From Coriobacteriia bacterium (GTDB taxonomy: Bacteria > Actinomycetota > Coriobacteriia > Anaerosomatales > PHET01), in contig JAXMKZ010000042.1 in assembly GCA_034370385.1 (NCBI GenBank), positions 1 through 42,980 on the forward strand: DNA of 42,980 nt, read 5' to 3'. The translations under genes were made by a program, and so were the position numbers. The notes below the pieces were generated by a model. It was not told the DNA's origin and made no database searches. It saw only the letters and a program-made list of their open reading frames with translations. Shown one piece after another: positions 1-42,980 of the stretch (position 1 is its first letter; each line of letters opens with the position of its first letter).

Positions 1-1
1 G

Positions 2-1363
2 ATCAACTCGGCGGTCAACGGAGTGATCAAGCCCCCGATGTGGATCGCGCTGGTGATGCTCGTCGTGCCCCTGGTGCTGGGGCGGGCATTCTGCGGCTAT
101 GTGTGTCCTATGGGGGCGGTGGTGGAGTTCGCCTCGCCCAAGCAACGCCGCATCGGACTGTCGCAGCGCGCCCGGGGCTTCTGGCGCGTGGTGCCCGTCT
201 TCGTGCTCCTGTTCTCCGCCGGCCTGCTCCTCTTCGCGAGCGGCGCGTACCTCTTCTTCGACCCGCTCTCCACGCTGACGCGTTCTGCCACGACGCTGCT
301 CTTCCCGCTGATCGATCGCGTGTTGCGTCTGGCGGGGGACATCGCGTACCTCGTGCCCCCCTTGCGCGGCGGCGTCGATGCGGCCACCACGGCGCTTGCG
401 GGTCGCATCATCTACGCGGAGCCGCGCGTCTACGGGCTGGCGCTGTTCACGCTGGGCGTGTTTGGGGGGATCCTCGCGCTGAACCTGGTGGAGCGCCGCC
501 TCTGGTGCCGCCACCTGTGCCCGCTCGGTGCGCTGCTGGGTCTGGTCGGGCGCTTCGGCGTGCGCAACCGCGCGGTCGACGCCGATGCCTGCATCGCGTG
601 CGGTGCATGCGAGCGCACGTGTCCGCTCGATGCGGTCAGGGACGAGTACCTCGCCACCGACACCTCGCGCTGTCAGCTCTGCATGGAGTGCGCGGACGTC
701 TGTCCGACAGACGCCATCAGCCTCGGCATGCGGCCCGTCAAGGCATCCAGTAAGCCCTCGCGCAGGGCGTTCCTCGCCGGTTCGGGTGCGGCCCTGCTCG
801 CAGGCTTCTTCACGTTCACGGGGCTGCCCCGACGGGTGCGCGACCCGCATCTCGTCCGGCCCCCCGGCGCGCAGCCCGAGAATTCGCTTCTCGCGCTGTG
901 CAGCCGCTGCGGGCAGTGCATGAAGGTGTGTCCCACGAACGTGTTGCAGCCGTCGCTTACGAAGGCGGGGCCGGAGGGGCTCTTCACGCCCGAGATGGAC
1001 TACCGCGTCGGCAGCTGCGACTGGGCGTGCGCTGAGTGCGGGCGGGTCTGTCCCACCGGCGCCATCGAACCGCTCGAACTTGCCGAGAAGCGCACGACCG
1101 TCATCGGCCGGGCCTACATCGACACCGCGCTCTGCATTCCGTGGGCGGACTATCGCAGTTGCCTCGTGTGTCAGGAGCTCTGCCCGGTGGCGGACAAAGC
1201 GATCGTCTTCACCGATGACGAGGTGCTCACGCCGGAGGGCGCGACGCTCGCGGTCAAGCGCCCCCATGTGATCGCCGAGCGTTGCATCGGTTGCGGGGTG
1301 TGCGAGCTCCACTGCCCGGTCCCCAGCGAAGCGGCGATACGGGTGCGCGGCATCGACGAGTGA
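2..1363 (+). CDS. NapH–NapG-like membrane polyferredoxin, 5' end cut by window
   Basis: Predicted electron-transfer protein at the cytoplasmic membrane. The frame is open from base 2 with no convincing start; a GTG lies at 23 but coding probably begins upstream. Counting from that GTG, the first half is NapH-like: hydrophobic segments, CGYVCP (24-29) and CRHLCP (about 160), then two 4Fe-4S motifs, CIACGACERTC (about 190) and CQLCMECADVC (about 217). A twin-arginine-like stretch SRRAFL (246-251) followed by a hydrophobic run sits in mid-protein. After it come NapG/MauM-like clusters: CSRCGQCMKVC (about 293), CDWACAECGRVC (about 332), CLVCQELC (about 380) and CIGCGVCELHC (about 421). The protein therefore looks like a NapH membrane half fused to a Tat-exported NapG half. 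The partner enzyme is not visible here. Family assignment is firm; the electron acceptor is unknown. Confidence 0.85.
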   Translation: MNSAVNGVIKPPMWIALVMLVVPLVLGRAFCGYVCPMGAVVEFASPKQRRIGLSQRARGFWRVVPVFVLLFSAGLLLFASGAYLFFDPLSTLTRSATTLLFPLIDRVLRLAGDIAYLVPPLRGGVDAATTALAGRIIYAEPRVYGLALFTLGVFGGILALNLVERRLWCRHLCPLGALLGLVGRFGVRNRAVDADACIACGACERTCPLDAVRDEYLATDTSRCQLCMECADVCPTDAISLGMRPVKASSKPSRRAFLAGSGAALLAGFFTFTGLPRRVRDPHLVRPPGAQPENSLLALCSRCGQCMKVCPTNVLQPSLTKAGPEGLFTPEMDYRVGSCDWACAECGRVCPTGAIEPLELAEKRTTVIGRAYIDTALCIPWADYRSCLVCQELCPVADKAIVFTDDEVLTPEGATLAVKRPHVIAERCIGCGVCELHCPVPSEAAIRVRGIDE

Positions 1364-1413
1364 GAGCCTCGGTGCCGACAGCGCCACGACCGATTTCGTG
1401 CAGATGGGAACTC

Positions 1414-1473
1414 TTATACCCTTGTCAGCAAGGGTAATGGTGCGTAATATTAACCTTACCCGTAAGGGTATAA
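1414..1473. promoter_or_regulatory. Nested inverted repeats (AAGGGTA array) upstream of the AAA+ ATPase gene
   Basis: TACCCTT (1417-1423) pairs with AAGGGTA (1430-1436) across 6 nt. TACCC (1457-1461) pairs with GGGTA (1466-1470) across 4 nt. The outermost arms TTATACCCTT (1414-1423) and AAGGGTATAA (1464-1473) are perfect 10-nt inverted copies, so the whole 60 bp is one symmetric array. It ends 26 nt before the ATG at 1500. The region is AT-rich compared with its neighbours. It could be an operator, a promoter/operator or a recombination end; inference only. Confidence 0.6.
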
Positions 1474-1499
1474 ACCCCCAATGATAGCGAGGGCGAGAG

Positions 1500-2828
1500 A
1501 TGGACCAAGGGCTGGAACTGCTGCTTCAAGCACAAGGCTCGATGCCGCTTCCAGAGCTCACTGCTCGCGATGTCTACGTGCCAGAGTTGCCCAACATGGC
1601 CACGGCGTTCGTTGGAATGAGACGCGTCGGCAAGAGTTATCTGATGGCCCAGGAGATTGGCCGACTTCTTGATGCCGGCGTACCTCGCACGTCGATCCTG
1701 TGGTTGAACCTCGAGGATGACCGTCTTGGAGCGGTTACCACAGGCATCCTCAATGATGCTCTGGAATGGTTGTTTCGAACCGGGCCACGCCGTTACGAGC
1801 AGACTGCTCACCTGTTTCTCGATGAGGTACAGGCGGTCCCTGAGTGGGAGCGTTTCGTATTGCGTGTCATCAACACGGAGAACATCCGAGTACGCCTTAC
1901 GGGCTCTTCGGCCAAGCTTCTCAGCACAGAGGTGGCGACCGAGTTGCGTGGCCGAAGCACCGCCGTCGAGGTGTTGCCGTTCAGCTTCCGCGAGTATCTG
2001 CGCCATCGGGGTCTCGAACCGGAGACGGCGGTGCTGCCGGGGGCGGCTCAACGGTCGGCACTCGAGCGCGCTCTGGAGCTCTACCTCGTTGAGGGGGGCT
2101 TCCCGGCAGTTCAGGATATGTCGGGTATCGACCGCCGGCGGACCCTGCAGGACTACGTTGATCTGGTGGTCTACCGGGATGTCGCCAATCGCTGGGGGGC
2201 TACGAACCGTGTGGCATTGGCGTGGATGGTTTCTCACCTGCTGAGCAACTTCGCGCGCGATTTCAGTGTGAACAGGATGCTCAACGACTTGAAGTCGCAG
2301 GGAGTGAAAGTGGGGGAAGACACCCTGCGCGCGTACTTGGGACACCTGATCGATGCACGGCTCGTCCACGCTGTCGGCATCAGAAGGGCGTCCTACCGGG
2401 CGCGACAGGTGAACCCTCGCAAGATCTACGCGGTGGATCCCGGGCTCGCCGCCGCCACAGCTCACCCGTCGGCGGAGGACACAGGCTACCTGCTCGAAAA
2501 CGCGGTCTACCTCGACCTTCGTCGACGGTACTCGCGTCTGCACGAGGAGGCGGTCAGCTACTACTCGGATTCCGACGGCAGTGCCGATTTCGTTGTGGAC
2601 ACGGATGCGTCGGAACCGCTGATCGTGCAAGTGTGTGCCTCGCTGTCCGATGCACGGACGCGTGCGCGTGAGCTGCGGGGTGCCGAGGCCGCCATGCGGG
2701 GGACGGGCGCCGCCTTCGCGACGGTGGTGACGCTCACCGAGTCGGGAGAGTACGAAACGCCCGCCGGTCCGGTGCGCGTCATCCCCGCGTGGCGCTGGCT
2801 GCTCAGAGAGACGCTGGACGCACGGTAA
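1500..2828 (+). CDS. AAA+ ATPase with DUF4143 domain
   Basis: Orphan ATPase of the AAA_14/DUF4143 family, 442 aa, the usual family length. Walker A is GMRRVGKS (39-46) and Walker B is LFLDEVQ (about 105). A sensor-like LTGSSAKLLS and the family motif PFSFREYLR follow, then the DUF4143 region, which ends in a PD-(D/E)XK-like fold core (ADFVV ... LIVQVC). In this family the QVC stretch normally replaces a canonical nuclease E-x-K, so nuclease activity is doubtful. The cellular role of these proteins is unknown; they often behave as mobile, solitary genes. No operon partner is seen: the gene converges on the downstream kinase with a 12-nt gap and has its own palindromic leader. Confidence 0.9.
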   Translation: MDQGLELLLQAQGSMPLPELTARDVYVPELPNMATAFVGMRRVGKSYLMAQEIGRLLDAGVPRTSILWLNLEDDRLGAVTTGILNDALEWLFRTGPRRYEQTAHLFLDEVQAVPEWERFVLRVINTENIRVRLTGSSAKLLSTEVATELRGRSTAVEVLPFSFREYLRHRGLEPETAVLPGAAQRSALERALELYLVEGGFPAVQDMSGIDRRRTLQDYVDLVVYRDVANRWGATNRVALAWMVSHLLSNFARDFSVNRMLNDLKSQGVKVGEDTLRAYLGHLIDARLVHAVGIRRASYRARQVNPRKIYAVDPGLAAATAHPSAEDTGYLLENAVYLDLRRRYSRLHEEAVSYYSDSDGSADFVVDTDASEPLIVQVCASLSDARTRARELRGAEAAMRGTGAAFATVVTLTESGEYETPAGPVRVIPAWRWLLRETLDAR

Positions 2829-2840
2829 CCGCGCCCGCCT

Positions 2841-4823
2841 CTACCGCCCGAACGCGTCCACGATCGCGTCGGCGTCGTAGTCCGCGGCGAAGCCGTGCAG
2901 CTGCTCCGCGAGCCGGGAATCGAACTCGCGCACCTCGTCGACTAGGGCGGCCACCTTGTCGAAGTCGCCCATGACAGCGGCTCGCTTCACGCGCGCGATG
3001 AGGTGCTGCGGCGCCGCGGCTGGCTCGCCCGCGACCGCTTCGCGTGCCGGGGCTGTGGCGGCGGGCGTCGGCTCGAGCAGCTCTCCGAGCGCGTCGGCGA
3101 GTTCGGTCTCCGTGCACGGCTTGCTCAGGAAGTCATTCGCTCCGGCGTCGAGCAGCTCGCCGCGCGTCTCGACGAACGCGTTCGCGGTGAGCGCGACGAT
3201 CGGCGTTTCAGGCGCGACGTCGCCGGTGCGAATCTCGCGGATGACCTCAAGTCCGCCCATGATCGGCATGCGCATATCCAGCAACACGAGGTCGGGCGGC
3301 GCCGCGTGGAACCGCTCCAGCGCCTCGCGGCCGTCAGATGCGGTCTCGACTTCGTAGCCGAGGTTCGTGAGCATCTCGCTCAGGAGCGTGCGCATCTCGG
3401 CGAAGTCGTCGGCGACGAGGACACGCAGGCCGCCGTCGGGTGCGCGCCTGATGCGCTCAGGAGCCGATGGTGTCTCCGCTGCGTCGGCTTCGCCCTCTTC
3501 CACACACACCGTGAACTCGAAGCGGCTGCCGACCCCGCGGGAACTCGTCGCGGTCAGCTCGCCACCCAGCAGCCGTACGTACTGCTGAGAGATGGCCAGC
3601 CCCAAGCCCGTCCCGGTTCCCATGGTCCGGCCGCTCTCGGTCTGGCTGAACGGCTCGAACATGAGCTCGATCTCGGACTCGTCCACGCCGACCCCGGTGT
3701 CCGTGACGATGAACGTCAGCGCGGTATCCTCGCCGCTCCGCTCCGCGGTCGCCTCAAGGGTCACCGATCCAGTCTGGGTGAACTTCACCGCGTTGCCCAG
3801 CAGGTTCACCAGCACCTGGCGGAGCTTCGCCTTGTCGGTCGTGACGAAGCGAGGCAGGTCGGCAGTCAGCTCCACGCGCAGGTCGATGCCCGCACTGTGC
3901 GCACGGTCGCGGAAGATCGCGTCAAGGTCGGCGAGCATGACCGCGAGGTCGAACGTCGAAGCTCTGAGCGTCGAGCGTCCCGACTCGATCTTAGCCATCT
4001 CAAGGACGTCGTTGATGAGGGCGAGCAGGTACTCGCCGTTTCGATCGATGATCGCCAACCGCTCGCGCTGCTGCTGTGTGATGCCCGGCTCCCGGGCCAT
4101 GAGCTGGGCGAATCCCAGGATCGCGTTCATCGGCGTGCGGATCTCGTGGCTGATAAGTGACAGGAAGGCGCTCTTGGCCTGCGTGGCCTGGCGCAGCAAG
4201 TCGTTGGCGCCCGAGAGCTCGTCGTTCACGTGGCGCAGTGACTCCATCAACTCGAGAGAGTCGACGCGCGCGAGCATCATGTCCACGAGGCGGTGCAACA
4301 GCAGACTCTGGGACGCGAGGTGGTCGTCGCTGCTGTCATCGGCGAAGACGAACAGGAAGGAGGTGGCATCGCGCCGGCGCACCGGCATGCCGAGAATCGA
4401 TGTCGGACGGAAGCGGGAGCCTGGCAGCTCGACGATGAGATCGGCACAGTCGGGGCCGTTCAGGTAGACGGACTCGCGCGTCTCGATGAGCAGAGACTGG
4501 CAGAACAGCGGGACGGACTGAGGCTCGACACGCCGGCTGCTGTGCGCCGAGTGTACGGCGAGAGGATTGGCGCCGGAGGGCCCGAGCGCGTAGCACGCGC
4601 ACAGCGGGATCGCCTTCAGCAGCGAGATGCGCTCGAGGCCATGCTCGAGCACCGCCTGCACCGATTCGGCCGCTGACAGGCCCTCGCCGATGAGTCCCAG
4701 CAGGAGCATGTCCTCGGATCGCTCGGTGAGCAGGTCGTTCTCGGCCTCGAGGATGCGCACCCGTTCGCTGAGGGCCTCGGCGAGTGCGCGCAGCTCAGCG
4801 GTGTCGTCAGGCAGGGTGCTCAC
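2841..4823 (-). CDS. Hybrid sensor histidine kinase with receiver domain
   Basis: Cytosolic hybrid kinase of 660 aa without transmembrane segments. A short coiled coil (about 10-40) leads into a GAF-like sensor region (about 45-190) and a second coiled helix. HisKA follows with the phospho-acceptor motif SHEIRTPMNAIL (His near 225), then HATPase_c with N box (NLLGNAVKFT), G1 (DTGVGVD) and G2 (GTGLGLAIS). The receiver domain (about 455-575) has LVADDF acid residues and the phospho-accepting Asp in LLDMRMP (near 514). A helical C-terminal tail of about 60 aa resembles tails found after REC domains but shows no clear HPt histidine. The GTG start at 4823 lies inside the end of the upstream hydrolase gene (17-nt overlap), implying translational coupling. 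The signal and the output partner are unknown; the HD-GYP regulator across the divergent gap is a candidate. Confidence 0.9.
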   Translation of the reverse strand: MSTLPDDTAELRALAEALSERVRILEAENDLLTERSEDMLLLGLIGEGLSAAESVQAVLEHGLERISLLKAIPLCACYALGPSGANPLAVHSAHSSRRVEPQSVPLFCQSLLIETRESVYLNGPDCADLIVELPGSRFRPTSILGMPVRRRDATSFLFVFADDSSDDHLASQSLLLHRLVDMMLARVDSLELMESLRHVNDELSGANDLLRQATQAKSAFLSLISHEIRTPMNAILGFAQLMAREPGITQQQRERLAIIDRNGEYLLALINDVLEMAKIESGRSTLRASTFDLAVMLADLDAIFRDRAHSAGIDLRVELTADLPRFVTTDKAKLRQVLVNLLGNAVKFTQTGSVTLEATAERSGEDTALTFIVTDTGVGVDESEIELMFEPFSQTESGRTMGTGTGLGLAISQQYVRLLGGELTATSSRGVGSRFEFTVCVEEGEADAAETPSAPERIRRAPDGGLRVLVADDFAEMRTLLSEMLTNLGYEVETASDGREALERFHAAPPDLVLLDMRMPIMGGLEVIREIRTGDVAPETPIVALTANAFVETRGELLDAGANDFLSKPCTETELADALGELLEPTPAATAPAREAVAGEPAAAPQHLIARVKRAAVMGDFDKVAALVDEVREFDSRLAEQLHGFAADYDADAIVDAFGR

Positions 4824-5631
4824 GGCAGAACCCCGCGATCAGGCCGGACAGGATCTCCGGTTCGTCGATCTGCACGAAATGCGACGCGGTGGGGATGTGC
4901 TCGAGCCGGCTACCGGGGATGTTGGCGTGCAGCTTCTCCGAGATCTCGGCGCTCAGAAACGGGTCGGCGTCACCCCGGATGATGAGAACGGGCATCGGCA
5001 GCGCGTGGATGTCGTCGGCGATGTCGGTGAGGTTGTGGTTGTCGAGGCAACGGGCGAAGTGCATGAACGCCTGCCGCCCCTCCGTCGTGGACAGCGGCCG
5101 TTGGAACTTGGCCATGAGCGCATCGTCGACGCGTTCGGTGTGGTAGACCCCTCGCTTGATGACCAGGCGGAAGGTGCCCATGTCGAACGTCGCCATGAGC
5201 AGCTGGCGGATGATCGGCGTGCGCAACGCGGTGATCGGCTGCACCGGCCAGAAGTCGTAGGCGACGCTGTTGGCGACGGTGAGGTCCAGCAGCATCTCCG
5301 GATGCCGCACGGCGAAGATCTGAGCGACGCCCCCGCCCAGGTCGTGCCCCACGAGGTGGAAGCGCTCGACTCCGAGCGCGGTCACGAACTCGTAGAGCCG
5401 ATCCGCGTGGTCCTGGATGGCGTACGAGACATCGAGAGGCATGTCCGAGTCGCCGCACCCGAGCAGATCGACGGCGATGACGTCGAACTCCTCCTCCAGC
5501 GGCTCCGCAACGCCCTCCCACAGAAACGAGTAGGTCGTGATGCCGTGTACCAGCACGACGGTCTCTCCGGAACCGCTGCGGTGATACGCCAGACGGTGGT
5601 TGCCGACTTCAGCGTAGGACAGCGGGCTCAT
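4807..5631 (-). CDS. Alpha/beta hydrolase with Asp nucleophile (haloalkane dehalogenase/epoxide hydrolase-like)
   Basis: Soluble alpha/beta-fold hydrolase, 274 aa. The oxyanion motif HG (29-30) is followed by a Trp in SFLW. The nucleophile elbow is GHDLGG with Asp97 rather than Ser, typical of haloalkane dehalogenases and epoxide hydrolases. The likely acid is Asp223 in GDADPF and the base His251 in ASHFVQ. A cap region lies between about 125 and 200. The ATG at 5631 follows a GGGGG ribosome-binding site at 4-nt spacing. It heads a two-gene unit with the overlapping hybrid kinase. The substrate cannot be told from sequence; a signalling role like that of RsbQ-type hydrolases beside sensor proteins is possible, though those use Ser. 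Confidence 0.85.
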   Translation of the reverse strand: MSPLSYAEVGNHRLAYHRSGSGETVVLVHGITTYSFLWEGVAEPLEEEFDVIAVDLLGCGDSDMPLDVSYAIQDHADRLYEFVTALGVERFHLVGHDLGGGVAQIFAVRHPEMLLDLTVANSVAYDFWPVQPITALRTPIIRQLLMATFDMGTFRLVIKRGVYHTERVDDALMAKFQRPLSTTEGRQAFMHFARCLDNHNLTDIADDIHALPMPVLIIRGDADPFLSAEISEKLHANIPGSRLEHIPTASHFVQIDEPEILSGLIAGFCREHPA

Positions 5632-5771
5632 TGATCCCCCTCACCGGCGTGAATGGCGGCGGACACGGCCCCATCGGAACGCCGTCCCCCCGGCCGCCCC
5701 GCGCATCCAACGTGCAGCAGGGGTATTGTGACACTGTGTAACCGAAGGTCGCAATCGACATCGGAGCCGCA

Positions 5772-6857
5772 ATGCCTTTGACCTTTGATGGCGAGGAGCC
5801 GGACCTGCTGCTGGTTGACGATGTGCCCGCCAACGTGCGGATACTCGCCGACATGCTCAAGACGGAGGGTTACCGCACGCGGTCGGCCTTGTCTGGCGAA
5901 GCCGCGCTGAAGGCCGCGGAGCTCAAGGTCCCCGATCTGGTGCTGCTCGACATAATGATGCCCGGCATGAACGGCATCGAGGTGTGCCGGCGCATGAAGG
6001 CGAACCGAGCGTTTGCGCAGACACCCGTGATCTTCCTGTCCGCACTCGACGGCACCGACCACAAGGTCGATGCGTTCGCAGCAGGCGGCGTCGACTACAT
6101 CACGAAGCCATTCCAGGTCGACGAGGTCCTCGCACGCGTGCGCACCCACCTGCGTCTACGGCAGCTGCAGACAGAGGTCGAGGAGTACACGCACCGACTC
6201 GAGGACATCGTGATGGAGCAGGTGCGCGAGATCGCCAACGCGCAGATGGCAACGATTCTGGCGCTCGCCCGGCTCGCTGAATCGCGCGACGACGAGACCG
6301 GCACCCACCTCGAGCGCGTGCAGGCGTTCTGTCGGCTGCTGGGCGAAGGCTACCGCAGGCGCAACGAGGAGCCCGGGGTGACGCGCAGCTTCGTCGACAG
6401 CCTCGTTGAGGCGAGCACGCTGCACGACATCGGCAAGGTCGCCATCAGCGACGACATCCTGCTCAAGCCGGGCAAGCTGAACGTGCTCGAGTTCGAGGTC
6501 ATGAAGGAGCACACCACGGTCGGAGCCCGCACACTCGAGGCGGTGCGCGATCGCTACCCGGGTAACCGATTCATCGAGGTCGGCATCGAGATCACGCGGT
6601 CGCACCACGAACGCTGGGATGGCACCGGCTACCCCGACGGGCTTGGGGCCGACGCGATTCCGCTCAGTGCGCGCATCATGGCGATTGCGGATGTCTATGA
6701 CGCGCTGCGATCCAAACGTGTCTACAAGGACGCGTTCGCCCACGACGACAGCGCGCGCATCATCCTCGACGGCGCCGGCACCCACTTCGATCCTGCACTC
6801 GTCGAGGTGTTCGCTTCGACCGCCGACCAGTTCGCGGAGATCTCTGCGTGCTGGTGA
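5772..6857 (+). CDS. Response regulator with HD-GYP domain (c-di-GMP phosphodiesterase)
   Basis: 361 aa. The N-terminal receiver (about 10-130) has the acidic pair in LLVDDV, the phospho-accepting Asp near 59 in LLDIMMPGMNG and the conserved Lys in YITKPF. A coiled linker (about 135-165) joins it to an HD-GYP domain with HD in TLHDIGK (His218), a second histidine pair (HH, 278-279) in SHHERWDGTGYP and the intact GYP. Family knowledge predicts hydrolysis of cyclic di-GMP under phosphorylation control. A GGAG site precedes the ATG. It is divergent from the hydrolase/hybrid-kinase pair, which is the obvious candidate phosphodonor (inference). A GGDEF cyclase lies at 40.4 kb in the same window. 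Confidence 0.93.
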   Translation: MPLTFDGEEPDLLLVDDVPANVRILADMLKTEGYRTRSALSGEAALKAAELKVPDLVLLDIMMPGMNGIEVCRRMKANRAFAQTPVIFLSALDGTDHKVDAFAAGGVDYITKPFQVDEVLARVRTHLRLRQLQTEVEEYTHRLEDIVMEQVREIANAQMATILALARLAESRDDETGTHLERVQAFCRLLGEGYRRRNEEPGVTRSFVDSLVEASTLHDIGKVAISDDILLKPGKLNVLEFEVMKEHTTVGARTLEAVRDRYPGNRFIEVGIEITRSHHERWDGTGYPDGLGADAIPLSARIMAIADVYDALRSKRVYKDAFAHDDSARIILDGAGTHFDPALVEVFASTADQFAEISACW

Positions 6858-7033
6858 ACGAGGGGCCGACGGTACTCGTTGACCCCTGTAGGCAGGAACC
6901 GGCGTGTGTCCGGCGTAGGTAGACGAACCGGCAACGACCGACTAGTGCCCGCGGCTGGCTCGCCGGGCTCCGGCCGCTTCATCCCGCGCAGAGTGGACAG
7001 GAACGCACCGGCCCTGAGAAACGAGGCTCTCGC

Positions 7034-7915
7034 GTGCTCAGTTTCGCGGATATCGCCTTGGGAACGGCCAGCGGTGTTCCACGTTGTATGCGCTGTCATC
7101 GACCGATCGACGAGCACTTTCGCGACCCCTCCGGTGTAGCGACCGAAATCCGTGAGGTCTGCCAAGGATGGCCCGGTGGGTCCGGTCCCAACATCTATCT
7201 GGTCGGTGCTGAACCCTTGCGTCATCCCGCGCTATTCGAGCTGCTGCACGCGGCGGTCGAGAGCGGTGCGGCCCGAATCGGCCTCGAAACAGACGCTCAC
7301 GCCCTGGCCTCCCGCGAGATTTCCTCCAGAGCGCTCCGTTCCGGTGTTCGGCAGCTGACAGTCTCCGTGCTTGGACCGAACGCCGAGCGCCATGATGCGC
7401 TGTCGGGACGTCATGGCTCTTACGACCAGACAGTCGAGGGCGTGAGGACCTTCCTTGATGAGGCGCGGGAGGGCGGGGTGCGGGTTCACCTCACGTTTCG
7501 CGTACCGGTCTGTCGCCATAATCTCCGCGAAGCACCCGCGATCGTCACCGCTGCATGCGGATTCGGCGCGCACGCGGTGATTCTCGACGTGGATGACACC
7601 GATCTCGATCTGAATCAGGCGAGCCCATGGCTCGAGGCGGCGTGCGACACAGGGGTCGTCAACACGACATGGGTTGAGGTGCGAGGGGTGCCGTACGGAT
7701 TCGCACGGGGGTGGGAACTGCACCTTGCCTCCGTGTATCGCCTGGTAAGCGGGGACAAGGCTGAGGCGTGCGGCGACTGCGCACTTGGCAGTGTGTGCGG
7801 CGGAGCTGTGTCCGGAGCGTCTGCCACCGTGCTGGCGAGTCTCGCACCGCCACCCAACGCGACTCAGGTCGCGGAGCGGGTCTCCCACGGTTTTGGGTCC
7901 CCGAGGTCAGGGTGA
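7034..7915 (+). CDS. Radical SAM-like protein with degenerate cluster motif
   Basis: 293 aa. The fold resembles radical SAM/SPASM proteins: a YLVGAEPLRHP stretch (compare GGEP), then HDALSGRHGSYDQTVEG typical of the fourth strand region, and a C-terminal Cys cluster CGDCALGSVC. The expected CxxxCxxC is only CMRC at Cys18 and Cys21; the position of the first Cys is Gly14. Either the 4Fe-4S cluster is lost or incomplete, or the protein is a binding partner rather than a catalyst. The GTG at 7034 has a weak upstream GAGG. The stop is 3 nt before the next gene, so both are probably co-translated. Function unknown. Confidence 0.7.
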   Translation: MLSFADIALGTASGVPRCMRCHRPIDEHFRDPSGVATEIREVCQGWPGGSGPNIYLVGAEPLRHPALFELLHAAVESGAARIGLETDAHALASREISSRALRSGVRQLTVSVLGPNAERHDALSGRHGSYDQTVEGVRTFLDEAREGGVRVHLTFRVPVCRHNLREAPAIVTAACGFGAHAVILDVDDTDLDLNQASPWLEAACDTGVVNTTWVEVRGVPYGFARGWELHLASVYRLVSGDKAEACGDCALGSVCGGAVSGASATVLASLAPPPNATQVAERVSHGFGSPRSG

Positions 7916-7918
7916 CCG

Positions 7919-9187
7919 ATGCCTGAACTTCCACTCAAAGTCGCGCTCGTCGCTCTCAATCGCCCCGGCTATCAGTCGCTCGCGCTGGGATATCTCAGAG
8001 CCTACGCGGAGGCGCACCCGCGGCTGCGAGGGAAGGCCGCTTTCCAGACACTGGATCTGACTACCGAGGTCGATCCCTGGTGGATCGCATATCGCATCCT
8101 CAGGATGTCGCCCGATGTGGTGGGATTCTCCGTCTACTGCTGGAATGCACGCGCCATCTACCAAGCGTGTTCGATCATCCGCGACGCGAACCCCGATCTG
8201 ACAATCGTACTGGGAGGCCCCGAGGTCACCTGCGTAGCCGAGCAGGTGCTCGAGGCGAACCCCGCCGTGGACATCGTGGTCCGCGGAGAGGGTGAGGAGA
8301 CCTTCTCCGAGCTGCTCAGAGTGATTGCGACCGGCAAGTACCCATGGAGGTGCCCCGGGGTCACCGCTCGGAACGGAAACGAGATCGTCAGCGCCCCCGA
8401 CCGTCCGCTCATGGAGGATCTCGATCAGATCCCGTCTCCCTATCTCACCGGCTTGCTCACACCGGACGCGGCGTTGTCGTATGTCGAGAGCTATCGTGGG
8501 TGTCCCCATCGGTGCAGCTACTGCTTCGAGGGCAAGGGGAGTACCCGCATCCGGTACTTCTCCGCAGAGCGCGTCGCGGCCGACGTGGCGGCCGTCGCCG
8601 ATTCACCCGGCGTACGCTCCTTCTCGTTCGTCGACTCGGTGTTCAACCTCACTCCGGAGAGGCTGCACTGGCTTGCAGGCATCCTTGAACCCTATGCGAG
8701 ACGCGGTCTGGCCCTCCACACGATCGAAGTCGATATTGAGCGTATCGACGAGGAACAAGCCCGTGATCTGCGCAGGGCAGGCGTCGTCTCGGTCGAGACG
8801 GGTCCACAGTCGATAGGCGCCGACGCTCTCAAGACGTGCCATCGCAGTTTCAACCCTGAGTATTTCGCCCGAGGTGTTGCGGAACTCAAGCGCCAAGGAA
8901 TATCCGTCGAATGCGACCTGATCTTCGGCCTTCCGGGGGACGATGCGTTCGACGTCATCGGGGGTCTGCGGTGGCTCTTCGAAATAGACCCGGGCGTCGT
9001 GCAGTCATCGACACTGCACGTGCTCCCCGGCACGGACTTGTCAGAGCGCTCGCAGGAGTTAGGGCTTGAATACGAAGCCGCGTGTGAGCACTGCGTGATC
9101 CAGACTGCCGACATCCGCTTCGAAGACATACGTCGCCTTGAAGTCATGGCCGCAGCGATTCAGAACTCCTATCGCGCCCGCCTCTAG
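7919..9187 (+). CDS. B12-binding-domain radical SAM protein
   Basis: 422 aa. The N-terminal Rossmann-like B12-binding domain (about 5-140) contains SLALGYLRAYAE, PDVVGFSVYCWN and the strand VLGGPEVT, followed by VVRGEGEETF, hallmarks of class-B radical SAM enzymes. The radical SAM core carries an intact CxxxCxxC at Cys195, Cys199 and Cys202 within YRGCPHRCSYCFEG. A DUF4080-like C-terminal part is possible. Such proteins usually methylate or rearrange carbon centres using methylcobalamin and S-adenosylmethionine. The substrate is unknown. The gene is 3 nt behind the degenerate radical SAM-like gene and is probably its partner. A GC palindrome follows the stop. Confidence 0.9.
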   Translation: MPELPLKVALVALNRPGYQSLALGYLRAYAEAHPRLRGKAAFQTLDLTTEVDPWWIAYRILRMSPDVVGFSVYCWNARAIYQACSIIRDANPDLTIVLGGPEVTCVAEQVLEANPAVDIVVRGEGEETFSELLRVIATGKYPWRCPGVTARNGNEIVSAPDRPLMEDLDQIPSPYLTGLLTPDAALSYVESYRGCPHRCSYCFEGKGSTRIRYFSAERVAADVAAVADSPGVRSFSFVDSVFNLTPERLHWLAGILEPYARRGLALHTIEVDIERIDEEQARDLRRAGVVSVETGPQSIGADALKTCHRSFNPEYFARGVAELKRQGISVECDLIFGLPGDDAFDVIGGLRWLFEIDPGVVQSSTLHVLPGTDLSERSQELGLEYEAACEHCVIQTADIRFEDIRRLEVMAAAIQNSYRARL

Positions 9188-9197
9188 CCCGCGGGGC

Positions 9198-9211
9198 GCC
9201 GCCGCGGCGGC
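9198..9211. repeat. 14-bp perfect GC palindrome
   Basis: GCCGCCGCGGCGGC directly follows the radical SAM gene. The same 14-mer recurs at 31227-31240. There is no T-tract, so a terminator role is weak. Chance is possible in GC-rich DNA. Confidence 0.3.
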
Positions 9212-9340
9212 CTACCCCAAAGCCAAGTCGAGTCCCGTCATGACGACGAATCCCAGAATCGTTGCAAGAACGGCTGCGTCCGAATGCTGCAAGGCATAGC
9301 ACTTCGGGACGGACTCCTCTATCGCGACATCCTTATCCAT
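9212..9340 (-). pseudogene. C-terminal remnant of a ZIP-family metal transporter
   Basis: On the minus strand about 40 codons read like the end of a ZIP permease: acidic and polar residues, then HSDAAVLATILGFVVMTGLD and a short LALG end with a TAG stop at 9212. The last transmembrane helix with a terminal LDLALG is characteristic of ZIP proteins. No upstream transporter sequence or start is present; the frame continues into low-complexity proline- and glycine-rich codons. It is read as a decayed fragment. Assignment rests on one short segment, so it is moderate at best. Confidence 0.4.
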
Positions 9341-9410
9341 GCCCCCCAGATCGAGTGCGCCGACCGCGAACCCGAGGGGGGGCGGTTGCCAGGGGGGACA
9401 AGTGGTGTTC

Positions 9411-10124
9411 CTACTCCGCTCCGGGCTTCCAGACCTCCCAGACGTGCCCCACAAGGTCCGGCCCCGGCTTGAGCACTTTCTTACCGGGCTCCCAGCCGGA
9501 TGGTGTGACCTCGGCTCCGCCCGTCGCTCGCACGTGCTGGAAGGCTTTGATCTGGCGCAGGGTCTCGTCCACGCGCCGACCCACGGGAGGTGTGAGCACC
9601 TCCATGCCTTGAATCACGCCGTCTGGATCGATGATGAAGCGGCCGCGGACATCCACGCCGGCCTCGTCGTCGTAGACTCCGTACGCGGTTCCCAGATGCC
9701 CTGCGGCATCAGAGATCATCGCGAACGGGACACCGCCATCGACCATCTTCGAGAGTTCGTTGTCGTCCCACATCTTGTGAACGAACTGCGAGTCCACGCT
9801 GACGGAGAAGACCTCGACACCCAGCGCCTTGAACTCGGGATACTTCGCGGCGACCGCCGACACCTCGGTCGCTCAAACGAAGGTGAAATCACCAGGATAG
9901 AAACAGAGCACGATCCACTTGCCCAGATGATCCGAAAGCTTCACCTGGGTGAACTCCCCAGCTTGGTACGCTGGCGCTGTGAAGTCGGGAGCTTTCCTGC
10001 CCACCATTATCTTGCTCACGGGGACCTCCTTGGATGTCTGCTGTGGTGCCGGCTTCTCCTCGCTCGGCTCTGCTCCGATCACGGAACCGGTCGGGCGTGC
10101 GCAGCCGATAGCCTTGTCGGCCAT
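9411..10124 (-). CDS. prxU: Selenocysteine-containing peroxiredoxin (in-frame UGA)
   Basis: A 237-residue AhpC/Prx-type thiol peroxidase if UGA at 9873-9875 is read as selenocysteine (residue 84). The frame runs through [20 protein letters not shown], then UGA, then [14 protein letters not shown]; the UGA sits exactly where the family has its peroxidatic Cys in FVCPTE. Both sides are intact and in the same frame, so this is neither a frameshift nor a random nonsense mutation. A SECIS-like hairpin follows at once. The C-terminal resolving Cys of 2-Cys Prx (usually EVCPAGW) is Thr here (EVTPSGW), giving a 1-Sec type enzyme with no Cys after residue 84. The ATG at 10124 has AAGGAG at 6-nt spacing. 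Role: reduction of peroxides. The tRNA-Sec, selA, selB and selD genes are not in the window. Confidence 0.9.
9848..9872 (-). promoter_or_regulatory. Bacterial SECIS-like element after the UGA codon
   Basis: Directly 3' of the UGA two alternative hairpins can form. One is CGGC-GGUC-GCCG (9859 down to 9848), with the loop GGUC 18-21 nt after UGA. The other is a 7-bp stem GCGACCG/CGGTCGC (9872-9866 with 9856-9850), with a 9-nt loop that begins AGGUGU, close to the AGGUCU loop of E. coli fdhF. Both place a GGU in the apical loop, the SelB recognition feature. The first fits the usual distance range better. Confidence 0.65.
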
Positions 10125-10270
10125 GCCATTCTCCTTCCTCGTTCGAGAGATGCTCTGGCTCATTCGAAACAACGTCGAGCCTCAAGCCTCAGTCACCATA
10201 TGCCCCGTTGACGGCAGGCATCCCCGACCTGTCTACCGGGAAGTCGAAGTGCTCTCCGTAGTCGTGCACG

Positions 10271-11164
10271 TCAGATCCCGCCGTTCAACTCGTCTCGAAC
10301 CCTGTCCCATGCTTCGGTGATGGCGACGAGCGCGGGCGTGCGGACCGCCATGGCATCCCGTCCGCTGGCCAGCGCCTCCAGCATCCCCGCGATCGTCGGA
10401 TCGAAGGGCACCTCGGCGATGATCGGCAACGAGTGGTCGCGTGACAACGCTCGAATCCGCTTCGCCCCCTCTTCGGCGAGATCGGCCTTGTTCAACACCA
10501 CTAGCACGGGGAGGTTCAGTCTCCGTGCGAGCTTGACCAACCGCTCAAGATCATGCGCGCCGGAGACCGATGGCTCTGCGACGGCGACAAGCAGATCCGT
10601 ACTGGCGACCGCGGCGATGAGGGGACAGCCGACGCCCGGAGGACCGTCGATCAGGAGCAGATCGGCATCGTGGCGCCCGGCGGCTTCTGAGGCCAAGCGC
10701 CGGACCTCAGTCACTAGCCGGCCCGAGAGGTCCTGTCCGGGTCCCAGCTGGCCGAAAGCAGCGGGTCCAATAGAGCTCGATCCCGTGCACGCTTCCCCGA
10801 CGGTGCGAACTCTCATCGTGATGGCGCCGACCGGGCATTCGTGCTCGCAGCGACCGCACCCCTCGCAGGACAGATGGTCCACGAGGTAGTGATCCGTGCC
10901 GGGCAGAATCGCCGCGAAACGGCAGACATCGTGGCACGCGCCACACGCCGAACACGTCGACTCATCGATGCTCGCCTCGGCGCCACCACTGAACGCGAGA
11001 CAGTCGTCAGTGCGAACGCGCAAGGCCAGTGGCAGGTTCGACGCCTCGACGTCAGCGTCAGCAACGACAACCCGGTTGTGTGCAGCGGCGAGGTGAGCGA
11101 ACGCTGCCGTCAGCGTGGTCTTGCCGGTTCCGCCCTTGCCGGATGCCACGACGATGCTCCTCAA
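10271..11164 (-). CDS. MinD-like P-loop ATPase with ferredoxin insert (second copy)
   Basis: 297 aa. A deviant Walker A of the MinD/Mrp family (SGKGGTGKTT, about 8-17) and LLIDGPPGVGCP. Two 4Fe-4S ferredoxin motifs are inserted after the switch region: Cys71/74/77/81 and Cys100/103/106/110. Such ATPases accompany NifX/NifB-type and orange-protein (ORP) genes and are thought to load or transfer metal clusters. The start is TTG at 11164, overlapping the stop of the upstream paralogue by 4 nt (TTGA), so translation is coupled. It is the last gene of the padR–DUF5320–nifX-like–MinD operon. The two ATPases probably form a heterodimer (inference). Confidence 0.88.
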   Translation of the reverse strand: MRSIVVASGKGGTGKTTLTAAFAHLAAAHNRVVVADADVEASNLPLALRVRTDDCLAFSGGAEASIDESTCSACGACHDVCRFAAILPGTDHYLVDHLSCEGCGRCEHECPVGAITMRVRTVGEACTGSSSIGPAAFGQLGPGQDLSGRLVTEVRRLASEAAGRHDADLLLIDGPPGVGCPLIAAVASTDLLVAVAEPSVSGAHDLERLVKLARRLNLPVLVVLNKADLAEEGAKRIRALSRDHSLPIIAEVPFDPTIAGMLEALASGRDAMAVRTPALVAITEAWDRVRDELNGGI

Positions 11165-12075
11165 CGACGCACCGACTCTCGAGTCGCGATCTTGCGCATC
11201 TCATCGAGGATGCCGCTGAGTGCTTGACGCACATCCGGCATCTCCGCCGCCGCCAGACCTCCGCGTGCGTACACCTCGGCGATACGCCGATCGAAGGGGA
11301 TGCGGGCGATCACGGGAACACCGAATTCGTCGCAGAGCTCGTCGATTCCGTCGCCACCTGTGCCCGCTCGGTTCACCACGACGGCCATCGGCAACCGAAG
11401 TGAACGACCGAGTTCCAGCCCGAGCCTTAGGTCGTGTCGCCCGAACGCGGTCGGCTCGGTCACGAGGAGGAGAGCGTCAGCTCCGCGAACGGCTGCTACC
11501 GCAGCGCAAGCGACGCCCGGTGGCGCATCAAGCACGATGAGATCTGCCGGGACCGATGCGGCGGCATCGCGCGCCGCTCGAATCACTGCGGGCGTCTTGA
11601 CCTGACCCACATCCAGCGTACCGGTCAGCAAGGTGAGACGGGCGAAGTCAGCCGATCGCCTTACCGAGACTTCTCCGATTCGTTTCGGCATCTCGGTGAT
11701 CGCGTTCTCAGGGCATATGTCCACGCACAGACCGCACCCGTGGCACAGCTCCTCGAACACCAGCGCCGAGGAGCCCAGCACCCTAACCGCCCCGTAGGCG
11801 CACGCATCCCGGCACAACCCGCACGCCGAGCAGGCATCTGTGTCGACGGAAGCGAAGAGCGAGTCCACCCGCGTGCTGCGGGGACCCTCGTATCGACCGA
11901 ACAGATGGTCGTTCGGCGCCTCGGCGTCACAGTCGACGAGCGCCACGCGCTCACCGACATCCGCACACAGGGCGCTGATGTTCGTGGCAAGCAGCGTCTT
12001 GCCGGTCCCGCCCTTGCCGGATGCGATGGCAAGCGTGAAGGCGGGGAGGGCCGCAGATGATGTCTGTTCGGGCAA
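11161..12075 (-). CDS. MinD-like P-loop ATPase with ferredoxin insert (first copy)
   Basis: 304 aa, paralogue of the next gene in the operon. Walker A is SGKGGTGKT (about 19-27), a second P-loop element is LIVLDAPPGVAC, and two ferredoxin motifs carry Cys82/85/88/92 and Cys111/114/117/121 (CSACGLC, CHGCGLC). The likely start is TTG at 12075, 2 nt after the stop of the NifX-like gene, with only a weak GGTGGG upstream; a later start is possible but would come close to the P-loop. Expected role: ATP-driven assembly or transfer of Fe-S or heterometal clusters in the cytoplasm, together with its partner ATPase and the two small NifX-like proteins. Confidence 0.86.
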   Translation of the reverse strand: MPEQTSSAALPAFTLAIASGKGGTGKTLLATNISALCADVGERVALVDCDAEAPNDHLFGRYEGPRSTRVDSLFASVDTDACSACGLCRDACAYGAVRVLGSSALVFEELCHGCGLCVDICPENAITEMPKRIGEVSVRRSADFARLTLLTGTLDVGQVKTPAVIRAARDAAASVPADLIVLDAPPGVACAAVAAVRGADALLLVTEPTAFGRHDLRLGLELGRSLRLPMAVVVNRAGTGGDGIDELCDEFGVPVIARIPFDRRIAEVYARGGLAAAEMPDVRQALSGILDEMRKIATRESVRR

Positions 12076-12077
12076 AC

Positions 12078-12455
12078 CTAGGGCCCACCGCAGACGTGCC
12101 GCGAGTCCATGACCGTCAGATCCCCCGCGAGCACGAGTTGTACAGCTTCACCGATGCCGGGCGTCGCGTTCTCAAAGTAGACGGTGATGCCAGCCGCCTC
12201 GAAACCTGCCAGAGGCCTCGCCCCCATGCCTGCGACGATCAGGGCCTGCACTCCGTGTGAAGCGAGTAGGTTGACCGGTCGTAGACAGCCACCCTCTTCG
12301 TGAGGCGGGTTCTCGACGACACGCACCTCGGCAATGGCCCCGTCGACGATCTCCACCAGAGTGAAGCAGTCGCAGTGGCCGAAGTGGCCGGAACGCTCGC
12401 CCTCCAAACCGCCCTCACCTATCGAGGGAACCGCAAGTATCTTGTTCTCGGCCAT
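12078..12455 (-). CDS. NifX/NifB-type (dinitrogenase Fe-Mo cofactor biosynthesis) family protein
   Basis: 125 aa. The start was chosen at ATG 12455 because AGGAGG stands 5 nt upstream. Family features: SGHFGHCDCFTLVEI (the HFG-x-C region), GGCLRPVNLLASHGVQALIV, GMGARPLAGFEAAGITVYF and a C-terminal HVCGG. Proteins of this fold bind metal-cluster precursors; ORP of Desulfovibrio binds a Mo-Cu sulfide cluster. The cysteines here (CDC, GGC, VCGG) could be ligands. It lies 37 nt after the second NifX-like gene and 2 nt before the MinD-like ATPase. No nitrogenase genes are visible, so nitrogen fixation is not implied. Confidence 0.85.
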   Translation of the reverse strand: MAENKILAVPSIGEGGLEGERSGHFGHCDCFTLVEIVDGAIAEVRVVENPPHEEGGCLRPVNLLASHGVQALIVAGMGARPLAGFEAAGITVYFENATPGIGEAVQLVLAGDLTVMDSRHVCGGP

Positions 12456-12492
12456 TCGTGCCTCCTGATCCGGATCGCCGTCTGTGGCGATC

Positions 12493-12855
12493 TCACTCCA
12501 TGCCGGCGTGCGCTTCGCCCTCAACCAGCATGCTCAACGTGCCCTCGGCCCATGCATCGACAGCCTCTCGGACCGTCATTCCGGCACCGGCATAGCCTTC
12601 TATCCCGATCGCATGCAAGGCCCTGTACGCCTTGGGGCCCAGATGACCGGTGATCACCGCCTCCGCGTGGCGAGCCGACACCGCCTCGGCGGCTCCGATG
12701 CCGGATCCCTGCAAGGCGTTGCGGTTCAGCGTGTTGTCCACCGTCTCGAATTCAAGCGTATCGACGTCAACTACTACCAGATAGGCGGCACGCCCAAAAC
12801 GCTCGTCTACCTGGTCGTGCAGCGTCGGTCCGAGAGCCGAAACCCCCACTTTCAC
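12493..12855 (-). CDS. NifX/NifB-type family protein (second)
   Basis: 120 aa. The GTG at 12855 is preferred: AGGAGG lies 8 nt upstream and the protein then opens with KVGVSALG as in the family. Conserved stretches are DERFGRAAYLVVVD, a GSGIGAAEAVSARHAEAVITG segment (residue numbers about 52-72), and HLGPKAYRALHAIGI. Unlike its neighbour it has no cysteine, so it may be a scaffold or partner rather than a cluster carrier. It overlaps the stop of the DUF5320 gene by 4 nt (GTGA). It is part of the padR operon. Confidence 0.83.
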   Translation of the reverse strand: MKVGVSALGPTLHDQVDERFGRAAYLVVVDVDTLEFETVDNTLNRNALQGSGIGAAEAVSARHAEAVITGHLGPKAYRALHAIGIEGYAGAGMTVREAVDAWAEGTLSMLVEGEAHAGME

Positions 12856-13067
12856 GACTGCCACCTCCTGTGCCTTCCGAGGATCGAGCCCCGGTGGCGT
12901 CCGCCCCTGGGGCCACCGCATCGGCTCTTGAGTCCTCGGCCGATGCCTCTCTCCCACGATGCCAAGAGGCTACCGAGTATCGCCGGGTCGTCGGTGATGC
13001 AGAACCCTTGTCCGCGACCCGTCATCGTTCCGTGGCCGATCGGGCCGGTGCTGTCGTATCCGGGCAT
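12852..13067 (-). CDS. DUF5320-family small protein
   Basis: 71 aa, glycine- and arginine-rich. It begins MPGYDSTGPIGHGTMTGRGQ, the signature of DUF5320 proteins (MPG-DRTGP-G-GPMTGRG). One Cys follows in GFC and one in RCGG. GGGAGG lies about 8 nt before the ATG at 13067. DUF5320 genes are repeatedly found beside NifX-like and MinD-ferredoxin genes in anaerobes, but the function is unknown. It sits 18 nt after padR and overlaps the next gene by 4 nt. Confidence 0.8.
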   Translation of the reverse strand: MPGYDSTGPIGHGTMTGRGQGFCITDDPAILGSLLASWERGIGRGLKSRCGGPRGGRHRGSILGRHRRWQS

Positions 13068-13085
13068 GATGATTACCTCCCATGA

Positions 13086-13523
13086 TCAGGTGTCGTCGAC
13101 GCTTCCGAGCGCCGAGCCAAGTGCGTCAGCGAGGCGACGGGACAGCCGCTCGCGCTCGCGCAGGTGAGCTACCCAGTCTTCTGCAAGCTCGCGGCCTTCC
13201 TCTGTGAGGCGATACTCGCGACGCTGGGGACCGGCTTCGCTCTCGCACCACTCGGAGGTGACGAACCCCTCCTCTTCGAGGCGGCGCAGGACGCGGTAGA
13301 GTCCGCCCGCGTCGACTTCGATCTCACCGTTGGTGATGTCGCTGATCTCGCGACGCAAGTCATAGCCGTGACCGGTTCGGCCTACGAGAGCCGCAAGTGC
13401 TGCTGGCTCGGCGAAGGCGCCGAGCCCTCCTCCGCCACCCCTGCGGCAGCACGGACGGGATGCCCCGTGCCGAGCACCCTGCATCCCAACGACGTCAGGG
13501 TCGCATCCTCGACCAGGAACCAT
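13086..13523 (-). CDS. PadR-family transcriptional regulator
   Basis: 145 aa. The ATG at 13523 is preferred, with GGGAG 5 nt upstream; an in-frame TTG at 13535 is the alternative. The N-terminal tail is Cys/Gly/Arg-rich (PCCRRGGGGG) and could sense metal or redox state (inference). The winged-helix domain follows: TGHGYDLRREI, GGLYRVLRRLEEEGFV (recognition helix and wing) and QRREYRLTEEGRE. The C-terminal helix would dimerise. As first gene of its operon, with a palindrome over its own -10, it is probably autoregulated and controls the metal-cluster genes behind it. Confidence 0.88.
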   Translation of the reverse strand: MVPGRGCDPDVVGMQGARHGASRPCCRRGGGGGLGAFAEPAALAALVGRTGHGYDLRREISDITNGEIEVDAGGLYRVLRRLEEEGFVTSEWCESEAGPQRREYRLTEEGRELAEDWVAHLRERERLSRRLADALGSALGSVDDT

Positions 13524-13547
13524 GCTCGCTCCCAACTAGGTGTAGAC

Positions 13548-13578
13548 TGCATATACGAGACACCCCGTACTATATGCA
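13548..13578. promoter_or_regulatory. Probable PadR operator
   Basis: TGCATATA (13548-13555) and TATATGCA (13571-13578) form a perfect 8-bp inverted repeat with a 15-nt spacer. The right arm overlaps the -10 box of the padR promoter, a good place for repression. Binding by this PadR is inference. Confidence 0.55.
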
Positions 13579-13597
13579 TCTATCATCTAGTTGTCAA
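13569..13597 (-). promoter_or_regulatory. Promoter of the padR operon
   Basis: On the minus strand TTGACA (13597-13592), a 17-nt spacer and TATAGT (13574-13569) form a near-consensus sigma-70-type promoter 46 nt ahead of the padR start. Confidence 0.75.
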
Positions 13598-13627
13598 AGC
13601 GTCACCGTCAATTCGCCGAGCACGTGC

Positions 13628-13990
13628 TCAGAAGTGCTCGTACTCGGTCACGACCTCGGTCTTCAAGACACGCACGAGCTGCTGTAGAGCATTGAATACG
13701 TTCTCGCGGATGTCACCTGCCACCAACACGCTCATGATGTCATCGCCAACGTCCAGCGGGCCTTCATTCACCCACGCACGTACGGCCACGATGCCCGGCC
13801 ATCTAGTCGCCTCGGCCAACACCTGTTCGAGCTTCTCGCGATCTACAGAGAGCGTCATCCCCGTGATCGGCTCTCCGTCACGCGTTGTGCCGCGGACGAT
13901 ACCCCGGTGAACCAGCAACATCCCGGCCCTATCGGCATCCGGCAACGCCTTCACCTCATCGATCCAGACGTTCAGATCCGGGACCTTCAT
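13628..13990 (-). CDS. MoaE-like (molybdopterin synthase large subunit fold) protein
   Basis: 120 aa. The order of segments matches MoaE: GMLLVHRGIVRG (compare GAVVTFTGKVR), a helix pair around REKLEQVLAEA, VAVRAWVNEGPLDVGDD (compare HRIGELWPGDE), VLVAGDIRENVFNALQQLV and LKTEV. The first Lys of the C-terminal K-x(6)-K active-site pair is present, but the second is replaced (VVTEYEHF) and the HR-IG motif is altered. It may therefore be a degenerate or specialised MoaE homologue. AGGAGG is 11 nt before the ATG. It is upstream of the padR operon on the same strand with 104 nt between. Assignment is moderate. Confidence 0.55.
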   Translation of the reverse strand: MKVPDLNVWIDEVKALPDADRAGMLLVHRGIVRGTTRDGEPITGMTLSVDREKLEQVLAEATRWPGIVAVRAWVNEGPLDVGDDIMSVLVAGDIRENVFNALQQLVRVLKTEVVTEYEHF

Positions 13991-14026
13991 GCGTCCTTCG
14001 CCCTCCTAGGTCAAGTGCTGCTGCAT

Positions 14027-17000
14027 CTACGCTTCCGCGGTCTCGCCCAGTCGTGTCTCGCGACCGAACAGCCGCTCCTTGGCGCCTTCGAGCAGATCGA
14101 AGGCGACCGGCACGACGAGCAGCGTCATCAGCGTCGAGGTCGTCAGGCCGCCGATGACGATGACCGCCAGAGACTGGCTGATGAGCGCGCCCTCGGCGAA
14201 GCCGGAGGCGAGCGGCACGAGCGCCATGATCGTGGTGGCGGCGGTCATGAGAATGGGCCGCGTGCGCGTCACGCCGGCCTCCATGAGTGCCTCGCGGCGC
14301 GTGGATCCCGCACGCTGGTTCTGTTGCACGCGTTCTATGAGCATGATCGCGTTGGCCACGACGATACCGATGAGCATCAGCGCACCGATCATCGCCGGGA
14401 TGTCGAGTGGGAGGCCTGCGATGAGCAGGCCGAACAGCCCGCCGACCACCGCAAGCGGCAGCGAGAACATGATGGCGAGCGGGGCCACGGCCTCACCGAA
14501 CGCGATGATCATGACGAGGTACACCGCACCGATGGCGATGAGCAAGGCCATGTTGAGCTGCGAGAACGATTCGTTCATCTGTTCGGCTGCTCCCGCCACC
14601 TCCAGGGTGACTCCCGGGGGAAGCTTCACGCCCTTGAGGTCCTCGCGCACGGCGGCGATCACCGAGCCCGAGTCACGCTCGGTGATGCGGGCCGATACTG
14701 CGGCGTACTGCTGCCCATTGCGCGTCAGAACCGCCATGGGCGAGCCCGTCTCCTCGACCTTGGCGATCTTGGACAGAGTCACGTTCTCGCCGAGCGGCGT
14801 CGCAAGCTCCAGAGACTTGATCTGAGTCGCCTTCTTCACGGGGTCGAGTGCGAGCGAGTACATGACGTCGGTGGGCTTGCCATCGAGCTTGACGCTGCCC
14901 GCCTGCTGCTCGGCTACGAAACCACGGACGGTCCCTGCGACCATGGCGGCGTTGAGGCCGTACTTGGCCGCTTTCGCCTGATCCACATCGACCACGAGCT
15001 GCTTTTGGCTGTCGCCAAGGTTGGAGGTGACGTTCTCGAGGTCCTGGCGAGCCACAAGGACCTTCTCGACATCCTCGGAGGTCCTGCGAATGGCAGCCAG
15101 ATCGTCCCCGACCACGACGATGTCGAGCGAGCTGTTGGTGCCGCTGGCGTCCACGCGCTGGAAGACGATCTGGGCGCCGTCGGTCTTGAGCGGCTCAGCG
15201 GACTTCTTCAGGCGTGCGAGCACCTGCTCCATCTCGGCGTCGCTTCCCAGGCGCACGTAGACGACGGCCTTGTTCGTTCCGCCGATGTCGCCTGACATCG
15301 AGAAGTCGTTGCTGCCACCGACGGTGCTCTGGTGGATCTCGACGTCGGGGTCCTTTGCCACCAGCTCTTCGATGGCCAACACCGTACCGTCCACCTTCGT
15401 GGACTTGGTGCCCTGTGGGTAGGTGACCTCGATCTGCAGGTACTTCTCCTGGGCTTCAGGTACGAAGCCGGTGCCGATCACGGGGATGAGCGCGAGCGAG
15501 CCGACAAACAGCGCAAGTGCGCCGGCCACAACCATCCAGCGATGGTCCAGTGACCAGCTCAGCGCGTGGCGGTACCACGTCATGGTCTTCGAGTCGGTGC
15601 GCTCTTCAGCGGGCACTTTGGCGCGCAGGAGCAGCCACTTCGCCATCAGCGGCACGACGGTAACGGCCACGAGCAGCGAGGCCAGCAGTGCGATGGCCAC
15701 GGTCAGGGCGAACGGAAGGAAGATCTTGCCGATGACGCCGGTCACGAGTCCAAGCGGCAGGAACACCGCGACCGTTGTGAGTGTTGAGTACGTGATGGCT
15801 TCTGAGACCTCGTGCGTTGCCGCGCGAATCATGCCGACCGTGGGCTTCTCGCCCATCTGCATGTGTCGGAAGATGTTCTCGATGACGACGATCGAGTCGT
15901 CCACGACGCGGCCGATGGCCACGGTGAGGCCACCCAGCGTCATGACGTTGAGCGTCACGTCGGTGAAGCTCAGCATCCCTAGTGCGACCAGGACGGACAG
16001 CGGTATCGAGACCGCAGCGATGATCGTCGCACGCCAGCTTCGCAAGAACAGCAGAATGACGATGACTGCGAAGAGCGCGCCCAGCATACCCTCGCGCACC
16101 ATGCCGTCGACTGAGGCGTTGATGCCTCTGCTTGCGTCGTAGACGGTCAGCACTTCGGCTGCCACGGGGAAGTCGCCCGAGAGGCGTCCCATCTCCGTAT
16201 CCACACCGCGGTTCACATTGACGGTGTTGGCTTCCTGAGTCTTCACGATATCGATGAGCGCTGCAGGACGCCCGTTGGCGCGCGTGCCGACCGTGCCGTC
16301 GGCCGGACCGTAGCTCACCTCTGCGATATCGGCGAGCTTCACACGACCGATCTTCATCTCGAGCGTCGGGGCGCTGCCGGAGCCCCCGGATGACCCACCG
16401 GCGGGCATGGACATGCCGCCTGAGGGGGCGGTGGCACCGCCCGAGGGCTGCAGCTCCTTGAGCTTATTCTGCGACGCGGTGATCTGGGCCTGCATCGAGT
16501 CCACCGTCTGCTGCATCTGCGGCAGCGCAACCTGCTCGATGCCGTAGATCTGGCCCTGGAGCTCTGCGTAGGCGGGGGAGTCCGTCGGCATCTGCGACGC
16601 GGCGGCCTTCATCGGCGGCAGCGTGTCGTACTTCAGCGTGTACATCTGCGCCTGGATCTGCTGGATGCCGTTGATCAGGCCGGATTGCATCGCGACCTCG
16701 CCGGTGGCGGAGCCGAGCTGGCCCACGCCTGCACCGAGCTGACCGGTGGCTTGACCGATGGCGCCGAGGCCCTTGGCCAGACCGCCCACGGCCGAGCCGA
16801 GCTGGCCCATACCCTCGCCGATGGCGCCGAACGCTTCTCCCATCATTTCGCCCTGGTTGGGATAGACGGCGACGGTGAAGTTCTCGATGTCCCTGACGCC
16901 CTCGATCGAGCCACCGACGCGGATCGGTTGGGTGCTTGCGCCGAGGTCGACCGCGCCGATGGGGAAGGAGAGGTTGGCGGCCTGAAGCTGCTGGATGACG

Positions 17001-17614
17001 GACTCGGCGGTGAGTCCTTCGTCCTTGAGGCGGTCCGGATCAAGGGTGATACGAATGGCGCCGGGGGCATCGGCAGCGAGCCGTGCTTCGCCGACGCCTT
17101 CCACGGACTGCAGCGCGGGAATGACGCGCTCGCGCACGTCGGCCCGCAGGGCGACCACATCTGCAGGTGTGCCATCAGAGTCACCCATCACGGCGATCTT
17201 CATGATCGGCGCCGACCCGAAGCTGATGCGGTTCACCTTGGGGGCGATGGAGTTCTCAGGGAGCTTCACGGTGTCGAGGATCTTGTTGACGTTGGTCTCG
17301 GCCTCGTCCATGTCCTCAGAGAAGCTGAACTCCGCGACGACGACCGACACCGAATCCTGCGACTGTGCGCTCACGCGCTTGACGCCCGGGACGCCGCGTA
17401 GAGCCTGCTCCAGCGGCTCGGTCACGTTGTCGTAGACGTCACCGGGTGCCGCGCCCGGGTACGGGGTGACGACCGCGACCACGGGGATGGAGATGTCAGG
17501 CATCGTCTCGCGCTTGAGCTGCGAGGCCGACCACATGCCACCCAGGGTGACGAGCAATGCCACGAGGATGACAGCGGCCGAGTTCTTGAGCGAGAAGCGT
17601 GTGATGCGGTCCAT
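14027..17614 (-). CDS. RND-family efflux transporter (AcrB/HAE1-like) with extra periplasmic insert
   Basis: 1195 aa, longer than the usual 1020-1050. Twelve membrane helices are suggested: TM1 near residue 15, a block near 500-680, another near 710, and a last block near 980-1170. VDDSIVVIENIF in TM4 has the two Asp residues of the proton relay. The family loop ETMPDISIPVV follows TM1. Residues about 255-412 form an insert: Gly/Gln/Leu repeats (GQLGSAVGGLAKGL type), a long helical coil (GQIYGIEQVALPQMQQ) and a Ser/Gly linker. The gene is 40 nt behind marR and probably in one operon. No adaptor or outer-membrane gene is present, fitting a monoderm actinobacterium. Likely substrates are hydrophobic compounds. 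Confidence 0.92.
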   Translation of the reverse strand: MDRITRFSLKNSAAVILVALLVTLGGMWSASQLKRETMPDISIPVVAVVTPYPGAAPGDVYDNVTEPLEQALRGVPGVKRVSAQSQDSVSVVVAEFSFSEDMDEAETNVNKILDTVKLPENSIAPKVNRISFGSAPIMKIAVMGDSDGTPADVVALRADVRERVIPALQSVEGVGEARLAADAPGAIRITLDPDRLKDEGLTAESVIQQLQAANLSFPIGAVDLGASTQPIRVGGSIEGVRDIENFTVAVYPNQGEMMGEAFGAIGEGMGQLGSAVGGLAKGLGAIGQATGQLGAGVGQLGSATGEVAMQSGLINGIQQIQAQMYTLKYDTLPPMKAAASQMPTDSPAYAELQGQIYGIEQVALPQMQQTVDSMQAQITASQNKLKELQPSGGATAPSGGMSMPAGGSSGGSGSAPTLEMKIGRVKLADIAEVSYGPADGTVGTRANGRPAALIDIVKTQEANTVNVNRGVDTEMGRLSGDFPVAAEVLTVYDASRGINASVDGMVREGMLGALFAVIVILLFLRSWRATIIAAVSIPLSVLVALGMLSFTDVTLNVMTLGGLTVAIGRVVDDSIVVIENIFRHMQMGEKPTVGMIRAATHEVSEAITYSTLTTVAVFLPLGLVTGVIGKIFLPFALTVAIALLASLLVAVTVVPLMAKWLLLRAKVPAEERTDSKTMTWYRHALSWSLDHRWMVVAGALALFVGSLALIPVIGTGFVPEAQEKYLQIEVTYPQGTKSTKVDGTVLAIEELVAKDPDVEIHQSTVGGSNDFSMSGDIGGTNKAVVYVRLGSDAEMEQVLARLKKSAEPLKTDGAQIVFQRVDASGTNSSLDIVVVGDDLAAIRRTSEDVEKVLVARQDLENVTSNLGDSQKQLVVDVDQAKAAKYGLNAAMVAGTVRGFVAEQQAGSVKLDGKPTDVMYSLALDPVKKATQIKSLELATPLGENVTLSKIAKVEETGSPMAVLTRNGQQYAAVSARITERDSGSVIAAVREDLKGVKLPPGVTLEVAGAAEQMNESFSQLNMALLIAIGAVYLVMIIAFGEAVAPLAIMFSLPLAVVGGLFGLLIAGLPLDIPAMIGALMLIGIVVANAIMLIERVQQNQRAGSTRREALMEAGVTRTRPILMTAATTIMALVPLASGFAEGALISQSLAVIVIGGLTTSTLMTLLVVPVAFDLLEGAKERLFGRETRLGETAEA

Positions 17615-17654
17615 GGGGGAGGGAGGTCCTTTCGCGGGCTTGGGTCCGGTGCGC

Positions 17655-18107
17655 TTAGACGCGCTCGGAGACCATGGCTTCGATGAGTGTCCGGTGAATG
17701 CGGATCAGGGCGCGTACATCGTCTTCGCCCAGCAACTCTGCGTAGCGGCGCATGTGTTTGCGGCGCAGGAGCTCGGCGGCCTCGAGTTGTGCGATGCCTG
17801 CCTCGGTGGCGTGAACGAGCGACACGCGACGATCATCCGGGTCGCCCGTGCGTCCGATGAGTTCGCGCTCCTCGAGCGCCTCGACCATCGACGAGGTGGC
17901 CGGCGCCTTGATGCCGAGTGCGGTGGCAAGCGAGCCGACGCGCATCGCACCGGCTTCGTGAAGGATGCGCAGCATCAGCATCTGCGGCATCGACAGCACG
18001 GTGTCGTGGCATGCGTCGGAGTGGCGTCCCGCGAACATGCGACCGAGCATCATCACGCTCGCGTCGAGCTCGTCGAGCAGGGCGTCGGGCAGGGAGTCGT
18101 GCGGCAA
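17655..18107 (-). CDS. MarR-family transcriptional regulator
   Basis: 150 aa. Winged helix with LATALGIKAPATSSMVEALEE (recognition helix, about 65-80) and the wing DPDDRRVSLVHATEAG. The start is TTG at 18107 with GGAGGT 9 nt upstream; no in-frame ATG is better placed. It lies directly before the RND pump gene and probably represses both. A small inverted repeat (TTCG-5-CGAA) and a good promoter sit just upstream. Confidence 0.9.
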   Translation of the reverse strand: MPHDSLPDALLDELDASVMMLGRMFAGRHSDACHDTVLSMPQMLMLRILHEAGAMRVGSLATALGIKAPATSSMVEALEERELIGRTGDPDDRRVSLVHATEAGIAQLEAAELLRRKHMRRYAELLGEDDVRALIRIHRTLIEAMVSERV

Positions 18108-18128
18108 AGTAGTTTCACCTCCGAATAA

Positions 18129-18169
18129 TTCGTGAGGCGAACTATATGCCTATCGAAACGTTAGTGCAA
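18129..18169 (-). promoter_or_regulatory. Promoter and candidate operator of marR–RND
   Basis: Minus-strand TTGCAC (18169-18164), 17-nt spacer, TATAGT (18146-18141). An inverted repeat TTCG-TGAGG-CGAA (18129-18141) touches the downstream edge of the -10 and is a plausible MarR site. Confidence 0.65.
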
Positions 18170-18185
18170 GGGCGAGCGAGAGTCC

Positions 18186-19427
18186 CTAGTCGACCACGAC
18201 GAGCCCTGACGAGGCCAACGCCTGCTTGAGCGATTCTTCGGTGGCAGAAGAGCCGCAGTAGCCGATCTCGACACGGCCCTCTGCCACGTTCAGGCTTGCC
18301 TTCGCGACGCCGGGAACGTTTGAGAAGACGCCAAGTACGTCGTCAGCAGACCGCGCCAGATCGACGCCTGGGTTGGGCTTCACGATGATCGAAGCCTGCG
18401 CGCACTCGTCGCCGGTGCCAAAGGTGCGGGTGACCGTGCCGTTCACCGTCTGAGGCGCCACGCTGCGGTAGGAGGCCATTGCGCCGAACACCATGATGAC
18501 GCCGATTACGCCAAACGCGATCATCTTGGGCGCGCGGGAGCTCGGGCGCGCTGCGACGTAGTCCTCTTCGCCGTCCTCAGCCTCGGAAGCCTCAACCCTC
18601 GCAGTAGCAACGTCTCCAGCGGTGTCGGATGCATCAAGGGCGAGGACAGCCTGCCCGCCCTCGACGCTTTCATCGGACTCGTCTGACTGCAGGGCCCCGG
18701 CGCGTACGAGCTGGGTCTTACGGCGAATCGCGATGAAGGTGCCGACGAACAGGGCGCCAACGGCGAGGAGGGCTATTGCCACGGCGGGGCTGCTAGACGA
18801 GGAGGCAGGCGGAGCTGCCGGGGCCGCGACCACGGTGTAGTTGAAGGCGAGCTCAAGTGGCTCGCCAGCCTTCACCTCCATGAACTGCTTTGAGACGTAG
18901 TTGGTGCTGGCATCGCCGCCAGGAATCAGCTGTGCGCCCTCGCTCTCGTTAGCGATCTGGGCGCCAGCGGGCACGAGCGCATTCATGCGCACCGTCTCGA
19001 CATCCGTTGGCGGAGTCCACGCGAAGGTGGTGGCGAAGCTCTGAGCGTCGGACGTGGTGGTCGCTGGCGCGGGTGGCACTACCTCGATCTGTCCTATCGG
19101 TGCCTTGGTCAGCGTGAAGCTATAGGTGTCGAAGTCCTTGCCCTCGGTCTTCTGGGGCTTGGCCTCGATGTCATTCTCAACTCCCGTGCCGAGAATCTCG
19201 CCAGCCCACTGGATCTCGCCACCCTTAGGCGCGCTGAGCTGAACCGTCGCGGGCAGTTTGGTTCCTTCAGGCAAGCTGCCCGAGATGATGAGGATCGAGT
19301 GTCCCTGCTCCTGATGCATGGTGACGTCGACTCGCTGCCACTCCACTGCAGGCGGTGCCGCGATGGCCACGATGGGGGTTGCCGCGAGGGCGAGAGCGAA
19401 CAGGGCGAGGGCGAGGGTGCGCTTCAT
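18186..19427 (-). CDS. Secreted/membrane protein of unknown function with HMA-like C-terminal domain
   Basis: 413 aa. The ATG at 19427 (GGAG 7 nt upstream) opens a signal peptide (1-26, ending AIAAPP). An extracytoplasmic beta-rich domain (about 27-205) precedes a Pro/Ala/Ser linker and TM1 (about 212-235). A charged acidic cytoplasmic loop (SDESDESVEGG, EAEDGEEDY) leads to TM2 (about 300-318). The final 70 residues resemble a ferredoxin-like HMA fold: VLGVFSNVPGVAKASLNV, then VEIGYCG and SLKQALASSG, but without the CxxC metal site. It is 82 nt downstream of the PASTA kinase gene and may end that operon. No family name is recognised. Confidence 0.75.
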   Translation of the reverse strand: MKRTLALALFALALAATPIVAIAAPPAVEWQRVDVTMHQEQGHSILIISGSLPEGTKLPATVQLSAPKGGEIQWAGEILGTGVENDIEAKPQKTEGKDFDTYSFTLTKAPIGQIEVVPPAPATTTSDAQSFATTFAWTPPTDVETVRMNALVPAGAQIANESEGAQLIPGGDASTNYVSKQFMEVKAGEPLELAFNYTVVAAPAAPPASSSSSPAVAIALLAVGALFVGTFIAIRRKTQLVRAGALQSDESDESVEGGQAVLALDASDTAGDVATARVEASEAEDGEEDYVAARPSSRAPKMIAFGVIGVIMVFGAMASYRSVAPQTVNGTVTRTFGTGDECAQASIIVKPNPGVDLARSADDVLGVFSNVPGVAKASLNVAEGRVEIGYCGSSATEESLKQALASSGLVVVD

Positions 19428-19509
19428 GGGGTCTCCAACATGTCGTCCTATCGGGCGAGTAGATACGTCCGCAGCAAGGTGTATGCCGCAGCCGATGATT
19501 TGCGTGGCG

Positions 19510-21357
19510 CTAAGGTGCGGTCTGGTCCACAAGCAGCGTGATGGTGGATCCCTTGGTAACCGCCGTACCGGGGCTTGGATCCTGGTCGAGTACCGTTCCG
19601 GCCTCCGAGTGGGGCTCGTAGGTGAGCTCGACCTCGAAGCCGGCCGCTTCCAGAACGGCGGTGGCGTCGATCACCGTGCGCCCGATGACATCGGGCACGG
19701 GAACTCGTTCGGAGCCCTTGCTGACTACGATGCGCACAAGCGAGCCAACCGCGACCTTCAGCTTCTCCTGAGGGTTCTGGCTGATGACGACGCCCGTCTT
19801 TACGGACTCGCTGAACTGATCCGATGACTTGACCTGGAAACCGGCGTCCCGGAGCTTGGACTCGGCGTTCGCGCGAGACATGCCGGTGACGTTGGGGACA
19901 ATGGTGGTCTCGACGCCGCGCGAGACGACGTACTGCACGGGAGTGTTCTTCTCCGCGGGTTCGCCTGGTGCCGGCTGCTGCTTGAAGATGACGCCCGCAT
20001 CGATGGTGGCGCTGTACTCATCGGGCAGCGGCTGCGGGATGAGGCCTGCCGCCGTCAGCTCGCGTTGGGCGTCCTCTTCGGTGAGCCCGATGAGCTTGGG
20101 CACCTGGACCACTTCCGGGCCCTTGCTCACGGTAAGGTTGATGCGCGAGCCCTTCTCGGCTGTCGCGTTGGCCACGGGAGACTGGTCGATGACCAGGCCG
20201 GCGACCTCGTCGTCGAAGACCTGCTCGACTTCGCCGATCATGAAGCCTGCCTCGACGAGCGTCGCTTCGGCCTCGACCTGGCGCTTCCCGGTGACATCGG
20301 GAACCGGCAGGCCTTGCGGCCCGAGCAGTCCCATGGCGGCGGCTACGGCGAGGCCTGCGGCGACCAGCACGGCGGCAAGCACGATCCATGGCCACACCTT
20401 GCGCTTCTGGTCGCCCGGTCGCACCACCGGGGCGTCGTAGTTGTCGGACCCTACAGGCTGGAGGACGGCAGTGCCATCGCTGACGGCCACCACCGCGGGA
20501 ATCGCGCCGACTCCGCCCTCGCCGGTGACTACCTTGAGCAGATCGCGGCGCATCTCTTCAGCGGTGGCGTACCTGCGGGCCGGGTCTTTGGCCAACGCCC
20601 GTCCGATGACACGCTCCAGGTCCGGCGAGACGTTCGGGTTGACCTTGGTGGGACGGACCGGCTGCTCGTTGACCTGCTTCAGGGCGACGGCGACGGGCGT
20701 GTCCGCGTCGAAGGGGAGCTTTCCCGTCGAAGCCTCGTACAGCACGATACCCAAGGAGTACAGGTCGCTCGGCGCCCTGAGTTCGCGCCCCTGGGCCTGC
20801 TCGGGGCTGACGTAGTGAGCCGTCCCAAGCACCGATCCGGTCTGCGTCATCGTGGTGTTGCCCGCGCGAGCGATGCCGAAGTCCATGACCTTCACGCCAC
20901 CATCGGGCGTGACCATGATGTTGTGCGGCTTGATGTCGCGGTGGATCACGTCGTAGCCGTGGGCGACGGACAGCGCCGCACACACCTGACTTCCTATCTC
21001 AGCGGCTCGGCGCGAATCGAGTGCGCCGCGGTCCTCGATGATCGACTTCAAATCGGTGCCGCGGACGTACTCCATCACGATGTAGTACGTGTCGCCGTCC
21101 TGGCCCCAGTCGTAGATGTTGACGATGTAGGGGCTCTGCAGGTTGGCGGCAGCCTGCGCCTCCTGACGGAAGCGTGCGGTGAAGGTCGGGTCAGAGGCGT
21201 AGCGAGGGTGCATGATCTTCACGGCGACAGTACGGCCCAGCGTTTCATCGACGGCCTTGTATACCTCGGCCATCCCGCCCGAACCGATCTTCTCGGTTGC
21301 GCGATAGCGGCGCCCGAAGATCATCTCGTCCAACTCGTCAGCCTCCACGCTTGTCAC
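19510..21357 (-). CDS. pknB: PASTA-domain Ser/Thr protein kinase (PknB/StkP type)
   Basis: 615 aa. Kinase domain (about 15-275): IGSGGMAEVY glycine loop, VAVKIM lysine, HRDIKPHN catalytic loop, DFGIAR and the activation loop TTMTQTGSVLGTAHYVSPEQ. A juxtamembrane region and one TM helix (about 320-345) follow. Four PASTA domains then occupy about 350-612 (each beginning VP-V/K-x-G), facing outside where they would bind muropeptides or lipid II. The GTG at 21357 has a poor ribosome-binding site. It follows the SEDS–PBP fusion by 71 nt; a TAGAAT in that gap (21393-21388) may be an extra promoter, unproven. Expected to phosphorylate FHA proteins and cell-wall enzymes, opposed by the PP2C enzyme of the same operon. 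Confidence 0.95.
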   Translation of the reverse strand: MTSVEADELDEMIFGRRYRATEKIGSGGMAEVYKAVDETLGRTVAVKIMHPRYASDPTFTARFRQEAQAAANLQSPYIVNIYDWGQDGDTYYIVMEYVRGTDLKSIIEDRGALDSRRAAEIGSQVCAALSVAHGYDVIHRDIKPHNIMVTPDGGVKVMDFGIARAGNTTMTQTGSVLGTAHYVSPEQAQGRELRAPSDLYSLGIVLYEASTGKLPFDADTPVAVALKQVNEQPVRPTKVNPNVSPDLERVIGRALAKDPARRYATAEEMRRDLLKVVTGEGGVGAIPAVVAVSDGTAVLQPVGSDNYDAPVVRPGDQKRKVWPWIVLAAVLVAAGLAVAAAMGLLGPQGLPVPDVTGKRQVEAEATLVEAGFMIGEVEQVFDDEVAGLVIDQSPVANATAEKGSRINLTVSKGPEVVQVPKLIGLTEEDAQRELTAAGLIPQPLPDEYSATIDAGVIFKQQPAPGEPAEKNTPVQYVVSRGVETTIVPNVTGMSRANAESKLRDAGFQVKSSDQFSESVKTGVVISQNPQEKLKVAVGSLVRIVVSKGSERVPVPDVIGRTVIDATAVLEAAGFEVELTYEPHSEAGTVLDQDPSPGTAVTKGSTITLLVDQTAP

Positions 21358-21428
21358 CTGCGGGGACGAACAGGGTCGTCCACCGACATTCTAGCCGATT
21401 GGGGTAGGCGCAAGGGGGGACGGTCGCC

Positions 21429-24185
21429 TCACCGCGTCTGCGCCCCCAGTGCCGCCTCGAGCACCGGCTTTGCTGCGGGTGCTGCGACGCGCCCGCCGGT
21501 ACCACCGCCCTCGATCATCACTGCAATCGCCACGGTGGGGTTCTCTGCCGGCGCAAAGGCGATGAACCACGCGTTCGTGCGCCGGCCCTTGCCGACTTCG
21601 GCCGTACCGGTCTTGCCCGCGACCGCCACACCCGGGATGCTGGCTCGCGTTCCGCTTCCGCTCTTCACGACCGCGCGCATCGCTTCAGCTACTTGGGCGG
21701 CGGTCTGCGGATCGGTAGCGCGCGTCCAGCGCCGGGGGGTGGTGGCGCCCAGCAACGTCGTACCGCCGGCGGTTGGGTCGACGATTCGTTCGATGAGATG
21801 CGGCCGCATGACCTCGCCGCTGTTGCCGATGCCGGATGCGATCAGCGCCATCTGCAGCGCGGTGGCCTGAGGTCCTGGCGGGCTTTCGTGCTCGCCTACG
21901 GGCTGTCCGACGCCCGCCCACGCGGTCTCCCACGTGGTCATCTCGTCAGGGTCGGGCATGAGCGAGGCCTTCGTCGGCAGCTCGAGCGGGGGAGCGTCGT
22001 TGAACCCGAAGCGCACTGCCTGGTTCACGAGCTTGACGGGCCCCATGTCCACGGCGAGCTGGGCGAAGACGGTGTTCACCGACTTTGCTGTGGCGCTCAC
22101 GAGGTCAAGCGGCCCATACGAACCGCCCTCGAAGTTGGTGACCGGCGCGTTGCCGATCTCCATCGAGCCCGGGCCCGGGTACGTGGTCTGCGATGTGGCG
22201 ACCCCCGCGTCGTAGGCTCCGGTGAGGGTCACCACCTTGAACGTCGACCCCGGAGCGAGCAACGTCAGGCGAGTGCGGTCCAGGAGCGGCGCCCCGGCCG
22301 CGGATGAGAGCTTCTCCCACTGGGCGTCGACTTCGCCGGGGTCGTAGGTGGGGTTGGACGCGCTTGCCAGCAGCGCCCCGGTCCGCGGGTCGATCACGAC
22401 GATGGCGCCCACCTTACCCTTGAGCTGGCGCTCCGCCGCGCTCTGCACCCGGGAGTCGATGGTGAGCACCACGTCGTCGCCCTCGACGGGTCTGCCTGCC
22501 GCGGCATCGACCACGTCGGGCCAGGTGCGGAATGACCGCCGCCCGGCCAGCGCGTCGTTGGCCGCAGCCTCGATACCGCTGCGTCCGTAGCGGTACGAGA
22601 AGTACCCGACAACGTGCGCGGCAAGGGAGTCTTGCGGATAGCGGCGCTCGAACCGGGTACGACTTGTCCGGACCGATTCGGCCAGCACGACGCCGTCGCG
22701 GGTCACTATCGAGCCCCGGGCGGAGCGGGCGGCTTCGGCCAGGTCACGGCTGTTGGCCGGTGAGTTCGCCAGCGAACGCGCCTGCACCACCTGGATCCAT
22801 GTCAGGTTCGCGATCAGGACCGACAGCATGAGCGCGAGCGTCACCGCGACAGCCGTGAGCCTGCGTCCGAGAGCCACGCGACCGAGCACGCCAAGGTCGA
22901 CAGAGGTGGACTCCATCTCGGTTTCGGCCCCCGTGCTCTCGTCACCGGCGCGCAGGAGCAGTCCGAGCGCGATGAAGGTCGATAGGAGCGAGGAGCCGCC
23001 GTAGCTCATGAACGGAAGCGTGACGCCGGTCAGGGGGATGAGGCGCGTGACGCCGCCGACGATGACGAACGCCTGCAGCACGAGCGAGGCGACGATTCCC
23101 ACCGCGACGAGAGCGGCGACGTCACTCTTCGCGCGCGCCGCCGTGGCCAGACCCCGAAGCGTCAGCACCATGAAGCAGGTGATGACGGCGGCGGCACCGA
23201 GAAGTCCCAGCTCTTCGCCGATGGCGCTGAAGATGAAGTCGGTCTCGACGAAGGGGATGCGGTTGGGCATGCCGTTGCCCGGCCCGGTGCCGATGAGTCC
23301 GCCCGCCGCCAACGCGAACAGTGACTGGACGAGTTGGTATCCGCGCCCCGTGGGATCGGCGAAAGGGTCGATCCAGATGGCGACGCGCGTCTGCACGTGG
23401 TCGAACAGTCGCCACGCCACGACGGCGCCCGCGCCGAAGAGTCCGGTGCCGACGGCCACGTAGGAGAAGCGTCCGGTCGCGGTGTAGAGCATCACGAGGA
23501 AGATGCCGAACAGCAGCAGCGAAGAGCCCAGATCGCGTTCGAACACCAGGACGAACAGCGACACCGCCCACATCAGCAGGAGCGGACCGAGCGTGCGCGG
23601 CTCGGGCATCCACACGCCGAAGAGACCGCGCGTCGATACGGAGAGCATCTCGCGATTCTGGGCCAGGTACCCCGCGAGGAAGATGATGATGGCGATCTTG
23701 GCGATCTCGCCGGGCTGGAAGCTCATGCCGCCGAACTGGATCCACAGCTTTGCTCCGTTGATCTCGCGCCCGATGACGGCAGGGAGCACGAGCAGTGTGA
23801 GGCCCACGAGCATAACCGTGTACTTGTAGCGCGCGAGCCGTTCGAGTGACGGCACCGCGATCAGCGTCACGACAAGCGCCCCCACGCTGACGAACAGCCA
23901 CATCACCTGGCTTGAGGCCAACTCACGGTCGAGCCGCGTCACGAAGGCGAGCCCCAGTCCAGCCAGCACGAAGGCGGCGGGCAGCAGCGCGGGGTCAGCG
24001 CCGGGGGCGAAGCGCCGCACCGCGAGGTGAGCCGCGATGAAGGCAACCAGCAGCGCCCCGGGGACCAAGAGCTGTGCAGCGTCGAACGCGCGGGCGAGGT
24101 TGGTCTCGACAAGCGCGAAGACCAGCAGCACCGGCAGAGCGCCGGCTAGCAGAAGGAGCAGTTCGGTCGTGCGACGGGTGCGCAT
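21429..24185 (-). CDS. FtsW/RodA (SEDS)–penicillin-binding protein fusion
   Basis: 918 aa. The start at ATG 24185 is 10 nt after the PP2C stop; an earlier in-frame start would overlap PP2C. Residues about 1-435 are a polytopic SEDS glycosyltransferase (GREINGAKLWIQ, PGEIAKIAII, FVFERDLGSSLLLFG, GEELGLLGA, PLTGVTLPFMSYGGSS). A new TM helix (LMLSVLIANLTWIQVV) then begins a class B PBP: dimerisation region, then transpeptidase with STFK (about 647), SVN (about 701) and KTGT (about 857). In most actinobacteria rodA/ftsW and pbpA are two adjacent genes at this locus; here one chain carries both the polymerase and the crosslinker. Acts in elongation or division at the membrane. Confidence 0.95.
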   Translation of the reverse strand: MRTRRTTELLLLLAGALPVLLVFALVETNLARAFDAAQLLVPGALLVAFIAAHLAVRRFAPGADPALLPAAFVLAGLGLAFVTRLDRELASSQVMWLFVSVGALVVTLIAVPSLERLARYKYTVMLVGLTLLVLPAVIGREINGAKLWIQFGGMSFQPGEIAKIAIIIFLAGYLAQNREMLSVSTRGLFGVWMPEPRTLGPLLLMWAVSLFVLVFERDLGSSLLLFGIFLVMLYTATGRFSYVAVGTGLFGAGAVVAWRLFDHVQTRVAIWIDPFADPTGRGYQLVQSLFALAAGGLIGTGPGNGMPNRIPFVETDFIFSAIGEELGLLGAAAVITCFMVLTLRGLATAARAKSDVAALVAVGIVASLVLQAFVIVGGVTRLIPLTGVTLPFMSYGGSSLLSTFIALGLLLRAGDESTGAETEMESTSVDLGVLGRVALGRRLTAVAVTLALMLSVLIANLTWIQVVQARSLANSPANSRDLAEAARSARGSIVTRDGVVLAESVRTSRTRFERRYPQDSLAAHVVGYFSYRYGRSGIEAAANDALAGRRSFRTWPDVVDAAAGRPVEGDDVVLTIDSRVQSAAERQLKGKVGAIVVIDPRTGALLASASNPTYDPGEVDAQWEKLSSAAGAPLLDRTRLTLLAPGSTFKVVTLTGAYDAGVATSQTTYPGPGSMEIGNAPVTNFEGGSYGPLDLVSATAKSVNTVFAQLAVDMGPVKLVNQAVRFGFNDAPPLELPTKASLMPDPDEMTTWETAWAGVGQPVGEHESPPGPQATALQMALIASGIGNSGEVMRPHLIERIVDPTAGGTTLLGATTPRRWTRATDPQTAAQVAEAMRAVVKSGSGTRASIPGVAVAGKTGTAEVGKGRRTNAWFIAFAPAENPTVAIAVMIEGGGTGGRVAAPAAKPVLEAALGAQTR

Positions 24186-24195
24186 CGAGGCCGCC

Positions 24196-25266
24196 TTAGG
24201 GCGCCGACGAGGTTTCGAGCGAGCGCACGTAGGCGCGTGCCGCCTCGACCCCGTCAAACGTCATGCCCCGGGCCAGCTGCGCCTTCTGGGCCGGGGTCAG
24301 CCGATCCAGCGCGATGGGCTGCGAACCATCCTTCCAGTGCAAAGAGAGGCCGGCCACCTCACCTTCGACGCCGCGGTATATGACCACGGCGCGATCCTCC
24401 ACCACAACGTAGGCCCGGGAGCGAGCATAGGCATAGGTAGCCCCTGCGATAGCTGCTGCGATAAGCGCGGCGAGCAGCACCCACGCAAGCACGGCGACCC
24501 ACTGGCGCAGGCGCTTCTCGCCCGAGCGAAATCCTCGGCCGGAGGAGCCCGCACCCCCGATATCGACGACGACGACGCTCACGTTGTCCTGGCCGCCTGC
24601 TTCGTTTGCGGCATCGATCAGCGTCCGAGCCGCCGTGGCCGGGTCGCGGTAGTCGCCCAGCATCTGGGCGATGACGTCGTCGGTGAGCATGCCGGTGAGC
24701 CCGTCGCTGCACAGGAGGAGCCGATCATCTTGCTCGCCCTCCACGGCGAACGTGTCGGCGACCATGTTGGGGTCGGTGCCCAGCGCACGGGTGATCACGC
24801 TCCGGTTGGGGTGGACGCGCGACTCCTCTTCCGTGAGCTGACCGGACCGGATGAGGTCGGCGACCATCGAGTGATCGTCGGTGATTCGCGTGAGGTGGCC
24901 CTGTCGCAGCAGGTACGCGCGCGAGTCGCCCACTTGGGCGATCACGATCTGTGTGCCGTCGACGATCGCTGCGGTGATGGTGGTGCCCATTCCGGAGCGG
25001 CCCACCCCCTCGCGCGCGGCACGAATGACCTCGGCGTTCGCCGCGCGCACCGCCCGCGCGAGTGCGTTCGCATCCGGTTTGCGGGGAGCGTGGTCGCGGA
25101 GTGTCTCGATGGCGATCTGGCTTGCCACTTCGCCCGCCTCGTGCCCTCCGAGCCCGTCGGCCACGGCGAACAGGGGCGGATCGGTCATGATCGCGTCTTC
25201 GTTGTGCGAGCGCACCCGTCCGACATCGGTCAGGGCGGCCCAGGTCTGCTTCGCGCGGGCTGTCAT
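24196..25266 (-). CDS. pstP: PP2C-family Ser/Thr phosphatase (PstP/PrpC type)
   Basis: 356 aa. Phosphatase domain (about 1-240): DVGRVRSHNEDA, ADGLGGHEAGEVAS, GTTITAAIV, GDSRAYLLR, LCSDGLTGML and GGQDNVSVVVV give the Mn/Mg-binding Asp residues of the family. A TM helix (about 262-285) and a C-terminal extracytoplasmic part of about 70 aa follow, as in mycobacterial PstP. ATG at 25266 overlaps the upstream FHA gene by 4 nt (ATGA). Expected to dephosphorylate the kinases and FHA proteins of the same operon. Confidence 0.93.
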   Translation of the reverse strand: MTARAKQTWAALTDVGRVRSHNEDAIMTDPPLFAVADGLGGHEAGEVASQIAIETLRDHAPRKPDANALARAVRAANAEVIRAAREGVGRSGMGTTITAAIVDGTQIVIAQVGDSRAYLLRQGHLTRITDDHSMVADLIRSGQLTEEESRVHPNRSVITRALGTDPNMVADTFAVEGEQDDRLLLCSDGLTGMLTDDVIAQMLGDYRDPATAARTLIDAANEAGGQDNVSVVVVDIGGAGSSGRGFRSGEKRLRQWVAVLAWVLLAALIAAAIAGATYAYARSRAYVVVEDRAVVIYRGVEGEVAGLSLHWKDGSQPIALDRLTPAQKAQLARGMTFDGVEAARAYVRSLETSSAP

Positions 25267-25679
25267 GTGCGACCCACCCTGAGGCGAACCGAGCCGACAT
25301 CGATGATGTCGCCGGGTTCAAGCGGGCGGGGGGCGCTCACGCGGGCGCCGTTCACGAGCGTCCCGTTGGTTGATCCGAGATCCTCAAGTATCGCCTGCGT
25401 TCCCGAAGGAAAGATGCGCGCGTGGCGTCCCGATACGAAATCGTCTCCGACCACGATGTCTGCGCCCGGCGAGCGACCGATGATGATCGGTCCGCTCACG
25501 GGCAGGGTCGTCCCGACAAGCGTTCGCGGTCCCTGGGTCACCGTGAGGGAGTAGGCGCCGACGGCAGCCCTGCGACCGGACGATACAAGGCCGATGCCCG
25601 TCTTCACCACGGCGAAGAGGAACAGATACAGCAGCGCGAGCAGCAGGAGCCGACCGGCGAGCAGCACGACGTCGATCAC
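25263..25679 (-). CDS. fhaB: FHA-domain protein with N-terminal membrane anchor (FhaB/FipA type)
   Basis: 138 aa. An N-terminal TM helix (about 5-28, rich in Leu) is followed by an FHA domain (about 55-135) with GRSPGADIVV, SGRHARI and DLGSTNGTLVNG, the phosphothreonine-binding residues. GTG start at 25679 inside the end of fhaA (4-nt overlap). In mycobacteria the equivalent protein links the PASTA kinase with the divisome (family knowledge). Confidence 0.92.
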   Translation of the reverse strand: MIDVVLLAGRLLLLALLYLFLFAVVKTGIGLVSSGRRAAVGAYSLTVTQGPRTLVGTTLPVSGPIIIGRSPGADIVVGDDFVSGRHARIFPSGTQAILEDLGSTNGTLVNGARVSAPRPLEPGDIIDVGSVRLRVGRT

Positions 25680-26560
25680 GGCGTGTCAGCTCCCGCTTCA
25701 TGGAATACGAGCTCGGTGACGCCGATGGTGATGACGTCACCGTCGGCGAGGGTCGCACGTGAGGCGCGCACCCCGTTGTGCAGGGTTCCGTTGAGTGAGC
25801 CCAGATCGACGAGCGTCCAGCCCGAGGCCCCTCGCTCGAGCTCAGCGTGCTCGCGCGAGGCGTTGGCGTCCTGGAGGCATATGTCGCAGGTGTTCAGCCG
25901 CCCGATGACGGTGCGATCGCGGTTGAGCGCGACGTCGTGGTTGAATCCGGGCACGGTGATGGTCGCGATACGGTCCGACACCGTGAGGCCGGTCTCAGCG
26001 GGCTCGAAATCGCCCGTCGCCGCGAACACGTCGTCGTCGTACAGGGTCACCGGGCCGACGACGCGCATGTCGCCGCGGATCACGGGATGCGGTTCGTCTG
26101 AGGCGTGGAGCGCCTCGGCCCCTTGGCCTCCGGGCGCCACAGGCAGGCTGGATGCCGGCACTTCTTCGGCTAGTTCCGCCGCGATCTCTTCGGGAGAGAG
26201 CAGTTCGCCGATGACCTCGAAGCGCCCGAGCCTGAGCGCGTCATCCACGAGGAACCGTACGCGCGGGCGGTGCGCCAGTTCGTAGTCCCGTTCGTCGGCG
26301 TAGCCGAGCAGGTAGGTCTCGAGCTCGCCTGCGATCGTGTCGGTGAAGCCTCCGAGGGCGTCGGCGTCCTCGGGCGAGAGTAGAACCGAGTACATGGTCG
26401 GTGCGTACACTTTTCCCACGCCCAGACGTTTGCTGCGGTCCATCTCTTTAGCCGCGGCGCGTGCGATCTCCGCAGGCTGGACAGGTGAGCGGAAGATGCC
26501 CGTGAATACGCCCTCGATGGCTCGTCCCACACGGTCTTCGAAGTCGGAGAGGATGCTCAC
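25676..26560 (-). CDS. fhaA: DUF3662–FHA protein (FhaA type)
   Basis: 294 aa. The N-terminal DUF3662 domain (about 1-120: FEDRVGRAIEGVFTGIF, PAEIARAAAKEMD, APTMYSVLLSPED) and a linker lead to an FHA domain (about 210-290) with GRLNTCDICL, SREHAEL and DLGSLNGTLHNG. GTG start at 26560, overlapping the upstream kinase by 4 nt. The mycobacterial FhaA binds the phosphorylated MurJ/MviN pseudokinase and tempers peptidoglycan synthesis; the same role is inferred here. Confidence 0.93.
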   Translation of the reverse strand: MSILSDFEDRVGRAIEGVFTGIFRSPVQPAEIARAAAKEMDRSKRLGVGKVYAPTMYSVLLSPEDADALGGFTDTIAGELETYLLGYADERDYELAHRPRVRFLVDDALRLGRFEVIGELLSPEEIAAELAEEVPASSLPVAPGGQGAEALHASDEPHPVIRGDMRVVGPVTLYDDDVFAATGDFEPAETGLTVSDRIATITVPGFNHDVALNRDRTVIGRLNTCDICLQDANASREHAELERGASGWTLVDLGSLNGTLHNGVRASRATLADGDVITIGVTELVFHEAGADTP

Positions 26561-28329
26561 GCGGGCTCCCTGTCGGAGAACTCCGGTTCTGGAAGGTCAT
26601 CGGTCTCGCCACGGAGCGGCGGACCCACAGCCACGGTCACGAGCACCAGTATAAGTGAGGCGCCAAGCGACCACGCCAACGATGTGCCGATCCACATCGG
26701 TTCGGTGCCCGCCAGCCCCAGCCACTGGAGGCTCTTGTCGGCGAGCCAGTAGCCGCCGGCGAGCACGGCGCCGCCGGCGACCGCACCGAGCGCTGCACCG
26801 ATGCGTGTGGCGCGCGAGCACCCGAGCGACATCACGGCGGCTGCCGCCGGCCAAGCGGCCAGCGCGACGTAGGTTGCGGGTGAGCTGAACAGCGCCTGAA
26901 GTGCCGCCTCGGCCGCTCCCGACTCCCAGGGGGCGAGCGCGATCCTGGGCGCGACCCAGACGTAGGGCGGGCTACCGAGCGTGGCCGCAGATGCGATGAG
27001 CGTCAGGACGCCTCCCAGCAGGGCCGCGGCGGCGGCCGGTAGGGGCCGCAACGCGAAGCCGGCCAGCAGCGGTTGCGCGAGCCCGAGTCGCACCGAGGAG
27101 AGCACGGGGGCGGCAAGCGGCAGCACGGCCGAGCCAGGGCTACGGCGGGCGAGCCACCACCACCACGCGCCACCCCCCAGAGCCAAGAGAATCGCAGCGA
27201 GCCAGGCGCCGTTGGCCGCGACTCCCGCCACGAGGCACCCAAGGCCGAGCCCGATCCCGAGCGAGGGCGCCAAGGCACCGGCGGCTCCGATCAGGGCGGT
27301 AGCCGCCGCCAGCGCAGGCCGTTCGAGAGAAAGCGGGGACAGACCCGCCCACGCGAGCCATCCTGACTCCACCGCGGCGGTTGCGCGCAGCAAGAGAGAG
27401 CCGAGCCGGCCACCGAGGCGGTCCCACAGGCCGATCGATTCCCAATCGTCTTCGTCATCCGGCTCGTCTTGGGCGAAGTCGGTCAGTAGCTCGGAGAGCG
27501 AGGCGCGGCCTGAGGGTGCATCGCCCAGATGCTCGGCCAGTGCGTCGGCGAACGTCCGGACATCCGGGTAGCGCTCGCGCGGCTGGATGCTGAGCGCGGT
27601 CAGGATGATGTGATCGAGGTCTTCGGGCAGCCCCGGTTCGCGCTCTGAAGGGGGCGGCGGTTCGAGCGCGGCCACCGCGCGGGCGTCAGCCCCTGCGAAG
27701 GCGAAGGGGTTCTCGCCGGTGAGGAGCTCGTAGACGAGCACCGCGAACGCCCACTCATCGGTGCGGGCACTCACCTGTCTGCCCTCGAGCTGCTCCGGGG
27801 GCATGTGTCCGGGGGTACCACCGTAGGCCGGTCCGTGCCCGCCGGCCGAGGACAGCGTTGCGACCCCGAAGTCGGCCACTTTGACCCGGCCCTGGCGCGT
27901 GACGAGCACGTTCTCCGGCTTGATGTCGAGGTGCAGGACACCGTTGTCATGCGCGTGAGACACCGCGTCGGCGACCGCTTCGACGACCGCCGCCGCCTCA
28001 TCGAGGGTAAGGGGCCCGTCAATCGAGCTCAGGACCTCCGACAGAGACGTCCCGTCCACGTGCTCCATGACGAGGAACGCCTCGTCTGAGTCGGTGTCGA
28101 AGTCGAAGACCGTGACGATGTCGGGGTGGTTGAGCAGGGCGGCGGTGCGGGCCTCGGTGAGCCCCACAGACTCCTCGGGTCGACCTGAGGCGTCCAGGGG
28201 GAGCGGCAGGCGCTTGATGGCCACACGACGCTGCATGCGGGTATCCCACGCAAGGACCACGGAGCCATAGCCGCCGCGGCCGAGCTCCCTCAGGGGCCGA
28301 TACCGGTCGAGGATGAGCTGTCCGTCCAC
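26557..28329 (-). CDS. Ser/Thr protein kinase with polytopic C-terminal membrane region
   Basis: About 590 aa from GTG 28329 (GGAGG 3 nt upstream); GTGs at 28356 and 28395 are in-frame alternatives. The kinase domain has GRGGYGSV, VAIKRL, HLDIKPEN (non-RD type, HRD Arg replaced by Leu), ADFGVAT and GTPGHMPPEQ. After about residue 330 there is no PASTA domain; instead about eight Ala/Gly/Leu-rich helices (SLERPALAAATALIGA, WLAAILLALGGGAWWWWLAR and so on) form an integral membrane domain. It starts the seven-gene operon of FHA proteins, phosphatase, SEDS–PBP and PASTA kinase. Role in sensing or transport is unknown. Confidence 0.85.
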   Translation of the reverse strand: MDGQLILDRYRPLRELGRGGYGSVVLAWDTRMQRRVAIKRLPLPLDASGRPEESVGLTEARTAALLNHPDIVTVFDFDTDSDEAFLVMEHVDGTSLSEVLSSIDGPLTLDEAAAVVEAVADAVSHAHDNGVLHLDIKPENVLVTRQGRVKVADFGVATLSSAGGHGPAYGGTPGHMPPEQLEGRQVSARTDEWAFAVLVYELLTGENPFAFAGADARAVAALEPPPPSEREPGLPEDLDHIILTALSIQPRERYPDVRTFADALAEHLGDAPSGRASLSELLTDFAQDEPDDEDDWESIGLWDRLGGRLGSLLLRATAAVESGWLAWAGLSPLSLERPALAAATALIGAAGALAPSLGIGLGLGCLVAGVAANGAWLAAILLALGGGAWWWWLARRSPGSAVLPLAAPVLSSVRLGLAQPLLAGFALRPLPAAAAALLGGVLTLIASAATLGSPPYVWVAPRIALAPWESGAAEAALQALFSSPATYVALAAWPAAAAVMSLGCSRATRIGAALGAVAGGAVLAGGYWLADKSLQWLGLAGTEPMWIGTSLAWSLGASLILVLVTVAVGPPLRGETDDLPEPEFSDREPA

Positions 28330-28490
28330 GGTCCTCCACGGTCGATGGGGCGTCACATGCAGGTTCGCTGTGATTCTACCGTGGGGCGCCGACACTCGCG
28401 CGCAGTCGCCATTCGGCGATGGGTTCTTCAGGAGTCGCCGCAGGATGACGATACAGGGGGAATAGGCGTGACCTCGGGGGAGGTGAGGGA

Positions 28491-28898
28491 ATGTCCACGT
28501 ATCTGGCGCAGCCCGCTACCTATGTCGCGATGGATCACGAGACGGACATCCTCCATCTCGTGGCCATGTGGATCGTGGAGGGCCCCCGTGCCTTCAAGGC
28601 GCTTGAACGCGCCGCTCTCGATGGAGCCGTTCCTCTGAATGGCGAGACGTTTCTCACGTGCGTTCTCGAGGGTCCGGATGTGGTCACGATGCGTCTCGAT
28701 GGTCGTGATGAGTGGGTGAGTGTCGTGGCGCGACAGGACGGACTCGACACCCTCGTCGAGGTGCGCTCTCGCGGTCTCAGGGCGCAGGAAGGCGACGTCT
28801 CGGCGCAGGACAGAGCACGCTTCGAACAAGTGGTATCCATGGTAGCTCGGGCCCTCGACGAGGTGATGTCCCCCGTCTGGGCAAGAGGAAGCAGGTGA
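28491..28898 (+). CDS. Hypothetical protein
   Basis: 135 aa, no family recognised. GGGAGGTGAGGG lies immediately before the ATG at 28491. The protein is soluble, mixed alpha/beta (MDHETDILHLVAMWIVEG, VTMRLDGRDEWVSVVAR, a C-terminal helix). It is divergent from the kinase operon and its stop overlaps the start of the next gene (GTGA), so the two are likely co-expressed. Confidence 0.65.
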   Translation: MSTYLAQPATYVAMDHETDILHLVAMWIVEGPRAFKALERAALDGAVPLNGETFLTCVLEGPDVVTMRLDGRDEWVSVVARQDGLDTLVEVRSRGLRAQEGDVSAQDRARFEQVVSMVARALDEVMSPVWARGSR

Positions 28899-29692
28899 GG
28901 GCTGTGAGCACGGTCCGGCGTGGTCGCTTCGGTGCGTGGATATGCACGATCGTGCTGGCGACGTCGCTTGCGGCCCCCTCGCTCGCTGTCGCAGAGATCG
29001 AACCCGACGATCAGATTCCCGGGCTCTCCAAGAAGTTGCCCTTCAGCGAAGTGGGGACGCTCACCTTCTTCGTCGGCGAGGAGGAGGTCGGCGATGTCGG
29101 GGACATCTACGCCGTCTGGCTCAATGCGGGCGAAACCCTGAGAACCGGGATGCGCGGCTCGTCACAGACGTTGTTCCACCTCAGTCTGCTTCGGCCGGGC
29201 ACGCCGAGTATCTATGACGATCCGGACGACATAGTCGCCTTCTCCAAGACGGTCAACGGCGACCCCACCCAGAAGTATCTTCGCTACAAGGCGCCTGCTG
29301 CGGGCACCTACTACCTGCACGTCTGGATGCAGGAAGACAGCCCGAACGGCAGCTATGCCATCCACGTCAAGCGCACGGCGCTCTACTCCATCACAAGGCC
29401 CAACGTTCCCGCGAAGGTGACCCGAGGCAAGTGGTTCAACATCACCGGCTACGTCACACCGGGCTACCTGTTCACGGGCAAGGCCGTGACCGTGCAGCTT
29501 CAGAAGCGGGTCGGCAGCAGGTGGGTGACCAAACTCAGCCACAAGTCCGCACCGTTCGGTTTCGAGTTGGGCAAGTGCCGCTACGGCGCCAGGGCGCAGC
29601 TTTCCTCCGGACGCTGGCGAGCTCGCGGGTCTATCGGTGACTCGGTCGAATCCCGACGCTATTCGGCGTGGCGTGAGTTCACCGTGCGCTGA
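28895..29692 (+). CDS. Secreted protein with PPC-like and C-terminal beta domains
   Basis: 265 aa from GTG 28895; GTG at 28904 is a close alternative. A signal peptide (to about 33, ending SLAVA) precedes a PPC-like domain (VWLNAGETLRTGMRG, RYKAPAAGTYYLHVWM) and a C-terminal beta domain: RPNVPAKVTRGKWFNITGYV, PGYLFTGKAVTVQLQKRVGS, SSGRWRARGSIGDS, ending YSAWREFTVR. The same architecture and closing motif occur in the protein at 38321-39103, so they are paralogues. It probably acts at the cell surface. Function unknown. It overlaps the preceding gene by 4 nt. Confidence 0.8.
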   Translation: MRAVSTVRRGRFGAWICTIVLATSLAAPSLAVAEIEPDDQIPGLSKKLPFSEVGTLTFFVGEEEVGDVGDIYAVWLNAGETLRTGMRGSSQTLFHLSLLRPGTPSIYDDPDDIVAFSKTVNGDPTQKYLRYKAPAAGTYYLHVWMQEDSPNGSYAIHVKRTALYSITRPNVPAKVTRGKWFNITGYVTPGYLFTGKAVTVQLQKRVGSRWVTKLSHKSAPFGFELGKCRYGARAQLSSGRWRARGSIGDSVESRRYSAWREFTVR

Positions 29693-29749
29693 GTGTGTGC
29701 GGGGGAGTATCATTCGCCCTACAGCACTTGAGGAATGGCGAGGAATCGC

Positions 29750-30091
29750 ATGGATGACGAGCAACGTTCGGAGTACGAATCCCCCCTGTCACGCCTTGAC
29801 CGCGAGGTTCTTCGGACCTACGCCGGCCGGGGTGACGTCACGCCGCTTGACGCGGGAGACATGTCGCGCTCCAAGGAGTACGACAAGGAGATCAAGAGCA
29901 TCAAGGGCGAACAGCGAAAGATGCTCCTGAAGGGCTACTTCGCGCTCATCGTCATCATCATCATGGGTGGTTTGATCATCTGGCAGGTCTACCTGTGGTC
30001 GACGGAGGCGCTGGAGACCGAGAGTCTCATGGATCGCGCACGCACCGGAACCGAGAAGATCAACCCACTGTCTCGTGACGCCGAAGAGTAG
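29750..30091 (+). CDS. Small single-pass membrane protein
   Basis: 113 aa from ATG 29750 (GAGG 7 nt upstream); an ATG at 29735 is an alternative. A charged N-terminal part (DDEQRSEYESP, SRSKEYDKEIKS) precedes one TM helix (GYFALIVIIIMGGLIIWQVY, about 64-83) and a short tail. No family recognised. The next gene starts inside its 3' end. Confidence 0.65.
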   Translation: MDDEQRSEYESPLSRLDREVLRTYAGRGDVTPLDAGDMSRSKEYDKEIKSIKGEQRKMLLKGYFALIVIIIMGGLIIWQVYLWSTEALETESLMDRARTGTEKINPLSRDAEE

Positions 30092-31157
30092 CGATTCGGC
30101 GCCGCGCGCGTCTGGTGTCGACGAGGCACAGACGAAGCTCGTTCGCGACGGGGCGTCTGGTTCGGATCACGCTTCCGCGCTTCTGCGTACTCTCGAGCAT
30201 TCGGGCCTTGCTCATCGTATGGGACCGCCGTTCGATCATTCCGGTGCCGGCTGGACCGTCCCCGACATAGCGCTCAGCGCCCCGGTGGACGCGATGCCCT
30301 CGCTTCTCGATCTTCTGTCCTCGTTCGCCATCGCGCGCGACGGGCTGTTCTTTCGGGCGGTGCAGATCTCTCCGGCAACCCGACGCCACCTACTCGGCTT
30401 GCCCGGCGAAGCGAAACGCCCCGAGTTGGTGTCGATCGATATCTCCACCGAGCACCAGAGCGGCTCTGGACCAACCGTTGCTCGGTTGCGCCGTGGAGAC
30501 GGGGATCCATCGCGATCGAGAGGATTCCAGGTGGCCTTCCTGGGTCCCGACGGCGTGGGCAAGTCCACGGTAGTCGATCGGGTCGCCGCGCTCCTTCGCC
30601 CGGCGTTCGCCGTCTCGGAGGTGGTGTACATGCGACCCGGCCTGCTGCCGGGCCGTAGCGTCCCCGGCGGACCCGACGGTAGCACGGGACCCCATGACAT
30701 CCCCGTGTACGCCCCGCTGCCGTCCATCCTGAAGTTGGCGTTTCTGCTCACGGACTACATCGCTGGCTACTGGCTGACGCTGCGGCCGAAGCTGGCGCGC
30801 TCGAGCCTCATCGTGTGCGACCGATACTATCTGGATGTTGTGGCCGATCCCGCCCGTTATCGCTACGGCGGCCCAGCGGCGCTGGTCGACCTCGCCGCAC
30901 GGTTCGTGCCCGGGCCGGACGTCTACGTCGTGCTCACCGCCCCCGTCGAGGTAATCCAATCCCGTCGCGCGGAGATGACTCCTGACGAGACCGCCGCGCA
31001 GTTGGCAGGTTATGAAACGGTCGCGGCCCAGCACCCAAGGATCCTCGTCGTTGATGCGTCAGGTACACCGGATGAAGTGGTCGCCACCGCAGCATGGGCG
31101 ACTCTCTCGGCGATTGCCGAGCGGCACGGTCTCAGCGCTGGCCCGGCACGTAGCTGA
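30075..31157 (+). CDS. Thymidylate-kinase-like P-loop protein with N-terminal domain
   Basis: 360 aa from GTG 30075, which overlaps the preceding gene by 17 nt and lacks a clear ribosome-binding site. Residues about 150-355 are dTMP-kinase-like: FLGPDGVGKSTVVDR (Walker A), CDRYYLDVVADPARY (the DR-Y lid-side motif) and VLTAPVEVIQSRRAE. The first 145 residues look like a worn nucleotidyltransferase-type domain (VPDIALSAP, VSIDIS). Such long versions are usually found with surface-polysaccharide genes and probably do not make dTDP for DNA. Substrate unknown. Confidence 0.7.
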   Translation: MTPKSSDSAPRASGVDEAQTKLVRDGASGSDHASALLRTLEHSGLAHRMGPPFDHSGAGWTVPDIALSAPVDAMPSLLDLLSSFAIARDGLFFRAVQISPATRRHLLGLPGEAKRPELVSIDISTEHQSGSGPTVARLRRGDGDPSRSRGFQVAFLGPDGVGKSTVVDRVAALLRPAFAVSEVVYMRPGLLPGRSVPGGPDGSTGPHDIPVYAPLPSILKLAFLLTDYIAGYWLTLRPKLARSSLIVCDRYYLDVVADPARYRYGGPAALVDLAARFVPGPDVYVVLTAPVEVIQSRRAEMTPDETAAQLAGYETVAAQHPRILVVDASGTPDEVVATAAWATLSAIAERHGLSAGPARS

Positions 31158-31226
31158 CCGATCGGTCGCGACGGCGATGCTGCACCTTCGGGCGTCGAGG
31201 AGTAGCATATCGGTCAACAACGGAGT

Positions 31227-31240
31227 GCCGCCGCGGCGGC
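31227..31240. repeat. 14-bp perfect GC palindrome (second copy)
   Basis: The same palindrome as at 9198-9211, here 23 nt before the DUF5684 gene start. Function unknown. Confidence 0.3.
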
Positions 31241-31263
31241 GTTCTCTCAACGGGGGAGGGACC

Positions 31264-31710
31264 ATGTACGAGCAGACAGGTGATGCTGCACTGACGGGCG
31301 GCCTCGCAGCGGCAATGGCCGCGTACTGGATGATCATGATGGTATTCATCGTGATCATCGTCGTCGCCCAGTGGAAGATCTTCACCAAGGCAAACAAGCC
31401 GGGTTGGGCATCCATCGTCCCTATCTACAACATCATCGTTCTGCTTGAGATCGTCGGACGGCCGATCTGGTGGATCATCCTGTTCCTGGTCCCGTTCGTG
31501 AACGTGGTCATCATGATCATGGTCTACAACGACCTGTCGAAGTCATTCGGTAAGGGCGCCGGCTTCACCCTCGGACTGGTCTTCTTGAGCGCGATCTTCA
31601 TGTTGATCCTCGGGTTCGGCTCGGCCCGCTACATCGGTCCGGGCGGGGTTGCCACCGCGAGCACTCTGCCGCCAGTGGCCCCGGCCCCGCCGGCACCGCC
31701 CGCGCTGTAA
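31264..31710 (+). CDS. DUF5684-family membrane protein
   Basis: 148 aa. ATG at 31264 with GGGGGAGGG just upstream. Four hydrophobic segments: about 18-36, 52-60 with 65-80, 78-95 and 108-125. The family signature is KANKPGWASIVPIYNIIVLL, GRPIWWI and KSFGKGAGFTLGL. The C-terminus is an Ala/Pro-rich tail (PVAPAPPAPPAL). DUF5684 proteins are of unknown function. A hairpin just after the stop separates it from the convergent deacetylase gene. Confidence 0.85.
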   Translation: MYEQTGDAALTGGLAAAMAAYWMIMMVFIVIIVVAQWKIFTKANKPGWASIVPIYNIIVLLEIVGRPIWWIILFLVPFVNVVIMIMVYNDLSKSFGKGAGFTLGLVFLSAIFMLILGFGSARYIGPGGVATASTLPPVAPAPPAPPAL

Positions 31711-31714
31711 GGAC

Positions 31715-31735
31715 CGCGGCGGGTCACCCGCCGCG
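31715..31735. terminator. Hairpin between convergent genes
   Basis: CGCGGCGGG-TCA-CCCGCCGCG: a 9-bp perfect stem between the DUF5684 gene (ends 31710) and the deacetylase gene (ends 31747). No T-run on either side, so efficiency is uncertain. Confidence 0.5.
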
Positions 31736-31746
31736 CAGCGCGGAGT

Positions 31747-32910
31747 TCAGATGTCGAGGCCGTGCCGCGCGAACACCGCGGCGCGGACCTCTTGGATCGC
31801 TGCTGCCGTTCGCTCGAGTGCGACCGCGGCCGCGTCGACAGGCAGCTCGAAGCGGTCGGTCGCGCCGAGGCTCGTCGGGGGATCGCAGGTGCCCGTGGTC
31901 TCGCAGACGTGCTCGCGCCAACTCAGGGGCAAGTGATCGTCGAGTTCGATGCCGATGAGCTCGGCCATGACCCATGCCCAGGCGCGCGGAACCACCTCGA
32001 CCACGTGGTAGCCTCCGCCACCGATCGCTAGCAGACGGCCGCCGCAGAGTTCCTCGGACAGAGACATGGTGCGACGCACGATGTCTCGATAGCCCGGAAG
32101 CGTCATCCCCAGGTCAGTGAGGGGATCCGCATAGTGGGCGTCGACGCCGAGTTGCGCCACGATCACGTCGGGTGCAAACGCCCGAGCGAGAGGCGCGACC
32201 ACCTCGCGAAAAGCGAGGCGGTAGCACTCGTCGGTCGCGAGCGGGGGCATGGGTACGTTCACGGCCGTGCCCTCGCCCTCGCCGTAGCCGGATTCAGTCG
32301 GGAAGCCCGTGCCCGGAAAGGCGTACAGACCACTCTCGTGCAGAGAGATGGTCATGACTTCAGGTCGCCCGAAGAACGCCTCCTGCACGCCGTCCCCGTG
32401 GTGCGCGTCGATGTCGAGATAGAGCACCTTGAGCTCGGGGTTCGCCTCGCGCGCCACGGCAATCGCGACCGCCGCATCGTTGTAGACGGAGAAACCGGCT
32501 GCCCGGCTACGGTGCGCGTGGTGCATGCCGCCGGCAATAGAGAACGCCTTGGTGCGTCGCCCCGACAGGACCTCTTCGAGTCCGAGGATCGAGCCTCCGC
32601 AGGTGAGCGCAGCTATCGTGTGCATCCCCGGATAGATGGGATTGTCCTCGGTACCGAGCCCGGATCCGGTGTGCAGTCCCGCTCCCCAGTCGCTCGATTC
32701 GACAACCGTGTCGATGTAGCCCGGCGTGTGCACCAGGGCAATCTGGCGCTCGGATGCAGCACGGGGCGCGAGCGTCTCGCAGCGGCTGAAGACATCGTAG
32801 GCATCGAGAAGATCGACGGTGAGCTTGAGCCGCAATGGGTTGAGTGGATGGTGCGGGCCCAGGTCGTAGTCGGCCAGACCCGGATCCCATATGAACGCCG
32901 CGTTTGACAC
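31747..32910 (-). CDS. acuC: AcuC-type / histone-deacetylase-family protein deacetylase
   Basis: 387 aa from GTG 32910 (AAGGG 5 nt upstream). Zinc-dependent deacetylase fold with GGMHHAH, the metal-binding DIDAHHGDGVQEAF, SLHESGLYAFPGTG, LGVDAHYADPLTDL and GGGGYH. AcuC of Bacillus deacetylates and reactivates acetyl-CoA synthetase (family knowledge). The gene is divergent from an acyl-CoA ligase with a GNAT domain, its likely counterpart in reversible lysine acetylation; 121 nt separate the two start codons. Confidence 0.92.
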   Translation of the reverse strand: MSNAAFIWDPGLADYDLGPHHPLNPLRLKLTVDLLDAYDVFSRCETLAPRAASERQIALVHTPGYIDTVVESSDWGAGLHTGSGLGTEDNPIYPGMHTIAALTCGGSILGLEEVLSGRRTKAFSIAGGMHHAHRSRAAGFSVYNDAAVAIAVAREANPELKVLYLDIDAHHGDGVQEAFFGRPEVMTISLHESGLYAFPGTGFPTESGYGEGEGTAVNVPMPPLATDECYRLAFREVVAPLARAFAPDVIVAQLGVDAHYADPLTDLGMTLPGYRDIVRRTMSLSEELCGGRLLAIGGGGYHVVEVVPRAWAWVMAELIGIELDDHLPLSWREHVCETTGTCDPPTSLGATDRFELPVDAAAVALERTAAAIQEVRAAVFARHGLDI

Positions 32911-33031
32911 TTTGGCCCTTTCACGGCCGCGCCTCTCGGGGCTGCCTTGGTGCACTCCGCCGTCGGCGCGCACCACGCAAGCGCGGCTGCAGCGTAGTTT
33001 AGGGGAAGAGTCACCGATGGAGGTAACCCAC

Positions 33032-35692
33032 ATGAAGCGCATGTTCGACCCCAGGTCCGTGGCGATCATCGGAGCCACGGAGACGGAGGGTGCCGTCGGG
33101 CGGACCATCATGGACAACTTGATGCGCTCAGGCGCGCGTGGGCTGTTCCCCGTCAACCCTCACCATGAATCGATTCTCGGCATACCGTGTTTCGGCAGCA
33201 TCGGTGATGTGCCCGATCCGGTCGACCTCGTCGTCGTCGCGACACCCGCCGCGACCGTGCCGGGGGTCATCGCGCAGTGCGTTGCGGCTGGAGCGGGCGG
33301 TGCGGTCGTCGTGTCTGCCGGTTTTGGAGAGACCGGAGCGGCAGGTAGAGAGCTTGAGGCACAGATCAAGGCGGTGCTGCGTGACAGCCCGATGCGCGTC
33401 ATCGGGCCGAACTGCCTAGGCATCATTCGCCCTACCGTGGGCCTCAACGCCTCGTTCCTGACCGTCGAACCGGAGCCAGGCAATATCGCGCTCATATCCC
33501 AAAGCGGTGCACTGGGTACCGGCATGCTCGACTGGGCGGTGAGCGCGAGCGTCGGCTTCTCGCTGTTCGCTTCGGTGGGTAGCATGCTCGACGTCGACTT
33601 CGCTGACCTCGTGGACTTCCTGGGTGAGGACCCGCACACGCGGTCGATCCTCATCTACATGGAGAACATCGGCAATGCGCGCCGCTTCATGAGCGCGGCG
33701 CGGGCGTTCGCTCGCAACAAGCCGATCATCGTGCTCAAGCCCGGTCGCTACGCTGAGAGCGCCGCCGCGGCCCTGTCCCACACCGGCTCGATGGCTGGGG
33801 GCGACGAGATCTACGAGGCCGCATTCAGGCGCGTCGGAGTCGTGCGTGTCCACGAGGTGGCCGACCTGTTCCACGCGGCGGAGGTGCTCGACTCACGGCG
33901 CTTGCCCGGCGGGCGCGACGTGGCCATCGTCACCAACGCCGGCGGCCTCGGAGTCATGGCGACTGACTCACTCATCGAGAACGGGGGTCATCTGGCGAGG
34001 CTTCCGGACGAGATGATCGAGGCGCTCGATGCGGCCCTCCCGCCCTTCTGGAGCCACTCGAACCCCATCGACGTGCTGGGCGACGCCACGAGCGAACGCT
34101 TCGTCGTCGCACTCGAGGCCTGCCTTGCCGAGCCCGGGATCAACGGCGTGCTGCTTCTGTACACACCGCAGGGCAACGCACGACCCGACGAGATCGCCGA
34201 GAAGATCGCAGTTCTGGCGAAGGGTTCGCGCAAGCCCGTCATCACCGCACTCATGGGCGGAGCGACGGTCGAGAACGGCCGGCGGATCCTCCACGATGCG
34301 GGGGTGCCGTGCTACGACACGCCTGAGGCGGCGGTCAAGACGTACCTCGGGATGTACCGATACTCGCGCAACCTCGAACTCCTGTACGAGACCCCCGCCG
34401 AGCTGCCCATCGACGTGTCGCCGCCCAAGCACAACCTCAAGGCTCTGCTGCGACGAGTCGCGGCGACTGGGCGGTTGGTGCTCACCGAGGAGGAGTCGAA
34501 GCACTTCGTCACCACCTACGGGATGCCGATCGTGCGGCAGAGCACGGCGCGCAGCGTCGATGAGGCGCTGTGTATCGCCGCAGAACTCGAGTACCCGGTG
34601 GTTCTCAAAGTGGTGTCACATGAGATCACCCACAAGAACGCCTCCGGAGGCGTGGAGGTGGGGGTGTGTTCGCCCCAGGACCTCGAGAAGGCGTACGCGC
34701 GCATCATGGCCCGGGTGTCCGAGGTCTCGCCTGACGCGAAGGTGGAAGGCATAGCCGTTCAGAAGATGGTGCGCCACATCGACTACGAGCTCATCCTCGG
34801 CATGAAGAAGGACTGGCAGTTCGGCTCGGTGCTGGTGTTCGGGGCCGGCGGCGTGAGAGCGGAGGGCCTTGCGGACTTCTCGGTCAGTCTCCCGCCTCTG
34901 AATCAGGTGCTGGCGCAGCGGATGATGGAGGAGACGCGGATCTACCGGACCATGCGCAAGCCCCCCAAAGGGGTTCAGCCCCCCGACTTCTGCGAACTCG
35001 AGGAGCTGCTCACGATGCTCTCAAACCTCGTCGTCGACTTCCCCGAGATCTCCGAGATCGACATCAATCCCGTCGTGATCTCCGAGGGTCGGGCGCAGGT
35101 GGTCGACGCACGGATCGTGATGGACGAGTCGGTGCTCGGCGGCGACAGTTCGTCGCCGCATCTCGTCATCACTCCGTACCCGACGCGGTACGTGGCACCG
35201 TGGCGCCTGACGGACGGTACGGATGTGCTCCTTCGTCCGATCAGGCCCGAAGATGAGCCGATGCTTGGCGAGATGCTGAACACCGTCTCGGAGCAGTCGC
35301 TGCGATTCAGATTCTTCGGTAACGTCCCGAACTTCGATCACGCGCGGCTGGTCAGGTTCACCAACAACGACTACGACCGTGAGATCGCGATCGTTGCTGA
35401 GCTGACGCGCGGGCAGACCAAGCGGATCATCGGCGTGGCCCGACTGATGGGGGATCCGGACCGCGGCACCGGGGAGTTCGCCACGCTGGTGCACGATGAG
35501 TTCCACGGCAAGGGGCTCGGATTCAAGTTGGTAGACACGATCATAGGTATCGCGCAGGACAAGCAGTACCAAGAGGTGACCGGCTTCGTTGCCGTTGAGA
35601 ATCGACGCATGCTCCGAGTCGTCGATCAGCTGGGCTTCGAGCGCGTCAGGACGGTCGAGGGAGTGATCGAGATTCGGCTCGGGCTCAAGTAG
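33032..35692 (+). CDS. ADP-forming acyl-CoA synthetase fused to GNAT acetyltransferase (Pat-like)
   Basis: 886 aa from ATG 33032 (GGAGGT 7 nt upstream). Order: CoA-binding domain (DPRSVAIIGATETEG, 5-130), ligase domains (GPNCLGIIRP, ISQSGALGTGMLDW), a SHTGSMAGG motif with His250 where ADP-forming acetyl-CoA synthetases carry the phospho-His, an ATP-grasp domain (about 470-700, EEESKHFVTTYGMP, ASGGVEVGV, EISEIDINPV), then GNAT (about 730-886) with HGKGLGFKLVDTI. Salmonella Pat has the same layout but is thought to have lost ligase catalysis; retention of His250 means acetate/ATP formation remains possible. Paired divergently with the AcuC-type deacetylase. Confidence 0.92.
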   Translation: MKRMFDPRSVAIIGATETEGAVGRTIMDNLMRSGARGLFPVNPHHESILGIPCFGSIGDVPDPVDLVVVATPAATVPGVIAQCVAAGAGGAVVVSAGFGETGAAGRELEAQIKAVLRDSPMRVIGPNCLGIIRPTVGLNASFLTVEPEPGNIALISQSGALGTGMLDWAVSASVGFSLFASVGSMLDVDFADLVDFLGEDPHTRSILIYMENIGNARRFMSAARAFARNKPIIVLKPGRYAESAAAALSHTGSMAGGDEIYEAAFRRVGVVRVHEVADLFHAAEVLDSRRLPGGRDVAIVTNAGGLGVMATDSLIENGGHLARLPDEMIEALDAALPPFWSHSNPIDVLGDATSERFVVALEACLAEPGINGVLLLYTPQGNARPDEIAEKIAVLAKGSRKPVITALMGGATVENGRRILHDAGVPCYDTPEAAVKTYLGMYRYSRNLELLYETPAELPIDVSPPKHNLKALLRRVAATGRLVLTEEESKHFVTTYGMPIVRQSTARSVDEALCIAAELEYPVVLKVVSHEITHKNASGGVEVGVCSPQDLEKAYARIMARVSEVSPDAKVEGIAVQKMVRHIDYELILGMKKDWQFGSVLVFGAGGVRAEGLADFSVSLPPLNQVLAQRMMEETRIYRTMRKPPKGVQPPDFCELEELLTMLSNLVVDFPEISEIDINPVVISEGRAQVVDARIVMDESVLGGDSSSPHLVITPYPTRYVAPWRLTDGTDVLLRPIRPEDEPMLGEMLNTVSEQSLRFRFFGNVPNFDHARLVRFTNNDYDREIAIVAELTRGQTKRIIGVARLMGDPDRGTGEFATLVHDEFHGKGLGFKLVDTIIGIAQDKQYQEVTGFVAVENRRMLRVVDQLGFERVRTVEGVIEIRLGLK

Positions 35693-35837
35693 TGGGGTGG
35701 CCCGGCGACACGCGCTCACCGTCCGGTAGGTGAAAGAAACGTCAGCAATCAACGTCGTGCGGGGTAGAGAGTAACCATGGGGTCGATCGGCGCGTGCGCC
35801 GAATCCCGGCTGATTGACGAGTACAAGGAGGTTGCAT

Positions 35838-36536
35838 ATGAAGACGAAGCGCATGATCGGCGTCGCGGCGCTCATCGGAGTACTTGCGGTGTCCGCAGTA
35901 GCGGGCGCCGTCGGTACGCTCGGTGTTTCGGCGCGCGGCGCCAAGGTAGTGACCTACCCGCATCCGGCGCAGTTCACCGTGCGCTGGAGCGAGCCGGCTT
36001 CGCAGCCGATTGACGTGCAGGTTCGGTACGCCGGCGGAGAATGGCGGACGTTCAGGACCATTTCTGCCACGCGTGCGGTTGAATCGACCAAGCCCGCGAC
36101 GGTCGTGTTGCCCAAGCCTTCCGCTGACTTCGAGATTCGCGCGGTCCAGGGCGCGCTCGAGAGCGCGATTGCGACGGGCGGTGTGCGCTCGACGCTCATG
36201 GCGTCCTCGCGCGGCTCCTACCGTCGCGGCGAGCGGGTTGTGGTGAAGGGATCGATCATGCCCACGCTGTCGGTCGATTCGACGATCACGGTCAAGGTGT
36301 GGAAGACGAGCATCAAGCGGTCATGGCATCGCGGTAATGGGTTCGGAAGGCCCGTCCTGGTGCGCGAGCTTGTCGGTGAGTTCACCGGCAAGGTCTACAA
36401 GTCCGGCAGCCAGATGTCGCTGTGGAAGGCCAGCTTCGCGATTCCGGCGAAGGGCGACTACGAGGCCCGGGCCTACTACGACGATGCAACTCATTCACCT
36501 GGTGCGAGCAGGTTGGTCCGCTTCAGGGTGAAGTAG
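35838..36536 (+). CDS. Secreted protein with Ig-like beta domains
   Basis: 232 aa from ATG 35838, preceded by AAGGAGG at 6-nt spacing. A signal peptide or anchor (MIGVAALIGVLAVSAVAGAV) is followed by two beta-rich domains: HPAQFTVRWSEPASQPIDVQ and RGSYRRGERVVVKGSIMP ... LVRFRVK. The closing pattern resembles the secreted pair at 28.9 and 38.3 kb but similarity is weak. Function unknown; probably cell-surface. A strong terminator follows. Confidence 0.75.
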   Translation: MKTKRMIGVAALIGVLAVSAVAGAVGTLGVSARGAKVVTYPHPAQFTVRWSEPASQPIDVQVRYAGGEWRTFRTISATRAVESTKPATVVLPKPSADFEIRAVQGALESAIATGGVRSTLMASSRGSYRRGERVVVKGSIMPTLSVDSTITVKVWKTSIKRSWHRGNGFGRPVLVRELVGEFTGKVYKSGSQMSLWKASFAIPAKGDYEARAYYDDATHSPGASRLVRFRVK

Positions 36537-36574
36537 CGCCACGAGCATCTGTCACGGCAGTACGATTCTTCAAG

Positions 36575-36601
36575 AAGCGCCCACCGCTGCGGTGGGCGCT
36601 T
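36575..36601. terminator. Strong hairpin terminator between convergent genes
   Basis: AAGCGCCCACCG-CTG-CGGTGGGCGCTT, a perfect 12-bp stem with a 3-nt loop. It is followed by TCTGCTTCT on the plus strand and CTTGAAG on the minus strand. It could serve both convergent genes. Confidence 0.75.
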
Positions 36602-36649
36602 CTGCTTCTCCCGCGCTCATCACGAACAGCATCCGAGGAGCGCGGCGCT

Positions 36650-37348
36650 TCAGGCGGTGGCGGCGGTGGCCCGCGCCGGCCTCAGGTCGAAAGCACTCTT
36701 GAGCGCGAGCAGGATCAGTAGCGTCAGCGTCTCGTAGCGGCCACCCAGCAGCATCCACGAGAGCATCGCAGCGAACGGCAGGGCCATGATCATGACGTGA
36801 AGCGCCACGATGCGCCTCTCCGGAGCTCCGCCCTGGACACTCCACAGACTACCCGTCGAAAGCAGCCAAGCAGCTTCGCTCACGAGTTGTCCCGCCACAA
36901 GCGGCCAGTACGCACGGGTCAGGTAGGCGACGGGGGTCCAGAAGTCGGAGTTGATGAACCCGTTGGGGCCGAACAGCTCTTCCGGTGGCATCCTGACCCA
37001 GACCGACAGGAACAGCCCGTAGAACCCGTAGACCCAGCTCGCGGCGTACAAGAGCGCAGCGCCGACGATCCCGGTCACCGCGATCGCGACAAGCATAAGC
37101 GTCGCCGGAGCGACTGTCGCGTTCGGCACGAACCGCTCCTTGAGCAGGGTGGCGCGGTGAACGAATAGGCTCAGGGCGAAGCGCAGGGCAGCGAAGTACG
37201 CTGAGTACAAGCCCACCAGCCAGAAAGACCAGCAGAAGCCGGCCAGTGACAGGTCGCTGGTCAGGGTGAACCCCGCCGAAACGGCGAAGCCGCCCAACAC
37301 GGCCGCGAGCGCGCGCGCAGGCGGGCGCGGTGTCTGTCGCGTATCCAT
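36650..37348 (-). CDS. Multi-pass membrane protein of unknown function
   Basis: 232 aa from ATG 37348. About six hydrophobic segments: ALAAVLGGFAVSAGF, FWLVGLYSAYFAALRFALSL, ATLMLVAIAVTGIVGAALLY, a segment near 125-160, IVALHVMIMALPFAAMLSWM and LLILLALKSAFDL. The ending is reminiscent of DUF6498 proteins, but this is tentative. It is convergent with the secreted beta protein and single in its unit. Confidence 0.65.
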   Translation of the reverse strand: MDTRQTPRPPARALAAVLGGFAVSAGFTLTSDLSLAGFCWSFWLVGLYSAYFAALRFALSLFVHRATLLKERFVPNATVAPATLMLVAIAVTGIVGAALLYAASWVYGFYGLFLSVWVRMPPEELFGPNGFINSDFWTPVAYLTRAYWPLVAGQLVSEAAWLLSTGSLWSVQGGAPERRIVALHVMIMALPFAAMLSWMLLGGRYETLTLLILLALKSAFDLRPARATAATA

Positions 37349-37469
37349 GCAGCCAGAATAGCCGATGCGCTCGGCATGATCTCGCGCGCGGTGGGTATCC
37401 ATACCTTGCTTGCGGAGCGCAGGGGCCGCCCGCGAAGCAGCGCGCGAAGACGGGGGAGGAGCGCGAAAG

Positions 37470-38069
37470 ATGAGTAGCGAACGAGCGCACATTCACGGCA
37501 AGGCCAAGACCATGTTGCTGGCGATTGCGGTACTCGCCGCTCTGAGCGCCGGTTGTCTCATAACGGACTCCTGCGGCGACTACGACAGGGCGTTCTACGA
37601 GAAGAGGAGATACCAAAAGGAGGCTTTGCAGCGCGATGATCCCAGCGCTGGGCAGGCCGAGCCTCAGGAACAGCCTTCGGGAGGCGGAACCGATGCCGCG
37701 TCGGCCGAACCCGTCGTCGCGATCGGCAATCCGAAGGCGGTTCAGAACGGCGGAACCTCGCCGACGTGGGAGGCCGAGACGTCGATGATTGTGACCGAGA
37801 TCAACACCTACCACTGGAACGACGGGAAGGGTAAGTCGCCCGGCACTCTCGCACTTCAGTCCGGGGACGGCAAGACCTATGGTCCGTGGCAGACGAGCGG
37901 GCTGCCCGGTCAAGGTGGCGTCCCGAATGCGACATGGGTAGCCAAGCCTGACGAGGTGGTACCGCCCGGTACCTACAAGGTTGTGGACTCCGACCCCGGC
38001 TCATGGTCTCAGAACGCGGACTCCAAGGGAGTCGGCTTCACCAACGTGATCGCAGCACCCGCTGAGTGA
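37470..38069 (+). CDS. Lipoprotein with conserved C-terminal domain of unknown function
   Basis: 199 aa from ATG 37470 (GGAGG about 12 nt upstream). Signal peptide with lipobox LSAGC (Cys29), so membrane-anchored on the outside. A Gln/Glu/Pro-rich linker follows, then a compact domain: SMIVTEINTYHWNDGKG, LALQSGDGKTYGPWQ, PNATWVAKPDEVVPPGTYKV and a final GVGFTNV. This domain recurs in secreted bacterial and archaeal proteins but I know no function. Single gene. Confidence 0.75.
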   Translation: MSSERAHIHGKAKTMLLAIAVLAALSAGCLITDSCGDYDRAFYEKRRYQKEALQRDDPSAGQAEPQEQPSGGGTDAASAEPVVAIGNPKAVQNGGTSPTWEAETSMIVTEINTYHWNDGKGKSPGTLALQSGDGKTYGPWQTSGLPGQGGVPNATWVAKPDEVVPPGTYKVVDSDPGSWSQNADSKGVGFTNVIAAPAE

Positions 38070-38320
38070 ATCGGACGATGCGCGATCAGGAGCAGTGGGT
38101 CGCCACGTGCGCGTCGCCATAGTCGCTTGCGTCGAACGGTGAGCAGACTCCCTCAAACTCATACGCGCTCCGCTCCCAGGAGCGTGTCGACGCGGGTTTG
38201 AAGAGGGAGTACGCTTGTCGTGTCGAGCGTTCCTCGATGAACATGCCGCACGAGGCCTTCACGAATCGACCGATCAGCCAGAGTCCATCCGGATGCGGGA
38301 CACGGAACGGGGGTTCTCGG

Positions 38321-39103
38321 ATGACGAGTGAGAATGCGAGACGGCTGCTGTGCAGGCTGGTCGTGCTGTCCGGAGTGATGCTCTCGGCCTTGTGGATGCC
38401 GGCTGGGGCGCTCGCCAGCGATGACGGACTCCCTGGCACGGCGCGCATACTGCCGTTCGGCTACATCGACACCCTCGCGTCGCCCGATGATTGGAGCGAC
38501 TACTCCGAGTTCCTCCTGGGCGAGGGGCAGACGCTCACGGTGCTGATGCGCAGTGGGACCGGGACGCGATTCGGTGTGTATCTCTACGGACCGTACGCGA
38601 CCGCGGGCATGGAACCGCGGGCGGTTTCGCGCACCGTCGCCTCTGACGCGACGCAGCAGTCACTCATCTGGAAGGCGCCGGAGGGCGGACTCTACTCGAT
38701 TCGCGTGGTCATGTACGAGGCAAGTGCTGATGGCGGCTACGCGGTGCACGCCTCGACCGCGCCCGTCTACTCGATAGGGCGCCCCTCGCTCCCCTCGCGG
38801 ATCGTCCGCAACCGGTACTTCACCATCAGCGGGGCCATCAAGCCCGGATACTTGTTCGACGGAAAGCCGGTGACCGTCCAGGTGCAGAAGAAGGTCGGTA
38901 GCCGCTGGTCCACGAAGAGCGGGTACCTGCTCTCGTATCGTACGGCCCCGTATGGAAGCGATGACATCACGGTCTACCTGAGGGGCTGCACGTACGCCGC
39001 GCGCGCGAAGCTGTCCGCCGGACGCTGGCGTGTGAGGGCGTCCATCGGAGACGAGACCATGAAACGCCGCTACACCGCGTGGCGCGAGTTCACCGTGAAG
39101 TAG
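38321..39103 (+). CDS. Secreted protein with PPC-like and C-terminal beta domains (paralogue)
   Basis: 260 aa from ATG 38321 (GGGGG 7 nt upstream). Signal peptide ends near GALAS. It is followed by a PPC-like domain (LLGEGQTLTVLMRSGTG, WKAPEGGLYSIRVVMYE) and the same C-terminal domain as the gene at 28895: YSIGRPSLPSRIVRNRYFTI, KPGYLFDGKPVTVQVQKKVG, SAGRWRVRASIGDE, ending YTAWREFTVK. Estimated identity in the last 100 residues is about half by eye. Function unknown; likely cell-surface. Confidence 0.8.
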   Translation: MTSENARRLLCRLVVLSGVMLSALWMPAGALASDDGLPGTARILPFGYIDTLASPDDWSDYSEFLLGEGQTLTVLMRSGTGTRFGVYLYGPYATAGMEPRAVSRTVASDATQQSLIWKAPEGGLYSIRVVMYEASADGGYAVHASTAPVYSIGRPSLPSRIVRNRYFTISGAIKPGYLFDGKPVTVQVQKKVGSRWSTKSGYLLSYRTAPYGSDDITVYLRGCTYAARAKLSAGRWRVRASIGDETMKRRYTAWREFTVK

Positions 39104-39169
39104 GCGTGATCGGCTCCCTGTTCGTGAGTGACATTTCGATCTGTCGACCGCCGCACCGCACCTTTCCGT

Positions 39170-39198
39170 TTGCTCGCTCCCACCCGCGGTGCTAACAT
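39170..39198 (+). promoter_or_regulatory. Promoter of tRNA-Leu
   Basis: TTGCTC (39170-39175), 17-nt spacer, TAACAT (39193-39198), 15 nt before the first base of the tRNA. Confidence 0.55.
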
Positions 39199-39211
39199 CA
39201 CGTTTCGCGCT

Positions 39212-39257
39212 ACGCGGGTGTGGCGGAATGGCAGACGCGCATGGTTCAGGTCCATGT
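39212..39257 (+). repeat. 46-bp direct repeat, copy 1 (5' half of tRNA-Leu)
   Basis: Bases 39212-39257, covering 2 nt of leader and the tRNA up to the base of the variable arm, are identical to 41745-41790 in the same orientation. Confidence 0.9.
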
Positions 39258-39299
39258 GGGGGCAACCCCGTGAAGGTTCAACTCCTTTCACCCGCACCA
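39214..39299 (+). tRNA. tRNA-Leu (anticodon CAG)
   Basis: 86 nt with encoded CCA. Acceptor GCGGGTG pairs with CACCCGC, discriminator A. The anticodon stem CATGG/CCATG encloses TT-CAG-GT. The long variable arm (GTGGGGGCAACCCCGTG) marks a class II tRNA, and the T arm reads AAGGTTCAACTCCTT. All arms pair properly. It has its own promoter and terminator. Confidence 0.95.
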
Positions 39300-39310
39300 C
39301 AACGAAGACC

Positions 39311-39350
39311 AGTGCCTTCCGCATTCGTACGCGGAAGGCACTTTTGTCTT
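39311..39350 (+). terminator. Rho-independent terminator after tRNA-Leu
   Basis: AGTGCCTTCCGC (39311-39322), an 8-nt loop, GCGGAAGGCACT (39331-39342), then TTTTGTCTT. A perfect 12-bp stem with a T-rich tail. Confidence 0.85.
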
Positions 39351-39397
39351 CTGTGCGCGATTGCAGTTGCGGATGAGACGCTGCGGTAGAGAATCGC

Positions 39398-39970
39398 CTA
39401 CTCGAACATCTTGCCCATGAGGAGGTTCGCGATTTCTGCGCCCAAGGCCTCTGCATCGTCTCCATACACCGCCGGCGGCCAGTCGATGCGGATGACCGCA
39501 TCCCCGCGAAGCACGATCACTCCGACGTTGTCATTGGGGAACGAGCACGCGATGGCGGCGTCGCCAAGTCCCGGGACGTCACGGATGGTTGCTTCTTCCG
39601 TGAACTGCTTGTTCGATTCGAAGCCCTCTTCGCCACCCGCTACGTCCACCGAGATGAAGAGCTTCGAGTTCGGAGCTCCGTCATTCGTGTAGCCGGCCTT
39701 CGGCTTGCCGTTCTGTGCCGCGCTGCTGGCCTCAGGGAAGTAGGTCATCTTCTTCCCGGTGACGGCGCCCACGTCCTCCGGTGTGATGATGTCGTTGATT
39801 GCCCAGCCGTCCTCCAGTTTGATGACCGCAGGGGCCTGTGCGGGAGCTTCGGATGCGTCGGGCGCGGTTTCGCTACCCGTAGGCGGGGGAGCCTCAGTCG
39901 CTCCGCCACCGCAGCCCGAGATGATCACAGCACAGAGCAGTAGGACCGTAAACGCGATTCGTGAGTGCAC
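39398..39970 (-). CDS. Lipoprotein of unknown function
   Basis: 190 aa from GTG 39970 (GGGAGG 8 nt upstream). Lipobox VIISGC gives a lipid-anchored Cys20 followed by a Gly/Pro/Ala-rich linker. The folded part has DIITPEDVGAVTGKKMTYFP, GFESNKQFTEEATIRDVPGL, a Cys in AIACSFPND and VIVLRGDAVIRIDWPPA, similar in style to DUF3558-type sensor lipoproteins, though I cannot assign it. Single gene, convergent with tRNA-Leu. Confidence 0.75.
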   Translation of the reverse strand: MHSRIAFTVLLLCAVIISGCGGGATEAPPPTGSETAPDASEAPAQAPAVIKLEDGWAINDIITPEDVGAVTGKKMTYFPEASSAAQNGKPKAGYTNDGAPNSKLFISVDVAGGEEGFESNKQFTEEATIRDVPGLGDAAIACSFPNDNVGVIVLRGDAVIRIDWPPAVYGDDAEALGAEIANLLMGKMFE

Positions 39971-40107
39971 GTCTTTCGCCTCCCCGCGAGAGAGCAGCCG
40001 TCAAGGAATTGTGTACCCGGAATCGGACTCTTCACTCGAGCACGGGACGGTGATGCGACGGTCGTTCCCGCTCCGGGGCTGGAAGACATCGTGAGTTCAC
40101 CGTCCAG

Positions 40108-40304
40108 TTAGGCGATGTGCTCGCTTATGTTGAACAGTCCGAAGCCCCCACCCTCAAGGAGCGTTGACTCCCGTTCTTCAGGGTCGAACCCCGCACCGTC
40201 GTCACTGACGGTGAGTCGGAATTCGCCGCCGTGTCTGAGATTCGGATGCCGGTCCGTGTCCCCATGTGCGCCTTCCCCAGTTTGGCGTCTAGATGAACCC
40301 TATC
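40108..40304 (-). pseudogene. Histidine-kinase ATPase-domain remnant
   Basis: On the minus strand about 65 codons read as the end of a HATPase_c domain: RHGGEFRLTVSDDGAGFDP (G1 box), then EGGGFGLFNISEHIA and TAA at 40108. Kinases of the NarX/PAS type have FGLFSIRERL here and continue further. Upstream the frame closes at a TAG near 40305, with no start and no His box. It is therefore a decayed fragment with both ends lost. The rest of the 468-nt gap (39971-40438) shows only probable promoters and no other gene. Confidence 0.6.
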
Positions 40305-40438
40305 AGTGCTCCATCGGCATTGTCTTCCGTGGACTCGATAGGCCGCTACGACTACCGTTCGCCAGCCCATGATGATGCCCGTCCTCAATGGTGCCGATAC
40401 ACATAGTGTAGGACCAGAGGCTTGACCAAGGAGGCACC

Positions 40439-41743
40439 ATGAGTAGTCAGCAGACTACTCGGCGCCCGTGCAACCCCAGTATCATCCACGCAATTGCGGA
40501 ACTCACACGTGACGCGTGCCTGGTCATGGACACCGATGCCGTGATTCTCGAGGCCAATGACGAGGCCGCACGGCTGTACGGGTACCGAGCCGAGGAACTC
40601 ATCGGCATGCACGTATCACGGCTGTGCACGGAGGAGTCAAGCCGGGCGCCCTGCGACGTACCCTCGACGGCGCGTGGCGAGGGGCTGCTGGCTCCTTCGA
40701 CCCACGTGCGCAAGGATGGCACCGCGTTTCCGGTCGAGGTCGGCTGGAAGCAGAGTTCCGTCGGCTGCTGCGAGCTGCTGGTAGCGCACGTTCGCGACAT
40801 CGGTGAACGCGTACGGCTTGAGGCAGAGTTGCACCTCAGATCCGATGTGCTCGACGCCGTTCTGGACCCGATCATTGTCCACGATCTCGAGGGCAACCTC
40901 GTGCTTGCGAACAGCGCAGCCGCCGCTTCCGCAGGCATGACCCCCGAGGAGTTCATGCTGCTGGGACCTTGGGAATGGCTGGCCGAGGACGCCCGGAGCA
41001 CAGCCCCTGAACGTCTGACACTCCTTCTGGAGGAGGGCTCACGTGTCTTCGAGAGTCAGGACACATCGGCAGAGGGTGAAACGTATCCTGTCGAGGTCCA
41101 CGCGAGCGTCGTGCAACTGGGTGAGGACGCGGCGGTCATCTCGGTGGTGCGAGACATCACGGAACGCGTCAAGGCCAACGAGGCGATACACCGGATGGCG
41201 TTGAGCGATCCGCTCACCGGCCTTTCGAACCGCGCTCACTTCGAGCAAGCGCTGGAGCTGGCGATCGCCGATGCGCGCCGCCACGGAGACGCCCTAGCGG
41301 TGCTGTTCTTGGACCTGGACGATTTCAAGCCGGTGAACGATCGGTTGGGCCATGCGGCGGGCGACCAGGTTCTGGTCGAGCTGGCCCGGAGCTTGAAATC
41401 CGGCCTGCGTACGACCGATACCGTGGCCCGCATGGGCGGCGACGAGTTCGCGGTCATCCTTCCCCGGCTCTCAGAAGCCGAGTCGATCCACGCGGCGGCC
41501 CGCAAGGTCGCCAGGTGCGCTGCGAAACCTACCCGCATTTCAGGTCAGGACATCTCGGTCACCGCCAGCATAGGTGCCGCGCTGTTCGACCCCCGGCACG
41601 ATGATGCGGACACCCTTCTCGCGAAGGCAGACAGCGCGATGTACGCGGCGAAGCGTGAAGGCGTGGTCTGGCGCGTGTGGGGCGAGGAACTGCAGGCCAC
41701 CGCCGTGCTTCCGATGCGTCGAGAATCGGCGGGCGCTGCCTGA
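40439..41743 (+). CDS. PAS–PAS–GGDEF diguanylate cyclase
   Basis: 434 aa from ATG 40439 (AAGGAGG 5 nt upstream). Two PAS domains (about 15-130, with ANDEAARLYGYRAEELIGM; about 140-260, with LANSAAAASAGMTPEEF) carry PAC-like ends (VAHVRDIGER, ISVVRDITER). The GGDEF domain (about 265-425) has SDPLTGLSNRAHFE, FLDLDDFKPVNDRLGHAAGD, the intact MGGDEFAVILPRL and an RxxD inhibitory site (RTTD) five residues before GGDEF. No membrane segments, so a cytosolic sensor making cyclic di-GMP. The stop is followed 1 nt later by the tRNA-Leu fragment. Confidence 0.95.
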   Translation: MSSQQTTRRPCNPSIIHAIAELTRDACLVMDTDAVILEANDEAARLYGYRAEELIGMHVSRLCTEESSRAPCDVPSTARGEGLLAPSTHVRKDGTAFPVEVGWKQSSVGCCELLVAHVRDIGERVRLEAELHLRSDVLDAVLDPIIVHDLEGNLVLANSAAAASAGMTPEEFMLLGPWEWLAEDARSTAPERLTLLLEEGSRVFESQDTSAEGETYPVEVHASVVQLGEDAAVISVVRDITERVKANEAIHRMALSDPLTGLSNRAHFEQALELAIADARRHGDALAVLFLDLDDFKPVNDRLGHAAGDQVLVELARSLKSGLRTTDTVARMGGDEFAVILPRLSEAESIHAAARKVARCAAKPTRISGQDISVTASIGAALFDPRHDDADTLLAKADSAMYAAKREGVVWRVWGEELQATAVLPMRRESAGAA

Positions 41744-41744
41744 G

Positions 41745-41790
41745 ACGCGGGTGTGGCGGAATGGCAGACGCGCATGGTTCAGGTCCATGT
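41745..41790 (+). pseudogene. Truncated tRNA-Leu (46-bp direct repeat, copy 2)
   Basis: Exact copy of 39212-39257: acceptor 5' strand, D arm and anticodon arm with CAG. It stops at CCATGT and continues ACCCGTGCGC, which vaguely resembles the acceptor 3' end, so variable and T arms are missing. It cannot fold into a tRNA. It lies right behind the GGDEF gene and before the ice-binding-like gene. It could be an integration scar or the product of an internal deletion. Confidence 0.85.
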
Positions 41791-41912
41791 ACCCGTGCGC
41801 ATCGTAACCGACTCGCCAGCACGAATTGGCCAGGAGAACGCGCCTGAAGCCTCCGGGTGCCGTCCGCATAGGGTTGAGTGCTGCTGGTGGCGGGTATGAA
41901 GAAACAAACTTA

Positions 41913-41942
41913 CCAAGGTATCACTAGGGAACCCTGCCTTGG
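41913..41942 (+). promoter_or_regulatory. Possible structured leader before the ice-binding-like gene
   Basis: CCAAGG (41913-41918) pairs with CCTTGG (41937-41942), enclosing a smaller AGGG-AA-CCCT hairpin (41926-41935). It ends 22 nt before the start codon. It does not match a riboswitch class I know. Confidence 0.3.
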
Positions 41943-41964
41943 AAGCTCTATGTTTGGGGATATC

Positions 41965-42980
41965 ATGAATTCGGCCCAATCCGTCCGACTTAGCCATCTG
42001 TCGAGGCATGCGATTTCGTGGGGGCTGGTTTTTGCTCTGCTCGTTCTGCCGTTTGGACTTCAGCACGCGACCCCTGTCACTGCTCTGGCGGCAGACGCAC
42101 CGCTCAACTTGGGGGCAGCCTCATCCTTCGCGGTGCTGGCTGGCTCCACGATCACCAATACGGGGCCGACGACAATCAGCGGCTTGGCCGGTGGAGACAT
42201 CGGCGTGTCTCCGGGCACGGCGATCACCGGCTTCCCGCCTGGGGTGATATCTGGCGTCATGCATTCAGCAGACGCTGCCGCCAGCCAGGCCCAGACGGCA
42301 TTGACCGCCGCGTACCTCGATGCCGCAGGCCGTTCGACGACTCAGGACCTCACCGGCCAAGACCTGGGCGGACTTACGTTGACGCCGGGAGTCTACTCGT
42401 TCAGCTCGTCGGCGCAGTTGACAGGCCAGCTCACTCTCAACGGTCTGGGCAATCCGGACGCCGTCTTCATATTCAAGATCGGCACGACCCTTACCACAGC
42501 GTCAAACAGCAGCGTCGTGTTCATCAACGGCGCCCAGTCTTGCAACGTCTACTGGCAGGTCGGCAGTTCCGCGACCTTGGGATCGGGCACTCAGTTCAAG
42601 GGGAACATCCTTGCGCTGACGTCGATCACTCTAGTCACGGGTGCAGCGGTTGACGGGCGACTTCTTGCGCGCAACGGTGCAGTCACCCTCGACTCCAATG
42701 TGATCCGAAACGATGTCTGTTCATCGGCAGCAACCCTTCACGTGATCAAGCACGACATCAACGACAGAGGGGGAACGTCGGTCGCATCGGACTACAACGT
42801 TCACGTCAAATCGGGAGGCACCGACGTCGTCGGTAGTCCGGCCGCCGGTGCTGAATCGCCGGGAACGACCTACACGGTCCCCGCCGGTACCTACGCGGTG
42901 AGCGAGGACGCCTCGGCCGCGTACACCGCGACGTTCAGCGGCGATGGTGACGCGAACGGCAACATCACGCTGGCTCCGGG
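41965..42980 (+). CDS. Ice-binding-like (DUF3494) secreted protein, 3' end beyond window
   Basis: At least 338 aa; the frame is still open at the window end. The ATG at 41965 has GGGGA 5 nt upstream; an in-frame ATG at 41950 is the alternative. A signal peptide (SWGLVFALLVLPFGLQHA ... ALA) is followed by the DUF3494 ice-binding beta-solenoid (about 45-250): LGAASSFAVLAGSTITNTG, GVSPGTAITGFPPG, LGGLTLTPGVYSFSSSAQLT, CNVYWQVGSSATLGSGTQFK and GRLLARNGAVTLDSNVI. An Ig-like/prealbumin domain then begins (LHVIKHDINDRGGTSVASDY, TYTVPAGTYAVSED). Such proteins bind ice or act as surface adhesins. It stands just after the tRNA-Leu fragment. Confidence 0.9.
   Translation, partial: MNSAQSVRLSHLSRHAISWGLVFALLVLPFGLQHATPVTALAADAPLNLGAASSFAVLAGSTITNTGPTTISGLAGGDIGVSPGTAITGFPPGVISGVMHSADAAASQAQTALTAAYLDAAGRSTTQDLTGQDLGGLTLTPGVYSFSSSAQLTGQLTLNGLGNPDAVFIFKIGTTLTTASNSSVVFINGAQSCNVYWQVGSSATLGSGTQFKGNILALTSITLVTGAAVDGRLLARNGAVTLDSNVIRNDVCSSAATLHVIKHDINDRGGTSVASDYNVHVKSGGTDVVGSPAAGAESPGTTYTVPAGTYAVSEDASAAYTATFSGDGDANGNITLAP

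Follow-up and report, generated by a model that had tools for sequence, protein, structure and literature searches.

The window, a stretch of 42,980 nucleotides of a Coriobacteriia genome, contains a six-gene operon on the minus strand (13523-10271) that encodes, in this order, a PadR regulator, a DUF5320 protein, two NifX-family proteins (NifX-1 and NifX-2) and two MinD-ferredoxin ATPases (A and B). From its sequence we read this operon as a lineage-specific metal-sulfur module of the orange protein (ORP) type that is probably autorepressed by PadR, the signal probably being the state of the NifX proteins or a cysteine pair of PadR itself. We put the probability of this reading at roughly 0.6.

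The six genes, their families and their tight packing, all listed in the first-pass annotation, are confirmed by Pfam searches and by a reading of the starts and junctions (Table 1). Gene starts were chosen by means of ribosome-binding sites and homologues, and the junctions from padR to ATPase B measure 18, -4, 37, 2 and -4 nt. The two NifX proteins, which match PF02579 with E-values of 1e-19 and 6e-19, are the sole PF02579 proteins of the genome (2.69 Mb, completeness estimate 100%). Neither Mrp nor MrpORP is encoded in the genome; the best further ParA match is a Soj protein adjoining ParB. The absence of nitrogenase genes, originally seen in the window, holds genome-wide, as there is no match to PF00148 (nifDKEN) in this practically complete genome. 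The NifX-like annotation could hint at leftover nitrogenase cofactor genes, yet the lack of any nifDKEN-type gene, together with best PDB matches to ORP and TM1816 instead of NifX/NafY, leaves this explanation next to no probability. A MoaE-like neighbour (13990-13628) was considered as a member of the system and rejected, being encoded in none of the 80 related loci. A search of the region for structured RNA yielded a single match, at chance level.

Table 1. Genes and predicted regulatory elements of the operon (positions in the window).
Feature	Position	Strand	Characteristics
padR	13086..13523	-	ATG start; 145 aa; PadR family, PF03551, E 1.2e-19 (Pfam)
DUF5320	12852..13067	-	ATG start; 71 aa; PF17253, E 3e-9 (Pfam)
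NifX-1	12493..12855	-	GTG start, AGGAGG upstream; 120 aa; PF02579 Nitro_FeMo-Co (Pfam)
NifX-2	12078..12455	-	ATG start; Cys/His-rich; PF02579 Nitro_FeMo-Co (Pfam)
MinD-ferredoxin ATPase A	11161..12075	-	TTG start; CbiA/ParA + Fer4 (Pfam)
MinD-ferredoxin ATPase B	10271..11164	-	TTG start; CbiA/ParA + Fer4 (Pfam)
Sigma-70-like promoter TTGACA-17-TATAGT	13569..13597	-	11/12 consensus match
Predicted PadR operator O1, TAGATG-atagatg-CATATA	13571..13589	-	overlaps -10; kept upstream of padR in relatives
Predicted PadR operator O2, TATATG-cagtcta-CACCTA	13537..13555	-	in leader

Using ATPase A as the query, we retrieved 80 homologous loci from named genomes; the locus set is therefore conditional on this protein. 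The phyla represented include Actinomycetota, Bacillota, Thermodesulfobacteriota, Lentisphaerota and several archaea. The grouping first noticed in the window is borne out by this co-occurrence survey, in which the gene set, whole or in part, recurs around the ATPase homologues of the 80 bacterial and archaeal loci. Since, moreover, a dozen close relatives have an identical gene order, the set is not a chance assemblage. When the window is counted, 77 of the 81 loci contain a NifX-family member. About 33 loci have DUF134 as the adjoining regulator and 18 have PadR; none of the 81 has both. The usual order in the PadR group is padR, (DUF5320), NifX-1, NifX-2, (Mrp), ATPase A, ATPase B, with Mrp located within the operon in three relatives. 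The DUF134-associated ORP-type operons of Firmicutes, Deltaproteobacteria and archaea share the genes for NifX, DUF5320 and ATPases A and B with the window, but have DUF134 as their regulator in place of PadR. The nearest named relatives of the window locus are Coriobacteriia MAGs. The presence of the operon is patchy across the order, and the family to which the window belongs yielded no close match in its three other genera.

Both ATPases carry a deviant Walker A motif and an inserted 2x[4Fe-4S] ferredoxin with two CxxCxxCxxxC motifs. The Walker A of ATPase A reads GKGGTGKT and its switch-II region D183-x-P-P-G-x-x-C190; ATPase B has the same architecture, with D173-x-P-P-G-x-x-C180 in switch II. 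Among the proteins with a readable D-x-P-P-G motif, to which the count is confined, all 97 ferredoxin-type ATPases have a cysteine three residues past the PPG glycine, whereas 31 of 36 Mrp-type proteins have an aspartate there. This cysteine lies at Walker-B Asp +7, the position of the cluster ligand Cys132 in NifH; by analogy, a NifH-like cluster may bridge the two ATPases. In a FastTree analysis the ferredoxin-bearing ATPases form two groups, and the first copy falls into one clade in 51 of 51 tandem pairs (support 0.70), a clade that contains no second copy of these pairs. Because the split is consistent throughout, it looks like an old duplication that has been kept as a pair, with A and B as two ancient tandem paralogues of bacterial and archaeal ORP-type loci.

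The AlphaFold2 model of ATPase A (pLDDT 95, pTM 0.91) has its best structural matches among MinD proteins, with Mrp/ApbC, Cfd1 and the nitrogenase Fe protein further down. These matches would fit a pair of ATPases that positions something in the cell, at the septum, pole or chromosome, as the Desulfovibrio authors proposed for the ORP complex of D. vulgaris, to which they assigned possible roles at the septum or Z-ring. We regard such a function as improbable, however, because MinD lacks the eight cluster cysteines and the switch-II cysteine of the ferredoxin-type ATPases, the neighbouring and fused genes belong to cluster assembly and not to division, and the C-termini differ among the few relatives compared.

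NifX-1 has its best PDB match in 2WFB, the orange protein of D. gigas (E 9.6e-21; 44% identity over 108 aa), and both proteins fall into one clade (support 97/87, from a short alignment in which the bootstrap has not settled). NifX-1 belongs to a PadR-linked subclade of this clade, in which Mo-Cu binding is known from ORP; for NifX-1 such a cluster is a prediction. The protein is free of cysteines, as would be expected if it held a cluster non-covalently in the manner of ORP. NifX-2, on the other hand, displays the motifs HFGHCDC, PPHEEGGC and CGG, and is found in a separate clade of 15 rows (support 100/100) with conserved HFG(H/R)CD, GGCL and CGG. It shares the HFGHC and PPH motifs and a C-terminal cysteine with the Di-Nase domain of MrpORP, whose Cys/His motifs have been proposed to hold a [3Fe-4S] cluster (PMC6345978), and it scores 52.5 bits against the Di-Nase half of the MrpORP model. 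Even so, we rejected the idea that NifX-2 is a split Di-Nase, as it is free-standing and has a clade of its own outside the Mrp fusions. The combination of a Cys-free NifX-1 with a Cys-rich NifX-2 suggests that the two proteins either hold distinct clusters or act as donor and acceptor.

The same domain family includes IssA of Pyrococcus, and reports on this protein (PMC8351635; PMC5524996) offer a precedent for NifX proteins that would store iron and sulfur as thioferrate, here under PadR control. IssA holds its thioferrate by means of a cationic tail at the C-terminus (PMC6345978). The C-termini of NifX-1 (LVEGEAHAGME) and NifX-2 (DSRHVCGGP) are not strongly cationic and, despite the common Nitro_FeMo-Co fold, no such tail is present, which makes a storage role very improbable.

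Comparison with the ORP locus of D. vulgaris, made through the accounts of later papers, supports a resemblance suggested earlier as far as the core is concerned. Like the D. vulgaris complex (Orp3, Orp4, Orp5, Orp8 and MrpORP/Orp9), the window encodes an ORP-clade NifX (an Orp8 homologue) and a pair of MinD-like ATPases that contain two [4Fe-4S] motifs apiece. In D. vulgaris, Orp3, Orp4 and Orp8 co-purify and the complex accepts an Fe-S cluster from MrpORP (PMC6345978). The resemblance does not extend to the rest of the system. Whereas the D. vulgaris genes form two divergent operons controlled by sigma-54, DVU2106 and IHF, the window has a single operon with a sigma-70-like promoter and PadR, its genome is devoid of an Mrp/MrpORP loader, and it adds DUF5320 and a second, free-standing and Cys-rich NifX. 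The D. vulgaris complex also includes Orp5, a small [2Fe-2S] protein; the only other small protein of the window operon is DUF5320. As two defining features, MrpORP and the divergent sigma-54 operons, are missing, the operon should not be filed as a Desulfovibrio ORP system. Judged by its sequence, it is a module of the ORP type whose regulator is specific to the lineage and whose core is made of ORP-system parts.

The padR promoter is the best of four promoter-like sites in the region, where 0.5 would be expected from shuffled sequences. Its -10 element is overlapped by the palindrome TAKATG-N7-CATATA (O1), of which O2 is a second copy. Across 26 PadR-type loci the best site per locus scores 10.35/12 on average, compared with 6.9 in shuffles, and 23 of the 26 reach at least 10/12 (two upstream regions having been re-anchored); the motif was derived from these very loci, which affects neither the controls nor the genome counts. 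As a control, 112 upstream regions of non-PadR loci gave a maximum score of 9. Allowing for one mismatch, the pattern occurs in this genome at O1 and O2 only, both in front of padR. Where any of seven additional genomes contains an exact match, it always precedes padR; these genomes have few one-mismatch sites at other places, and a reversed-pattern control gives a similar number. The simplest reading is that PadR, which combines a PF03551 domain with a conserved inverted repeat at its own promoter, acts as a dedicated autorepressor of its operon. The N-terminus of PadR is a Gly-rich extension with a vicinal cysteine pair (RPCCRRGGGG), and 19 of the 26 PadRs, including that of the window, have this pair. 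Its use as a signal input is a guess; the stretch is modelled with low confidence.

A link between PadR and the NifX proteins emerges from gene fusions. In four genomes of a single clade (L039, L040, G076 and G080), PadR and an ORP-like NifX form one protein of 280-289 residues. These fusions are 82-100% identical (82-90% when compared with that of L039), are uninterrupted by stops and contain both Pfam domains; the structure model shows two confident domains joined by a low-confidence linker. The fused NifX is nested in the NifX-1 clade, beside the NifX-1 of the window, and the operator is retained upstream of the fused genes. Furthermore, five genomes of the same class (Coriobacteriia) have padR followed by NifX-2 alone, with no ATPase genes nearby. 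PadR control, previously deduced from gene order, is thus backed by both a conserved predicted operator and PadR-NifX fusions. Taken together, the fusions, the ATPase-free pairs and the Cys-pair extension suggest that the NifX proteins may report to PadR. A more specific proposal, which we put forward tentatively and at somewhat less than even odds, is a two-part metal-cluster sensor in which NifX would be the sensory domain and its Mo/Cu or Fe-S occupancy would set the repression of the assembly operon.

Other fusions were also detected, and one of each type was confirmed with Pfam: NifX-DUF5320 in three loci, Mrp-NifX in five and NifU-Mrp in three. Through these fusions DUF5320 is connected with NifX, and the module with Fe-S assembly. 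From this angle, the operon could encode an Fe-S assembly and delivery factor and nothing more. PadR would then be an ordinary autoregulator that senses some unrelated ligand or oxidant, its linkage to NifX being due to operon proximity. Small hydrophobic molecules are the usual ligands of PadR proteins, which would suit this explanation, as would the NifU-Mrp and Mrp-NifX fusions and the transfer of Fe-S from MrpORP to the Orp3-Orp4-Orp8 complex (PMC6345978). Yet proximity explains neither the PadR-NifX fusion in four genomes nor the ATPase-free PadR and NifX-2 pairs, and we consider pure delivery unlikely.

Anaerobic handling of Fe-S or Mo-S clusters is the best reading of the module as a whole. 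In the PadR-autorepressed module that we favour, ATPases A and B would work as a heterodimer, using ATP-driven motion and electrons from their [4Fe-4S] clusters to load or reduce a metal-sulfide cluster on the NifX proteins, with DUF5320 as a putative accessory bound to NifX. PadR, seated on the -10 element, would keep its own operon repressed, and this repression may be lifted or imposed depending on whether a NifX protein is in the apo or the cluster-loaded state, or by way of the cysteine pair at the PadR N-terminus. By such a response, we propose, the operon would be matched to the demand for clusters.

The padR operator, the PadR-NifX fusion and the PadR and NifX-2 pairs without ATPases appear to be new; we found no link between PadR and NifX/ORP in the literature searched, which included a minority of the subscription papers. 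There is no agreed function for the orange protein and its ATPases, for which both cell division and Fe-S maturation have been proposed. The interest of the operon lies in an apparent coupling of its repressor to a predicted cluster-binding protein, with which the repressor is even fused in relatives. A dedicated repressor with a defined predicted operator, fused to such a protein in some species, is an experimental handle, as whatever changes the binding of PadR to the operator would reveal the metal or cluster to which the system responds. A minimal version of the system is at hand in the PadR and NifX-2 pairs, which occur in closed genomes from the same class. If the sensor reading is true, the orange-protein fold would gain a role in signalling.

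Across the 81 loci, all 97 MinD ATPases of the ferredoxin type that could be read have a cysteine in the switch-II region, seven residues after the Walker-B aspartate, which is where Cys132 lies in NifH. PadR and the NifX-like proteins also occur together in other arrangements. In four genomes (G041, G042, G076 and G080; loci L039, L040, L159 and L160) PadR and an ORP-like NifX domain form a single polypeptide. In five further genomes, all from one family of the class Coriobacteriia (loci L153, L154, L155, L156 and L157), padR is followed by the gene for the Cys/His-rich NifX-2, with no ATPase genes close by, and each of these loci has two predicted operators upstream of padR, spaced 32 bp apart. 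ORP-type loci of archaea and Deltaproteobacteria (L082, L076, L106, L058, L062 and L066) often encode a metallo-beta-lactamase-fold protein, a radical SAM protein, and DUF1847-like and CGGC-like proteins, all named by eye.

Genes flanking the operon in the window
Gene product	Position	Strand	Remark
MoaE-like protein (PF02391)	13990-13628	minus	directly upstream of padR
Peroxiredoxin	10172-9411	minus	in-frame TGA at peroxidatic position
B12-binding radical SAM protein	7919-9187	plus	listed family matches below cut-off

The MoaE-like gene is absent from all 80 related loci compared. The radical SAM protein matches many C-methyltransferase families, none of them over the cut-off among the matches listed. 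In the peroxiredoxin gene, the TGA falls precisely at the peroxidatic residue (FTFV-U-ATE), and the read-through product matches NCBIfam PrxU with 405.6 bits (cut-off 270). Since the same genome encodes SelB, with a tRNA-Sec gene adjoining it, the product is very probably a selenocysteine peroxiredoxin, whose gene standard gene calling would break in two.
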